64,000 nt of DNA from Bacillota bacterium (GCA_013540605.1 JABVCK010000001.1:278340-342339); one strand, 5' to 3'; shown: positions 1 through 64,000, counted from the first letter of the stretch. A program made the numbers and translations. Notes: generated by a model not told the origin, from the sequence alone.

Positions 1-1746
1 ATTATAGATAATGGTTATGCTGTAATGTTCATTATAGCCCAAAGACTTGTTTCCAGATCCATGGAAGACGGTTATCTTGTAGGCTCGCGGGGATCGGTAG
101 GATCATCCCTTGTGGCCACGATGAGCGGGATAACGGAGGTCAACCCCCTTCCGCCGCATTACCTGTGCCCGCACTGTAAATATTCGGAATTCTATACCGG
201 CACAGAAGTGGGTGCCGGGGCCGACCTGGACAACAAAGACTGCCCGTACTGTGGAAAACCGCTTGACAAGCTGGGCTTTGATATACCCTTTGAGGTATTC
301 ATGGGGTTTGAGGGTGACAAGGAGCCGGATATAGACCTGAATTTTTCCGGTGAGTACCAGAGCAGGGCTCACAGGTATACTGAAGAGCTGTTTGGCCAAA
401 ACCACGTTTTCCGTGCCGGAACGATAGGTACCTTAGCCGATAAAACGGCCTACGGTTTTGTGAAAAACTATATAGAAGAAAGGGGCATTGTAGTCCATAA
501 CGCTGAAATAAACAGGCTTGTCGAGGGCTGCGCAGGAATAAAACGTACTACCGGCCAGCATCCTGGAGGGGTCATGATTGTTCCGACGGACATGGAAATA
601 TTCCAGTTTACCCCTGTTCAGAAACCTGCCGATGATATGAATTCAGAAGTCATTACAACACATTTCGATTATCATGCGCTAAGCGGCAGGCTGTTGAAAC
701 TGGATATTCTGGGGCACGACGACCCCACAATGCTGAAGATGCTTCACACTATTACAGGTAAGGACCCCAGGACAGTACCTCTGGATGATAAAGAAACAAT
801 GAGCATATTCAGCAAGCCCGATGCATTGGGTGTATCCTGTGAGGATATCGGCTGCAGCGTTGGAAGCCTCGGCATACCTGAATTTGGAACAAAGTTCGTA
901 AGGCAGATGCTGGAGGACACCAAGCCCACTACTATAGCGGAACTGGTAAGAATAAGCGGCTTGTCCCACGGTACCGATGTATGGCTGAACAATGCCCAGA
1001 ATTTGATACTGGATGGTACCTGTACTCTGAAAGAAGTTATATCAACCCGGGATGATATAATGATCTATTTAATTCAAAAGGGGATGGATCCCAAGCACTC
1101 CTTCAAGATTATGGAGAGGGTGAGGAAGGGAAAGGGGCTTGAGGAGGATGACGTTAGGGCCATGAAGCTGGCCGGAGTTCCCCAGTGGTATATTGATGCC
1201 TGCAACAAGATAAAATATATGTTTCCAAAGGCGCACGCGGTCGCTTATGTAACAATGGCTTTCAGGATTGCTTATTATAAAGTGCATTATCCGCTTGCCT
1301 TTTATGCGTCATACTTCTCGGTCAGGGCGGATGAATTTGATGCCCACCTGATCGTTAGCGGTGAAAACAACGTAGCTAAAAGGATAAAAGAACTTGAAAG
1401 CCAGAAAAACAACCTGACGCAGAAGGAGAAATCCCTTCTTACCATTCTCGAAATTGCCCGAGAAATGCTCTGCAGGGGATACGGCTTTTTACCGGTTGAT
1501 TTATACAGATCCAAAAGCAGGGAATTTCAGATTATTGGAGAAAAGCTGCTACCGCCGTTTAACTCTCTCCAGGGCTTGGGGGAAAGTGCAGCTACAGGCA
1601 TTGAAGAATCAAGGAAGAACGGAGCTTATATTTCCATCGAGGACCTTCAGGAAAGAGCGAAACTAAGTAAAACCGTTATCGAGATTCTAAAAGAGCACGG
1701 ATGTCTTCACGGGTTACCAACATCCAACCAGATTTCGCTATTTTAA
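1..1746 (+). CDS. polC: DNA polymerase III PolC-type alpha subunit, C-terminal part (truncated by window start)
   Basis: Open frame continues upstream of nt 25; [39 protein letters not shown] and [10 protein letters not shown] motifs of PolC; sits upstream of rimP-nusA. Confidence 0.97.
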
Positions 1747-1803
1747 ACTTGTAATGTTAAATTCCATATGTTATACTATTTCTGGAAAGTACATACCTGT
1801 CGC

Positions 1804-1833
1804 AGCAGGAGTGGGTCAAACCCCACTCCTGCT
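1804..1833 (+). promoter_or_regulatory. Perfect 12-bp hairpin in rimP leader (attenuator/terminator-like)
   Basis: AGCAGGAGTGGG-tcaaac-CCCACTCCTGCT, no strong U tract. Confidence 0.6.
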
Positions 1834-1924
1834 GTTATAGTGGTATGCTTTGATGGAATAATAATACATGCTGTATGGGAAATATAACAACATTAGAGAT
1901 GCTGTGCATTTGGGAGGTGCAGGG

Positions 1925-2386
1925 ATGAGTAAAAAAAAGATTGAGGAAATTGTTGAGGAACTGGTTAACCCGGTATTGGACAAAAACAACTTCGAACTGA
2001 TAGATGTTGAATATTTAAAAGAAGGACCTAACTGGTATCTCAGGGTGTACATAGATAAAGCGGGCGGGATCACGATAGATGACTGTGAAGTAGTCAGCCA
2101 GTATTTAAGTGATGAACTCGACAGGGTGGACCCGATAGAGAACAGTTATATACTAGAAGTTTCATCACCCGGTGTGGACCGTGTATTGAAGAAGGACAGG
2201 GATTATGTGAAATTCACCGGGAGGGATATTGACATCAAACTATACAGCCCCTTTGAAGGAAGCAAGGAGTATTCAGGCAGACTTGTGGGATTGGAAAATG
2301 ATCAGGTTGTAATCGAATTTAAGGGGCAAAACTTAAGAATACCAAGGGAAAAGATTGCATCGGCCAGATTGGCTTTCAAGTTCTAG
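1925..2386 (+). CDS. rimP: Ribosome maturation factor RimP
   Basis: Order polC-rimP-nusA; protein MSKKKIEEIVEELVNPVLDKNNFELIDVEY; start at 1925 preferred over 1868 because of upstream ggaggtgcaggg. Confidence 0.93.
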   Translation: MSKKKIEEIVEELVNPVLDKNNFELIDVEYLKEGPNWYLRVYIDKAGGITIDDCEVVSQYLSDELDRVDPIENSYILEVSSPGVDRVLKKDRDYVKFTGRDIDIKLYSPFEGSKEYSGRLVGLENDQVVIEFKGQNLRIPREKIASARLAFKF

Positions 2387-2394
2387 TAAACAGA

Positions 2395-2484
2395 CTGCCG
2401 ACTGCGATCTAGGCCTAGCATCTAGTACCTGTGATCTGTGAATTGTGATCTACGAACTACCAACTACGAACTAAAAACTACATA
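2395..2484. repeat. Degenerate 7-bp-period array H1 (13 units)
   Basis: ctgccga ctgcgat ctaggc ctagcat ctagtac ctgtgat ctgtgaa ttgtgat ctacgaa ctaccaa ctacgaa ctaaaaa ctacata. Confidence 0.9.
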
Positions 2485-2499
2485 GAGGGAGGTTTAGAG

Positions 2500-3591
2500 G
2501 TGATGAATCTAGAATTTATTCAGGCATTGGAACAAATAGAAAAGGAAAAGGGGATTTCTAAGGATGTACTGATAGAAGCAATAAACGCTGCTTTGATATC
2601 AGCATATAAAAAGAACTATGGCACATCCCAGAATGTGAATGTCATAGTAGATAACAAAACCGGTGATGTTAAAGTATTTTCGAAGAAAGAAGTGGTAGAA
2701 CACCCGGAAAACGTGCTGACAGATATTAGTCTGGAAGAAGCCAAAAGGATATCTCCAAAGTATGAATTGGGAGATAACGTGGAAATAGAAGTAACCCCAA
2801 AGAATTTTGGCCGAATCGCGGCACAAACCGCAAAGCAGGTTGTAGTCCAGCGGATAAGGGAGGCAGAACGGGGGATAATCTATGACGAGTTCATAAACAG
2901 GGAAAATGAACTTGTGAATGGAATGGTACAGCGCTGGGAAAAGAACAACGTGATGATTGACCTCGGAAGAATCGAAGCGGTGCTTCCACCTGCCGAACAG
3001 ATCCCTGCAGAAGATTATAACGCGGGTTCAAGGATAAAGGTATACATCGTCGAGGTCAAAAAAACAACTAAGGGTCCGCAGATTGTAGTGTCAAGGACCC
3101 ATCCGGGACTTGTTAAAAGGCTGTTTGAACTGGAGGTGCCGGAAATTCACGATGGAATTGTTCAGATTAAGGGAATATCAAGGGAAGCGGGTGCAAGAAC
3201 GAAAATTGCAGTCAATTCGGTCGACCCTAATGTTGACCCCGTTGGTGCTTGTGTGGGTCCAAAGGGTGTTAGGGTTCAAGCCGTTGTCAACGAACTGAGG
3301 GGCGAAAAAATCGATATAATTAAGTGGAGTGCAGACGTAAAGGAGTTCATTGCAAATTCTTTGAGCCCTGCGAAGGTGGTTAAGGTAAGCGTTTCCGAAT
3401 CGGACAAATCTGCAAAGGTCGTAGTTAAGGATTATCAGCTGTCACTGGCCATAGGAAAGGAAGGTCAGAATGCAAGGCTTGCGGCGAAGATTACAGGCTG
3501 GAAAATTGATATAAAAAGTGAAAGCCAGGTGCAGGATGGCTCTGAACTGACAGATATTGAAGATGAGCATGCTCTGGGAGAGGAAGAATAG
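2500..3591 (+). CDS. nusA: Transcription termination/antitermination protein NusA
   Basis: S1/KH architecture; VDPVGACVGPKGVRVQAVVNELRGEKIDII; start 2500 or 2503. Confidence 0.97.
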   Translation: MMNLEFIQALEQIEKEKGISKDVLIEAINAALISAYKKNYGTSQNVNVIVDNKTGDVKVFSKKEVVEHPENVLTDISLEEAKRISPKYELGDNVEIEVTPKNFGRIAAQTAKQVVVQRIREAERGIIYDEFINRENELVNGMVQRWEKNNVMIDLGRIEAVLPPAEQIPAEDYNAGSRIKVYIVEVKKTTKGPQIVVSRTHPGLVKRLFELEVPEIHDGIVQIKGISREAGARTKIAVNSVDPNVDPVGACVGPKGVRVQAVVNELRGEKIDIIKWSADVKEFIANSLSPAKVVKVSVSESDKSAKVVVKDYQLSLAIGKEGQNARLAAKITGWKIDIKSESQVQDGSELTDIEDEHALGEEE

Positions 3592-3603
3592 AGGTGATGG
3601 GTT

Positions 3604-3873
3604 TTGAGGATAAAAAAGATACCTAACCGCCTTTGTTTAGGCTGCCAGCAGATGAAGCCCAAAAGGGAACTGGTACGTGTGGTTAAGAGCAAAGAAGGTG
3701 ATGTTTCGCTGGATAAAACCGGGAAGAAACCGGGTAGAGGAGCTTATATTTGTCCTCACCTTGATTGCCTGGCTAAGGCAAGGAAGACAAAGAGAATAGA
3801 AAAATCATTGGGGATACGGATAGATGAACATATATTCGACCAGCTGGAAGAGGAATTAAAAAATGGCGGATGA
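3604..3873 (+). CDS. ylxR: YlxR family RNA-binding protein
   Basis: RxCLGCxxMKPKRELVRVV, GRGAYICP motifs; TTG start; nusA-ylxR-L7Ae-infB synteny. Confidence 0.93.
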   Translation: MRIKKIPNRLCLGCQQMKPKRELVRVVKSKEGDVSLDKTGKKPGRGAYICPHLDCLAKARKTKRIEKSLGIRIDEHIFDQLEEELKNGG

Positions 3874-4186
3874 AGAAAAAAAGATATATTCAATGTTGGG
3901 GATGGCGCAAAAAGCGGGAAAACTGGCATCCGGAGCAGAGGCATGCAAGACGGCGGTGCTTAACCATAAAGCAAAGCTGGTGATTATGGCAGCCGACACT
4001 GCTGTGAATACCAGAAACTTTTTTGAAGGTAAGGGTGGCAGCAGAGGGATTCCGGTAATATTCTTTGGGGAAAGGGCTTTGCTGGGTAAGCATATTGGCA
4101 AAGGAGAAAGGACGGTGCTGGCTGTTCTTGATGACGGTATGGCACGTGCAATCGTTGAATTGTACGGGATATTAACCAGGGGGTGA
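3863..4186 (+). CDS. ylxQ: L7Ae/L30e-family ribosomal protein-like (YlxQ)
   Basis: [22 protein letters not shown] motif and synteny. Confidence 0.9.
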
Positions 4187-6291
4187 TAAGATTGTCTAAA
4201 ACAAGGGTATATGAACTGGCAAAGGAACTGAAAATATCCAGCAAAGAATTAATTGACATTTTGTCGGATTTAGGGGTTGACGTAAAGAATCATATGAGTA
4301 CGGTAGATGAAAAAGACGGGAAAACAGTGAAAGAACTGTTGGACGAACAGTACGATGACGAAATCGACCAAATAGATCTAGTCGATGATGCGGAAGATGA
4401 AGATGTCAGTGGAAAAGTAAAGATAAAAAAGCAGAAGTCTAAGACCAACGTAGAGAGGGAAACAGAGCATCTTAAGCAGAAAAAGCAAAAAAAATCCTCT
4501 GAGAAAAGAAGGGACAGGAACGACCTCCGTAAGGAAGAAAAACCGGAAGACAAGCAGTTGGAGATCGGCGAAAGCATTACCGTTAAGGAGCTTGGGGAGC
4601 TGCTGAATGTCCCGGCTACAGAACTCATAAAGAAACTAATGAATGCGGGAATAATTGCAAACCTTAATCAAAGCATTGATTCCAGTTTGGCTTCCCGGTT
4701 AGCGGCAGATTATGGAATAAGTGTAGTTGTAGAAAAAAAGCCATCCCTTGAAGAAATCCTCATAGGAGAGGAACATCAGGGGGAAATGGTTCCCAGGTCT
4801 CCGGTTATTACTGTAATGGGCCATGTTGACCATGGCAAGACTTCCCTTCTGGATAAGATAAGAAAAACAAAGGTGACTGAACAGGAAGCCGGAGGGATAA
4901 CTCAACACATCGGTGCATATAAGGTAGACATTAACGATAGAGAGATAGTATTTCTTGATACACCGGGGCACGAAGCATTTACTGCAATGAGAGCAAGAGG
5001 CGCCCAGGTCACTGATATCGCTATCCTTGTTGTGGCGGCGGATGATGGTGTTATGCCTCAGACCATTGAGGCGATAAACCATGCAAAGGCAGCCAACGTT
5101 CCATTGATTGTCGCAATCAACAAGATTGACAAGGCAAATGCCAATCCCGACAGGGTTAAGCAAGAACTTGCGGATCAAGGCCTTCTCCTGGAAGAATGGG
5201 GAGGGGAAACCATAGCGGTCCCTGTTTCAGCGTATACGGGGGAAGGCATAGATACACTTCTTGAAATGGTATTGCTGGTCGCGGATATGCTGGAACTTAA
5301 GGCAAGCCCTGAAAGAAGGGCAAGCGGTACCGTAATAGAAGCAAAACTCGATAAAGGCAGGGGTCCCGTGGCAACGGTGCTCATTCAGAACGGTACGTTG
5401 AGTGTAGGTGATTCAATCGTAGCCGGGGTAGCATATGGGAAGGCCAGAGCAATGATGGATGATAAGGGAAGAAGGCTGAAAACAGCCGGTCCGTCAACTC
5501 CGGTCGAAGTTCTTGGTCTTTCTGAGGTTCCTGAAGCAGGTGACAGGTTTTATGCTTCACCGGATGACAAGATCGCGAGACAGTTTGCTGAAGAACGAAG
5601 AGAAATATTGAGGCAATCCCAGCTTAAAACAAAACAACGGGTCTCACTGGAAGATCTTTTCAACCAGATTCAGCAAGGGCATGTGAAGGAACTGAATATA
5701 ATAATAAAGGCTGATGTTCATGGTTCGGTCGAAGCAATAAAACAGTCCCTGGAGAAGCTGAGTAATGACGAGGTAAGAATCAAGGCTATACATGGCGGAG
5801 TCGGGGCTATAACAGAAACGGACGTTATGCTGGCAGCCGCATCCAATGCAATAGTCATCGGATTTAATGTAAGACCTGACAGCAATGCTGTGCAAATGGC
5901 CAGCCATGAGGATGTAGACGTCCGGACCTACAGGATTATCTATGACGCAATAAATGACATGGAAGCCGCGATAAAAGGCATGCTCGATCCCGAGTATAGG
6001 GAAGTGGTTGTTGGGAAAGCCGAGGTAAGGGCTTTGTTCAAGGTGTCGTCCATAGGAACCATAGCAGGGTGTTATGTAATTGAAGGCAAGATATTGCGAA
6101 ACGGAAGCATAAGGCTGATAAGGGAAGGCATTGTTGTACACGAAGGAAAGATTGATTCCCTTAAACGGTTCAAAGACGATGTGAGGGAAGTGTTGCAGGG
6201 TTACGAATGCGGAATCATCCTGCAGAACTACAATGATATAAAAGAAGGGGATATAATAGAATGCTATCTCAACGAAGAGGTGCCAAGATAA
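4183..6291 (+). CDS. infB: Translation initiation factor IF-2
   Basis: [38 protein letters not shown]; start may be TTG at 4192. Confidence 0.98.
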
Positions 6292-6307
6292 GGAAAGGTG
6301 ATGGGAA

Positions 6308-6682
6308 ATGAGCAGGAGGGCAGAAAAACTCTCTGAAGAGATTAAGCGGGAACTAAGCCAAATACTGCAAAACGAAATAAAGGATCCGCGGATCCCGGAA
6401 CTTATCAGTGTTACCAATGTGGATGTCACTCGGGACTTAAGCTATGCAAAGGCATCTATCAGCATGATGGCCGATGAGGAGGTCAAGAAGAATGCTATGA
6501 TAGCCCTTGATAAGGCAAAGGGGTTTATACGGAGAGAGCTTGGAAGGCGTTTGACGCTCAGGTCGGTACCGGAAATAGCATTCTTTTCGGATGCTTCCAT
6601 TGAACACGGCGTTTATATTAACCAGCTGATAGAAAAAGTAATAAAGAGCGAGGAGAATAAACGGAAAAATGATGGTGTCTGA
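6308..6682 (+). CDS. rbfA: Ribosome-binding factor A
   Basis: MSRRAEKLSEEIKRELSQILQNEIKDPRI; synteny. Confidence 0.95.
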   Translation: MSRRAEKLSEEIKRELSQILQNEIKDPRIPELISVTNVDVTRDLSYAKASISMMADEEVKKNAMIALDKAKGFIRRELGRRLTLRSVPEIAFFSDASIEHGVYINQLIEKVIKSEENKRKNDGV

Positions 6683-7637
6683 TATTGTGCGGGAGTTAAA
6701 AAAGGCTCAATCCATTGGAGTAATTACACATATAAACCCGGACGGTGATGCCGTTGGCTCTGTTTTAGCCATTGCTCTTGCTTTGAAAAAGCTCAAGAAG
6801 AGTGCTGTGGTGATAAAAAACGATATTATACCTGATAAGTATAAGTTCCTTCCCGGGCAGGAATTGATAACCTGCATAGACGATATAACCGCAGCGCTTG
6901 ATATATTGATAGTGCTGGATTGCGGCGATGCAGACAGGCTGGGAAACGGCATCTGCCTCCTGGAAAAAGCAAAGACAGTAATAAATATTGACCACCATAT
7001 CAGCAACACCATGTTCGGCAACCTAAATCTTGTCGACACTAACGCTGCTGCTACGGCAGAGATAGTGTACCAGGTGATAAAACTTACCGGAGCAAGGCTG
7101 GATATGGACATAGCTACCTGCCTTTACACTGCAATAGTTGCTGACACGGGATGTTTCAGGTATGACAACACAACGCAGGTGACCCATACAATCTGTGGAG
7201 AGCTGATCAGCCTTGGTGTGAAATCAAACAGGATAATTACCAGGTTATTCCATGAAAGGACGCTGCCCCAGTTGAAGATATTAGGCATGGCTGTCAACAG
7301 CTTAAAAATATTTCACGGGGGAAAGACTGCGGTTATGATGGTCACTAAAGATATGATGGAGGATTCGGGAGCAGCCCAGGGAGACCTGGAAAATGTAATA
7401 GACTTTGGCAGGGATGTATCCGGTGTTGAAATAGCAGTACTGATGAAGGAAGTGGAAGACAATAGTGTAAGGATAGGTTTCCGTGCCAAAGATGATGTGG
7501 ACGTATCGTCTATCGCAAGAGGATTTGGCGGTGGCGGACATAAAAAAGCCTCAGGGTGCACGCTTAAAGGTTCTTTGTCCGAAGCCCTTGAAATGGTGCT
7601 CGGTGAAATAGATAAGATTTTTGGAGTGCGACAATAA
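6669..7637 (+). CDS. nrnA: DHH/DHHA1 bifunctional oligoribonuclease/PAP phosphatase NrnA
   Basis: THINPDGDAVGS, NIDHHISN, GGGGHKKASGC. Confidence 0.94.
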   Translation: MMVSDIVRELKKAQSIGVITHINPDGDAVGSVLAIALALKKLKKSAVVIKNDIIPDKYKFLPGQELITCIDDITAALDILIVLDCGDADRLGNGICLLEKAKTVINIDHHISNTMFGNLNLVDTNAAATAEIVYQVIKLTGARLDMDIATCLYTAIVADTGCFRYDNTTQVTHTICGELISLGVKSNRIITRLFHERTLPQLKILGMAVNSLKIFHGGKTAVMMVTKDMMEDSGAAQGDLENVIDFGRDVSGVEIAVLMKEVEDNSVRIGFRAKDDVDVSSIARGFGGGGHKKASGCTLKGSLSEALEMVLGEIDKIFGVRQ

Positions 7638-8536
7638 TGGACGGCTATATAAATTTGCTTAAGCCAATAGGACCATCTTCCTTTCAGGCAGTACAGGAGA
7701 TTAGAAGAATACTGGGGGAGAAAAAAGTGGGGCATACCGGTACGCTGGACCCTGGAGCTGCCGGGGTTTTACCATTGTGTATCGGAAAAGCCACCAAAGC
7801 CATACCTTATCTGAATGACGATTTTAAAAGCTATAGGGCCGAGATTACCTTTGGGATAACCACGGACACCCAGGATATTTACGGAACAATTCTAAGGGAG
7901 AGAAAGGTACGTTTGGATGAGAAGGAGATAGAGCAGCTGCTCCATTCGTTTAGAGGGAAAATAATTCAGGTGCCTCCCATGTTTTCGGCGCTGAAGGTCA
8001 AGGGCAGAAAACTATATGAACTGGCACGGGAAGGCATGGAAGTCGATAGAAAGCCCAGGGAAATCTGCATAGAAAGTATAGAATTGGTCGAAATGGTTGC
8101 ACCCGACAAAGCCCTGTTCGACGTGAGGTGTTCAAAGGGAACCTATATCAGGGCGCTTTGCCACGATATAGGTGAAAAGGCAGGCTGCGGCGCAGTTATG
8201 AGTTACCTGGTCAGGACCTCTTCAGGAGGATTTCATATGGACTCTGCGGTTACTATCGAAGAGGTTGTGAAGGCGAAACATTCAGGATGCATAAACAGTG
8301 TACTGCTCCCTGTTGACCATGCTTTATTCCATCTGGATAAGGCGCAGCTGGCGGAGGACTCAAAAAAGTACGCCTTGAATGGAAATCCGCTGAAACAGCA
8401 TAATATGATTACATCCATGGAAAGGTATTCAGAGGGCCAAAGAGTACGGATTTATTGCAGCGGTTTGTTTATAGGCATAGGGATGATTGTTGACAGGACC
8501 GACGGCAGACATATAAAGATGGTTAAGGTGTTTTAA
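7637..8536 (+). CDS. truB: tRNA pseudouridine(55) synthase TruB
   Basis: GHTGTLDPGAAGVLPLCIGKATK. Confidence 0.97.
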   Translation: MDGYINLLKPIGPSSFQAVQEIRRILGEKKVGHTGTLDPGAAGVLPLCIGKATKAIPYLNDDFKSYRAEITFGITTDTQDIYGTILRERKVRLDEKEIEQLLHSFRGKIIQVPPMFSALKVKGRKLYELAREGMEVDRKPREICIESIELVEMVAPDKALFDVRCSKGTYIRALCHDIGEKAGCGAVMSYLVRTSSGGFHMDSAVTIEEVVKAKHSGCINSVLLPVDHALFHLDKAQLAEDSKKYALNGNPLKQHNMITSMERYSEGQRVRIYCSGLFIGIGMIVDRTDGRHIKMVKVF

Positions 8537-8542
8537 ACAAAC

Positions 8543-9481
8543 TTGACAACTGATTACTACGTAAAAGAAGGAGATTTTGCAATGGACGAGAGATTCTGTG
8601 GGGTAGCGTTAGGGAATTTTGACGGAGTCCACTTAGGGCACAGGACGCTCTTGGAGAGGCTCAAGGAAAAAAGTAAAGAATTAAACTGCAGTTCTATGGT
8701 CTTTACATTCAAGCAGCACCCGCAAAATGTATTGAACAAAAACTCTAAACTGCCGCTGATCTATCCTGCCGATATTAAAAGGGAAATTATAGAGGGCATT
8801 GGAATAGACTTTATAGAAATGTGCGATTTTACCAAAGACCTATCGATAATGGAACCGGAAAAATTTCTAAGGGAAGTTCTTTTGAAGAGATTTCCCATAA
8901 AATATATAGTCGTAGGTTTCAATTACAGATTTGGGCATAATGGCAGAGGAGATATAGAGTTCCTTACGGGCTTTGGTCAGAGGGAAGGAATACCGGTGGA
9001 GGTAGTTGACCCCGTATGCGTGGACGGTGAAGTGGTAAGCAGCAGCTTGATCCGGAAGCTTCTGCTTTCAGGCGATATAAAAAGGGCTAACAGGTACCTT
9101 GGCGGCAATTTTTTCATAAGAGGAGAAGTAAAAAGGGGAGACGGCAGAGGAAAGGGAATGGGCTTTCCAACAGCAAATATAGATTTATCCCAAGACCTCC
9201 TTTTGCCCGCGAAGGGAGTTTATATAACACACACTAATTGTAGAGGCGCGAGCTTCCCCAGTATAACCAATGTCGGAATAAAACCCACGTTTTCAGGTAA
9301 TAAAATGGTTATAGAAACCAATATACGGGGACTTAACGAAGAAATATACAATGAGGTTATTCAAATCGAATTCATCGACAGAATAAGGGATGAAAAAAAA
9401 TTCGAAAATAAGGAGGAATTGAAGAAACAGTTAGAATTAGACCTTGAATATATGGAAAACTATCTATATATAAATAAATAA
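8543..9481 (+). CDS. ribF: Bifunctional riboflavin kinase/FAD synthetase RibF
   Basis: ALGNFDGVHLGHRTLL, GKGMGFPTANIDL; start may be ATG 8582. Confidence 0.95.
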   Translation: MTTDYYVKEGDFAMDERFCGVALGNFDGVHLGHRTLLERLKEKSKELNCSSMVFTFKQHPQNVLNKNSKLPLIYPADIKREIIEGIGIDFIEMCDFTKDLSIMEPEKFLREVLLKRFPIKYIVVGFNYRFGHNGRGDIEFLTGFGQREGIPVEVVDPVCVDGEVVSSSLIRKLLLSGDIKRANRYLGGNFFIRGEVKRGDGRGKGMGFPTANIDLSQDLLLPAKGVYITHTNCRGASFPSITNVGIKPTFSGNKMVIETNIRGLNEEIYNEVIQIEFIDRIRDEKKFENKEELKKQLELDLEYMENYLYINK

Positions 9482-9550
9482 AATATGGATGCCATGCCAT
9501 GTTATTGTTTGCAATACTACATTTCCTGTGATAAAATTAATATGTTACGA

Positions 9551-9602
9551 AACCTTGTGCTAGGTTGAAGGATACTCCGACCTTCTGCTTGGTTCAAGGG
9601 GT
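9551..9602 (+). promoter_or_regulatory. Putative S15 autoregulatory leader (three-way junction)
   Basis: Nested stems CCTTG...CAAGG, GAAGG...CCTTC, AACCT...AGGTT immediately 5' of rpsO. Confidence 0.5.
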
Positions 9603-9624
9603 TAATGAATAAGGAGGTGAAAAT

Positions 9625-9891
9625 ATGCTTAGCTCGGATAAGAAAAGGATTATCATTGATGAGTATAAAACCCACGAAACCGATACAGGATCACCGGAAG
9701 TACAGATTGCGATTCTTACCGAAAGAATAAACCAGCTAAACGAGCATTTGAAGGTCAACAAAAAGGACCATCATTCCCGGAGGGGATTGCTCAAGATGGT
9801 TGGTCAGAGGCGAGGGTTGCTGAACTATCTCAGAAGCAAGGATATCGAAAGGTACAGGAAATTACTGGATCAGCTTGGTTTGAGGAAATAA
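9625..9891 (+). CDS. rpsO: 30S ribosomal protein S15
   Basis: [37 protein letters not shown]. Confidence 0.98.
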
Positions 9892-9898
9892 TAGCATG

Positions 9899-9918
9899 GG
9901 GCGGGCTAACCCGCTCTA
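9899..9918 (+). terminator. rpsO-pnp intergenic terminator
   Basis: GGGCGGG-cta-CCCGCTC followed by TATTTTATT. Confidence 0.6.
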
Positions 9919-9970
9919 TTTTATTGAGAAAAACTGAATAATTATCTGGAAATATGAGAGGAGGTTAACT

Positions 9971-12094
9971 ATGGAAAAGCTTTATGATTTGAGAATATTC
10001 AAAATGGACCTTGCGGGCAGAGAACTTGTAATAGAAGTGGGGAAAATGGCGGGACAGGCAAACGGAGCGGTATTGGTGAGATATGGTGATACGGCAGTCC
10101 TGGTTACCGCAACGGCTTCCGATAAACCGAGGGAGGGTATAGACTTCTTCCCTTTAAGCGTAGATTATGAGGAGAGGTTATATTCGGTAGGAAAGATACC
10201 GGGAGGCTTTATCAAGAGGGAAGGGAAGCCTACCGAGAAAGCCGTGCTGACTTCCCGGCTTATTGATAGGCCGATAAGGCCGCTATTTCCTAAGGGCTAT
10301 AGAAACGATGTACAGGTCATAGCTACGGTCCTGTCGGTTGATCAGAACAATTCTCCGGAAATTGCAGCGATGATAGGATCATCGGCAGCTCTTTCAATCT
10401 CAGACATTCCGTTTATGGGCCCAACGGGATCGGTTGCTGTCGGCCTTGTTGACGGAGAACTGGTCTTGAATCCCAAAATATCGGAACAGGAGAAAAGCGA
10501 CCTGCACCTGGTAGTATCAGGAACAAAAGAGGCGGTTATGATGGTGGAAGCAGGGGCAAACGAAGTCCCTGAAGATGTTATGTTGAACGCCATTATGTTC
10601 GCCCATGAAAAAATCAAAGAAATCGTTGAATTCATAGAAGGAATTGCAAAAGAGCTGGGCAAGGAGAAGATGGAGGTAGTACTATTTGAAGTCGATCCTG
10701 AACTGGAGAAGGAAGTCAGGGAGTATGCAACCGGCAAGATGGTAGAAGCAATACAGACATTAGAAAAGCAGGAAAGAAACGATAACATGGACAGGGTAAA
10801 GGAAGAAACTCTGGAGCATTTTTCAGAGGTTTACCCGGAACGGGAAGCGGAAATCAGCGAAATCATATACAACATAACGAAGGAAGAGGTTAGAAGGCTG
10901 ATAGTAGAAGAGGGAAAAAGGCCCGATGATAGGACTGTAGACCAAATCAGGCCGATTGCGTGCGAAACCGGCCTCTTAGCCAGGACCCACGGCTCAGGCC
11001 TGTTTACAAGAGGGCAGACGCAGGTGTTGACAATAGCCACCCTCGGGGCAATGGGAGATGTGCAGATACTGGACGGGCTCGGATTAGAGGAATTTAAAAG
11101 ATATATGCACCATTATAACTTCCCTCCGTACAGCGTAGGTGAAACCAGATTTTTGAGGGGGCCCGGGAGACGGGAAATTGGGCACGGGGCTCTGGCGGAA
11201 AGGGCACTGGAGCCGGTGATACCCAACGAAGAGGATTTTCCTTATACCATAAGGCTTGTGTCCGAAGTACTAAGCTCCAATGGTTCTACATCGCAGGCCA
11301 GCGTGTGTGGAAGTACCTTAGCCCTGATGGATGCGGGAGTTCCAATCAAGGCACCTGTTGCTGGTATAGCGATGGGGTTGATTAAAGAAGAGGATAAAGT
11401 AGCGATTCTCTCAGATATTCAGGGTATCGAGGACTTTCTCGGAGATATGGACTTCAAAGTAGCCGGAACGGCCAATGGAATTACTGCTATCCAAATGGAT
11501 ATTAAGATAGCAGGTATCGGCAAGGATATCCTTGAAAAGGCCTTGGAGCAGGCAAGACAGGGAAGGTTATACATTCTTGACAAGATGCTTGAAGCAATTC
11601 CAGAGCCCAGACCGGAGATTTCTCCCTATGCGCCGAAGATTATCCGTATGCTGGTTGACCCGGAAAAGATAAGGGAAATCATTGGCCCCGGAGGCAGGAC
11701 GATTAATAAAATAATCAGCGAAACCGGTGTCAAGATAGACATAGAGGACGATGGAAGAGTGTTTATTGCAGCTCCTGACAAAGAATCAGGAGAAAAGGCC
11801 GTCAAAATAATAGAAGCCTTGACCAAGGAAGTTGAGGTTGGCGAGATATACCTAGGAAAGGTTTTGCGTATTACCAGCTTTGGCGCCTTTGTAGAGATAG
11901 CTCCGGGTAAGGAAGGAATGATTCACATCTCGAAGCTTGCCCACAAGAGGGTGGAAAAAGTGGAAGACGTTGTGAAGATCGGCGATGAGGTTCTTGTGAA
12001 GGTTATAGAAATAGATAAGCAGGGGAGGATTAACCTGTCGCGCAAGGATGCTTTACCGAAGGAAGAACGAAACGGGGATGAAACCGAAAAATAG
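9971..12094 (+). CDS. pnp: Polyribonucleotide nucleotidyltransferase
   Basis: RNase PH x2, KH ([13 protein letters not shown]) and S1 domains. Confidence 0.98.
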
Positions 12095-12114
12095 ATAGCC
12101 AACGCAAAAGATAG

Positions 12115-12182
12115 GCAAAAAGGGACGGCTCTCTTTTTGCTTTTTGCTTTTCAAGCAAAAAGAGAAACCGTCCCTTTTTGCT
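12115..12182. repeat. GGGACGG-type long hairpin, possibly the pnp terminator
   Basis: gcAAAAAGGGACGGctCTCTTTTTGC...GCAAAAAGAGaaaCCGTCCCTTTTTgc. Confidence 0.8.
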
Positions 12183-12238
12183 TTTTTGATGTTTTCTTGA
12201 ATAGATATTATTAAGACAATTTTTGGAGGGATATATTT

Positions 12239-12973
12239 ATGAGAATTATATTCATACGGTCCACCTGGCTAAGACTGACACTGGCTTTGTTCCTGGCTCT
12301 GGCACTCATTTCGGGATTGGCCGTTGTGCTGTTCAGGGCGGGAGTCCGCGGAGAACAGGTGTTTGCAGGTCAACCTATCTATTCAGGCTCGGATTCAAAA
12401 AAAGCCGTAACCTTCACTTGCAACGTCGATTGGGGCAACGAATATATAGAAAACATGCTTGAAGTGATGGCGGAAGAAAATATAGTTACAACCTTCTTTA
12501 TTACCGGCCGTTGGGCCGCTAAGTATCCCGAGCTGACAGCAAGGATAGCCGAAAGTGGCCACATTATTGGAAACCATGGATACTCCCATAGGGACCATTC
12601 AAGGTTGAGTTATGAAGAAAACCTGCAGGAAATCAGAAGGACCCAGGATGAACTGGAATCGGTCATAGGATACAAGCCAAAGTTTTTTGCCCCCCCATCG
12701 GGCGCCTTTAATAAAGACACGCTAAGGGCTGCCGGAGAACTTGGGTGCAAAGTAATCCTGTGGAGTATAGACACAATCGACTGGAAACGGGACGGTACCG
12801 ATAAAATAATTAAAAGGGTTTTTAACAAGCTTCATAATGGCGGGATAATTCTTATGCACCCAACAGACCAAACTGTAGAAGCTCTTCCTGTAATAATTAA
12901 GGAAATACGGAACCAGGGATATGAGATTTTATCCCTGGAATATATAGTAAATTCGATTGAAAATAAACAGTGA
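12239..12973 (+). CDS. ylxY: Polysaccharide deacetylase family protein (YlxY-like)
   Basis: NodB motifs TFFITGRWA, IGNHGYSHRDHS, PPSGAFN, LMHPT; position between pnp and an M16 peptidase as ylxY in Bacillus. Confidence 0.9.
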   Translation: MRIIFIRSTWLRLTLALFLALALISGLAVVLFRAGVRGEQVFAGQPIYSGSDSKKAVTFTCNVDWGNEYIENMLEVMAEENIVTTFFITGRWAAKYPELTARIAESGHIIGNHGYSHRDHSRLSYEENLQEIRRTQDELESVIGYKPKFFAPPSGAFNKDTLRAAGELGCKVILWSIDTIDWKRDGTDKIIKRVFNKLHNGGIILMHPTDQTVEALPVIIKEIRNQGYEILSLEYIVNSIENKQ

Positions 12974-13016
12974 TGCATATATAATTAAATAGTTATCAAA
13001 AAACAGGAGGACAAAC

Positions 13017-14276
13017 ATGCATTATAAGAAGGAAACCTTGCCTAACGGTTTGAGAGTTGTGTTTGAAGAGATTCCCTATGTGCAGTCGCTTAGTATAGGT
13101 ATATGGGTTGGTGCTGGAACTAGGGATGAGGATAGATTCAACAATGGAATATCCCATTTTATTGAACATATGATGTTCAAGGGAACAGAGACAAGAAGCG
13201 CCAAGGACATTGCCGAGCAAGTTGACAATATCGGAGGACAGCTAAACGCATTTACCGGAAAAGAATGTACATGTTACTACGCAAAGGTTCTAAACAGTCA
13301 TCTTGAACTGGCCTTTGACATTTTATCGGATATGATGTTTAGGTCTTTATTCAGCGAAAAGGATATTGAGAAGGAAAAGAATGTTGTTATTGAGGAAATC
13401 AACATGTATGAAGACAACCCCGAAGAGCTGGTGCACGACCTTTATGCAGCAAATATCCTTAAAGGACACTCTCTGGGTTTTCCCGTGCTGGGAACCAAAA
13501 AGACAGTCAAGGCTTATAAAAGAGAGGATATACTTTCGTACCTGAACCGGTTTTACAGGCCGGATAATACTGTTATTTCCGTTGCCGGTAACGCTGATTT
13601 TGAGAGAATAGTAGAGTATGCAAAGGTGTATTTCGGTGAATGGGGAGAAAGGGAGAAGAGCCCGATAGTATTAAATGAACCTTCTCTGAATTTCGGGCAT
13701 CAGGTGAAGAAAAAAGATACCGAGCAGGTGCATTTTTGTCTTGGTTTTAAAGGCCTGGATCAGAGAGATAAAAACCTGTATTCGTTTCTTGCACTTAACA
13801 ACCTGCTGGGCGGTGGTATGAGTTCAAGGCTGTTCCAAAGAATCAGGGAAGAACTCGGGCTTGTGTACTCTGTTTACTCCTATCCCGCAACATACAGCGA
13901 TATCGGCCTTATGACTATATATGCCGGAACCAATCCTGCCCAGCTTGAGAAGGTCTTTTCGTATATCATTGAAGAACTTATCCAACTGAAGGAAAAAGGT
14001 ATATCCGAGGTCGAACTAAGCAGGATAAAGGAGCAGATGAAAGGCAATTATATTCTGAGTATGGAGGGGACCGGAAGCAGGATGTCAGCATTGGGAAAAT
14101 CCGAACTGCTTCTTGATAGAACATTTACCCAGGAAGAAATATTGGAAAAAATTGATATGATTAGCATGGAAAGTTTTATCAGTATCGTTGATGATGTGTT
14201 GAATTTTGAACGGATGGCGGTTACCGTTCTGGGCAACGTTAATAAAAATGTATTAAAGGTGCTGGAGAGTGTATGA
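13017..14276 (+). CDS. M16 family zinc peptidase (MlpA/YmxG-like)
   Basis: HFIEHMMFKGTETR (HxxEH) and NVVIEEINMYEDNPEE. Confidence 0.95.
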   Translation: MHYKKETLPNGLRVVFEEIPYVQSLSIGIWVGAGTRDEDRFNNGISHFIEHMMFKGTETRSAKDIAEQVDNIGGQLNAFTGKECTCYYAKVLNSHLELAFDILSDMMFRSLFSEKDIEKEKNVVIEEINMYEDNPEELVHDLYAANILKGHSLGFPVLGTKKTVKAYKREDILSYLNRFYRPDNTVISVAGNADFERIVEYAKVYFGEWGEREKSPIVLNEPSLNFGHQVKKKDTEQVHFCLGFKGLDQRDKNLYSFLALNNLLGGGMSSRLFQRIREELGLVYSVYSYPATYSDIGLMTIYAGTNPAQLEKVFSYIIEELIQLKEKGISEVELSRIKEQMKGNYILSMEGTGSRMSALGKSELLLDRTFTQEEILEKIDMISMESFISIVDDVLNFERMAVTVLGNVNKNVLKVLESV

Positions 14277-14719
14277 TGCTTACTGTAAAAATCTTTCGCA
14301 ACAAAAATACCAGAGATTTACCCCTTCCCGAGTATAAAAGCAAGGGAGCATCGGGAATGGACCTTCCTGCTGCTGTGGAAGCCCCTGTTACAATAAAACC
14401 TGGGGAGTATTCGATAATTCCCACTGGTATTTATCTGGAGATACCGGAGGGGTACGAAGGCCAGGTAAGACCTCGAAGCGGGCTCGCTGCCAAGTATGGG
14501 GTTACCATACTAAATACCCCCGGGACCATTGACAGTGATTATCGGGGAGAGATAATGGTTATCCTGATAAACCTTGGTAAGGAAAGCTATGTTGTTGAAA
14601 GGGGAGACAGGATTGCACAACTGGTTATAAGTAAACATGAAAGTGTCAGCTTTATTCCGGTATTCTCCCTTGAAGCTACCGACCGCGGAGAGGGAGGCTT
14701 TGGACATACCGGCATATAA
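14273..14719 (+). CDS. dut: dUTP diphosphatase
   Basis: GASGMDLPA, RPRSGLAAKYGV, GTIDSDYRGE, RGDRIAQLVI, RGEGGFGHTG. Confidence 0.97.
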   Translation: MMLTVKIFRNKNTRDLPLPEYKSKGASGMDLPAAVEAPVTIKPGEYSIIPTGIYLEIPEGYEGQVRPRSGLAAKYGVTILNTPGTIDSDYRGEIMVILINLGKESYVVERGDRIAQLVISKHESVSFIPVFSLEATDRGEGGFGHTGI

Positions 14720-14748
14720 GCTGAAAAAGCCGCATAGAATTATACCAG

Positions 14749-14783
14749 CTACGAACTACCAACTACGAACTACGAACTATAAA
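14749..14783. repeat. 7-bp-period array H2 (5 units)
   Basis: ctacgaa ctaccaa ctacgaa ctacgaa ctataaa. Confidence 0.9.
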
Positions 14784-14797
14784 GAGGAGGGATTACT

Positions 14798-15055
14798 ATG
14801 CGGCTGAGCCAAATTGGCGGAAAGGAAATCGTAAATCTAAATACCGGCGAGAGGTTAGGAATAGTAGCAGAGGCTGACCTTGTCGTAGAAGAGGATAATG
14901 GCAGAATAGTGAAAATACTCATCCCGGATGACAGGTTTACGATTTTCAGCGAGAGGGACTATATTGAGGTGCCGTGGGAAAACGTAAGAAAAATCGGGAG
15001 TGATATGATAATAATAGAACAGGAGGAGAGGAAAAGAAAGAAGGGTTTCCGGTAA
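14798..15055 (+). CDS. YlmC/YmxH family PRC-barrel sporulation protein
   Basis: MRLSQIGGKEIVNLNTGERLG. Confidence 0.9.
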   Translation: MRLSQIGGKEIVNLNTGERLGIVAEADLVVEEDNGRIVKILIPDDRFTIFSERDYIEVPWENVRKIGSDMIIIEQEERKRKKGFR

Positions 15056-15150
15056 AGGCTTTTTTTGCACAACTGATGGAAATACTAATATATTATTAAT
15101 ATAATAGTAAGCATATACTATTATATTTTTTGTGTTCGAGGAGGATATAG

Positions 15151-16368
15151 ATGAAAATCATTGTGCAAAAATTTGGAGGAACTTCTGTCAGTACAGTGGA
15201 GAACAGGGCTAAGGCTGTGGAAAAAGTCGCTGCTGCAAAGGCTTCGGGCTGCTTTCCTGTGGTTGTGGTTTCAGCCATGGGAAGACGCGGAGAAGCCTAT
15301 GCAACGGATACCCTTATAGATTTTGCAAGAAACGCTTTTAAAGAGGCAAACCCACGGGAGTTGGATCTAATAATATCCTGCGGGGAAACCATTTCTTCAG
15401 TAATTTTAGCCGCAGAACTGCGGTCAAGGGGAATGGATGCGGCTGCGTTAACGGGGGCGCAGGCAGGAATAATTACCGACAATAATTATGGGAATGCCGG
15501 CGTGCTGAGGGTGGAGACAAAAAACATATACAGGCTCATTGAAAGAGGAAGAATACCAGTCATTACGGGATTCCAGGGGGTTACCGAATACGGGGATATA
15601 ACCACCCTTGGGCGGGGAGGAAGCGATATAACCGCTGCTGTTATCGGCGAAGCCATTAATGCACATCTTGTGGAGATATATACCGATGTTGATGGGGTAA
15701 TGACCGCCGATCCCAGGGTTGTACCGAATGCTAGGGTTATTAAAAGCGTGGACTACAGCGAAGTATTTCAAATGGCGGATTATGGCGCAAAGGTGGTCCA
15801 TCCAAGGGCGGTTGAAATAGCAATGCGTTCCGGCGTTCCCATTGTGATAAAAAACACTTTTTCCGATTCGCCGGGCACATTGATTACAGAGATCAGAAGG
15901 GAATCGGATACGATAGATATGGGGAGCCAGGGCTTGCTGACAGGTATAGCCCATCTGCACGATAGGACACAAATAGTAATTAACCATCAAAACTGCTCCG
16001 ACAGTATGCAGGACGGTATACTGGAAAAACTTGCCGAAATGGGTGTTAGCATTGACCTCATAAATATCTTCACCGACAAAAAGGTGTTTACTATCGATGA
16101 AAAGGATACGGAAAGAGTGAAGGCATTGCTTGAGAAAGAGCAACTGCAATTCGAAATAAACAGCAACTGCAGTAAAGTGACGGTAATCGGAAGCAGAATA
16201 AGGGGCGTGCCGGGGGTAATGGCAAGAATATACAGAACTCTGAGCGCTAAGGGAATCAAAGTATTTCAAACTGCGGATTCCTATACTACCATTTCCGTTC
16301 TAATCAAAACGGAAGATACTGAAAAGGCAGTCATGGCCCTGCACGATGAGTTTAAATTGAGCAGATAA
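15151..16368 (+). CDS. dapG: Aspartate kinase
   Basis: VQKFGGTSVS, GRGGSDITA, two C-terminal ACT domains; next to ymxH-like gene. Confidence 0.93.
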   Translation: MKIIVQKFGGTSVSTVENRAKAVEKVAAAKASGCFPVVVVSAMGRRGEAYATDTLIDFARNAFKEANPRELDLIISCGETISSVILAAELRSRGMDAAALTGAQAGIITDNNYGNAGVLRVETKNIYRLIERGRIPVITGFQGVTEYGDITTLGRGGSDITAAVIGEAINAHLVEIYTDVDGVMTADPRVVPNARVIKSVDYSEVFQMADYGAKVVHPRAVEIAMRSGVPIVIKNTFSDSPGTLITEIRRESDTIDMGSQGLLTGIAHLHDRTQIVINHQNCSDSMQDGILEKLAEMGVSIDLINIFTDKKVFTIDEKDTERVKALLEKEQLQFEINSNCSKVTVIGSRIRGVPGVMARIYRTLSAKGIKVFQTADSYTTISVLIKTEDTEKAVMALHDEFKLSR

Positions 16369-16381
16369 GTAAATTATTTTT

Positions 16382-16420
16382 CCCTCCTTGATAATAATAA
16401 TAGCATCGGGTTAAGGAGGG
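16382..16420 (+). promoter_or_regulatory. Hairpin able to sequester the downstream Shine-Dalgarno
   Basis: CCCTCCTT (16382-16389) pairs with AAGGAGGG (16413-16420), ATG at 16426. Confidence 0.45.
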
Positions 16421-16425
16421 GTTAT

Positions 16426-17025
16426 ATGGATACGTTGATCAAAATCATTGAAAGATGCGAACGGTGCAGAGAGAGAGAAAAGGGAGAAAAGCCCCTGCAC
16501 GGTGAAGGCAACGTTAATGCAAGGGTAGTATTTGTTTGTGAGACACCTCCGGAGTATGCATACTTAACAAAAAGCATGCTGACCGGTCCCGGTGGAAAGG
16601 TACTTAGAGAACTGATTAACCTATCATCTTTAGACATTGATGATATCTATATCACTGCTTTACTGAAGTGTACTCTTTCGGTGCCGGGAGAAAGGGTGCA
16701 CTTCAATATTTCAAGATGCTTCCCGTATTTGGTTAGCCAGCTTCGCAGGATAAAACCCATGGTCATCTGCCCCTTGGGGGGCACCGTACTCAGGATAATG
16801 ACCGGGGATAGACTGTCGCTGAAGGAGCATAGGGGAAAACCCGTAAGCATAAATGATGCGATTTATTTCCCTCTGCTGCATCCGGCTCAAGCCTATTATG
16901 ATTTCAATACAAGGCACAGAATGGAGATGGACATGATATCCCTTGGAAAGCTCTATAGGTCGCTAATTTCGAATAAGGTGAATAGTAATAATATTTTCAC
17001 GCTTAAAGTCAATAATAATAGATGA
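16426..17025 (+). CDS. Uracil-DNA glycosylase superfamily (family 4-like) protein
   Basis: [35 protein letters not shown]. Confidence 0.75.
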
Positions 17026-17771
17026 ATCACCGTAGACCGTGGGAGGATAAAAATTTGGACAAAAAAAGAACATTGAAGACAAAAACCAATAAAGAAGAAA
17101 GGGAAAAGCCAAAAGAAACGGCTGCGGAAAACATAAAGGATCTGGGAGTCAGCAATCCACAGCCGTTAAAGTCAAATATATACACCCTCACCATAATAGG
17201 ACAAATAGAGGGTCATATTTTACTGCCCACTCAGAATAAAGCGACAAAGTACGAGCATTTAATGCCGCAGCTGGTGACAGTAGAAGAAAATAAAGAAATT
17301 GAGGGGCTGCTCCTGCTTTTAAATACGGTAGGGGGAGATGTGGAGGCGGGGCTAGCCCTTGCTGAAATGATAGCAAGCCTGTCAAAACCGAAGGTGTCCC
17401 TGGTTCTTGGAGGAGGTCACAGTATCGGAGTCCCCCTTGCAACGGCGGCAGACTACTCTTTTATCGCTCCCACCGCAACAATGACAATTCATCCTATCAG
17501 GATGAACGGGTTGGTTATCGGTGTGCCGCAGACATTCAGATATTTCAGTAAAATGCAGCAGAGGATCACCGAGTTCATTACTAGTCATTCCGGGATAGAG
17601 AAAGAAAAGCTTTTATCTCTAATGACGTCCACGGATGAGCTGGCAAACGATATAGGCACTATACTCGTGGGAAAGGAAGCGGTGGATAATAAGATAATTA
17701 ATGAGGTTGGAGGATTGAAGGATGCTATAAATAAGCTTGCCCAATTAATTGAGGATGCAAAGAAATCGTGA
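17022..17771 (+). CDS. ClpP-like serine protease/translocation-enhancing protein (TepA family)
   Basis: [40 protein letters not shown]. Confidence 0.88.
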
Positions 17772-17808
17772 TATAATATTTTAGACTTAACTGGAAGGGG
17801 CGTCACAA

Positions 17809-18645
17809 TTGGATTTATTTAAAGCTGTTTTGCTTGGTATTGTGCAGGGGCTGACTGAATTTTTGCCGATTAGCAGCTCGGGACACCTTGTACTGGCCAG
17901 CGCAATACTAAATATTAAAACTGAAACAGGAATTTTTTTTGAAGTTATGCTTCATGCCGGAACTCTGTTCTCAATTTTTTTTGTATTTCACAAGGATATT
18001 TGTGAGCTAATCAAAGAGTTTATTCTGCTCCTATCCGACTTGACCAGGAGGCGTAGGATTAATTTGAAAAACAATCCCTACCGCAATATGCTGGTTATGA
18101 TGATAGCAGCTACTGTACCTACGGGACTAATTGGAGTTTTCTTCGGAGATGTGTTTGAGAAGGCATTTTCCTCAGTGAGCCTTGTTTCTTTAATGCTTCT
18201 GGTGACGGGAACCCTGGTATTTTTTGCAAACAGGTATGAAGGAGGAAGAAAACAAGCTCAGCATATAGAGGTTAAGGATGCCGTATTCATAGGCCTGTTT
18301 CAGGGTCTTGCGATTACTCCGGGAATTTCGAGGTCCGGTTCTACAATATTTGCAGGCCTTACCAGGGGGTTTAGCAGGGAGCTTGCCACCAGGTTTTCCT
18401 TTATAATGTCCATACCTGCAATAGCCGGAGCTTCCTTGCTGGAGCTAAAGGCTTACATGGGCAGTACGATGCAGGCGGAAGCCCCCATGGGCATACTTAT
18501 CGGTATTCTGGCTGCTGCAATCTCAGGTACCATTGCAATAAAATTTCTGGTTAACCTGTTGAACAAAGGCAAGCTGCATTACTTTTCCTATTACTGCTGG
18601 GCTATTGGTTTGATCGGGCTGACGGCATCATTCCTTGGTCGGTGA
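17809..18645 (+). CDS. uppP: Undecaprenyl-diphosphate phosphatase
   Basis: GIVQGLTEFLPISSSGHL, LAITPGISRSGSTI; TTG start. Confidence 0.97.
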   Translation: MDLFKAVLLGIVQGLTEFLPISSSGHLVLASAILNIKTETGIFFEVMLHAGTLFSIFFVFHKDICELIKEFILLLSDLTRRRRINLKNNPYRNMLVMMIAATVPTGLIGVFFGDVFEKAFSSVSLVSLMLLVTGTLVFFANRYEGGRKQAQHIEVKDAVFIGLFQGLAITPGISRSGSTIFAGLTRGFSRELATRFSFIMSIPAIAGASLLELKAYMGSTMQAEAPMGILIGILAAAISGTIAIKFLVNLLNKGKLHYFSYYCWAIGLIGLTASFLGR

Positions 18646-18646
18646 T

Positions 18647-18695
18647 CTGCGACCTGTGACCTGTGACCTGTGATCTGTGAACTAACATCTGTACT
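18647..18695. repeat. 7-bp-period array H3 (7 units) starting 2 nt after the uppP stop
   Basis: ctgcgac ctgtgac ctgtgac ctgtgat ctgtgaa ctaacat ctgtact. Confidence 0.9.
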
Positions 18696-18698
18696 AAG

Positions 18699-18717
18699 AA
18701 GCGCCAATGGCGCTTTT
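18699..18717 (+). terminator. uppP terminator
   Basis: AAGCGCC-aat-GGCGCTTTTA. Confidence 0.6.
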
Positions 18718-18795
18718 AGTATTGCACGGCTTATATCGGGCAATATTAAGAGGATTTTCTCGAGGCATGTAGAAATAACATTTGAGGTGATTATT

Positions 18796-21054
18796 GTGGC
18801 CGTCAAGAAGAAAAATAACAAGAAAAAAGAAAAATTAAGATATGAAGTTATTGGCATTGTCCTGATCGCTGTGTCAATATTGATAATGATGGGGCTTTAC
18901 AAGAGCACCGCCGGGATTTTTGGAAGCCTGGTAAGGGACTACTTTTTTGGATTGTTCGGATTGGGAGCCTATGGTATCCCTATACTGCTATTTGTCGGAG
19001 GAGCATTATACGTTGCCCGGACACAGCCGATAAAAATCGAGAGCAAAGCACTATCGCTGATACTGCTTTATATATCGGGGGTTACCTTGATACATTTGAT
19101 TACAGCAGACGGCCAGCTTGTTGCAGTGAGGGATAACCTGACCTTTTTTCAAAATATGAGGGAAAACATAAGTATTGCATATCGCTATGGTTTGGAAAAG
19201 CAAGGAGGGGGTTTGTGCGGTGCCCTTGTTTCGGTCCTGCTGGTTAAAGCAGTAGGAGCTGCAGGGAGCAAAGTGATACTGATATCGCTGCTGCTGATTG
19301 CCTTTACAGTGGTTACCGGACGTTCAGCAGTATATATGCTTACTAGGATGCTAAAGGGCTTATTCAGTGCTTCAAAGGCTGTTTTTGGCGCACTGAAGGG
19401 CTTTGTAATGGTACCGGTGAAAGAAGAAACAAAGGCAAACAAGATGAGTTCGGAAGAAAAAAAGATCAGGCCCGACATGGAGCAAATGGATAGAAAAATT
19501 GAAGATAAGATCAAAATACTGGATTTTTCATCTGTCATTCAGGACCGGGCTGAGACCGCTGCCGCCAGGAGCAGGGATCACGATGACGTTGAAGTTAATC
19601 TGAATAAGCCGAACAATATCAGGGAGTATTCAGGCTATAGGCTACCTTCGGTTAGCCTGTTGAATTCCTTTGAAGGAAAAGCAGGGGGCAGTCGCAAGGA
19701 CCTGCTGAACAGCGCAAAGAAGCTTGAAGAAACGCTAAACACCTTTGGGGTAGAGGCGAAGGTTGTTCAGGTCAGCGTTGGTCCCGCTATTACCAGATTT
19801 GAGATACAGCCCAGCCCCGGTGTTAAGGTGAGCAGGGTAATAAACCTGGCCGATGATATTGCACTGAATATGGCCGCTACATCGGTCAGGATAGAAGCTC
19901 CAATCCCGGGAAAATCCGCGATAGGCCTTGAGATACCGAACAGGGAAGTTTCACCGGTTTCATTGAAAGAAATAATTGAAAGTAGCAGCTTCATGAACCA
20001 TCCTTCAAACATTGCCGTAGCACTCGGTAAAGACATAGCAGGGAATCCCGTTGTTGCTGACCTGAGCAAAATGCCGCATTTGCTGATAGCCGGGGCTACC
20101 GGCTCAGGCAAAAGCGTATGCATAAACTGTATTATTACCAGTTTGCTTTTCAAAGCCTCGCCTGCCCATGTCAAATTAATAATGGTAGACCCAAAGATGG
20201 TTGAATTGAACAATTTTAACGGCATACCTCATCTGCTGGCACCGGTTGTCACCGACCCGAGAAAGGCGACAAACGTCCTTAACTGGGCTGTACAGGAAAT
20301 GACTAACAGGTACAAGGAATTTGCGCGGATAGGTGTAAAGGACCTGTTCAGGTACAATCAGGTAAAGCAGTTGGAGAATTGGGGCGAGTACATGCCGCAG
20401 ATTGTCGTTATAATAGATGAACTGTCAGACCTGATGATGGTTTCACCTGCGGAAGTAGAGGATTCAATATGCAGACTGGCGCAGATGGCAAGGGCGGCAG
20501 GCATTCATCTGGTGATTGCGACACAAAGGCCTTCGGTGGATGTAATAACCGGAGTCATTAAAGCAAATATTCCATCAAGGATTTCGTTTGCAGTGTCATC
20601 ACAGGTGGATTCCAGGACCATCCTCGATATAAACGGTGCCGAGAAGCTTCTTGGAAAAGGGGATATGTTGTACTGTCCTGCCGGGGAGTTGAAACCTATA
20701 AGAATACAAGGGGCCTTAGTCGATGAAGACGAAATTGAAAGGGTTGTAGCTTTTATTAAGAGCCAGGTGGATGCGGAATACAGCGACGAGGTTTTGGAAG
20801 CTACGAGACCTAAGGAAAATGATAATGACGAATGGGACGAGCTTCTGCCGACTGCGATTGAAATCGTAGTGGAGCACCAGCAGGCGTCTGCCTCGCTGCT
20901 TCAGAGAAAATTAAAAATCGGTTATTCCCGTGCTGCCAGGATAGTAGACCAGATGGAGGAGAGGGGGTTAGTAGGCCCCCATGAAGGAAGTAAACCAAGA
21001 AGGGTATTGATAAGCAGAGAAGCCCTTGAAGAAATGACTAACCCAAGCGATTGA
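18796..21054 (+). CDS. ftsK: DNA translocase FtsK/SpoIIIE
   Basis: Four N-terminal TM segments, GATGSGKSVCINCII, C-terminal gamma winged helix; GTG start at 18796 (gaggtg RBS) preferred over 18670, which would cross array H3 and a terminator. Confidence 0.95.
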   Translation: MAVKKKNNKKKEKLRYEVIGIVLIAVSILIMMGLYKSTAGIFGSLVRDYFFGLFGLGAYGIPILLFVGGALYVARTQPIKIESKALSLILLYISGVTLIHLITADGQLVAVRDNLTFFQNMRENISIAYRYGLEKQGGGLCGALVSVLLVKAVGAAGSKVILISLLLIAFTVVTGRSAVYMLTRMLKGLFSASKAVFGALKGFVMVPVKEETKANKMSSEEKKIRPDMEQMDRKIEDKIKILDFSSVIQDRAETAAARSRDHDDVEVNLNKPNNIREYSGYRLPSVSLLNSFEGKAGGSRKDLLNSAKKLEETLNTFGVEAKVVQVSVGPAITRFEIQPSPGVKVSRVINLADDIALNMAATSVRIEAPIPGKSAIGLEIPNREVSPVSLKEIIESSSFMNHPSNIAVALGKDIAGNPVVADLSKMPHLLIAGATGSGKSVCINCIITSLLFKASPAHVKLIMVDPKMVELNNFNGIPHLLAPVVTDPRKATNVLNWAVQEMTNRYKEFARIGVKDLFRYNQVKQLENWGEYMPQIVVIIDELSDLMMVSPAEVEDSICRLAQMARAAGIHLVIATQRPSVDVITGVIKANIPSRISFAVSSQVDSRTILDINGAEKLLGKGDMLYCPAGELKPIRIQGALVDEDEIERVVAFIKSQVDAEYSDEVLEATRPKENDNDEWDELLPTAIEIVVEHQQASASLLQRKLKIGYSRAARIVDQMEERGLVGPHEGSKPRRVLISREALEEMTNPSD

Positions 21055-21067
21055 AAGGAGCAATCCG

Positions 21068-22393
21068 ATGGAGTATAACGTTGCGGTAATATCTTTGGGC
21101 TGTCCGAAGAACCAGGTCGACAGCGAGGTAATGATGGGCCTGCTAAAGGACAGCGGGTTCAAACTGGTTTCCGATCAAAACGAAGCGGATATAATAGTGG
21201 TAAATACTTGTGGTTTTATAGAAGATGCCAAACAGGAATCAATAGATGTTATTCTGGAGGCATGCTCATTAAAACGCACCGGCCGGTGCAAGCTTCTTGT
21301 GGCAGCCGGGTGTCTGTCCCAGAGGTACGGTAAGGAATTGATGGAAGAGATTCCTGAAATAGACGCCATGGTAGGCACCACAAGCTTTACGGAAATCGTG
21401 AATACAATAAAAAAGGCGCTCAGGGGCAGCAAGGAAGTCAGAATATGGGACCCGAGCGTTCAAATAAAAGAAGGACTTTCAAAGATACAAAGCACCCCTG
21501 TTTACACAGCATATCTTAAGATTGCTGACGGATGCGATAATTTTTGCAGTTACTGCATAATACCGGCTCTGAGGGGCAGGTATAGAAGCCGGAAAGAGGA
21601 TGAGATATTATCTGAAGCAGAAACGCTGGCTTTGAAAGGGACAAAGGAACTGGTTTTGATCGCCCAGGATATTACAAGATACGGCATGGACCTGTACGGA
21701 GAACCAGTATTACCGGACCTCCTGGAAGGGCTGTGCAGAATTAGAGGGATTGAGTGGGTGAGGCTGTTATACTGTTACCCGGACGGCATAACTGAGAAAC
21801 TGATTTCAACAATAAAAAAGGAAGAGAAGATTTGCAACTATATTGACATGCCTATTCAACATATCAGCGACGAAGTACTGAAACGTATGAACAGGAGGAC
21901 AACTGGCAGTGATATCGAGAATACTGTGAAACGCCTTAAAGTTGAAATACCCGGGCTTATACTGAGAAGCACCGTTATAGTCGGATTTCCCGGAGAAACC
22001 GAAGAAGACTTCAACTGTCTGCTCTGCTTTGTTAAAAAGGGGTATTTCGACAGGCTTGGCGTATTTGTGTATTCCCGGGAAGAAGACACTCCGGCTTACC
22101 ATATGGACAGGCAAATCTCCCGGGAAACAGCGGAAAAGAGAAAGGATATCATTATGAAAGAGCAGCAGAAAATTTCCCTTCTAAAGAATGCGCTAATGGT
22201 CGGCAGGTCGGAACGTGTTCTGGTCGAAGGGAAAGAAGAAAAATACTATTTCGGCAGGACCTATGGCGATGCTCCGGAAATCGACAATCAAGTGCTCTTC
22301 CAAAGCGCATCTCCATTAAAAGCCGGAGAGTTTGTTACAGTAAAGCTGGAACATGCTTTTGAATACGATGTTATTGGGAGTGTGTTAAAATGA
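21068..22393 (+). CDS. rimO: Ribosomal protein S12 methylthiotransferase RimO
   Basis: SLGCPKNQVDSE, radical-SAM CxxxCxxC DGCDNFCSYCIIP, TRAM domain. Confidence 0.96.
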   Translation: MEYNVAVISLGCPKNQVDSEVMMGLLKDSGFKLVSDQNEADIIVVNTCGFIEDAKQESIDVILEACSLKRTGRCKLLVAAGCLSQRYGKELMEEIPEIDAMVGTTSFTEIVNTIKKALRGSKEVRIWDPSVQIKEGLSKIQSTPVYTAYLKIADGCDNFCSYCIIPALRGRYRSRKEDEILSEAETLALKGTKELVLIAQDITRYGMDLYGEPVLPDLLEGLCRIRGIEWVRLLYCYPDGITEKLISTIKKEEKICNYIDMPIQHISDEVLKRMNRRTTGSDIENTVKRLKVEIPGLILRSTVIVGFPGETEEDFNCLLCFVKKGYFDRLGVFVYSREEDTPAYHMDRQISRETAEKRKDIIMKEQQKISLLKNALMVGRSERVLVEGKEEKYYFGRTYGDAPEIDNQVLFQSASPLKAGEFVTVKLEHAFEYDVIGSVLK

Positions 22394-22932
22394 ATCTTGC
22401 CAACCGTCTGACCCTTGTGAGGATCATACTTGTCCCCGTTTTCATGCTTTTTCTGCTTGTTAAAATAAACTATGGAGAATTCATCGCAGCTGCAATATTC
22501 TGTATAGCAGCTTTAACGGACAGCATTGACGGGTATGTAGCAAGAAGGCATAACCAGATTACCAAACTGGGGAAACTTATGGACCCCCTTGCCGATAAGC
22601 TGTTGATAACCGCGGCACTCATATCGTTGGTTCAGATGAATAAAATTTCTGCATGGATTGCAACGATTATTATAGCTAGGGAGTTTGTTGTAACAGGATT
22701 AAGAAGTATAGCGGCATCCGAAGGGGTTGTTATAGGCGCAAGCCTTTGGGGTAAACTAAAGACTATTTCGCAGATTGTTGCGGTCCTCGCAATAATACTT
22801 AATAATTTTCCCTTCCGCTATATAAGTCTGCCCTTTGATATAATTGCGATTTGGGTTGCGGTGGCATTAACCGTTGGGTCAATGATCGATTATTTGTATA
22901 AAACAAGGAAGCTCTTTGTCAATTCAAAGTAA
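22390..22932 (+). CDS. pgsA: CDP-diacylglycerol-glycerol-3-phosphate 3-phosphatidyltransferase
   Basis: ALTDSIDGYVARRHNQITKLGKLMDPLADK. Confidence 0.96.
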   Translation: MNLANRLTLVRIILVPVFMLFLLVKINYGEFIAAAIFCIAALTDSIDGYVARRHNQITKLGKLMDPLADKLLITAALISLVQMNKISAWIATIIIAREFVVTGLRSIAASEGVVIGASLWGKLKTISQIVAVLAIILNNFPFRYISLPFDIIAIWVAVALTVGSMIDYLYKTRKLFVNSK

Positions 22933-22994
22933 TATCAATTATGAGTTTATCATAATTGAGTAAATATTTCTATCTACCACGAAAGGAGAAGCAT

Positions 22995-24254
22995 ATGAAG
23001 TCCGAAATCGTTTGTATAGGAACCGAAATCTTACTCGGAAATATCATTAATACCAATTCATATTTTCTTTCTGAAGCTCTGGCCGGGCTTGGGATAGATG
23101 TGTATTACCATTCGGTAGTGGGGGATAATCAAAGACGCCTGGAAGAAGTACTGAACACGTCATTGAAAAGGTCTGATCTCATAATAACAACAGGAGGCCT
23201 GGGACCAACGGCCGATGACTTAACCAAAGAAACGGTTTCAAAAGTACTGAATAAAAAGCTTGTGTTGGATGAAGAAGAGCTGGAACGCTTAAAGGCTTTT
23301 TTTCTCAAAATAGGCAGGGAAATGACCAAAAACAATATTAAACAGGCATATTTGCCTGAAGGAAGCATCCGGCTGCCAAACCTAAACGGTACTGCGCCGG
23401 GTGTAATAATTGAAACCGACAGAAATACGGTTATTATGCTTCCTGGGCCCCCAAATGAAATGAAGCCAATGTTTGAAAACCAAGTAATCCCATATCTTAG
23501 AAAAAAATCTCAGGGCAGCCTGTTTTCACAAACGATAAGGTTCTTTGGAATAGGAGAATCTTCGCTGGAAGACTGCCTTCAAGATATTATTGTCTCCCAA
23601 TCTGATCCAACGATTGCTCCCTATGCAGGTGAAGGTGAAGTAAAGCTGCGAATAACAACCAAGACTTCCGATGGCAAACCTGGGGAAGCGTTCAATAAGA
23701 CAATCGAAATTATAAAAGAAAGGCTTGGCAAATATATATATTCCATTCAGGATGACACTATTGAAAATGTTACAGCCGGTATTTTGATGAAAAGCGGTCT
23801 GACGCTTTCCATTGCAGAATCCTGCACAGGCGGCAGAATAAGCAGCATGCTTACTTCGGTGCCGGGCATATCAAAATCCCTTGAGGGAACCGTGATTAGC
23901 TACAGTAACAGTGTAAAGACAAAAGTTCTGGGGGTAAGAAAGGAAACACTGGATACATTCGGAGCAGTAAGCCGGGAAACCGCAGTCGAGATGGCAGAAG
24001 GAGTAAGAAATCTTTGCAGTTCCGATATCGGGCTTTCTGTTACAGGTATAGCCGGGCCGTCCGGTGGAACGGATGAAAAACCTGTGGGACTGGTATACAT
24101 TGCCCTATCGGACCCGGACTGCAGCGGTTGTTGGGAGAAACGCTTTTCAGGCAACCGGGAAAAAATACAGATTTACTCTGCAAAAAACGCCATTAATATT
24201 CTCAGACTGTACCTGGAGCACAGAGCCTCCGGTGTTGACAAATTTTCCTTTTAA
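22995..24254 (+). CDS. cinA: CinA-like competence/damage-inducible protein
   Basis: CIGTEILLGNIINTNSYFLS, TTGGLGPTADD, ESCTGGRISSMLT; start at 22995. Confidence 0.95.
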   Translation: MKSEIVCIGTEILLGNIINTNSYFLSEALAGLGIDVYYHSVVGDNQRRLEEVLNTSLKRSDLIITTGGLGPTADDLTKETVSKVLNKKLVLDEEELERLKAFFLKIGREMTKNNIKQAYLPEGSIRLPNLNGTAPGVIIETDRNTVIMLPGPPNEMKPMFENQVIPYLRKKSQGSLFSQTIRFFGIGESSLEDCLQDIIVSQSDPTIAPYAGEGEVKLRITTKTSDGKPGEAFNKTIEIIKERLGKYIYSIQDDTIENVTAGILMKSGLTLSIAESCTGGRISSMLTSVPGISKSLEGTVISYSNSVKTKVLGVRKETLDTFGAVSRETAVEMAEGVRNLCSSDIGLSVTGIAGPSGGTDEKPVGLVYIALSDPDCSGCWEKRFSGNREKIQIYSAKNAINILRLYLEHRASGVDKFSF

Positions 24255-24269
24255 TATATAATAAACATA

Positions 24270-24283
24270 GAACGTTTGTTCTC
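24270..24283. promoter_or_regulatory. LexA (Cheo-type SOS) box upstream of recA
   Basis: aGAACGTTTGTTCt. Confidence 0.85.
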
Positions 24284-24294
24284 ATTTTTTAAAG

Positions 24295-25341
24295 GTGGTG
24301 TTTAATGTGGCAAATGAAAAAACCAAAGCCCTTGAGCTAACCCTGAACCAGATTGAAAAACAATTCGGTAAAGGTTCAGTTATGAAGTTAGGTGACCATA
24401 AAGCTGCTATGAATATATCAAGTATCTCAACCGGCGCCCTCAATCTGGATATCGCTCTTGGAATAGGAGGTGTCCCGAGAGGCAGGATAGTAGAGATATT
24501 TGGACCTGAGTCTTCCGGTAAGACCACCGTAGCGCTTCATATAGTATCGGAAGCTCAGAAAAAAGGCGGTAATGCAGCGTTTATCGACGCGGAACATGCG
24601 CTGGACCCTGTGTATGCCGGCAATCTAGGCGTCGACATTGATAACCTTATCGTATCTCAGCCTGACACGGGAGAACAAGCCCTTGAGATAGCAGAAGCCC
24701 TTGTCCGTTCGGGAGCAATAGACGTTATTGTAATTGATTCTGTTGCAGCCTTGGTTCCAAAGGCTGAAATCGAAGGAGAGATGGGAGACGCCCATGTAGG
24801 CCTTCAGGCCAGGTTGATGTCACAGGCGCTCCGAAAACTTGCAGGAGCGATCAGTAAATCCAAGACAACTGCAATATTTATAAACCAATTGAGGGAAAAG
24901 GTTGGAGTTATGTTCGGCAATCCGGAAACAACACCCGGAGGAAGGGCGTTAAAGTTCTATGCATCGGTCAGAATGGACGTAAGAAGAGTAGAAAGTGTGA
25001 AGCAGGGTGAAAACACAATAGGCAGCAGAACCAGGGTAAAGGTTGTAAAGAATAAGGTTGCCCCTCCTTTTAAGCAGGCAGAGTTTGATATAATGTACGG
25101 GCAGGGTATATCCCGTGAAGGAACGATATTGGATGCTGCGATTGATGATGGTATTATATCCAAAAGCGGATCCTGGTTCTCATATGGTGATACCAGGCTT
25201 GGACAAGGCCGGGAAAATGCAAAGCAATTCCTGCTTGAAAATCCTGATCTATGCCAAGAAATAGAATGCAAGGTCCGCGGCAAGTACAACCTGGGTACAC
25301 CATCACAGGACAATACTGCTAATTCCGGCGAAGAAAAGTAG
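24295..25341 (+). CDS. recA: Recombinase RecA
   Basis: [44 protein letters not shown]. Confidence 0.99.
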
Positions 25342-25476
25342 TGAATTCGATTTGCTTGACATAAACTTTAAAAAAATATAAAATTATTACGATACGGTAG
25401 TATGTAAGTTTTTCTATTCAGTGATCTAATTGTCTTTGAGGATATAAAAAACATTAGACGGAGGAGGTGTTGGGGT

Positions 25477-27009
25477 ATTATTCAAGTTGTTATAGCGCTA
25501 ATATCAGCTCTGGTGGCTTTTTTTATAGGATACATCGTAAGAAAGGTCATTGCCGAAGCCAAGATTACAAACGCCGAGGAACTTGCGAAAAAGCTGGTTG
25601 CCGATGCTGAAAAAGAAGCGGAAACTTTAAAGAAGGAACAGCTTCTGGAAGCAAAAGAGGAAGTGCACAGGCTGCGCAATGAGTTTGAAAAGGAATCACG
25701 GGAAAGAAGAAATGAGCACCAGAGGATAGAGAGAAGACTTATTCAAAAAGAAGAATCTCTTGATAGAAAGCTTGAAACCCTTGAAAAGAGAGAAGAAACC
25801 TTGAATATAAGGGAAGAGGAAACAAGACAGTATCAGGAAGAGATGAAGAGCCTGCTGGAACAACAAAAAAAGGAACTGGAAAAACTTTCAGGGCTTACAT
25901 CGGATGAAGCAAAAGAGATTCTTTTTAATGATATAAGGAAGGAAATCGAAAAGGATACTGCTGTTATGATTAAAGAAATGGAGGCGCAGGCCAAAGAAGA
26001 AGCAGATAAACGGGCCAGGGAAGTAATAACCTATGCTATACAAAAGTGCGCAGCAGATCATGTTGCAGATACTACCGTTTCTGTAGTACAACTGCCCAAC
26101 GATGAAATGAAAGGACGAATTATAGGTCGGGAAGGCAGAAACATCCGGACTTTGGAAACTTTAACAGGTATTGATCTGATTATAGACGACACACCGGAGG
26201 CTGTAATTCTATCCGGATTTGATCCAATCAGAAGGGAAGTAGCGCGAATAGCCCTTGAAAAGCTAATCGCCGATGGAAGGATTCATCCGGCACGGATCGA
26301 GGAAATGGTTGAAAAAGCTAAAAAAGAAGTGGACGTAAAGATTAGAGAACACGGAGAACAAGCCACCTTTGAAACAGGGGTTCATGGTGTACATCCTGAG
26401 CTTGTAAAACTTCTTGGTAGGTTGAACTACAGGACCAGCTATGGACAGAATGTTCTTAAGCATTCCATAGAAGTAGCGCAATTAGCAGCGTCGATGGCTT
26501 CTGAACTGGGCGCCGATACAAAGCTTGCCAGAAGGTCAGGATTGCTGCACGACATTGGTAAGGCTGTTGACCATGAGATGGAAGGCAATCATGTGCAAAT
26601 CGGTATAAATATAGCTAAGAAATTCAGGGAGTCACAGGAAGTTATACATGCAATAGCTGCACACCACAACGATATCGAACCCACGACGATAGAAGCGGTA
26701 CTGGTACAGGCAGCGGATGCGATATCGGCAGCAAGACCGGGAGCCCGCCGTGAAACCCTTGAGGCATATATAAAAAGGCTTGAACAGCTGGAAGAGATTG
26801 CAAGCTCCTTTGACGGAGTTGACAAGTCTTATGCTATACAAGCCGGCCGGGAGATTCGAATAATGGTTAAACCTGAAGATGTAGGAGACGAAGACATAAT
26901 TCTAATTGCAAGAAACATATCCAAACGTATTGAAGAGGAACTTGATTATCCGGGACAGATAAAAATAAATGTGATAAGAGAAACGAGAGCAATTGAGTAT
27001 GCTAAATAA
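25477..27009 (+). CDS. rny: Ribonuclease Y
   Basis: N-terminal TM, coiled coil, [19 protein letters not shown] domain; likely non-canonical ATT start (track start 25513 truncates the TM helix). Confidence 0.93.
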
Positions 27010-27033
27010 GCAGGAACACGGTTCCTGCTTTTT
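27009..27033 (+). terminator. rny terminator
   Basis: AGCAGGAAC-acg-GTTCCTGCTTTTT. Confidence 0.85.
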
Positions 27034-27137
27034 GTTAATGTCCCCTTTATTAAACAAAATTTCAGAAGAAAAAGGATTTTTTTGCTATCTGTAGAATAAT
27101 AGATTAAATTGGAATAATACTTTTAAAGGGGGCTTTA

Positions 27138-27401
27138 TTGATGGATATATTAAAGGTGTCAGCAAAATCAAACCCAAACTCGGTTGCCGGAGCACTGGCT
27201 GGAGTTCTAAGAGAGAGAGGGAACGCCGAGATACAGGCCATCGGTGCCGGTGCTTTAAATCAAGCAGTTAAAGCAGTTGCAATAGCTAGAGGATTTGTGG
27301 CTCCTAGTGGTATGGATCTAATATGCATACCGGCATTTACAGACATTGAGATAGACGGGGAAGAGAGAACCGCGATTAAACTAATTGTAGAACCAAGATA
27401 A
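27138..27401 (+). CDS. spoVS: Stage V sporulation protein S
   Basis: MDILKVSAKSNPNSVAGALAGVLRERG. Confidence 0.97.
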   Translation: MMDILKVSAKSNPNSVAGALAGVLRERGNAEIQAIGAGALNQAVKAVAIARGFVAPSGMDLICIPAFTDIEIDGEERTAIKLIVEPR

Positions 27402-27419
27402 GTTAACCGATAGTTGCGA

Positions 27420-27446
27420 AAACCTGCTTGCGAAAGCAGGTTTTTA
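27420..27446 (+). terminator. spoVS terminator
   Basis: AAACCTGCTT-gcg-AAAGCAGGTTTTTA. Confidence 0.85.
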
Positions 27447-27450
27447 TAAG

Positions 27451-27532
27451 GAAAGGGGACACTCCTTTAGCAAAAAGGGGACACTCCTTCTTCAAAGGAA
27501 TGTCCCCTCTTGATTGAGGAATGTCCCCTTTC
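27451..27532. repeat. Nested GGGGACA palindrome element
   Basis: GAAAGGGGACACTCC...AAGGGGACACTCCTTC...AAAGGAATGTCCCC...GAGGAATGTCCCCTTTC. Confidence 0.88.
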
Positions 27533-27551
27533 AGTGATAGGAGTGATACTT

Positions 27552-28493
27552 ATGAAGCATTTGCTGACAATAGATGCCCACAGCGATACCGTATACAGCG
27601 CAAAAAAACAAAACATCAGGATGTACGACACAGACGGCAAGACCCACCTTGATTTGAAGAATCTGCTGGAATCCACACCCCATATCCAATTTTTCGCCCT
27701 GTACAGCGACCTTCGGGATCCGGACAAGCATTACCATGATATTCTCGAAACTTTGGACTTTCTGTACAGCCATCTATATCAGTATTCATACAGCCTTAAA
27801 CTGATTGAAAAAAGAAAAGATTTGGAAGAATGCCTTATGCCGGGTAAACTGGGAATAATAATAGCAATAGAAGGTTCATATTTACTAGATGGCAATCCTC
27901 ACAGACTGCAGCAGCTTCACAGGCTTGGTATCCGATGCCTGTCCCTTACATGGAATGACAGCAACGGTTTGAGCGGGGGCATTGGCGATAGTGAAGACCG
28001 GGGTCTATCACCCCTAGGTAAAGAAATAGTAAATAAAGCTCATGAACTCGGCATTATTTTAGATGTTTCCCATATATCCCGGAGGGGGTTTTGGGATATA
28101 ATAGATATTGCAGACAAGCCCATTATAGCCACCCACTCTAACTGCATCACGATCTGTTCTCACCCGAGAAACCTCGATGACAGCCAGCTTAAAGCTATTG
28201 GTGAGCTTAACGGTGTGGTCGGAATAAACTTTGTACCTGACTTTCTAGGAAAAGATAAGGCCAATGTATCGGGTATCGTCGACCATATCGAATATGTTAT
28301 GGATAAGGCTGGAAAAAACTGTGTAGGATTAGGCAGCGATTTTGACGGCATGGAAAAACTGCCTGACGATATACGGGGCTGCGAAGCTTATTACCTGATT
28401 GAGTGTGAACTGGCAAAAAGAAATTTCTCCGGCGAAGAAATAGGGAAAATCATGGGAGGTAACCTCAAACGCATTATAGAAGCAGTTATTTAA
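27552..28493 (+). CDS. Membrane (renal) dipeptidase family M19
   Basis: DAHSDTVYSA, ILDVSHISRRGFWDI, ATHSNC, GLGSDFDGM. Confidence 0.92.
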   Translation: MKHLLTIDAHSDTVYSAKKQNIRMYDTDGKTHLDLKNLLESTPHIQFFALYSDLRDPDKHYHDILETLDFLYSHLYQYSYSLKLIEKRKDLEECLMPGKLGIIIAIEGSYLLDGNPHRLQQLHRLGIRCLSLTWNDSNGLSGGIGDSEDRGLSPLGKEIVNKAHELGIILDVSHISRRGFWDIIDIADKPIIATHSNCITICSHPRNLDDSQLKAIGELNGVVGINFVPDFLGKDKANVSGIVDHIEYVMDKAGKNCVGLGSDFDGMEKLPDDIRGCEAYYLIECELAKRNFSGEEIGKIMGGNLKRIIEAVI

Positions 28494-28514
28494 CCGGCAC
28501 ACAGGAGGTTCACA

Positions 28515-29357
28515 ATGAATTCTGCAGATTTACACTTGCATACAAACAAATCGGATGGGCTTCTAACTCCAACGGAGCTTGTCCGATTGGCTTCGGAAAA
28601 TAATCTCAAGGCAATAGCGATAACTGACCATGACAGCATTGATGGGATTCAAGAAGCGTTGGATGCCGGCAGTAATTTTGACCTGGAAGTGATTCCCGGT
28701 ATTGAATTCAACACAGATGCGGATAATGGAGAACTTCATATGCTCGGATATTTTATTGACCATCATAACGAAGAACTGGTAGAATTCATTAAGAGGCTAA
28801 AAACCGCCAGGTTTGAAAGAATCAAAAGTATGGTGGAAAAGCTCCGCGGTTTGGGCATAGAGGTATCCCTTGAAAGCATACTTTCAAAAACAGAAGACAA
28901 GGCCGCCCTGGGCAGGCCTCATATTGCCAGAGCATTAGTTGATATGGGCTATGTGGAGAGTATAAAAGACGCCTTCAACAAGTACATCGGGAGTGGCTGC
29001 CCCGCTTATGTTGCAAGATACAAGCTTAAACCGAGCGAAGCAATTGAGATCATTAAAATAGCGGGTGGAGTTCCTGTCCTGGCACACCCCGGATTGCTAA
29101 GCAGCCTCCTGTATATTGACATGTGCATAGATGAAGGCATTCAGGGTATTGAGGTGTATCATTCCAAGCATACTAAGCTCGAAACAGAGAAATTTATAAG
29201 AATCGCGGAAGAATTCTCTCTGATACCTACGGGAGGCTCTGACTGTCATGGCGAATGTACCGCCTCCGGACAGTACTTAATTGGCACCGTTACTGTATCC
29301 TATGACATTGTGGAATCGCTCAAAAGCCTGTCTTGTATAAACAGGAAGGAGTCGTAG
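28515..29357 (+). CDS. PHP-domain metal-dependent phosphoesterase
   Basis: ADLHLHTNKSDG, ITDHDSIDG, GGSDCHG. Confidence 0.92.
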   Translation: MNSADLHLHTNKSDGLLTPTELVRLASENNLKAIAITDHDSIDGIQEALDAGSNFDLEVIPGIEFNTDADNGELHMLGYFIDHHNEELVEFIKRLKTARFERIKSMVEKLRGLGIEVSLESILSKTEDKAALGRPHIARALVDMGYVESIKDAFNKYIGSGCPAYVARYKLKPSEAIEIIKIAGGVPVLAHPGLLSSLLYIDMCIDEGIQGIEVYHSKHTKLETEKFIRIAEEFSLIPTGGSDCHGECTASGQYLIGTVTVSYDIVESLKSLSCINRKES

Positions 29358-29361
29358 CGAA

Positions 29362-29724
29362 ATGGAAGAACAACGTAATCGCTATTTTTCGGGAAAAGTA
29401 AGCACCACATCCCTGATGAAAATGTACATCCTGCATCTTCTTTCACAGCAAAATCTATACGGCAACCAGATAATTGACAGTATCAGGGAAAGGTTGAACG
29501 GCAAATGGGAACCAAGCCCCGGAATGATTTATCCCCTTCTCCGCGACCTGGAGGAAAATGGTTATGTAAAAAGCTGGTGGCAGGAACCCGATAAAAAATC
29601 CATTAGATTCTATAAACTGACAGAATCGGGTCACAGCCATCTCGAAAGGCTGAAGATAAGATATAAAAAGCCTTTGGAGGATACAAAAGAAGTGATAACA
29701 TGCATATTAGAGGAGATTTTTTAA
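29362..29724 (+). CDS. PadR family transcriptional regulator
   Basis: YILHLLSQQNLYGNQIIDSI, PSPGMIYPLLRDLEENGYV. Confidence 0.9.
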   Translation: MEEQRNRYFSGKVSTTSLMKMYILHLLSQQNLYGNQIIDSIRERLNGKWEPSPGMIYPLLRDLEENGYVKSWWQEPDKKSIRFYKLTESGHSHLERLKIRYKKPLEDTKEVITCILEEIF

Positions 29725-29752
29725 TTTTTTAATAAAGAAAGGAAGATTTTAA

Positions 29753-31180
29753 ATGCACTCGGTATATAAAAATCCGCTGACTGAAAGGTATGCAAGTAGA
29801 GAAATGACCGAACTGTTCTCGGACCAGAAAAAGTTTTCAACATGGAGGCGGCTTTGGATTGCCCTTGCAGAGGCGCAAAAAGAGCTGGGCTTGGACATTT
29901 CGCAGCATCAAATTGAACAGATGCGAGAATTTAAAGATATGATAAACTTTGAGACCGCCCGGGAAAAAGAAAAGGAAGTCAGGCATGATGTCATGGCGCA
30001 TGTTCACGCCTTTGGCCAGCAGTGTCCCGATGCGAAGCCAATCATTCATCTGGGTGCCACAAGCGCCTTTGTTGGAGATAATACCGACATTATCCTGATA
30101 AAGGAAGCGTTGCATATCATAGAGGCAAAACTTGTGAACATAATCAGAGCACTATCAAAATTCGCTCTTGACTATAAAGATTTCCCAACCCTTGCATTTA
30201 CTCATTTTCAGCCTGCGCAGCTTACAACAGTGGGCAAACGTGCATGTTTATGGATTCAAGATCTGTATATGGACTTAAAGGACCTGCAGCATATTCTTGA
30301 TACTTTCCCGCTGCTGGGTGCCAAAGGAACCACAGGTACCCAAGCCAGTTTTTTGAAGCTGTTCAATGGCGACCATGAAAAGGTGGTTGAACTGGATAGG
30401 CTGATAGCAGAAAAGATGGGGTTTTCATCTATCTTTCCGGTTACGGGGCAGACATATCCAAGAAAACAGGATGCCCGTGTATTATCCCTTCTTAGCTCAA
30501 TTGCCCAAAGTACCCATAAATTCAGCAATGATATGAGACTCCTGCAGCACCTGAAAGAAATTGAGGAGCCCTTTGAAGATGCCCAAATCGGCTCTTCCGC
30601 CATGGCATATAAACGTAACCCTATGCGAAGCGAAAGAATTGGCGCCTTATCGAGGTTGGTAATAGTAAACTCCCTTAATCCTTCAATTACGGCATCACAG
30701 CAATGGTTTGAACGTACTTTGGATGATTCGGCGAATAGAAGAATTTCGATACCTGAAGCCTTCCTTGCCGTCGATGCAATTCTCCTTATCTACATAAACA
30801 TAGCAAAGGGTCTGGTTGTAAATAAAAAAGTGATAGAACGGCATGTTAAACAGGAAATTCCCTTCATGGCAACGGAAAACATATTAATGGAATCTGTAAA
30901 GAATGGGGGGGACCGGCAGGACCTTCACGAAAAGATAAGAAAATACTCCATGGCTGCAGCAGCCGGAATAAAAGAAGGCGGTGAGAACAAGCTCATGGAA
31001 CTGATTGCACAAGATGCAAGTTTTAAGCTTTCTTCAACGGATATTGATTCACTTATGGATCCCAAAAACTTTATAGGCAGGTCGCCGGAACAGGTCGATG
31101 ATTTTGTTCACGGTTACATTGAACCGGAACTTAATAAATATAAGAGTATCCCTGATATCTCAGTATCTCTTACAGTATAG
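29753..31180 (+). CDS. purB: Adenylosuccinate lyase
   Basis: HLGATSAFVGDNTD, IGSSAMAYKRNPMRSERI. Confidence 0.96.
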   Translation: MHSVYKNPLTERYASREMTELFSDQKKFSTWRRLWIALAEAQKELGLDISQHQIEQMREFKDMINFETAREKEKEVRHDVMAHVHAFGQQCPDAKPIIHLGATSAFVGDNTDIILIKEALHIIEAKLVNIIRALSKFALDYKDFPTLAFTHFQPAQLTTVGKRACLWIQDLYMDLKDLQHILDTFPLLGAKGTTGTQASFLKLFNGDHEKVVELDRLIAEKMGFSSIFPVTGQTYPRKQDARVLSLLSSIAQSTHKFSNDMRLLQHLKEIEEPFEDAQIGSSAMAYKRNPMRSERIGALSRLVIVNSLNPSITASQQWFERTLDDSANRRISIPEAFLAVDAILLIYINIAKGLVVNKKVIERHVKQEIPFMATENILMESVKNGGDRQDLHEKIRKYSMAAAAGIKEGGENKLMELIAQDASFKLSSTDIDSLMDPKNFIGRSPEQVDDFVHGYIEPELNKYKSIPDISVSLTV

Positions 31181-31186
31181 CAGTTC

Positions 31187-31270
31187 AGGTACTATTAGGT
31201 GCGAGGTGCCAGATCACAGGTACTAGATCACAGATCCTAGTCACTGATCACTGGCCACTGACAACTGATA
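31187..31270. repeat. 7-bp-period array H4 (12 units)
   Basis: aggtact attaggt gcgaggt gccagat cacaggt actagat cacagat cctagtc actgatc actggcc actgaca actgata. Confidence 0.9.
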
Positions 31271-31288
31271 AAATTGGGAGGTTATACA

Positions 31289-32581
31289 ATGCTAGTAACC
31301 AGCATTAGAGATGTAAAGAACTATGAGGGAAAAGAAGTTGTGATTAAGGGTTGGCTGTACAACAAAAGATCAAGCGGGAAAATAGCTTTCCTGCAGCTTA
31401 GGGACGGAACAGGTTTCATCCAAGGAGTAGTCGTCAAGAATGACGTTCCCGAGGAAGCCTTCAATCTAAGCAAGGAACTGACACAAGAATCCTCCGTCGA
31501 AATAACCGGGATAGTAAGGAAGGATGACAGGGCACCCAGCGGGTATGAATTAACCGTAACAAATGTAGTGCTTGTGAGCATGTCCTATGATTACCCTATA
31601 ACTCTCAAAGAGCATGGCGTAGAATTTCTCATGGACCTCCGCCATCTTTGGATGAGGGCGCCGAGACAGCATGCAATCCTGACCATAAGGGCAAATATCA
31701 ATAGAGCTATCAGAGAATTTTTAGACGGAGAAGGATTTATCCTTGTGGAGCCCCCAATAATAACAGCAAACAGCTGCGAAGGCACTACAAACCTTTTTGA
31801 GCTTGATTATTTCGGACAAAAGGCTTATCTATCCCAGACCGGCCAGCTCTATAATGAGGCTGCTGCTATGGCGTTCGGAAAAGTTTACAGCTTCGGGCCG
31901 ACCTTCCGTGCGGAAAAGTCAAAAACCAGGAGACACTTAAACGAGTTTTGGATGATAGAACCGGAAATGGCCTATTTTACCCATGAAGATAACATGCGTC
32001 TTCAGGAGAGAATGATAGAGTTTATAGTTCAAAAAGTTATAGAAAGGTGCAGCCGGGAACTGAAATCCTTAAACAGAGATATCGGCAAACTGGAAAATGT
32101 CAGGGCTCCTTTCCCGAGAATTACCTACGATGAGGCTGTCGATATGCTTAATAACGGTGGTTATGCGTTTGAATGGGGAAACGATTTCGGCGCTCCTGAT
32201 GAAACCTATATAGCTGAGCAGTTTGAAAAGCCGGTTTTTGTTGAAAAATACCCTGCCAAGGTAAAAGCTTTCTATATGGAACCGGACCCCGACAATCCGG
32301 ATTTGGTATTGAACGCCGACCTTCTCGCTCCCGAAGGTTATGGGGAGATTATAGGAGGAAGCCAGAGAATACATGACCATGACCTTTTGTTGAAAAAAAT
32401 ACATGAGGAAAAGCTTCCAGTTGAAGCTTACCAATGGTACCTTGACTTAAGGAAATATGGTACAGTTCCTCATTCGGGTTTTGGACTAGGGCTTGAAAGA
32501 ACCGTTGCCTGGATATGCGGGATAGACCACGTGAGGGAGACCATTCCCTTTGCCAGAACGCTGACAAGGGTTACTCCCTAA
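31289..32581 (+). CDS. asnS: Asparaginyl-tRNA synthetase
   Basis: [37 protein letters not shown]. Confidence 0.97.
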
Positions 32582-32587
32582 TAGTTC

Positions 32588-32664
32588 GCAGTTGGCAGAT
32601 CTCAGGTGCTAGGTACCAGGTGCTAGGTGCTAGATCTTAGATCTTAGATCCTAGTTCACAGGTA
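32588..32664. repeat. 7-bp-period array H5a (11 units)
   Basis: gcagttg gcagatc tcaggtg ctaggta ccaggtg ctaggtg ctagatc ttagatc ttagatc ctagttc acaggta. Confidence 0.9.
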
Positions 32665-32709
32665 TCCGGGTTATGCTTTTGGGTTTTACCCTCTAGCTCT
32701 TCTCGATAC

Positions 32710-32751
32710 TCTGGCAACTGGTCACCGGCCACTGGTCACTGCCTACTGGCG
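32710..32751. repeat. 7-bp-period array H5b (6 units)
   Basis: tctggca actggtc accggcc actggtc actgcct actggcg. Confidence 0.8.
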
Positions 32752-32765
32752 AGGCAACTGCTCAC

Positions 32766-32850
32766 AAAAAGGGGACATTCCTTAATCAAGAGGGGACATT
32801 CCTCCTGCACCGGGGTTAATTAACTCCAAAAGGGAGGTGTGTCCCCTTTC
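32766..32850. repeat. Nested GGGGACA palindrome element
   Basis: AAAAAGGGGACATTCC...AGAGGGGACATTCCTCC...GGGAGGTGTGTCCCCTTTC. Confidence 0.8.
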
Positions 32851-33151
32851 CGATAAAGCGTATCTTCATTTAGTTTACATAACATTGTTTGTATTATATA
32901 ATACTAATAAATATAAATAGTTTCGGATGTTTTATCGCGATAGGCCAGCGGATTAGGTTCGAAAAACTATATGCCTTTCTGCAAATTTTCAAAAAAATTT
33001 TTATATTACAAAAACATCAGAAGGATTCTTATTTTTTAACTAGAATATATATTCATTGTTATGTTATACAAAATATTTTAGGGAAAGGAGGCTAGAATAA
33101 AAAACAATATTTATGTAAACCATTTTTCATTATCAAAAAGGGGGTATATCA

Positions 33152-34651
33152 ATGAGCAACAACACAGAAACCTTTGGAAGCCGTTGGGGTTATCTAGCCG
33201 CTACACTGGGTATGGCTATAGGGACCGGTAACATCTGGCGATTCCCGAGGCAGGTTGCCGGTTACGGAGGCGGAAGCTTCCTGCTGGCGTGGACCATTTC
33301 GCTGTTCCTCTGGTCGGTACCGCTGCTGATGGCGGAGATGGTACTGGGCCGTAAGACGGGTCTTGGCTGCGCAGGTGCATTCAGGGACTTCATGGGTAGA
33401 AAATATACCTGGATGGGCACCTGGGTATATGCAGTATGTATGTTGATAGCCTTCTACTATTCGGTAGTAATGGGCTGGACGGTCAAGTACCTGACCCTTG
33501 GTCTCACCGGAGCGTTCAAACCGGGCCTGACCCCAGAAGTTACAAAGGCTATGTGGGAGGCATTCCTCAACAATCCTGGACAGGTATTGACCTTCCACAT
33601 AATATCGGCGTTGATAGCCGGTTTAATAGTATTTAAGGGTATAACCGGCGGTATAGAGAAAGCCTGCAAGATGATAATCCCGTCACTGTTCATACTTCTT
33701 GGAATAATGGTAGTAAGAGCGCTTACTCTACCGGGTTCGGCCGCTGGCCTTAACTACATGTTCACAATAAACGCTGCGGACCTGTTCAGGGCCGACGTAT
33801 GGCTGGCAGCCTTGACACAGTCGGCGTGGTCCACCGGAGCTGGCTGGGGCTTCATAATCGTATACGCAGTATACACCAAGCGTGACTACGATATCGGTGT
33901 AAACTGCTTCATAACAGGCCTGGGCGACCAGACCGCAGCCCTTGTTGCAGCCCTTGCGGTTCTCCCGACAGTATTCGCCCTTTCACCGACGCTGGAAGCT
34001 GCAAACGCTGCGCTGGGTGCTGGAAACAACGGACTTACTTTCATTTATCTATCGTCATTATTCCCCACGATACCGCTGGGCAACGTGATGGCAAGCATCT
34101 TCTTCCTGGCGCTGGCAACCGCAGCCCTGTCATCATTGATAGCCATGGTGGAGCTGGGCGGCAGGTTTTTCATGGACCTTGGCATGGAACGTAAAAAAGC
34201 AATCGTGCTCATGACTATACTTATAATGGCGCTTGGCGCACCCTCCGCGATAAAACCCGCTATCCTGGACAACCAGGACTGGGTATGGGGTGTAGCGCTG
34301 CTGATTAGCGGCCTGCTCTGCGCTTTAGCCATGATGAAGTACGGCCTGGACAAGGTAAGGGCAGAAATCATCAACACACCATATGCAGACATGTATGTGG
34401 GCAAATGGTGGAACTATACGATAATGCTGTTCCCCGTATGGTTCGTATTGGTGTTCGGATGGTGGGTATGGCAGGCAATGACCTGGTATCCTGACAACTG
34501 GATGGCGCCCTTCGAGACCTTCAGCGTAGGTACCATGCTGTGGCAGTGGGCACTGCTGATTGTTGTTGCGCTGCTTGCCAACAACTACATCGCCGACAAG
34601 ACCATCAAAGGCCGCGACATCACCCAAGAAGCCTCGGCCGAGGGAATGTAA
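33152..34651 (+). CDS. Neurotransmitter:sodium symporter (SNF/NSS) family transporter
   Basis: SRWGYLAATLGMAIGTGNIWRFPRQVAGYGGGSFLLAW. Confidence 0.93.
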   Translation: MSNNTETFGSRWGYLAATLGMAIGTGNIWRFPRQVAGYGGGSFLLAWTISLFLWSVPLLMAEMVLGRKTGLGCAGAFRDFMGRKYTWMGTWVYAVCMLIAFYYSVVMGWTVKYLTLGLTGAFKPGLTPEVTKAMWEAFLNNPGQVLTFHIISALIAGLIVFKGITGGIEKACKMIIPSLFILLGIMVVRALTLPGSAAGLNYMFTINAADLFRADVWLAALTQSAWSTGAGWGFIIVYAVYTKRDYDIGVNCFITGLGDQTAALVAALAVLPTVFALSPTLEAANAALGAGNNGLTFIYLSSLFPTIPLGNVMASIFFLALATAALSSLIAMVELGGRFFMDLGMERKKAIVLMTILIMALGAPSAIKPAILDNQDWVWGVALLISGLLCALAMMKYGLDKVRAEIINTPYADMYVGKWWNYTIMLFPVWFVLVFGWWVWQAMTWYPDNWMAPFETFSVGTMLWQWALLIVVALLANNYIADKTIKGRDITQEASAEGM

Positions 34652-34666
34652 AGGAGGCGTTGTTAA

Positions 34667-34783
34667 ATGACAGGTAAAGCTATATTGATGATGATAATAA
34701 TACTTGGGATCAACTGGGGTGGATTCTTCTACCTCGCAAACATGGCCTTCAAATCTGAAGCCAAAAAAGCTCAAAAAGCTTAA
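34667..34783 (+). CDS. MetS-like NSS transporter small subunit (38 aa)
   Basis: MTGKAILMMIIILGINWGGFFYLANMAFKSEAKKAQKA; RBS aaggagg; immediately 3' of the NSS gene; below the ORF-track cutoff. Confidence 0.75.
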   Translation: MTGKAILMMIIILGINWGGFFYLANMAFKSEAKKAQKA

Positions 34784-34854
34784 GGTTAGGTAATATTCAA
34801 AATTGAAGCTTTAGGGTTTACCCCTCTCCTCTGACCGGGGGAGAGGGGTACCCT

Positions 34855-35193
34855 TTGCTTATTCCTTACAGGTTAGGGGGAAAGAAAATGCGAATTGAAA
34901 AACATCCTATTCTCACCTTTGAAAAAGGCAGGAAAGTAAAATTTACCTACAATGGTGAAGAGCTTGAAGGCTTTGAAGGTGAGCCGATCGCTGCAGCCCT
35001 GCACGCCGCAGGGGTAAAGGTGTTAGGGCACAGCAGCGTTCATAAACGTCCAAGGGGGTTCTACTGTGCAATAGGCAACTGCTCATCCTGCCTGATGACG
35101 GTGGACGGCAAACCCAATGTAAGGGTCTGCATAGAAAAACTGGCGGATGGTATGAAGGTAGAAACCCAGCAAGGGAAGGGGGACTTGATATGA
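34855..35193 (+). CDS. 2Fe-2S protein, SoxA-N/HcnA-like subunit
   Basis: GFYCAIGNCSSCLMTVDGKPNVRVC; start probably ATG 34888 after agggggaaag. Confidence 0.88.
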   Translation: MLIPYRLGGKKMRIEKHPILTFEKGRKVKFTYNGEELEGFEGEPIAAALHAAGVKVLGHSSVHKRPRGFYCAIGNCSSCLMTVDGKPNVRVCIEKLADGMKVETQQGKGDLI

Positions 35194-36272
35194 GAACTAC
35201 AGATGTTGCTGTAATAGGCGGAGGTCCGGCAGGTCTCTCTGCGGCAATCAGCGCTGCTTCTTTAGGAGCGAAGGTAACGCTGATTGATAGAAATGACCGG
35301 TTAGGCGGTCAGCTGATCAAGCAAACTCATATGTTCTTCGGTTCCCAGAAGCAGCATGCCTCGGTTAGGGGGGTAGACATATCCGGCATTCTTGAAGAGC
35401 AGCTCAGTAAGTACAAGGATAATGTCGAAGTTCTGCTGAATGCAACCGTATTGGGCCTTTATGAAGATGGTGTGGTTACAATCGAACAGGGTGAAGAAAA
35501 GTATTTTAAAATAAAACCCAAGGCAATGGTTATAGCAACAGGGGCTTCTGAAAAGGTCTTGCCTTTTCCCAACAATGACTTGCCGGGTATATACGGAGCC
35601 GGTGCAGTACAGACTCTGATGAATGTTTACGGCGTAGCTCCCGGAGACAGAGCCCTCATGGTCGGTGCAGGAAACATAGGGTTGATTGTCAGCTACCAGC
35701 TGATGCAGGCCGGTGTCAAGGTAGCTGCAATAATCGATGCGGCTCCGAAAATAGGCGGGTACCTTGTACATGCCTCCAAGATCAGGAGAATGGGTGTACC
35801 TATTTACACATCCTATACGGTAAAAGAAGCCATAGGTAAGGATAGCCTTGAAAAGGCAGTAATAGTGCAGCTGGACGAAAAATGGCAGCCTGTCCCCGGT
35901 ACTGAGAGGGAATTGGATGTGGATGTTATGTGCATATCAATAGGCCTGTCTCCACTTGCAGAACTTCTATGGCAGGCAGACTGTGAAATGAAGTATGTTC
36001 CCGAATTAGGCGGATATGTTCCGGCCAGGGATGAAGAGTACCAGACAACAGTTAAAGGCATATATGTAGCCGGTGACGTATCAGGGGTTGAAGAAGCCAG
36101 CGCAGCTATGGTTGAGGGACAGCTGGCCGGCTTGTGTGCTGCAAAGAACCTGGGATTTACGTCCCCGGATTTCGAAGCGCGAAGACAAGACTGCATAGAT
36201 CAATTAAATACTCTGCGTTCCGGTCCCGTTGGCGCCAAGATAAGGGCTGGACTGGAAAAGCTATTAGGATAG
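35190..36272 (+). CDS. NAD(P)/FAD-dependent oxidoreductase, HcnB/SoxA/PDH-alpha-like subunit
   Basis: DVAVIGGGPAGLSAAISAASLGAKVTLID, second dinucleotide fold GAGNIGL, GIYVAGDVSG. Confidence 0.9.
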   Translation: MRTTDVAVIGGGPAGLSAAISAASLGAKVTLIDRNDRLGGQLIKQTHMFFGSQKQHASVRGVDISGILEEQLSKYKDNVEVLLNATVLGLYEDGVVTIEQGEEKYFKIKPKAMVIATGASEKVLPFPNNDLPGIYGAGAVQTLMNVYGVAPGDRALMVGAGNIGLIVSYQLMQAGVKVAAIIDAAPKIGGYLVHASKIRRMGVPIYTSYTVKEAIGKDSLEKAVIVQLDEKWQPVPGTERELDVDVMCISIGLSPLAELLWQADCEMKYVPELGGYVPARDEEYQTTVKGIYVAGDVSGVEEASAAMVEGQLAGLCAAKNLGFTSPDFEARRQDCIDQLNTLRSGPVGAKIRAGLEKLLG

Positions 36273-36283
36273 GGGGTTAAACT

Positions 36284-36772
36284 ATGTTAGAAAAGACAGG
36301 AATACCTACTGAAGAACAACTGAAAGAGGTTACGCCTTCAAAGGAAAGGTTATCGAGGGGTCCTGTTGCTATTATTGAATGTTTCCAGGAAATCCCCTGT
36401 AATCCTTGCTATACTTCGTGCAGCACCGGCGCTATAAAGGAACTCGTTGATATAAATGAAAAGCCTGAAGTTGACTTTGACAAATGCAACGGTTGCGGTA
36501 TCTGTATCAGCAACTGCCCCGGTTTAGCCATATTTGTGGTTGATGAAAGCTATTCAGAAGACAAAGCTCTCATTAAGCTTCCCTACGAATTTTTACCCCT
36601 TCCGGAAAAGGGAGATATGGTAAAAGCCCTTGATCGAAGCGGCCAGGTCGTAGGACAGGCTGAAGTCGTTAAGGTAGTAAATTCCAAGGCCCAGGACAGA
36701 ACTCCTGTTATCTGGATTGCTGTAGACAAGGAACTGTCCATGAGGGTAAGAAACATCGAAATGGGGGTTTAA
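36284..36772 (+). CDS. 4Fe-4S binding protein
   Basis: CNPCYTSCSTGA and CNGCGICISNCPG. Confidence 0.88.
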   Translation: MLEKTGIPTEEQLKEVTPSKERLSRGPVAIIECFQEIPCNPCYTSCSTGAIKELVDINEKPEVDFDKCNGCGICISNCPGLAIFVVDESYSEDKALIKLPYEFLPLPEKGDMVKALDRSGQVVGQAEVVKVVNSKAQDRTPVIWIAVDKELSMRVRNIEMGV

Positions 36773-36773
36773 A

Positions 36774-37046
36774 ATGAGTCAAAATAAAACTATAGTATGC
36801 CGTTGCGAAGACCTGACGCTTGAGGATATTAGAGAACTGATTAAGAAAGGCTATAAGAGTGTTGATGAGATCAAGAGGATAAGCCGCTGCGGAATGGGGC
36901 CCTGCCAGGGAAGAACTTGCAGGGACATCGTTCTGAGTGAACTTGCCAAAGCAGAAGGAAAGGATATTTCTGAATTGAAGATGTCAACCTTCAGACCTCC
37001 GGTAAAACCAGTAAAACTGGGATTGATTGAGAGGGGTGAAGAATAA
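36774..37046 (+). CDS. BFD-like (2Fe-2S)-binding protein
   Basis: VCRCEDLTLEDIRELIKKG...SRCGMGPCQGRTC. Confidence 0.9.
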   Translation: MSQNKTIVCRCEDLTLEDIRELIKKGYKSVDEIKRISRCGMGPCQGRTCRDIVLSELAKAEGKDISELKMSTFRPPVKPVKLGLIERGEE

Positions 37047-38204
37047 ATGAAGAAGACCGCTGAAATAGTTATAATAGGTGGCGGTGTATCCGGCCTTGCA
37101 ACTGCGTACTTCCTGGCAAAAATGGGAATGAAGGACATAGTTGTCCTGGAGAAGGGTTATATTGCCAGCGGCTCAACCGGAAGATGCGGTGCGGGTATCA
37201 GGCAGCAGTGGGGCACTGAGATGAACTGCCGAATGGCAATAAACGCCTGCGATTTCTATGAAAAGGGTAACGAGATTCTAGAATACGATGACGATATCGA
37301 GTTCAAGCAGGGTGGCTACCTGATAATAGCAACAACCGAAAAGGAACACGAGCAGTTCAAGAAAAACGTTGCTCTCCAGCAAAGCCTGGGAATTCCGGTT
37401 AAACACCTTACGCCGCAGGAAGCGCTGGAAGTGGTGCCTTTCCTCAATATAAGCGATGTGCTGAGCGCTACCTACTGTAAAAAGGACGGTCACCTGAATC
37501 CTTTCAAGGTTTGTGACGCCTTTGCAAAGGCCTGCAGGAAGCTCGGAGTTGAGATAAACACCTATACCAAGGTGGAGGACATCGTTGTCGAAAATGGCAG
37601 GATTAAAGAGGTCGTTACGGATAAAGGCAATATAGCAACAAATAAAGTGATGAATGCCGCCGGGGGCTATTCCCAGGTAATTGCCAAAATGGTGGGCATT
37701 GATCTTCCTGTATATTCAGAAAGACACAATATACTGGTTACAGAACCGGTTGAGCCTTTCCTCGGCCCTATGGTAATGGCATTCCAAAAGAACCTGTATA
37801 TCCAACAGGTTCCCCACGGCAGTGTAATCATGGGTAAAGGCGACCCGAACGAACCCAGGGATTTCACAATTAAGTCCAGCTGGCATTTCCTCGACGAAAT
37901 GGCCAGAATAGCCTGCGATACCCTGCCTCCGTTGAGGGGTCTCAGGATGGTGCGGCAGTGGGCAGGCCTTTACAACATGTCTCCCGACTGTCAGCCCGTA
38001 CTTGGTTCCGTTGATGAGGTTGAGGGATTCTACATGGCTATTGGCTTCAGCGGCCATGGCTTCATGATGGGCCCAACGACCGGGATGGTTATTGCAGAGC
38101 ACATACTGGGCCAGGAGTCCGAGCTGACAAAACTGCTGATCGGTATGCTTCATCTCAGCAGGTTTGAAAAGGGAGAACTGATTTTGGAACCATCCGTAGT
38201 TTAA
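37047..38204 (+). CDS. FAD-dependent amine/imino-acid oxidoreductase (SoxB/HcnC/PDH-beta-like)
   Basis: EIVIIGGGVSGLATAYFLAKMG, GSTGRCGAGIRQQWG, AIGFSGHGFMMGPTTG. Confidence 0.9.
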   Translation: MKKTAEIVIIGGGVSGLATAYFLAKMGMKDIVVLEKGYIASGSTGRCGAGIRQQWGTEMNCRMAINACDFYEKGNEILEYDDDIEFKQGGYLIIATTEKEHEQFKKNVALQQSLGIPVKHLTPQEALEVVPFLNISDVLSATYCKKDGHLNPFKVCDAFAKACRKLGVEINTYTKVEDIVVENGRIKEVVTDKGNIATNKVMNAAGGYSQVIAKMVGIDLPVYSERHNILVTEPVEPFLGPMVMAFQKNLYIQQVPHGSVIMGKGDPNEPRDFTIKSSWHFLDEMARIACDTLPPLRGLRMVRQWAGLYNMSPDCQPVLGSVDEVEGFYMAIGFSGHGFMMGPTTGMVIAEHILGQESELTKLLIGMLHLSRFEKGELILEPSVV

Positions 38205-38290
38205 TGATATAAAAAATTGCAAAAAAATATATTGTAATATATAATATTATATGGTAAAAGGCTTTTAGAAAGCAAAATAGAACGCTTTTT

Positions 38291-38342
38291 ATAATGCCTA
38301 GGAAAGTTTAAATATTGAGTTATATCCTTTCCTAGGCATTAT
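38291..38342. promoter_or_regulatory. Perfect 16-bp inverted repeat upstream of polyferredoxin-AOR
   Basis: ATAATGCCTAGGAAAG - 20 nt - CTTTCCTAGGCATTAT. Confidence 0.7.
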
Positions 38343-38384
38343 ACTGTAATACAACATATCCTTTAGAAGGGGGGCAAGTTTAAA

Positions 38385-38777
38385 TTGAAGATTGTGAGGA
38401 CAAAACCGGAGCTTTGCATTGGCTGCAGGGCATGTGAGGAAACATGCTCAAAAGTGCTTCACAAAGACACCAACAACGAAAAATCTGCGATTATTATCAC
38501 CGAAAAAGAAAACAGTACTTTCGACATCAACGTTTGTAACCAATGCGGTGAATGTATCCCTATCTGTCCTGTGGAAGCAATATACAGGGCAAAAAACGGT
38601 ACTGTAATGATCAATAAGGACAAATGTGTGCACTGCTACGCCTGTGTGGGGTTCTGCCCAAACCTTTCGATGCGGTATCAAAAGGATGTAACCGGACCAT
38701 TCAAGTGCATTTCCTGCGGAGCATGTACGAGGGAATGCCCGACAGGCGCCATCTTTATGGAAGAAGTTCAAGGGTAA
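38385..38777 (+). CDS. Polyferredoxin with four 4Fe-4S motifs (AorA-like)
   Basis: CIGCRACEETC, CNQCGECIPICP, CVHCYACVGFCP, CISCGACTRECP. Confidence 0.88.
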   Translation: MKIVRTKPELCIGCRACEETCSKVLHKDTNNEKSAIIITEKENSTFDINVCNQCGECIPICPVEAIYRAKNGTVMINKDKCVHCYACVGFCPNLSMRYQKDVTGPFKCISCGACTRECPTGAIFMEEVQG

Positions 38778-38790
38778 AGGAGGGATTAAT

Positions 38791-40980
38791 GTGAGCTGCA
38801 AATGTAAAAAATCAGAGGACATTAATGTAAAAGACCTGAGAAAATCACACAAAAAAATTGCCGAATTCAGTTTTGAGCCCAAAGAAATCTATAGAGGATA
38901 TGCAGATAGGACTTTGTACATCAATCTGTCAAGCAACGAAGTAAAAATAAAGCCGGTGCCGGAAGATATGAAAGATAAGTTCACCGGCGGTAGAGGTTAT
39001 GGAATAAAATACCTCTGGGACGCAACCAAACCCGATACCAAATGGAATGATCCGGAAAACGAAATAATCATTGCCCAGGGCCCCATCGGCGGAATAACCC
39101 AGTACCCGGGAGCAGGAAAATCCTACGTAGCTACAATTTCGCCGTTGACCGATATAGCAATTGACAGCAATGTTGGCGGCTACTTCGGTCCCCTGTGCAA
39201 ATTCAGTGGGTTTGATGCGCTGGAAATCCAAGGTAAAGCCGGGAATGACGTAATCGTGTTTATAGATGGTGACAACAATAAAGTCGTAATAGAGGAAGCC
39301 CCGGAAGAGTGTGTTAACAGTCACATTCTGGCAGAGCTATTGACTAAGATGTACGCCGATTCAGATGCCGATGATGATCTGAGGAGCGTCTCGGTTGTAT
39401 CTGCAGGACAGGCGGCTGAAAACACGAGAATTGGGATGCTCAACTTCTCTTACTACGATGTCAGGAGAAAACAGTGCAAGCTGAAGCAGGCCGGCAGGGG
39501 AGGCATAGGAACAGTTTTCAGAGACAAAAAGATCAAAGCTCTGGTTGTGAAAAAATCGAACATAAAGGGCGACCTGAACAACCCTGCAGATCTGGATAAG
39601 GTAATCAAAACCGGTATTAAACTTCATAAAGAAATCCATGATAACGACGACAAGCAGTGCAGGATGAGGGTCTTTGGAACCACCCAACTTGTAGATGCGA
39701 TGAATGCCCATGACCTGCTGCCTGTTAAGAACTTCCAATACGGATCACACCCGGAAGGGAACAAACTTGGCAAGGAGGCTTTTATAAACCTGTTCGAACA
39801 CGGGCTGCCTGATGGCTGCTGGTACGGTTGTACTCTTGCATGTGCCCATGCCGTACCGGGCTTTGAGCTAAAGACCGGCCCCTATAAAGGTGAAAAGGTA
39901 TTGGTAGATGGCCCGGAATATGAAACCCTGGCGGGCTGTGGATCAAACTGCGGTATATTTGATGCGGAAAAAGTAGTGGAATGCAACTTCTATTGTGATA
40001 CTTACGGTATCGATACAATATCCTTTGGAACCCTATGCGCCTTTGTTATGGAATGCTACGAGAGAGGCATTTTGAATAAGGAAATTACCGGAGGGCTGGA
40101 GTTAAACTTTGGAAATTGGGAAGCGCAAATGGAAATGCTTCACCAGATGGCCAGGGGAGAAGGCTTCGGTATGGTAGCCGGCCAGGGTGTACACAGGATG
40201 AAGAAACTGTTTATCGAACAATACGGTGCTGATGCGAAGCTCCTCCAAGATATCGGTATGGAAGCAAAGGGCCTTGAATACTCCGAGTATGTATCCAAGG
40301 AATCCCTTGCTCAGCAGGGCGGATATGGTACGACCAACAAAGGGCCGCAGCATGACGAAAACTGGCTAATATTCCTTGACATGATCAGGAACCTTATGCC
40401 CACCTTCGAGGACAAAGCAGAAGCATTGTACTACTTCCCCTTGTTCAGGACATGGTTCAGCATTGCAGGCCTTTGCAAGCTGCCGTGGAACGATATTGAA
40501 CCGGCGGATAACCACAAACAGGCTGAACCGGCAAAGGTTCCGGAGCACGTTCAGAACTACGTTGACCTGTTTACTGCTGTAACAGGAAAACCCTTCTCCA
40601 AGGAAGAGCTGCTCCGTCAATCCGAAAGGGTTTACAATCTACAAAAGGTACTCAGCCTGAAGCTTGGAAAGGGAACCAGGAAATTTGACGCAATCCCATA
40701 CAGGTCTGTCGGTCCTGTAACCGTTGAGGAGTATGAATCGCGACAGGATCGCTATGACAAACAGCTTAAAGAAATTTTGGGCATTAACCCTGAGGGCATG
40801 TCAACTGAAGAAAAAATGGCGGCTCTCAGGAAATATAGGGAAGAGAGGTATGAAACCCTGCTGGATACGGTTTACAAACGCCGTGGATGGACTCAAAATG
40901 GCGTACCCACAATTGAAAAGCTGGAGGAACTGGGCATAGCTTACCCAGATGTTGTAGAAGAGGTTAAGAAACACCTGTAG
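38791..40980 (+). CDS. Aldehyde:ferredoxin oxidoreductase (tungsten/molybdopterin family)
   Basis: FTGGRGYGIKYL, GPIGGITQYPGAGKS, AGRGGIGTVFRDKKIKALVVK, CWYGCTLACAH. Confidence 0.95.
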   Translation: MSCKCKKSEDINVKDLRKSHKKIAEFSFEPKEIYRGYADRTLYINLSSNEVKIKPVPEDMKDKFTGGRGYGIKYLWDATKPDTKWNDPENEIIIAQGPIGGITQYPGAGKSYVATISPLTDIAIDSNVGGYFGPLCKFSGFDALEIQGKAGNDVIVFIDGDNNKVVIEEAPEECVNSHILAELLTKMYADSDADDDLRSVSVVSAGQAAENTRIGMLNFSYYDVRRKQCKLKQAGRGGIGTVFRDKKIKALVVKKSNIKGDLNNPADLDKVIKTGIKLHKEIHDNDDKQCRMRVFGTTQLVDAMNAHDLLPVKNFQYGSHPEGNKLGKEAFINLFEHGLPDGCWYGCTLACAHAVPGFELKTGPYKGEKVLVDGPEYETLAGCGSNCGIFDAEKVVECNFYCDTYGIDTISFGTLCAFVMECYERGILNKEITGGLELNFGNWEAQMEMLHQMARGEGFGMVAGQGVHRMKKLFIEQYGADAKLLQDIGMEAKGLEYSEYVSKESLAQQGGYGTTNKGPQHDENWLIFLDMIRNLMPTFEDKAEALYYFPLFRTWFSIAGLCKLPWNDIEPADNHKQAEPAKVPEHVQNYVDLFTAVTGKPFSKEELLRQSERVYNLQKVLSLKLGKGTRKFDAIPYRSVGPVTVEEYESRQDRYDKQLKEILGINPEGMSTEEKMAALRKYREERYETLLDTVYKRRGWTQNGVPTIEKLEELGIAYPDVVEEVKKHL

Positions 40981-40985
40981 AATGT

Positions 40986-41062
40986 CAGGGGACACACCGC
41001 TGACTTAAGGTATGGGGGCACACTGCTACTTGCGGGTATTCCTTGCCGCGGAATGTCCCCTT
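40986..41062. repeat. Diverged GGGGACA palindrome element
   Basis: AGGGGACACACC...TGGGGGCACACTG...GCGGAATGTCCCCTTTT. Confidence 0.65.
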
Positions 41063-41172
41063 TTGATTAATGAATGACTGGGAAAGCAGAGCACCGCTTT
41101 CCCAGTTTTATTGAGGAATTATTATCAAGTAATAGAATAGAATAATACTATTAAGTTATATAGGGAGGAAAC

Positions 41173-41379
41173 ATGATTAAGGTTAATGATGATGTCCTGG
41201 ATTGGAAGGATGGAATGACCGTGGTGGATTTGCTTAACCTTATGGAATACCCGGAGTACAATTTTCCTATTATGGTTGTATCCATTAATGGTAAGCACAT
41301 TCCAAATGATAAGTATGCAGAAACCCTTATCTCAAAAGGAGATGAGGTAAAGGTTATGCAGCCCCTTGCAGGAGGCTGA
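41173..41379 (+). CDS. ThiS/MoaD-like sulfur carrier protein
   Basis: 68 aa ending VKVMQPLAGG (GG C-terminus). Confidence 0.85.
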   Translation: MIKVNDDVLDWKDGMTVVDLLNLMEYPEYNFPIMVVSINGKHIPNDKYAETLISKGDEVKVMQPLAGG

Positions 41380-41385
41380 TAGATG

Positions 41386-41469
41386 CAGGATCACAGTTCG
41401 CAGATCGCAGGTACTAGGTGCTAGGTACTAGGTGCTAGGTACTAGGTGCTAGTCACTAATCACTGGCAA
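41386..41469. repeat. 7-bp-period array H6 (12 units)
   Basis: caggatc acagttc gcagatc gcaggta ctaggtg ctaggta ctaggtg ctaggta ctaggtg ctagtca ctaatca ctggcaa. Confidence 0.92.
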
Positions 41470-41470
41470 C

Positions 41471-41512
41471 GAGGGATGTCTTCTAAACTGATAGAAGAGG
41501 ACATTCCTCTTT
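41471..41512. repeat. Short GGACATTCCTC-type hairpin (terminator-like)
   Basis: GAGGGATGTCTTCT...AGAAGAGGACATTCCTCTTTTTTT. Confidence 0.65.
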
Positions 41513-41754
41513 TTTTGAAGGAAATCATGCAAAATAGTAGCTTTTTTTAAGTTTTAAGAAACACCTTGTTATTTTAAACGCAAAATATTTATAGAAATAT
41601 TAAAAATTTGTTGTAATGTTTGACAATATTATAGAAAAATAATATAATTTTCATTGGGAGTTGCAATAAAAATAGCTACAACCTAATATACATTGCCAAG
41701 CCTATAACATTATATGAAAGTTTTCCTGCAATCAAAAAATAAAGGGGGTGTACA

Positions 41755-41777
41755 TTCTATTAATCTGATTAATAGAA
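41755..41777. promoter_or_regulatory. Perfect 10-bp hairpin between Shine-Dalgarno and start of nuoE-like gene
   Basis: TTCTATTAAT-ctg-ATTAATAGAA; SD gggggtg at 41744-41750, ATG at 41785. Confidence 0.6.
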
Positions 41778-41784
41778 AACGAGT

Positions 41785-42252
41785 ATGGTGGAGCGATATA
41801 AATTAGAGGAAATTGTCGAAATAAACGGGACAACCGAGGACAAACTGCTCACTACCTTGCTTGAAGTTCAGTCGGCTTCCGAGTTAAACTACATATCCCA
41901 GGAAGATGCTGAGTTCATCGCCGAAAAATTTGGTATTCCGCTAAACAGGATCTATGAAGTAATAAGCTTTTATTCAATGCTGTCCATGAAGCCAAGGGGC
42001 AAACATATAATAGAGGTGTGTAAAAGCAGCGCGTGTCATGTGAGAAAAGGCAAGAACCTCCTGAAAATGTTGGAAGATATACTGGGAATAAAAGCAGGGG
42101 AAGCAACCAGTGACAATAATTTTTATATTGAAGAAGTCAATTGCTTCGGGGCCTGCGACAAGGCGCCTGCAATTAAGATAGGAAACGATATTTATGGAAA
42201 CCTTGACAGGAAAAAATTAACGGAAATTATCAATAGGTATTGGGAGGCTTAA
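41785..42252 (+). CDS. NADH dehydrogenase subunit E-like (NuoE/HydC-type 2Fe-2S)
   Basis: CKSSACHVRKG, VNCFGACDKAPAIKI. Confidence 0.92.
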   Translation: MVERYKLEEIVEINGTTEDKLLTTLLEVQSASELNYISQEDAEFIAEKFGIPLNRIYEVISFYSMLSMKPRGKHIIEVCKSSACHVRKGKNLLKMLEDILGIKAGEATSDNNFYIEEVNCFGACDKAPAIKIGNDIYGNLDRKKLTEIINRYWEA

Positions 42253-42253
42253 T

Positions 42254-43552
42254 ATGGTTGAGGAGTTGAAAATCTTAACCGGTTATTGTGGACGATATAA
42301 TTATGCGTCTGTTAAGGAGTATGTTTCCCTGGGTGGATACCAGGGACTAAAAAAGGCGCTTGCAATGAAGCCGGAGGATGTAATAAACGAAGTCATAGTG
42401 TCAAATCTCATGGGCAGGGGTGGAGCAGCTTACCCCACAGGTGAAAAGTGGGATATGATATCCCGTATCGACAACGATCCTAAATATATAGTGTGCAATG
42501 CCGACGAAGGAGAGCCGGGAACCTTCAAGGATAAAAAGCTCATATATAACGATCCCATGAAAATAATTGAGGGTATGACCATTGCAGCCTATGCAATTTC
42601 CTCAAAAAAAGGTTACATATATATCAGGGGAGAATACAGGGAAGGGTATTACAGGCTTAAGGAAGCCATACGAAGCGCAAAGGCTGCCGGATATTTAGGC
42701 GTCAGTATTCTGGGCACTACCCTGGATTTTGATATAGAGGTGGTCTCAGGCGCCGGTGCATATGTTTGTGGCGAAAACAGTGCCCTGTGTGAATCCATTG
42801 AGGGGAAAAGCGGACGTCCGAGGCTTAAACCACCCTACATAAAAAACGTTGGCATATACGGCCAGCCGACTCTGGTTAACAACGTAGAGACATTCTCCTG
42901 TATCCCCTACATAATCGAAAAGGGCGGGAAAAACTATGCAAGCATAGGCACTGAATCCAGCGCCGGTACTAAGCTTGTATCAGTTAGCGGAAACGTAAAA
43001 AATCCCGGCGTATTTGAGATTCCCTTCGGTGTAACCCTCAGAGAGATTGTCTACGGCCTTGCCGGCGGTGTTGAGGATGGAAATGTCCTAAAATTTGTAC
43101 AAATGGGCGGAGCATCAGGAGCATGTTTTACCGATAGCGATCTTGATACTCCCCTTGATTATAAAGCTTTAAGGAGCAAGAGAATCAGCATAGGGTCGGG
43201 CGCAATAGTCGTTGCCGACCAAACCAATTGTGCAGTTGACTATGCGCTAATGACAATGGAGTTTTTCCTCCACGAATCCTGCGGAAAATGCACCCCTTGC
43301 CGGGAGGGCAATGCCCAACTTTGCCGTATATTGAAAAACCTGGTGCTGGGAACAGCTAATGAAAAACAGGTCCGTCACCTGGAGAACATCTCTCAGCTCA
43401 TGATGAAGGCTTCCTCCTGCGGACTGGGGAAAGCTGCCCCGACTGCTGTGCTTACTCTATATAGCAATTTTAAGGAAGAATTCCTGGAACACGTAGAGGG
43501 ATACTGCAGAACCGGAAGTTGTAATATTTCCAGAAAGAAGGCTGTTGTGTAA
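42254..43552 (+). CDS. NADH dehydrogenase subunit F-like (NuoF, FMN/4Fe-4S)
   Basis: MGRGGAAYPTGEKW, CNADEGEPGTFKDK, ESCGKCTPCREG. Confidence 0.95.
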   Translation: MVEELKILTGYCGRYNYASVKEYVSLGGYQGLKKALAMKPEDVINEVIVSNLMGRGGAAYPTGEKWDMISRIDNDPKYIVCNADEGEPGTFKDKKLIYNDPMKIIEGMTIAAYAISSKKGYIYIRGEYREGYYRLKEAIRSAKAAGYLGVSILGTTLDFDIEVVSGAGAYVCGENSALCESIEGKSGRPRLKPPYIKNVGIYGQPTLVNNVETFSCIPYIIEKGGKNYASIGTESSAGTKLVSVSGNVKNPGVFEIPFGVTLREIVYGLAGGVEDGNVLKFVQMGGASGACFTDSDLDTPLDYKALRSKRISIGSGAIVVADQTNCAVDYALMTMEFFLHESCGKCTPCREGNAQLCRILKNLVLGTANEKQVRHLENISQLMMKASSCGLGKAAPTAVLTLYSNFKEEFLEHVEGYCRTGSCNISRKKAVV

Positions 43553-43587
43553 CTCCTTGCGTGATTTCATGATCATAGTAACCCTGG

Positions 43588-43623
43588 ATTCGAAGTCACC
43601 TTAAACGGTGGCTTCGAATTTTT
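43588..43623 (+). terminator. Terminator downstream of nuoF-like gene
   Basis: ATTCGAAGtCACC-ttaaac-GGTGgCTTCGAATTTTTT. Confidence 0.85.
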
Positions 43624-43763
43624 TATTGCATAGGAAAGCATACTTTCTATTGAACTTCGCGTTTTTTCTCCTTATGTTGAAAATTTGGCCTTTCTGACCC
43701 TTATACAAAGGTTTTTTTGTGTTTTAGGTCCCCTTATATGACCAATGCATTTTAAACGCCTTA

Positions 43764-43790
43764 GACGGCCTCACAGAAGGCCGTTTTTTT
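43764..43790 (+). terminator. Second terminator
   Basis: ACGGCCT-cacag-AAGGCCGTTTTTTT. Confidence 0.8.
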
Positions 43791-43930
43791 CCATCAACCG
43801 TCAACCTAAAAAAAATAATCAATATAAGCAAATTATTTCATTGAATATAGCTAATGGTGCTACAAAAACTATACTATAAGGCTAAACACTTTTGTGGAAT
43901 CAACATCGCAGATGGCATGGAGGTGAATTT

Positions 43931-44722
43931 GTGAATAAAAGGCTTATTTTTATACTGTTCACGGTTGTTCTACTGGTAGCTTTTTCCGCCTGTGCGAGAA
44001 AAGAGACTCAGCCTCCCCAGCAGGATCAGACACCGCAAGAGGGTGCAATAAAGGACGGCGTCTATTTCCAGGAAGGAGAAGCGGACGAAAGAGGCTGGAA
44101 ACCGATGATAACCATCATTGTTAACAACGGCAAAATAGTTAAAGCGCATTATGATGAGATTAACCAGGAGAACAATTTAAAGGGTTTTGACCAGGAGTAC
44201 CTTGATGATTGGAAAGATAAGTCGGGAACCAATCTTCTCACAGCAGAGAAAAAGCTGGTTGATTCATTGATAGAAAAGCAGGATCCGGAACAGGTCGACT
44301 CTGTTACAGGAGCCACAAGCACTACAGGCAAGTTCAAGGACCTGGCGGCAAAAGCTTTAAAAAACAACCCTCAGGACAAAAAATCCAGCGGTTACTACAA
44401 CGGTCTATTCAAGGCGGAACTTGACTTTGATGAAAGGGGTTGGAAACCCTACGCAGCAGTCATTGTCAGGAATGAAAAGATTGCTGGAGCTTACTACGAC
44501 GAAGTAAACAAGGATACAGAGAAGCTCAAGAGCTATGACGATGATTACAATCAGCAATGGCAGGAAAAAAGCGTGGAAAACCTGCGGTCGGCAAGACCAA
44601 AGCTTATAGACTCGCTGCTGGAGAAGCAAAAACCGGGCGAGGTTGATGCAGTTACCGGGGCTACTTCCACAACTTCGAAATTCAAAGAGTTGATGCAGAA
44701 AGCCCTAACGCCATTCAGTTAA
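43931..44722 (+). CDS. FMN-binding lipoprotein with two tandem flavinylation domains
   Basis: GTG start; lipobox VAFSAC; duplicated (ERGWKP..., DSVTGATSTT / DAVTGATSTT). Confidence 0.85.
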   Translation: MNKRLIFILFTVVLLVAFSACARKETQPPQQDQTPQEGAIKDGVYFQEGEADERGWKPMITIIVNNGKIVKAHYDEINQENNLKGFDQEYLDDWKDKSGTNLLTAEKKLVDSLIEKQDPEQVDSVTGATSTTGKFKDLAAKALKNNPQDKKSSGYYNGLFKAELDFDERGWKPYAAVIVRNEKIAGAYYDEVNKDTEKLKSYDDDYNQQWQEKSVENLRSARPKLIDSLLEKQKPGEVDAVTGATSTTSKFKELMQKALTPFS

Positions 44723-44730
44723 GTAATAAA

Positions 44731-44790
44731 AATGGGACATTCTCTCAGAGAACATGGGACACATCTTATAAAAGAAGGCGTGTCCCATAA
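44731..44790. repeat. GGGACA palindrome element
   Basis: ATGGGACATTCTC...ATGGGACACATCTT...AAGGCGTGTCCCATAAA. Confidence 0.65.
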
Positions 44791-44901
44791 ATTTTTCGAG
44801 AACAATGGTTTACGTAATATAATTATTGTTAACTTTTGTGGCATGATAACCTGTTAACATAAAATATTGCCTCGAATGCATGCGTGTCGGAAGGTCTTTG
44901 T

Positions 44902-46107
44902 TTACATAATATTTTCGACGTATTTTTTGCCCGTCTTGAAATAAAAAAGGAACACCAGGGTTGCAGAAAAATACAGGACCGTTGTTATAAAGTAGGGAAA
45001 TTCGTAGCTGATGTTCTTCATTAGATAACCTCCAGCAAAGGACCCAACGCCCCTTGAAAGGTTGTCAAAAACTTTCATCAGGCTGGAGAGAAGGGGCCTT
45101 GCGGAATCGTCCACCTGTTCCATTGCGATATTCTGTGTTAAGGGATAGGCCATACACATAAGGCTGCTTCTCATAAGAAACGCAAAGACCACCAGGTATA
45201 TATTAGGCGGCGTTGCAATCAGAATAAGGAATGGTATGGACATCATCTGACAAATGATTACGGTGTTTACCTTGCCTAGTCTGGAGACAGCCCATGGTAT
45301 AATCAATGTTCCTATAATTATTGAAAACTGGCTGGCCGACATGAGCGTACCGACCTTGTAGCTTTCGAGGTTCAGTTTATATGATAGAAAAATATTAAAG
45401 AACGGGATTACCAGGCCGGCACCCAGTCCTATCAGAGTTGTAAAACCTAAAATTGCCGCTGTACCGCTGCTCTGAAGCTGTTTTATATCCGGATACATAG
45501 CAGAGCTTGCCATGACAGCATTTCTCTTGTTCATTAAAAAGACCGGGATAATCGACAGGAACGAAATAAATGTGAATACCAATAGTGATATCCTCATAGA
45601 CAAAAACTCAGGCAGCCTGGAGCTCAGCATGTCGGAAAACAGTCCTGAAAGGAAATTTCCTAATACATAGGCAAGCATCGTCACGGTGAAATTGTAACTG
45701 AATAGGTGCACCCTGTTTTCTGCACAGCTGTTGCGCATTATGAACGGGCTCTCATTAACAAACACCAGGGCATAACCCATCCCCGAAAGCAACGAACCGG
45801 CGATTATTAGCTGTTCATTAATAAAGGTGAACTGTAGTATGTTTGCCACCAGTATTATTGCGGATGCCAGCATCAGGCTTTTTGCAGGACCAAAACGCCC
45901 ACAGCAAAAACCTCCCGGTATTGCCGCCAAACCTATTGCAATAGTTTTTGCAGCAACGACCCGTCCATAGAATTCCTCAGAAAAACCAATTTTCAGAATG
46001 TATAACCCAAAGAGGACATTGGTAGCACCGACTACTATATTAATAAGAAGAGCATAGGTTAAAAATAATTTGGCATTTCTGGAAAAGCTGCTGATAGGGC
46101 TGTTCAA
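44902..46107 (-). CDS. MFS transporter
   Basis: 12-TM hydrophobic pattern. Confidence 0.85.
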   Translation of the reverse strand: MNSPISSFSRNAKLFLTYALLINIVVGATNVLFGLYILKIGFSEEFYGRVVAAKTIAIGLAAIPGGFCCGRFGPAKSLMLASAIILVANILQFTFINEQLIIAGSLLSGMGYALVFVNESPFIMRNSCAENRVHLFSYNFTVTMLAYVLGNFLSGLFSDMLSSRLPEFLSMRISLLVFTFISFLSIIPVFLMNKRNAVMASSAMYPDIKQLQSSGTAAILGFTTLIGLGAGLVIPFFNIFLSYKLNLESYKVGTLMSASQFSIIIGTLIIPWAVSRLGKVNTVIICQMMSIPFLILIATPPNIYLVVFAFLMRSSLMCMAYPLTQNIAMEQVDDSARPLLSSLMKVFDNLSRGVGSFAGGYLMKNISYEFPYFITTVLYFSATLVFLFYFKTGKKYVENIM

Positions 46108-46291
46108 AACTATCGCCTCCGGTTTTTGTCAACAATTTATTATACATCCGGTAGTAATGATTTTCAAGACGACAAATTTTTTCATGTTATGGTATAATAG
46201 AGGAGAGCTACTTATCCACAGGGTAATAGTATTTTTTGTGCATAAGTGGTATTATACAAAATATTCATTTTGTATAATTAGGAGGATGGTT

Positions 46292-47269
46292 ATGGATAAT
46301 ATACCCCTACCCCTCATGAGTTTCTTGAATTATATGGAGACCATCAAAGGTAAATCAAAAAACACGGTTAAGGAATATTACTACGACCTCAGGACCTTTT
46401 TCAGGTATTTGAAAATCCAGCGCGGTATCGTTCCGAAGTTCGCCGATTTTGAGACCATCACCATTGACGACGTCGACATCGAACTGATTAAATCGGTCAC
46501 TCTGAATGACCTTTACGGTTTTATATCCTATGTGAGCTTTGAACGGGACAACAGCAACTACACAAAAGCCCGCAAAGTCTCTACACTGCGGTCCTTTTTT
46601 AAATTTCTACATACAAAAATGCGTCTAATCGAGGAAAATCCCACATCTGACCTGGAATCGCCCAAGATTTCCTCGAGGCATCCCGTTCACCTTTCCCTGG
46701 ATGAAGCCAGAGAGCTTTTGGACGCCGTAGAAGGCGAATTCCGGGAAAGGGACTACTGTATACTCATACTCTTCCTGAACTGCGGTCTGAGGCTCTCAGA
46801 GCTGGTCAGCATAAACATAAGCAATATCCGTGAAGATACCCTTACGGTAATCGGCAAGGGCAACAAAGAAAGGACCGTGTACCTGAACGAAGCCTGTTTG
46901 AAGGCAATAAAGGGCTATTTAAGGGTAAGGCCCAGGGAAGGCGTAAAAGACAGGGATGCCCTGTTCCTCAGCAAGAGAAAACAGCGCATCAGCAATAAAA
47001 CGGTACAGTATATAGTAAAAAAATATATAGAAATGGCAGGGTTAGACGCGGAAAAGTATTCAACCCACAAGCTAAGACATACCGCTGCCACTCTCATGTA
47101 CAAACACGGTGATGTCGATATAAGGGCCCTGCAGCAGATCCTGGGGCATTCCAACATATCTACAACGCAGATATATACCCATGTGGACGACCAGCGCCTC
47201 AGGGATGCAGTGCGGCGAAATCCCCTAGCCAGGGATATCTCCGATGATAACGAAGAAAAGGATTCCTGA
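46292..47269 (+). CDS. XerC/XerD-type tyrosine recombinase
   Basis: LNCGLRLSELVSI, HKLRHTAATLMYKHGDVDIRALQQILGHSNISTTQIYTHV; start 46292 after aggagg. Confidence 0.93.
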   Translation: MDNIPLPLMSFLNYMETIKGKSKNTVKEYYYDLRTFFRYLKIQRGIVPKFADFETITIDDVDIELIKSVTLNDLYGFISYVSFERDNSNYTKARKVSTLRSFFKFLHTKMRLIEENPTSDLESPKISSRHPVHLSLDEARELLDAVEGEFRERDYCILILFLNCGLRLSELVSINISNIREDTLTVIGKGNKERTVYLNEACLKAIKGYLRVRPREGVKDRDALFLSKRKQRISNKTVQYIVKKYIEMAGLDAEKYSTHKLRHTAATLMYKHGDVDIRALQQILGHSNISTTQIYTHVDDQRLRDAVRRNPLARDISDDNEEKDS

Positions 47270-47291
47270 CCCTAATAGTTCTTTGAAATAA

Positions 47292-48491
47292 TCATTTAAC
47301 CTTGTATTTTTCTAGCAATTCCTCGAAACGCTTTACCAAAACAGTCAGCTCCTCCGATGCATCCCCTATTGTATGTACCTTGGCGGATAGGTCATTTGTG
47401 TTCTCGCTGACTTCAACGGTAGCCGAAGCTACCTTTTCGACAGTCTGCGAGATGCCTTCTATCGCCTTGCTCATCTGCTCCGACATTGCCGCCTGCTGCT
47501 CTGCTGTGGCGGCCATGTTTTCTATTTCTTCCCCTATTCCCTTTATATAGGTCACAATAGCCTTTATGCTTTCATTGGCAGAATTGGCGGTTTCTACACA
47601 TATTTCAACATCACGTATGGTTTCGTCTGCGGATTTAACCGCCCTCTTTGTCTCCTCCTGGATTCCCTTAACCAGCTCCGCTATATCCTTTGCTGCTGTC
47701 GAACTTTCCTCGGCCAGCTTCCTCACCTCATCGGCAACCACCGCAAAACCTCTCCCCGCTTCCCCTGCCCTGGCTGATTCTATTGCGGCATTTAAGGCCA
47801 GCAGGTTTGTCTGGTCTGCAATTTCTGTTATCACATGGACAATTTTTTCAATGTTTCTTGATGAATCCTCAAGGCCTGCCGCTACTTCCTCCACAACCCT
47901 TGAAGAATTTTCCATATTCTTAACCTTTTTGACCACTTCCTCAACCTTCCTGCTTCCTTCTTCTACCTTTAATTTTATATCGCTGGTGCCTTCGGTAATC
48001 CTTTGAGAGCTCAGAGAAACAGTTTCGGCCGAACTGGACAGCTCCTGGATACCGGCATTTGTCTGCTCAATACTTGCCGAGGTATCCTGCATGCTCGCAG
48101 CAATTTGATTTGCAGTATCCTTTATCATAAAAAAACCCTTTTCGGATTCTTCAATAATCCTATCAAGGTGCGTGCTCCTCGAAGACAATTCCTCAACGGC
48201 CGATTGAAGCTCCTGTATTACCTGTCTGAAACTATCTGTTATTCCGTTAAGGCTTTCGGAAATCTTTCCTATTTCATCTTTGCCCTTAAGATGCAGGTTA
48301 TCCTTAATGTCTCCTTCAGCAATCCTTTTTGAGTACTCCAGTATCCTGTTTATCCTGTTGATCAGCATAATTTTGATGAAAAACACTACAGCAAGGGGAA
48401 GTAAAAGCAGATTTATGCCGGTCTGTATCCAGATGCCAATATCCCTCGAAATAAATCCGATGGCTTCTATCTGCCTGTTAATATTATGCAA
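47292..48491 (-). CDS. Methyl-accepting chemotaxis protein (single TM, HAMP, MA domain)
   Basis: [34 protein letters not shown]. Confidence 0.92.
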
Positions 48492-49043
48492 ATCTCCGGC
48501 TATTCCGGTACAATTATAGCAATTTTTTCCGATTTATGCAACTTACTAGGATATCGTCTTAAAATTGCAATAAAAAGTGTGGGTTTAACTCAGAAAAAAC
48601 TAGCAGAGATAATTGGAGTTTCTCAGGATACAATAACAAACTATACCAAAGATACAATACCGAGAGCCGACATTCTTTACAAAATTTCTACAATCTGCGG
48701 TGTATCTATGGAATGGCTATTAACTGGGAAAAGAAATGAACGCCTAAAAGAACAGGATAATATTGAGGGAGCAAAAAAAGGCCTCAGATTAGCATCCTTT
48801 GTTTTCAATATCATGATATTATACCTTATCCATGTCCTTGATGAATGCAAAAGCTGCAAAGAATGCCTTAACAGCAATAGTCCTATATCCTATCTATTGA
48901 GGATGTCTGACGCAGAACTGGCAAAACTGCTGGATGAAGATATATCTGAATTAAAAAGGGAGGGTTTCCTCCCTACTTCCAGCTGTGCAGGTATTCAACC
49001 TGCCTGTTTGTCAGATTATCAATCTGTATGCCCATACCCTTGA
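48486..49043 (+). CDS. XRE-family HTH regulator (start uncertain)
   Basis: [51 protein letters not shown]. Confidence 0.75.
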
Positions 49044-50238
49044 GTTTCATCTGGGCCACCCTTCGGTCTATCTCCTTAGGTACTTCATACACCTTGTTCT
49101 CCAGCTTGCCCCGGCTGTTCAGGATATACCTTGCGCAAAGGGCCTGGACACCGAAGCTCATATCCATAATCTCAACGGGATGGCCATCCCCCGCCGCCAG
49201 ATTCACCAGCCGTCCCTCCGCCAGCAGGAATATTTTTTTTCCGTCCTTGAGATAGAAACCTTCAATATTATTCCTGACCGTTTTTCTGTCGGTCAACAAT
49301 TCCTCCAGCGCATGGATATCAATCTCCACATTAAAGTGCCCGGCGTTGGCAAGGACGGCCCCGTCCTTCATAGCTTCAAAGTGTTCCTTCCTTATAACCC
49401 CGCTGCAGCCTGTAACCGTTACAAAGAAGTCCCCTATGGCCGCTGCTTCAGCCATCGGCATAACTCTATAGCCGTCCATCGCCGCCTCAAGGGCTTTTAC
49501 CGGGTCCACTTCACATACAACTACCCTTGCGCCCAGTCCTTCGGCCCTTGCCGCCACTCCCTTTCCACACCAGCCGTAACCGGCGACGACTACATCCTTG
49601 CCGCTTATCTGCAGGTTTGTGGTTCTCATGATACCATCCCAGACCGACTGTCCTGTACCGTACCTATTGTCAAACAGGTGTTTGCAGAGTGCGTTGTTCA
49701 CTGCAACCATAGGCATCTTCAAATCTCCCTTATCCTCCATCGCCTGCAGCCTGATCACCCCTGTTGTTGTCTCCTCGCACCCGCCGAAAGCATGCTCCCT
49801 CAGGTCCGCCCTTTTAGTGTGAAGCATATACGACAGGTCTCCCCCATCATCAATAACAATATGGGGTTTGCCCTCCAGTGTATACTCTATGTGCTGGAAG
49901 TACTCATCCTCGGTCGCGCCGTGCCATGCGTATACATGAATTCCATCACCAACCAGGGCAGCGGCAACATCATCCTGGGTTGACAGCGGATTGCTTCCAG
50001 TTATGAAAACTTCAGCCCCCCCTGCTCTTAATACGGTAGCAAGATAAGCGGTCTTTGCCTCCAGATGTATGGACATTGCGATCCTGATACCCTCGAAGGG
50101 TTTCTCCCTTTCATATTCTTCCCTTATCCCGTTTAGCACAGGCATGAATCCCTTTACCCATTCGATCTTTTTCGTCCCTGCACCAGCAAGGTTGATATCC
50201 CTGACAACGCTTTCTCTCATTTTTTTGTTCCTCCTCAA
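48973..50238 (-). CDS. ahcY: Adenosylhomocysteinase
   Basis: GYGWCGKGVAARAEGLGARVVVCEVDP, SVWDGIMRTTN. Confidence 0.95.
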   Translation of the reverse strand: MRRNKKMRESVVRDINLAGAGTKKIEWVKGFMPVLNGIREEYEREKPFEGIRIAMSIHLEAKTAYLATVLRAGGAEVFITGSNPLSTQDDVAAALVGDGIHVYAWHGATEDEYFQHIEYTLEGKPHIVIDDGGDLSYMLHTKRADLREHAFGGCEETTTGVIRLQAMEDKGDLKMPMVAVNNALCKHLFDNRYGTGQSVWDGIMRTTNLQISGKDVVVAGYGWCGKGVAARAEGLGARVVVCEVDPVKALEAAMDGYRVMPMAEAAAIGDFFVTVTGCSGVIRKEHFEAMKDGAVLANAGHFNVEIDIHALEELLTDRKTVRNNIEGFYLKDGKKIFLLAEGRLVNLAAGDGHPVEIMDMSFGVQALCARYILNSRGKLENKVYEVPKEIDRRVAQMKLKGMGIQIDNLTNRQVEYLHSWK

Positions 50239-50259
50239 AAAAACCCCCGTAGAGGGGGC

Positions 50260-50421
50260 TTATTCATCCATAATCTCATCGATTTCCACCGCTATGTAAT
50301 CCGCATCTCTATCAATGCACCTGCAGCAATTATCGCATATCTTATTTCTATCCAGATCACAGATCATACATTCGCCGCAGTTGTTGCACTGTTTATCCTC
50401 CAGAACACACATCTTGAACAT
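50260..50421 (-). CDS. Small Cys-rich (putative metal-binding) protein, 53 aa
   Basis: MFKMCVLEDKQCNNCGECMICDLDRNKICDNCCRCIDRDADYIAVEIDEIMDE; below the ORF-track cutoff. Confidence 0.75.
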   Translation of the reverse strand: MFKMCVLEDKQCNNCGECMICDLDRNKICDNCCRCIDRDADYIAVEIDEIMDE

Positions 50422-50485
50422 GGGAATCAACTCTCTTTTTCTTTTATTATAACCAATTCCCAGAATAATTTAAAGAAAGTTTTTA

Positions 50486-50773
50486 CTACAAAAGGGGTAT
50501 GTGCAAAACCTGTCCCGGAATCAACGCAGGGCTTTCCATATTGTTTTCCTTCATAATCCTGTTTATGTACTTCCTGATATCCATATTATCCGGCACGTAC
50601 AATTTTGCAATAGACCAAAGCGTATCGCCCGATTTTACCATATAATCGGTGTACTCCGCCATTTCATTCCCCTTTGCCAGGGTTCCTGATACAAATGTAC
50701 TCAACAATGAAATCACCATTACGGTTATAATGAAAAATGACATAGCAGTAATTCGCTTCATAATAATCGGCAC
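50486..50773 (-). CDS. LysM-domain protein divergent from lexA (YneA-like)
   Basis: TM followed by [36 protein letters not shown]...[10 protein letters not shown]. Confidence 0.85.
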
Positions 50774-50779
50774 CTCCCG

Positions 50780-50791
50780 GAACGTTTGTTC
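50780..50791. promoter_or_regulatory. LexA box 1
   Basis: GAACGTTTGTTC. Confidence 0.85.
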
Positions 50792-50808
50792 GTACTTTTA
50801 TTATATAG

Positions 50809-50820
50809 GAACATTTGTTC
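50809..50820. promoter_or_regulatory. LexA box 2
   Basis: GAACATTTGTTC. Confidence 0.85.
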
Positions 50821-50848
50821 CGGGTCAAGACAAAATATGCCATTTGCC

Positions 50849-50860
50849 GAACATTTGTTT
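50849..50860. promoter_or_regulatory. LexA box 3 (one mismatch)
   Basis: GAACATTTGTTT. Confidence 0.75.
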
Positions 50861-50920
50861 GATATTCGTCGGCTGCTGTGTTATAATTTATTTATCAAAG
50901 CCAGAAAGGAGAATTGTTCC

Positions 50921-51535
50921 ATGAATAAGAGAAACCTGAACGGAAAGCAGCGAGAGGTCTTGGATTTTATTAAGAGCGAACTATACGATAAGGGTTATCC
51001 CCCTTCGGTAAGGGAAATATGCGAAGCCGTAGGACTTAAGTCTACCTCAACCGTCCATGGACATCTGGAAAGATTAGAGAAAAAGGGATACATACGTAGA
51101 GACCCTACCAAGCCCAGGGCTATTGAAGTTTTGGATAATTCTCCCCTATCCCTTGCAAGGGAGTTGGTAGAAGTTCCGATAATAGGAAAAGTAACCGCAG
51201 GACAGCCCATCCTTGCAGTAGAAAACGTTGAAGATACCTTTCCGCTGCCCGTTGATTTTCTCAGCGGGGACAATCATTTTATTCTCGTTGTCCGCGGTGA
51301 AAGCATGATTGAAGCCGGCATCCTTGACGGCGACTATGTTGTTGTGAAACAGCAAAACCACGCCTATAACGGGGACATAGTGGTGGCTCTTATCGGAGAG
51401 GAAGCAACGGTAAAAACCTTCTATAAGGAGAAGGACTACGTAAGGCTCCAGCCCCAAAATCCCTTCATGGAGCCCATAATAACCGATGACGTAAAGATTC
51501 TCGGAAAGGTTATAGGGGTATTCCGCAAGATTTAG
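50921..51535 (+). CDS. lexA: LexA repressor
   Basis: [68 protein letters not shown]; start 50921 after gaaaggag. Confidence 0.97.
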
Positions 51536-51537
51536 GT

Positions 51538-51642
51538 GCGAGAGCGCAGGTGCCTGGTTACTGACCACTGGTCTCTGACGTCTGTCATCTGTTAACTTGC
51601 AACTGAATTTCTAGTCACTGACCACTGATCACTGGCCACTGA
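51538..51642. repeat. 7-bp-period array H7 (15 units) between lexA and lyase 3' ends
   Basis: gcgagag cgcaggt gcctggt tactgac cactggt ctctgac gtctgtc atctgtt aacttgc aactgaa tttctag tcactga ccactga tcactgg ccactga. Confidence 0.9.
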
Positions 51643-52921
51643 TTATTATATGCCCTTCGTCCTTCATCTGCTGTAAGGTCATGAGTACTCCAAGCCTGGT
51701 ATGATCCCAGGTCAGACCTCCCTGCAGGTATCCGTAATAGGGTTCTCTTATCGGAGCATCAGCACTCAGTTCAATAGACGAGCCCTGAACGAACGCCCCT
51801 GCAGCCATGACCACCTGATGGCCGTAACCCGGCATATCCCAGGGGTAAGGAGTTACAAAGCTGTCAACCGGCGCCCCCTTCTGGATACCCCTGCAGAAAG
51901 ACAGGAGCTGTTCCTTGTTTTCAAACTCTACCGATTGAATTATATCGCTTCTTTTTTCACCGTATCCGGGTGACACCCTGAAACCCAGTATCTCGAAAAT
52001 CCTGGATGCGTATATAGCACCCTTGAGTGCCTCTGCAACAATATGGGGAGCCAGAAACAGCCCCTGAAGTATACTCCTGTTCATGCCCAGGCTTGCGCCG
52101 CACTTTTTACCGAGTCCGGGCGCCGTAAGGGCAGAGGCGCATCTTTCCACAAGCTCGCGTTTACCCGCTATATAACCTCCCGCCGGGGCCAGACCTCCGC
52201 CGGGGTTTTTAATCAGCGAGCCGGCAATAATATCCGCTCCCACCTGTAAAGGTTCGAGTTTTTCTATGAATTCGCCGTAGCAGTTGTCCACCATTATTAC
52301 CGCATCTTTTTTCAACTCTCTTACACAATTAACAATACTTTTGACATCCCTTATTGAAAGGGCGGGCCTCCAATCATAGCCGGTAGACCTCTGCAGGAAA
52401 ACAACCTTTGAGTTGTCGCTAATTTTTCTTCTAATTCCTTCATAATCCACGCTTCCGTCTTTTAAATCCACCTGTGAATAGCCTATACCAAACTCCCTGA
52501 GGTTTCCGGGAGCGCTGCCCCTGATACCAAGAACCTCCTCCAGGGTATCGTATGGTCGTCCGGTCACCGAAAGCAGCTCATCCCCCGGTCTCAGAAGACC
52601 CCTCAGGCATGTGGCCAGCGCATGGGTACCCGATACCATTTGAACCCTTACGAGGGCATCTTCCCCGCCGAATACCCGCGCATATATGCCGTCAATAACA
52701 TCCCTGCCGCTGTCGCCGTACCCGTAACCCGTTGTGCCGGCGAAGTGGCTGTCGCTTAACCTCTCCTCCTGCATTGCCCTAAGTACCTTTGCCTGGTTGA
52801 ACAAGCGTATGTCGTCTATCCTTTCAAACTGTTCCCTTATATCCCTTACAGCCAGCCTGTCCAGGCTGACAAGCTTCTTGTCCAGCTTCAGCAGGTCCAT
52901 AAGCTTTACAGGCATTTCCAT
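51629..52921 (-). CDS. ynbB: Cystathionine beta-/methionine gamma-lyase family (YnbB, 'aluminum resistance')
   Basis: SGTHALATCLRGLLRPGDELLSVTGRPYDTLEEVLG, AGSLIKNPGGGLAPAGGYIAG. Confidence 0.93.
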   Translation of the reverse strand: MEMPVKLMDLLKLDKKLVSLDRLAVRDIREQFERIDDIRLFNQAKVLRAMQEERLSDSHFAGTTGYGYGDSGRDVIDGIYARVFGGEDALVRVQMVSGTHALATCLRGLLRPGDELLSVTGRPYDTLEEVLGIRGSAPGNLREFGIGYSQVDLKDGSVDYEGIRRKISDNSKVVFLQRSTGYDWRPALSIRDVKSIVNCVRELKKDAVIMVDNCYGEFIEKLEPLQVGADIIAGSLIKNPGGGLAPAGGYIAGKRELVERCASALTAPGLGKKCGASLGMNRSILQGLFLAPHIVAEALKGAIYASRIFEILGFRVSPGYGEKRSDIIQSVEFENKEQLLSFCRGIQKGAPVDSFVTPYPWDMPGYGHQVVMAAGAFVQGSSIELSADAPIREPYYGYLQGGLTWDHTRLGVLMTLQQMKDEGHIIISGQ

Positions 52922-52983
52922 ATTCAGTCACCCCTTGGCTTCGTCCTCATCCGTAACTATTATATATCCATGATGCTTTAACA

Positions 52984-53925
52984 TCAACCGTATCCGTTAT
53001 CCTCAAAGGCAAGGGAAATATCCTGCCTCTCGATGGTCATAAGGTTCTCCCTCGTAACGACCTTTTCATGGGCCAGCCGTACAGCCTGCTTTCTTATTGC
53101 CTTTTCCACCAGGTTTCTAATGAATCTGGCATTTCCCATCACCAGGTCTCCCTGTTTCACCTGTTCGTACAGTATCTCTCTGATTTTTGACTTTGCCCCG
53201 GTGGTAAATTTATATTCCCTCTTTTCCAGCATGGTCTCCCCTATCTCCACCAGTTCTTCTATTTTATAGTCGGGAAACTCCAGGTGTATGGGAAACCGTG
53301 ACCTCAAGCCCGGATTGGACCTCAGGAAGCGCTCCATCTCTTCCTTATACCCTGCAAGAATAAGTATCAAATCGTCCTTTTTATCCTCCATAGCCTTTAC
53401 AAGGGTGTCTATTGCCTCCTTGCCGAAATCCTTTTCACCGCCCCGGGCCAGGGAATAGGCCTCGTCTATGAACAGAATACCTCCAAGGGCCTTTTTTATA
53501 GTGTCCCTCGTTTTCTGGGCCGTATGCCCTATGTACTCCCCCACCAGATCGGCCCTCTCTACCTCCACCAGGTGCCCCTTGCTGAGCAGCCCCATCTTTG
53601 AGAAAGCCCTCCCCAGAATCCTAGCAACGGTGGTCTTGCCCGTACCCGGATTGCCCTTGAATATCATGTGCAGCACCTGGGGTTCGGAAGCAAGACTGTT
53701 CCGCTTCCTTTCCCGCTGTATTGTAATATATGCATTGATTTCGGTGACCAGATCCTTGATTCTTTCCATGCCGACAAGGGAGTTCAACTCTGCAAGGATA
53801 AGGGAAAGATCTTCCTCTCTGTCATTTCCGTTCTTATTCTCATAACTAACCTCTTTGCCGGGAGCAGATTGGTACTGGGTGACCCTGTATCCGCTTTGCA
53901 TAGTGGGAATTTTCTTTACAATCAA
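52984..53925 (-). CDS. spoVK: Stage V sporulation protein K, AAA+ ATPase
   Basis: FKGNPGTGKTTVARILGRAFSKMGLLSKGHLVEVERADLVGEYIGHTAQKT. Confidence 0.93.
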   Translation of the reverse strand: MIVKKIPTMQSGYRVTQYQSAPGKEVSYENKNGNDREEDLSLILAELNSLVGMERIKDLVTEINAYITIQRERKRNSLASEPQVLHMIFKGNPGTGKTTVARILGRAFSKMGLLSKGHLVEVERADLVGEYIGHTAQKTRDTIKKALGGILFIDEAYSLARGGEKDFGKEAIDTLVKAMEDKKDDLILILAGYKEEMERFLRSNPGLRSRFPIHLEFPDYKIEELVEIGETMLEKREYKFTTGAKSKIREILYEQVKQGDLVMGNARFIRNLVEKAIRKQAVRLAHEKVVTRENLMTIERQDISLAFEDNGYG

Positions 53926-53975
53926 CGCTTATCACCTCAAAAAGTAGCTATAACTATAATATGCCGCTGCAGGCA

Positions 53976-54007
53976 AAACCGACACGGTATAAACCGTGCC
54001 GGTTTTG
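53976..54007 (-). terminator. Bidirectional-looking terminator hairpin
   Basis: AAAACCGaCACGGT-ataa-ACCGTGcCGGTTTT. Confidence 0.75.
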
Positions 54008-54048
54008 TACAAATCAACCCAAAGATTTATTAGAATTATCCATAAAGC

Positions 54049-54184
54049 TATTTATAATCCCAAGCAACTTGTCCGCTACCGTCCAGAGGTACGAAAAACA
54101 GAGCATCTCCTGTCGATTCAGAATGGAAAGCACGATAATAGACATTATCATTTATTACATAGATGAAATTCGGCCTAAAACTAG
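54049..54184 (-). pseudogene. C-terminal remnant of a gene cut at the IS boundary (DUF5050-like)
   Basis: In-frame PSFRPNFIYVINDNVYYRAFHSESTGDALFFVPLDGSGQVAWDYK*, followed by a terminator. Confidence 0.6.
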
Positions 54185-55302
54185 GTAGTTCCCCCTGAAA
54201 AAGTAACAATTTAGAAGCCCCATATATTTCCGTTGCCCACCCAAGTCTTTGTCCCTTGATAACCTCTTGACCGGCTACGGCCTAACCCGTATTTGCGTTT
54301 AAGCAGACTGATTCTGGCTTCAATACCGGCACGCCAGTGCTGTAGTCTCTTAAAGGCAGATTGTCTTTCCTTTGTCTTCTGTTTTTTACTGAGTTTACCT
54401 TTTTTAGGCAGGCTAACCCTCTTGATCCCCTTTTGCACACAAAGGTCCTCATTATCTTTGGAGCCAAAACCTCTATCGGCAGCTATACCCCAAGGGGCCT
54501 TACCGAATAGTTCCTGGTGTTTTTCAAGACTCTCAGCCAGCAAGGTGTCATCGGAAGGGTTGCCCCGGTATACTTCAAAACCTGTAATCACATGATCTTC
54601 TGTTTCCTGTATCAGGACTTTGTATCCAAACTCTGTAGGTTTCTTGGGCTTACCCTTTTTTATCGGCCGGGCATCTGTATCATGAATGCTTACTATCCGG
54701 TCAGGAATAGTTCGGTTTCCCAAGACTACTTGTTTGCTCTGGTCAATAATTCTTTGGGCCACTTGAAGCTGTTCTGTCAGCTTTTCTACCAACTGTTTAG
54801 TACTGCGTGAGGCCTTTTCGCCATCACGCCATAGTTTATGATATGCATTTTTTAGTACACCGCTTGCTTCTTCTATTACAGTCTCAGCTGTAGCTATGAT
54901 TTTGGTGGTAATCTTATCGATTTCTTTTACGGCTTCACCTGTTCGGCGCTTGGCTACCTTTGAAATGTTAAGCACTCTCTTTTTTACACTGCGGTTTCTA
55001 TCGTGAAATTCAGTTCTTATGGCTGCACCGGTTTCCTTAATTTCCTTTACTGTCCGGGTAATGACCTTGATGCTGTCCTGTAAAAGCCTGGCATCAGTCG
55101 GGTGGTGAATGTCTGATTCTACCACTGTAGTATCTATCCGTAATTTACGACCGCGAATAAGCTTTTGGTCCATGGCTTTTTTAAGCAGCAACCTATTAAG
55201 TTCATCTATCAATTCCCAACCGTATTTTTTAGTCAGCTTAATCAGAGTGTTTGATTTTATATATTTTTAGCATTTTGTTCCGACTTTTTCAGGGGGAACT
55301 AC
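54185..55302 (-). mobile_element. Defective insertion sequence, 1118 bp, perfect 20-bp terminal inverted repeats
   Basis: GTAGTTCCCCCTGAAAAAGT (54185-54204) and its exact reverse complement (55283-55302). Confidence 0.85.
54211..55212 (-). pseudogene. Transposase (IS5/ISNCY-like DDE), truncated
   Basis: RIDTTVVESDIHHPTDARLLQDS, ADRGFGSKDNEDLC, RAGIEARISLLKRKYGLGRSRSRGYQGTKTWVG; coding similarity extends upstream to an in-frame stop without an ATG. Confidence 0.8.
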
Positions 55303-55323
55303 TTAATCTATGTGGGAATCTTT

Positions 55324-55890
55324 TTACAATATTTCGCTTATCCAATGGGAAGCCAACCATAGATTTGCTTCTCCCATGATAAGATTACTGGATTCTATGG
55401 GAGGAAATGCGCTCAGAACACGCTCTAGTAGCGTCAAACCCTTAACTCCCATCATAGAAAGCTCATTTACTGCCTTATCAAACACTCTGAAAAGCAGAGA
55501 CCGCAATGCTCCTGCCGCCTGTTTCAGTTTATCCTTGTACTCCGCCCACCATCGTCTTACTGTTTGTATGCTTGCTTCACTCTCGATTTGTTCCGGCTTC
55601 AGCCCGTCTTCAAGATCATTCACTGCAAGCTCGATATCGCAGGCTGAATAATGCTTTCTCGGGCTGATGAAATCCGGAATGACAGCATGGGTTTTATTGC
55701 AGTCGTTACATTTAACTCTTTGTATCGGAATATATTCTATTGTATCTGATATATGTACATGCCGCTCATAACTGCCATGGCCTATAGTTTCCCCACCACA
55801 GCAGGGGCATCTTAGTTCTATGGATTCCAAATATTTTAGATAATGTGTAAGATAGGCCTTAACATTTTGACCCATATATGCTATTATCAT
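55324..55890 (-). CDS. IS-associated zinc-ribbon/HTH protein (DUF6431-like)
   Basis: CPCCGGETIGHGSYERHV...RVKCNDCNKTHAVIPDFISPRKHYS; EASIQTVRRWWAEYK. Confidence 0.6.
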   Translation of the reverse strand: MIIAYMGQNVKAYLTHYLKYLESIELRCPCCGGETIGHGSYERHVHISDTIEYIPIQRVKCNDCNKTHAVIPDFISPRKHYSACDIELAVNDLEDGLKPEQIESEASIQTVRRWWAEYKDKLKQAAGALRSLLFRVFDKAVNELSMMGVKGLTLLERVLSAFPPIESSNLIMGEANLWLASHWISEIL

Positions 55891-56177
55891 ATTACTTTAA
55901 TGTGTGAGAGCTTTGAGAGTTAAATGCGCGAACATTTAACATGAATCTCAAGGCTCTTTCCATATCCTCCCGAATTTACTTCGGTTTGATATTAACATAT
56001 TTGTAAACGGTCACGCAACCAAGATCTATTCATAATTGGTGCTCTTTCAAACCATCCTTGATTTTCAGTCTTGCTACCCGTGGCATACGAAATCGCCCAG
56101 GATTTAGCCTGGAGCTTTGTCAAACGCACCACCTATCCCCTCGTTTGTGTCCCCTCGTTTGTGAAACATGCCTCCTT

Positions 56178-56651
56178 TTAGGAAGCGTTTACAGCTAATT
56201 TCTTGTTTCTTTCTATATAATTGGTCAATTCAACATCCTCTTTGGGTATTAAAATTCCGGCTGTTCTATACCCTCTTGATCCTGGATAGAGGTTTATATA
56301 AAACCTTCCGAATCTTTTTTTGATTTCACAAGTTTCGTAACCGGTAACAAGATTTCCTTGTACTCTATATACTTCATGTATAGACAAAATCAATAAATTG
56401 AATCTATCAAAATCTATTTTAGTGTATACAGAGAGCGTATTGATTAAATCCTCTTCATTAGTAACCAATAAATATGAGTAGCGAGTTCCACGATATTCTA
56501 GAGTTTCTAGGCTGCTAAGAACATCTTCGTCAACGTTAACACCAATAATTTTCGTGCTATATACCGTATATGGTTGAAAACAACTCCCGTAGATAATAAA
56601 ACAAATAGAAATTGCCAATAAAATTCCGATAGTCATTATTATTGGTTTCAT
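56178..56651 (-). CDS. Hypothetical membrane-anchored protein
   Basis: N-terminal TM, plausible coding composition, RBS-like gggagg upstream. Confidence 0.55.
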   Translation of the reverse strand: MKPIIMTIGILLAISICFIIYGSCFQPYTVYSTKIIGVNVDEDVLSSLETLEYRGTRYSYLLVTNEEDLINTLSVYTKIDFDRFNLLILSIHEVYRVQGNLVTGYETCEIKKRFGRFYINLYPGSRGYRTAGILIPKEDVELTNYIERNKKLAVNAS

Positions 56652-56794
56652 TGTTATCCTCCCAAGGTATCTATTAATAATTCATAGTTTTTTCATCATC
56701 ACTATACATATTATTAAAACCTATTTAAAATGTCTATACAAATGCACATATCAGCCAAATACAAAAATACATTTGTGAATAATCCGTCCCGCTT

Positions 56795-56864
56795 TGAGCC
56801 ATAGTTCCGGTAAGTGAGAGCCACCGTTCCGGTGAAATTGAGCCATCCTTCCGGAGGGTGAGCT
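56795..56864. mobile_element. Orphan IS end with 22-bp-spaced direct repeats (IS21-like)
   Basis: TGAGCCATAGTTCCGG / GAGAGCCACCGTTCCGG / TGAGCCATCCTTCCGG; AGCC at 56797, 56819, 56841. Confidence 0.55.
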
Positions 56865-57112
56865 ATATGTATTTTCGATGCTTCAACCTTACGCATTTAT
56901 TCCACGGTCCACAGAGGAAGGTATAATGGACTTAACTCCCGGCCTGTCCCTGACAGGTAAAGGGTGGGTCCCTGCCAATGTATAATCCCTCGAAAAGATG
57001 TGTGCATTGGCGGGGATATTTGTTTTTTGTTCTTTACCCAATTATACAAATACAAAATCCCATATTCAACCTATATTGTCCTAAAATGTCATTTCAATGT
57101 CCGAAAATACAT

Positions 57113-57445
57113 CTAAAGCAAATTATGTCCGTATTTTTTAGAAAGATAGGCGTACTCATCATAGTTATAGAAAACGATTTTGTTGGATGTACGGCAGTAC
57201 GGTACTATTTTCTCTATTTTTTTAAGATTAACTATGAAGGAACGGTGGGTTCTTGCAAAGTATCCTTGATTAAGCATGACCTCCATGTGCTCAAGGGATT
57301 TATACGATACATATTTTTCCTGGTACGTATGAATAACCCTTTTTCGCTGGATGGATTCAATGAACAGAATATCTTCGGGGTTTATTAATACACATCCTTC
57401 AGTTGTGCTAAGGTCGATTAGCTGGGATTGCTGCATAAACATCAA
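57113..57445 (-). CDS. LytTR-domain DNA-binding protein
   Basis: INPEDILFIESIQRKRVIHTYQEKYVSYKSLEHMEVMLNQGYFARTHRSFIVNLKKIEKI. Confidence 0.8.
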   Translation of the reverse strand: MMFMQQSQLIDLSTTEGCVLINPEDILFIESIQRKRVIHTYQEKYVSYKSLEHMEVMLNQGYFARTHRSFIVNLKKIEKIVPYCRTSNKIVFYNYDEYAYLSKKYGHNLL

Positions 57446-57513
57446 CCTTCCTCTCAGGCAAAACCGCTATTACCTGTAATCTGAGGTCTGCAGCGTATTT
57501 GAACATTAAAAAA

Positions 57514-57595
57514 GTTTGGCAGCCTGGCAATCATGGCTTGAAGCTGTAGACCCATGGCTTTGCGTCCTTGCCTTTCGGCAAGTTTGCCTTTACAA
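57514..57595 (-). ncRNA. Cyclic di-GMP-I (GEMM) riboswitch, copy 1
   Basis: Minus strand AAAGGCAAACTTGCCGAAAGGCAAGGACGCAAAGCCATGGGTCTACAGCTTCAAGCCATGATTGCCAGGCTGCC. Confidence 0.9.
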
Positions 57596-57642
57596 AATTA
57601 TCACTGTTCTTCTATACCTATAAATTCCTTTTCTGCTTATAA

Positions 57643-57668
57643 GACGTTTCTAAAACAAAAAATGTTAC
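57643..57668 (-). promoter_or_regulatory. ECF-sigma-type promoter P1
   Basis: Minus strand GTAAC(AAC)-N17-CGTC: gtAACattttttgttttagaaaCGTCttata. Confidence 0.7.
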
Positions 57669-57812
57669 GCTTTTTTGGAAAATTTTCCTCTTTATAATTA
57701 AATTTGTACATGGTTCTCAGAGGATATTTGTTAGTTGATAAGTTATCCTTTATTCCCATGATTAGTATTTAATGGTATAATTATGCCAGAAAACCTTTTT
57801 GGAGGGGGCTTC

Positions 57813-58382
57813 ATGGAAAACTCAATTACTAAAGAAGAATACGTTGCAGCCTTCCAGAACATATACGCTCATTTATACAGAACGGTTCTATATATTTTAA
57901 AAGACCGACACCTGGCTTATGATATCGTCCAGGAGACTTTTATCAGGGGATGTAAAAAAATCGATACTTTGAACAATCCGGACAGTTTCAAGCCCTGGAT
58001 AAACAGAATCGCTATCAATATAACTTATGATTATTTAAGAAGGACTAAAGAGACTAGTATTGAAGATATTAATAAGGTAATTCAGCTTGAAAGCATTTCT
58101 TCCGGTATACCGGACAGCAGTGTTGAGAACAAAATCTTAAATCACGAACTCAGCAGTAAAATAAAAGACGCTATTTGTTCGCTGGATGAAAGTCATTCAC
58201 TCATTCTGGTCCTGAGGTTTTATTGCGAGTTGAGCTATAATGAAATAGCCTCGGAACTGGGCATCGACCTAAACGCAGTTAGATCGAGATTGTACAGGGC
58301 TAAAAACCTGCTAAGGCGCGAACTGGCAAACAGCGATATCGCAAGAGAATATTTCGAAGGTGTGAAGGCAAATGAAAAATAA
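57813..58382 (+). CDS. ECF-type RNA polymerase sigma factor
   Basis: HLAYDIVQETFIRGCKKID...INRIAINITYDYLRR...YNEIASELGIDLNAVRSRLYRAKNLLRREL. Confidence 0.93.
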   Translation: MENSITKEEYVAAFQNIYAHLYRTVLYILKDRHLAYDIVQETFIRGCKKIDTLNNPDSFKPWINRIAINITYDYLRRTKETSIEDINKVIQLESISSGIPDSSVENKILNHELSSKIKDAICSLDESHSLILVLRFYCELSYNEIASELGIDLNAVRSRLYRAKNLLRRELANSDIAREYFEGVKANEK

Positions 58383-59119
58383 AGGCCAGATACTCATGAA
58401 AGAAAGCCTGGATGCTGTCATAAACAGCCTCCCCGGCCCCCCGGAAGAGCCGGATTGGACTGCCCTTTTATCTCAAGCTGATGAGAACAACGGGCCTAAA
58501 AAAAACTGAAACTAAAAAGAATTTCTGGAGGACTAAAAACATCTATGCGGCAGCATCTATCCTTTTGATTGTTACCTTGCTTATATCCTTCTGTACTACC
58601 ACCAGTGCAGATAATGCTTTATTCCAAAGCGTTTGGTTCCGAGCTCAAAAGAATATAGGCAGCATTTTCAAACTCAATACGGAACATAAAATCAATAGCA
58701 ACGATATAATTCAGGGTGATGAGGATAGTAATATTGATGAATTGCACACCACAGACATCGGCGAAGCTGAGAAAATAACCGATGGAATAATAGCCTTACC
58801 GGAATATATTCCGGATGGGTTTGCCCTAAAGGGAATATCCATATATAAATCCGGCGGTAAGGTGCACAGCATTTTGATTGAATATGACAATACCGACGGA
58901 CAAATCTTAAAACTCAGGGAAAGCATCATTTTGGAGGGTAATACCTATTCAATAAATTATAAGGAAGATAATACTGATATGACTGAATTTGAAGACGATG
59001 GAATAAAATATGTGATTATGGAGTTTGATAATGGAACTGCAAAACTTGTTTGGGACAAATATGGTATTAACTATATGTTTACTGGTCGGAGTAAAACCGC
59101 ACATCGCTCCATGTCCTGA
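58372..59119 (+). pseudogene. Anti-sigma factor split by a frameshift at A8 (58372-58509 and 58481-59119); DUF4367-like sensor domain
   Basis: 46-aa N-terminal ORF ending GPKKN*, then TM (NIYAAASILLIVTLLISFC) and LPEYIPDGFALKGISIYKSGGKVHSILIEYDN in the +1 frame. Confidence 0.7.
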
Positions 59120-59447
59120 TAGTAGTCCATGACGAGCCCTCCTTTTTCTGTAACTCAACCACCACCCTTACTTCCTCCACCGGCCTATAGGTCTCGGTAC
59201 TGCCTTCTATTCCGACATTTCCATTCCCATAATCATTCAATCCTACATACCATACCATGATAAGGTCAGCTTCACCGGTTGGCACTGGTACAAAATTCAA
59301 ATCGGATTTAGCGTGATAATCCTTTACAGAATTCTTTAACTGTTTGAAACCCGGTTCAATTCCTGCAGCATATCCTGTATCATAAGCTAAAGTAACGAAT
59401 AACACTGCCAGCAATGTTAGAGCAATACCTTTTCGTAAATTCATCAT
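59079..59447 (-). CDS. Small secreted protein of unknown function
   Basis: Signal peptide MNLRKGIALTLLAVLFVTLAYDTGYAA; RBS gaaagggg. Confidence 0.75.
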   Translation of the reverse strand: MMNLRKGIALTLLAVLFVTLAYDTGYAAGIEPGFKQLKNSVKDYHAKSDLNFVPVPTGEADLIMVWYVGLNDYGNGNVGIEGSTETYRPVEEVRVVVELQKKEGSSWTTIRTWSDVRFYSDQ

Positions 59448-59485
59448 AGGTTATCCCCTTTCTATAATTTAATTGCTATCTACAG

Positions 59486-59511
59486 GACGGATAAAAAACA
59501 AAAAATGTTAC
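59486..59511 (-). promoter_or_regulatory. ECF-sigma-type promoter P2
   Basis: Minus strand tgtAACattttttgttttttatcCGTCctgt (AAC-N17-CGTC). Confidence 0.65.
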
Positions 59512-59537
59512 ACCGTTTTTTAAAAAAATTTTTATGT

Positions 59538-59608
59538 CATAGTTAGCGCAAAAAAACAAAAGGCTGTCGGGAGCCTCCGGTATGGTAAGCGGCTAAAGTA
59601 ACCGATTT
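59538..59608. repeat. Unassigned structured element, copy A
   Basis: ggctgtcgggagcctccggtatggtaagcggctaaagtaaccgat; homologous to 62003-62096. Confidence 0.7.
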
Positions 59609-59714
59609 TCCCTCTTTCCCCATTAATTTTAATAAAAATACAATAACTGGTTATAATAAAATGTACTATCTGTACATTTTGCACATATTATGCTAATATG
59701 GAGGTGAAAGGAGG

Positions 59715-60140
59715 ATGACTATGTTAACTGAACGTAATCTCACTGATGCTCGCAAAAGTTTCTCGACCTTATATGATGAAGTATTCAATACTTTTAAACC
59801 TACTATTGTTACGCGTAAGAAAACTGAGGAAGTTCTGCTTCTCCGTGTTGACCTGCAGAAGATGCTTCTTCGCCACTTTTCTTTAAAGCCTGAGGTTATA
59901 GCTGAAGATGATAACTCTATTACTTTAACTGTTAATGAACTAGAAATCTATGCTAATGCTAATACTATGGAAGAAGCTGTACAAGAATTAATTAACGACT
60001 TAAAACAATATGCTCAAGATTATATACAACGATCTCAATTATTTTTACATTCGCCCAACCGCCGTGCCCATTTCCCTTATGTATTGCGAATAATGTTATG
60101 TGATAATGACGACGAAATTAGAGATTTACTGGAGTTATAA
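59715..60140 (+). CDS. Antitoxin-like protein (Phd/YefM-like N-terminus, HicB-like C-terminus)
   Basis: TERNLTDARKSFSTLYDEVFNTFKPTIVTRKKTEEVLLL; ITLTVNELEIYANANTMEEAVQELINDLKQYA. Confidence 0.65.
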   Translation: MTMLTERNLTDARKSFSTLYDEVFNTFKPTIVTRKKTEEVLLLRVDLQKMLLRHFSLKPEVIAEDDNSITLTVNELEIYANANTMEEAVQELINDLKQYAQDYIQRSQLFLHSPNRRAHFPYVLRIMLCDNDDEIRDLLEL

Positions 60141-60142
60141 TA

Positions 60143-60367
60143 TTGCCACCGAAATTCAAAGACCTTAAAAAATACTGTGATAAAAATGGTTGGGTAATGA
60201 TTCGCAACACAGACCATTGGTACTATGAAAAAGTTTTAGTCGACGGGACTGTTCTGCAGACTAAAATTAGCCATTCCACACATAAAGAAATTCCCAAGAA
60301 CGTCTGGGAGTTTATCCTGCGAAATCAATTAAAGATCTCTGAAAAAGAATTCTGGAATAATTTATAG
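60143..60367 (+). CDS. HicA-like mRNA interferase toxin candidate
   Basis: NGWVMIRNTDHWYYEKV...SHSTHKEIPKNVWEFILRNQLKIS; abuts antitoxin gene. Confidence 0.65.
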   Translation: MPPKFKDLKKYCDKNGWVMIRNTDHWYYEKVLVDGTVLQTKISHSTHKEIPKNVWEFILRNQLKISEKEFWNNL

Positions 60368-60369
60368 TC

Positions 60370-60655
60370 CTTGACACTAAAATTTATTCCTATCTTCACA
60401 CTGCAGGGAATGGTATCAACGGGACGGTGTTGGTGTCAGCTACGCCTTTGCCATATGCCAAATATGTTAGTTGTCAACAACTCCGGCCCCTGTCATCCGT
60501 TGTGATTTGTGTTTGTCAGACCAGAGGTTTGTCGCCGGCTTCCTTTAGATTATTCGGCCTCACGATCGACACCCTTGCCCTTGGCTATGTGCTTGCCGCT
60601 ACAAGGCCGCACTCGGGATTTGCACCCGTTAGACTGCGCCCATGCCCGGGCGCAC
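60370..60655 (-). mobile_element. 5' fragment of a bacterial group IIC intron (intron RNA domain I region)
   Basis: Minus strand GTGCGCCCGGGCATGGGCGCAGTCTAACGGGTGCAAATCCCGAGTGCGGCCTTGT...GCCAAGGGCAAGGGTGTCG...AAAGGAAGCCGGCGACAAACCTCTGGTCTGACAAACACAAATCACA; 3' boundary uncertain. Confidence 0.8.
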
Positions 60656-60663
60656 CTATAAAG

Positions 60664-60687
60664 AAAAACCAGAAATCTCTGGTTTTT
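60664..60687 (-). terminator. Terminator of secreted-protein gene and probable intron target
   Basis: AAAAACCAGA-gatt-TCTGGTTTTT-C on the minus strand, 8 nt before the intron GTGCG. Confidence 0.85.
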
Positions 60688-60697
60688 CAAAGGAAAT

Positions 60698-61459
60698 TTA
60701 TTCTAATTTATATTTAACATTACTAGGATCGTAGCCCTTAATAACAAATTCTCCGATAATTTTTTTCCCGTCTTGCGCATAAACGGGAATGATTCTGTCT
60801 TTGCCGATATTTTTTTTCTGGCTCTGCCAAGCTAAAGCTTCTTCTGGAGTTTGTGGCACAAAATCTCCTTCTAAGTCAGAAGCATATACATATCCAATAG
60901 TTCCATCGATGCTCCTTGCTTCGATAAGTTCTGGATCATAGCCAATTGCATCAGCCTCTATCCCATTGCCGTAGGTTTGCCCATTATTATTCACATTGAA
61001 TTCATTTATGGTTTTGCTCCCTGCTGAAGTGCTAGGACTTCTGTAAGTGCTAGTTGTTACATACCCGTCTCCGTCGTATACCCTTGAAGATCCTCTACTG
61101 TAATAGTTACCACTTTGCTTATATAAATCGCCTCCGCTTGAAAAGCCCACACAAGACACGCTTGAGTATATCCAGTCCGTAGAAGAAACAAGAGTTCCGT
61201 TATTATCAGCATATAAGCCACACTTTACACCAAGATAGCCTGCAGGGACACTGCCTGATGATACACGACCAACATAGGTTCGTGCTTGAAGCCCTCCAAG
61301 TCCTGATGAGTAATCCATGATCTCGGCTCGATTTTTATAAGTGTCACCATTCACATCAAACTCTTTGTATGGGCTAGCTGTGTCCGCCGCAAAAGCAGAA
61401 ATTGCTGTAACTAAGAGCAATACTAACACAATAGAAAAAAAAGTAGTCTTCTTGTTCAT
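60698..61459 (-). CDS. Secreted protein of unknown function (253 aa)
   Basis: Signal peptide MNKKTTFFSIVLVLLLVTAISAFAA; RBS ggagaaattaaag; start 61459 preferred. Confidence 0.85.
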   Translation of the reverse strand: MNKKTTFFSIVLVLLLVTAISAFAADTASPYKEFDVNGDTYKNRAEIMDYSSGLGGLQARTYVGRVSSGSVPAGYLGVKCGLYADNNGTLVSSTDWIYSSVSCVGFSSGGDLYKQSGNYYSRGSSRVYDGDGYVTTSTYRSPSTSAGSKTINEFNVNNNGQTYGNGIEADAIGYDPELIEARSIDGTIGYVYASDLEGDFVPQTPEEALAWQSQKKNIGKDRIIPVYAQDGKKIIGEFVIKGYDPSNVKYKLE

Positions 61460-61773
61460 CTTTAATTTCTCCTTCCATTTCCAATATATTATATTTATGG
61501 CTATTATGTCAGCTACTATCAAATTATGCCCATACATATTTTACCAGACCTGTGGTTTCTTAAAGTTGTTTATTAAAGTTGTCCAAAGCAGTCTAGGTAG
61601 TTACTAACAGAGTTATAGCCTTGGAAGTTTTTCTTAATCCCATAATATTTATTCCCTTGTTTTTTACTCTCATGCATTAGAATCTCGTAGTTGTAGCACT
61701 TGTCTTGTCCACCAATAGCCCATATTCCGTATAGTGATAACCTTTTATTCTGTAGTATTTGGAACATTAAAAA

Positions 61774-61856
61774 AGTTTGGCAGCCTGGCAATCACGGCTT
61801 GAAGCTGTAGACCCCATGGCTTTGCGTCCTTGCCTTTCGGCAAGTTTGCCTTTACA
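61774..61856 (-). ncRNA. Cyclic di-GMP-I (GEMM) riboswitch, copy 2
   Basis: Minus strand AAAGGCAAACTTGCCGAAAGGCAAGGACGCAAAGCCATGGGGTCTACAGCTTCAAGCCGTGATTGCCAGGCTGCC, nearly identical to copy 1. Confidence 0.9.
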
Positions 61857-61953
61857 AAATTATCACTGTTCTCCTATACCAAAATCTCTGCTTGAGCTTG
61901 AAAAAATCCCAATAACATATAATTTTCCCGTTAAGTTCCTTTTCTGTTTATAA

Positions 61954-61979
61954 GACGTTTTAAAAGCAAAAAAGGTTCC
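61954..61979 (-). promoter_or_regulatory. ECF-sigma-type promoter P3
   Basis: Minus strand ggAACcttttttgcttttaaaaCGTCttataa (AAC-N17-CGTC). Confidence 0.7.
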
Positions 61980-62002
61980 AATTTTTTGGTAAATTTTCAT
62001 AT

Positions 62003-62096
62003 CATAGTTAGAGCATCAAAACAAAAGGCTATCGGGAACTCCGGTATGGTAAGCGGCTAAACTAACCAAGGGAGTGAAAAACAACCGATAGCCTAC
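62003..62096. repeat. Unassigned structured element, copy B
   Basis: GGCTATCGG...CCGATAGCC 9-bp stem enclosing a conserved core shared with 59538-59608. Confidence 0.7.
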
Positions 62097-62132
62097 TATA
62101 TATCTTTAGTTCGGGGATGTATATGGGATCGT

Positions 62133-62480
62133 TTATACATCGCCCTCCTCAGGCACTATGCAGATAAACGACATTTTATCGGTACCCGTATTTTTTACGG
62201 TGTGAATCTTACCGCCGGGTACAAAAGCGAAGGAGCCCTTTTCCACCGGATAATCCTTGCCATCCAGGTGTAAAACGCCGTTACCTTCAAGGAAGAACAT
62301 TATATGAGGCCATGAATGGGTGTGTTCAGGACTATAACCACCCTGGTCAAGCTCGAAGACTCTCATTACATAACCGTCCCACCCTTCCTTTGGGGATACC
62401 GCTACCTTCTTGTTTACTCCCTTAATCTGGTCCGTTTCAATCCTTACGCCTTCAACTTTGCTGATGTGCGATACGATCAT
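62133..62480 (-). CDS. Cupin-domain protein
   Basis: GGYSPEHTHSWPHIMFFLEGNGVLHLDGKDYPVEKGSFAFVPGGKIHTVKN. Confidence 0.9.
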   Translation of the reverse strand: MIVSHISKVEGVRIETDQIKGVNKKVAVSPKEGWDGYVMRVFELDQGGYSPEHTHSWPHIMFFLEGNGVLHLDGKDYPVEKGSFAFVPGGKIHTVKNTGTDKMSFICIVPEEGDV

Positions 62481-62589
62481 CTTCTTACCTCCTCCCAGTT
62501 TATTTAATTATATAATACGCAAGCCTGTGTTGTATAGGTTTTCAATGGGATGCTTCAAACTGAATCCTAGCAAGGTAAAGAAAACCCAT

Positions 62590-63867
62590 TCAGTTGTCCA
62601 GCGGATTTTCAACCTTTCCCATGAAAAGCATCAGGCCGGTCCTGTTGTCCCTGATGATAAACAAAAAGGGGCGCTCCACATAGAACTCGGGAGGAACGAT
62701 TTCTTTTGGTGGAGCCGCCCCGGCTAACAGCACCGATGTAAGCGCAGCGGCCTCGGTACCCTCCTCGTCCACACTGATGAAGCATTCCTGGGCTATATCA
62801 TCGATATACAGGTTGAAACCGTCCGACCTGTCCGCAATTCCGGTGAAATCGGCCTTTTCGATGTCAAAGGCGGTTTTCATCCCCAGAGCTGTCAGATAAT
62901 CATTCAGCTGGTTCTTCTGCCCGAAACTGAATTTGGGCAGTTTTATTTTTACCTTTATGTGGTCGAAGCTATCGTCTATTTTATCCAGTTCCCCGTTGCT
63001 CAATTGGCTGATATATCCGTCGATATTGCCTTTAGGAAGGATGACCAGCATGCTGCAGCCGTAGTAGTCAAACTTTCCTGCCTGTATTTTGTCATCCTCG
63101 TAGTAGCTGATCCTTCTTTCGGCATTCATCATGTCAACCGTGACCTTGTCCCCGTTCCGCAGTTCAAAATCCTCTTTTTGGGTTTCGGACTTGTCGAATT
63201 TATTCTGCCACTTCCCTTGAAAATACAGGGAATTGAAAATATACATGGCAGTCTGTGGGTCAATATCGGCAATGTGATTGCGTATCCTGTTATGGGTCTT
63301 GCCTTCAATCCATTGGTTTATGGCGTTTTTCGTCCCATCCTCTGCAAAGTTGACGTTGTATACCTCGGTATTATAGTATTCATTGGCTGTTCTGAGAAAA
63401 GCATCCTTTACCGGAAGCCTTTCTTCCATCCATATGGAGTTGGCCAATTCCACCAGGGTTGTCCTTTTTTCGCCCTCTTTGTACCCCGCATTATTCAGAT
63501 GGTTTATCAGATTGCAGTATTTCTCGTTCAGTTCCTCCGGCAAAAATCCCTCCGGGTCGATCAAACCGTTGATTTCCGCACGGGTCTCGTCCGCCGCTCC
63601 GTTTCCCAGGACAGCCAGTACCGTTGACAGGCTGGTTGGAGAGAGGATGATATTTTCCTTCTGCTTTTCTTCGGATATTTCCTGCAACAGCCGTATCCCT
63701 AATGCATTTGATGCAAGGTAAAGGGCATCTTTATTGGAAACTTGCGGCTCCTGGATTTTTTTGAATTCGCCCTGCTTGTTCAGTTGCAGCACGGAAACCT
63801 GACTCTTGCACCCTGTCATAGCAAGGACAAAAATGAGCAGTACACACAATAGTCTTATTTTTTTCAA
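62590..63867 (-). CDS. Serpin family protease inhibitor lipoprotein
   Basis: Lipobox LAMTGC; NIILSPTSLSTVLAVLGNGAADETRAEI; RCL hinge VDEEGTEAAALTSV; PPEFYVERPFLFIIRDNRTGLMLFMGKVENP. Confidence 0.95.
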   Translation of the reverse strand: MKKIRLLCVLLIFVLAMTGCKSQVSVLQLNKQGEFKKIQEPQVSNKDALYLASNALGIRLLQEISEEKQKENIILSPTSLSTVLAVLGNGAADETRAEINGLIDPEGFLPEELNEKYCNLINHLNNAGYKEGEKRTTLVELANSIWMEERLPVKDAFLRTANEYYNTEVYNVNFAEDGTKNAINQWIEGKTHNRIRNHIADIDPQTAMYIFNSLYFQGKWQNKFDKSETQKEDFELRNGDKVTVDMMNAERRISYYEDDKIQAGKFDYYGCSMLVILPKGNIDGYISQLSNGELDKIDDSFDHIKVKIKLPKFSFGQKNQLNDYLTALGMKTAFDIEKADFTGIADRSDGFNLYIDDIAQECFISVDEEGTEAAALTSVLLAGAAPPKEIVPPEFYVERPFLFIIRDNRTGLMLFMGKVENPLDN

Positions 63868-64000
63868 AGCATTCCCTCCTCGTATAAAATTAAATTAGCG
63901 TCAATTTGAGAGCCCAAAGCCCTGTAATTCCAGGGATTGAGAGCTTCTCAAAAAAAGTTTGAGTTTTGCTCTTTGAAAAATCAAAAGTGTTTACAAGTTT

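Follow-up and report, generated by a model that had tools for sequence, protein, structure and literature searches.

Organization of the locus

The region at positions 57113-62100 belongs to a 64,000-nt stretch of Bacillota bacterium DNA (GCA_013540605.1, JABVCK010000001.1:278340-342339), referred to here as the window. It holds genes for an ECF sigma factor and an anti-sigma factor on the plus strand, together with three promoter motifs (P1, P2 and P3), two c-di-GMP-I riboswitches and their downstream genes on the minus strand:

57113-57445 (−): LytTR-only DNA-binding protein, 110 aa (PF04397, 1.4e-21), downstream of P1 and its riboswitch
57495-57618 (−): block conserved between P1 and P3 (96.8% to 61755-61880), comprising the aptamer, the outer arms GAACA/UGUUC and a T6 run
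57514-57597 (−): c-di-GMP-I riboswitch after P1 (RF01051, 83.9 bits; RF03167, 73.2 bits)
57643-57668 (−): P1, ECF-type promoter, AAC-N17-CGTC with a T-tract and an upstream A-tract
57753-57781 (+): sigma-70-type promoter-like site of the sigma gene, TTCCCA-17-TATAAT with TG before the −10 (consensus match only)
57813-58382 (+): ECF sigma factor, 189 aa, regions 2 and 4, with DYLR in region 2.4 (D73-R76)
58372-58509 (+): beginning of the anti-sigma gene, encoding the cytosolic N-terminal part and closed early by a stop codon behind an A8 run
58481-59119 (+): remainder of the anti-sigma gene in the +1 frame (TM and DUF4367), without the last 15 residues of its ortholog
59079-59447 (−): small secreted protein of P2, 122 aa, without about 42 C-terminal residues of its ortholog in the related genome G001
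59486-59511 (−): P2, ECF-type promoter; the ortholog locus of G001 has AAC-N17-CCTC at this position
60698-61459 (−): secreted protein (253 aa, without a Pfam match), encoded after P3 and its riboswitch
61775-61859 (−): c-di-GMP-I riboswitch after P3 (RF01051, 74.8 bits; RF03167, 67.5 bits)
61954-61979 (−): P3, ECF-type promoter, homologous to P1

The downstream genes agree in part with the first-pass annotation, which had placed a LytTR regulator and a secreted protein after each riboswitch. The P1 riboswitch is followed by the LytTR gene alone, the next minus-strand ORF of note lying about 460 bp further on (56178-56651). After P3, a LytTR gene was rejected, as tblastn returned no match; the secreted 253-aa protein is found there instead, at the end of a leader of ~310 nt. 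P2 does run straight into a small secreted protein, as had been proposed, but the protein is truncated at its C-terminus. Between P2 and P3 there are also a PHD-like antitoxin and a HicA-like ORF (59715-60367, plus strand) and a fragment of a group II intron (60473-60569, minus strand).

P1, P2 and P3 have the signature of ECF-dependent promoters

All three AAC-N17-CGTC motifs lie on the minus strand where they had been reported, with T-rich spacers, and each is preceded by an A-tract and has a T-tract immediately after AAC. They possess the elements that define ECF-dependent promoters, namely an AAC −35, a spacer of 16-17 nt and a CG-containing −10. The first-pass annotation had asked whether such motifs might be equally common at random AT-rich sites. 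In 57113-62100, the bare AAC-N17-CGTC motif was observed 3 times versus 0.235 expected (P = 0.002; 1000 dinucleotide shuffles), and over the whole window 9 times versus 3.9, so that on its own the bare motif is weak evidence. The version with the T-tract (AACNTTTT-N12-CGTC) stands well clear of chance, with 3 observed in the region versus 0.002 expected in dinucleotide shuffles.

Outside the window, the 3.35-Mb genome was covered by searches and by chosen stretches. It contains exactly four sites that match the extended pattern perfectly; three of them are P1, P2 and P3, and the fourth, on contig C35, is a duplicate of P1. Near-matches (up to two mismatches, whole genome) were no more numerous than in a reversed control. 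In loose-pattern searches, matches outside the sigma locus were mostly background. Similarity extends beyond the motifs in both the P2/P3 and the P1/P3 pairs. An element upstream of P2 and P3 (GGCTATCGG...CCGATAGCC), which had no Rfam match at E values up to 10, resembles a duplicated terminator and is also present on contig C33.

The local sigma module appears partly decayed

The sigma ORF is intact, and its product contains sigma-70 regions 2 and 4 only, as expected of an ECF (group IV) factor (TIGR02937, 93.2 bits; cut-off 42.9). No AAC/CGTC site was found before the gene on the plus strand. The proposed sigma/anti-sigma pair at 57813-59119 is present, with its sigma member whole and its anti-sigma member both frameshifted and truncated. 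Relative to G001, the reading frame of the anti-sigma gene shifts at the A8 run near 58500; this frameshift may be real, may be bypassed by slippage or may be a sequencing error. The same comparison shows that the anti-sigma factor lacks 15 terminal residues and the convergent P2 protein about 42, which is consistent with a single deletion at about 59080. With its anti-sigma gene frameshifted, this strain may keep the sigma factor only loosely in check; alternatively, the whole system may be decaying. A copy on C35 (97.4% identical over 1090 bp) retains about 60 residues of the sigma factor. In the source genome, the local module appears partly decayed. A first look at this genome gave as many as 17 candidate ECF-type sigma factors, which makes cross-recognition possible.

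An orthologous locus and paralogous modules support the promoter assignment

Searches of public genomes with the window sigma gave distant ECFs only, and among 60 relatives a single close ortholog was found, in G001, which belongs to another genus (48% identity). The gene order there is as in the window: the sigma gene, an intact 254-aa DUF4367 TM anti-sigma gene and a convergent gene for a secreted protein that is 53% identical to the P2 protein. Upstream of the latter lies GTAACATTTTTAATAAATTTTCCCTC (AAC-N17-CCTC), and a second CCTC site, GTAACATTTTTTGCCTTAAAACCCTC, occurs nearby in the opposite direction; these two are the only perfect matches to GTAACATTTTT-N11-CCTC in the G001 genome. Conservation between the genera covers the A-tract, AAC, T-tract, spacing and −10, whereas the flanks have diverged.

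The change from CGTC to CCTC is accompanied by a change in region 2.4 from DYLR in the window sigma to EYIK in the G001 sigma, so that the G-to-C change in the −10 goes with D to E and R to K. RpoE1 of T. tengcongensis, whose promoter has the form tGTTAC-N16-CGTC, is reported to use the D of its DXXR motif to read the −12G of CGTC (PMC3397946). The paired substitutions are what co-variation would give, as a single, correlative instance.

Further modules share an A-rich upstream stretch, an AAC −35 and a T-tract, and differ in their −10 words. Contig C17 of the source genome carries a second ECF/DUF4367 pair with a divergent AAC-N17-CGAC site, and C35 carries a third ECF gene, cut short beside an IS; divergent from this gene, an AAC-N17-TGTG site precedes a P2-protein paralog. 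TGTG-type sites occur exactly three times in the source genome (before an M23 peptidase on C12, a secreted protein on C33, and on C35; control, 0), and a CGTC-type site at C35:236 is followed by a gene for a secreted GH26-domain protein. In G001 (C54), two AAC-N17-TGAG promoters stand ahead of P2-protein paralogs, and an intact ECF gene adjoins one of these promoters. A T-tract behind AAC is a known selectivity element of ECF sigma factors according to PMC6767563 and PMC6056542, both of which cite Gaballa et al., 2018. Taken together, the ortholog locus, the joint −10/DXXR change and the paralogous modules lend strong comparative support to the ECF promoter signature that had been suggested for P1-P3.

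P1 and P3 each lead into a c-di-GMP-I riboswitch

Covariance-model searches bore out the claim that P1 and P3 each lead into a c-di-GMP-I riboswitch, at 57514-57597 and 61775-61859 (both minus strand), with both aptamers exceeding the RF01051 gathering cut-off of 35 bits. By E-value, the top clan match in cmscan was c-di-GMP-I-GGC (RF03167) in both cases. We rejected this variant: both aptamers read GACGCAAAGCC at GACGC(A/G)AA, with A where the GGC variant has G, they have GACGCAAA as in RF01051 and not GACGCGAA, and they score more bits with RF01051. We treat both as ordinary c-di-GMP-I aptamers, which would bind c-di-GMP.

The likeness between P1 and P3 is confined to two blocks, one containing the promoter (about 87% over 68 bp) and the other the aptamer (about 124 bp at 96.8%). 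The two blocks lie roughly 50 nt further apart at P3 than at P1, and the genes downstream are unrelated. The similarity is partly one of descent, and as mutual duplicates P1 and P3 do not provide independent evidence. The physical coupling of an ECF-type promoter to a c-di-GMP-I riboswitch is real at P1, P3 and the P1 duplicate.

The source genome encodes 13 GGDEF domains and contains nine riboswitches of the c-di-GMP-I clan. A genome-wide search for the motif near such riboswitches had been suggested; an ECF-type site with a T-tract lies upstream of only three of the nine, those of P1, P3 and the P1 duplicate on C35, and is lacking at the others. A rough scan placed sigma-70-like sites upstream of most of the remaining clan members and none before the P1 and P3 aptamers; a weak TTTATA-16-GATAAT site was recorded by scan at 57624-57597 (minus strand).

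Neither folding nor scanning revealed a terminator-type expression platform common to P1 and P3, and folding yielded no platform with a readable ON/OFF sign. By inspection, the aptamer is succeeded by a T6 run, over which its closing helix could be lengthened by pairing of the outer arms (GAACA/UGUUC) that both copies retain.

Conservation of the coupling is narrow

At the G001 sigma locus, and among the G001 riboswitches checked, promoter-riboswitch coupling is absent. In a third genus (G003), a c-di-GMP-I riboswitch is preceded by a P1/P3-like promoter, GGAACATTTTGATGCCAAAAACGTCTTATAAGCACAAAAGGAACTTATAG, which has a 16-nt spacer and is identical to P1 at 30 of 32 positions in a segment spanning CGTC and the first part of the leader. 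Alignment scores of this site were 54 with P1 and 61 with P3 (shuffle maxima, 32 and 28). The segment separating the ECF-like site from the aptamer includes a sigma-70-like stretch (GAATGAGATATAATGG), and G003 has no close ortholog of the window sigma (best, 32%). The strict promoter-plus-riboswitch pattern, whose spacing also misses P3, was found in no other of 391 genomes. Conservation of the coupling is narrow. Searches of open-licence papers gave no direct precedent for a c-di-GMP riboswitch placed behind an ECF promoter.

A model for two inputs on one transcript

We consider it probable that P1-P3 are ECF-type promoters read by the sigma factor at 57813-58382, and that c-di-GMP further sets the output of the P1 and P3 transcripts. 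What the comparisons show directly is sequence, conservation, homology and the co-variation of −10 and sigma; recognition by the sigma factor, c-di-GMP binding and any sign of the switch are inferences. The predicted assignment of P1-P3 to the neighbouring sigma is well supported by these comparisons. The sigma gene would itself probably be transcribed by the housekeeping sigma. Judging from its family, the DUF4367 anti-sigma factor would hold the sigma at the membrane until an envelope signal arrives, and the freed sigma would then start P1-P3 and with them outward-facing genes. P2 would give the small secreted protein directly, and the P1 and P3 transcripts would begin about 60-100 nt before the riboswitch. 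The LytTR protein (P1) and the secreted protein (P3) would need active sigma, their level being further set by c-di-GMP.

Two-input control on one transcript is plausible. The 'AND' logic proposed in the first-pass annotation is a hypothesis, given that folding gave no platform with a readable sign, that the G001 sigma locus lacks the coupling and that the local module is partly decayed; 'sigma AND NOT c-di-GMP' would fit equally well.

P1-P3 might instead be real ECF promoters that a different ECF sigma of the genome reads, either in addition or predominantly, the neighbouring gene being a decaying relic that has lost its coupling to the signal. The truncated second sigma copy on C35, the frameshifted anti-sigma gene and the truncated P2 protein fit such a history, as do the −35 common to all modules and the presence in G003 of a P1/P3-like promoter without a close sigma ortholog. 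We nevertheless regard it as unlikely, given that the neighbouring sigma ORF is intact, that distinct −10 words stand beside the paralogous sigmas and that the −10 G-to-C change in G001 accompanies D to E and R to K in the ortholog. It seems about equally improbable that the riboswitches work independently of the sigma, with transcripts arising mainly from other promoters and the ECF site as an auxiliary. The sigma-70-like stretch in G003 and the weak site at 57624-57597 point in that direction, but the promoter is the sole block besides the aptamer that is conserved between P1 and P3.

Very little probability attaches to the idea that P1-P3 are alike by segmental duplication only, with AAC/CGTC incidental and the genes using other promoters. 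The extended similarities of P1/P3 and P2/P3, the nine bare motifs in the window and the background level of near-matches would be in keeping with it; however, conservation between genera is limited to the promoter elements while the flanks have diverged, this promoter type recurs beside three different ECF genes, and in the rough scan the P1 and P3 aptamers had no sigma-70-like site ahead of them.

We also suggest tentatively, as a possibility that we would not yet favour, that ECF promoter and c-di-GMP-I aptamer form a two-block cassette, copied before unrelated surface-related genes in this bacterial family and placing them under joint envelope-signal and c-di-GMP control.

Discussion

The arrangement is unusual, not alien: an ordinary-looking ECF module with two of its targets routed through c-di-GMP riboswitches. 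It resembles ECF regulons of Bacillota (B. subtilis SigW/X/M/V; T. tengcongensis RpoE1) in its AAC −35 core (TAC in RpoE1), downstream T-tract, 16-17 nt spacer, CGTC −10, DXXR in region 2.4, adjacent putative membrane anti-sigma factor and envelope or secreted targets. It differs from them in that two target transcripts start with a c-di-GMP-I riboswitch, the sigma gene has no AAC/CGTC site of its own, and the anti-sigma factor is of the DUF4367 type and locally frameshifted. The aptamers match c-di-GMP-I (GEMM-I, RF01051) in sequence and structure, including GGCAAAC, GACGCAAAGCC and the 3' arm; unlike the usual members of this class, they are preceded by an ECF-type promoter. Several other riboswitches of the genome have a canonical terminator on inspection, whereas the P1 and P3 aptamers are followed by the T6 run and the extendable outer stem. 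Tandem-riboswitch logic gates (PRPP/guanine; PMC5912903) likewise bring two inputs to one transcript, but here one input would act at initiation, through the sigma factor, and the other in the leader RNA.

Such a system would join extracytoplasmic sigma control and c-di-GMP sensing by RNA, which are usually studied apart, on a single transcript, and it is compact, both inputs being open to variation in vitro. In addition, the paralogous ECF sigmas of this family, with the same −35 and the −10 words CGTC, CCTC, CGAC, TGTG and TGAG, make up a natural set that is useful for the study of −10 specificity and includes a natural pair of D-to-E and G-to-C changes.

A repeated element upstream of three ECF-type promoters

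The same hairpin-like element, GGCTATCGG...GCCGCTTACCATACCGGAG...CCGATAGCC followed by T-rich DNA, lies upstream of P2, P3 and an ECF-type promoter on C33, another contig of this genome. It had no match in Rfam (E up to 10) upstream of P2 and P3, and is probably the terminator of the cupin gene, duplicated.

Features in the window and related stretches (L numbers: stretches with their own coordinates)
Window 62003-62104, 59553-59603; L082 (C33) 1002-1101: hairpin-like element
Window 59715-60367: PHD-like antitoxin gene and adjoining HicA-like small ORF (a weak match), possibly a toxin-antitoxin pair
Window 60473-60569: group II intron D1-D4-3 fragment (39.3 bits)
Window 58480-58540: A8 run (CCTAAAAAAAACTG) where the anti-sigma gene shifts frame
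L009 1501-1608 (C33:104997, same genome): c-di-GMP-I aptamer with AGCAAAC
L011 (contig C35) 8138-8720: c-di-GMP-I riboswitch, then LytTR-only protein
L011 14202-17667: second copy of the P1-riboswitch-LytTR-sigma block
L161 (G001:C54, relative in another genus) 3918-9345: ECF-linked secreted-protein module, two copies

Related modules and their possible decay

The C35 block is 97.4% identical to that of the window over 1090 bp; its sigma gene is truncated and is followed by an IS and a second ECF gene, also truncated. The other C35 riboswitch/LytTR-only unit has no ECF-type promoter. In the C33:104997 aptamer, AGCAAAC replaces GGCAAAC, a change that may correspond to G20A in the c-AMP-GMP riboswitches.

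The anti-sigma frameshift in the window could reflect mutation, slippage or sequencing error. Both G001:C54 modules have AAC-N17-TGAG promoters, and in one the end of an anti-sigma gene is joined to the start of the ECF gene, apparently through a deletion.
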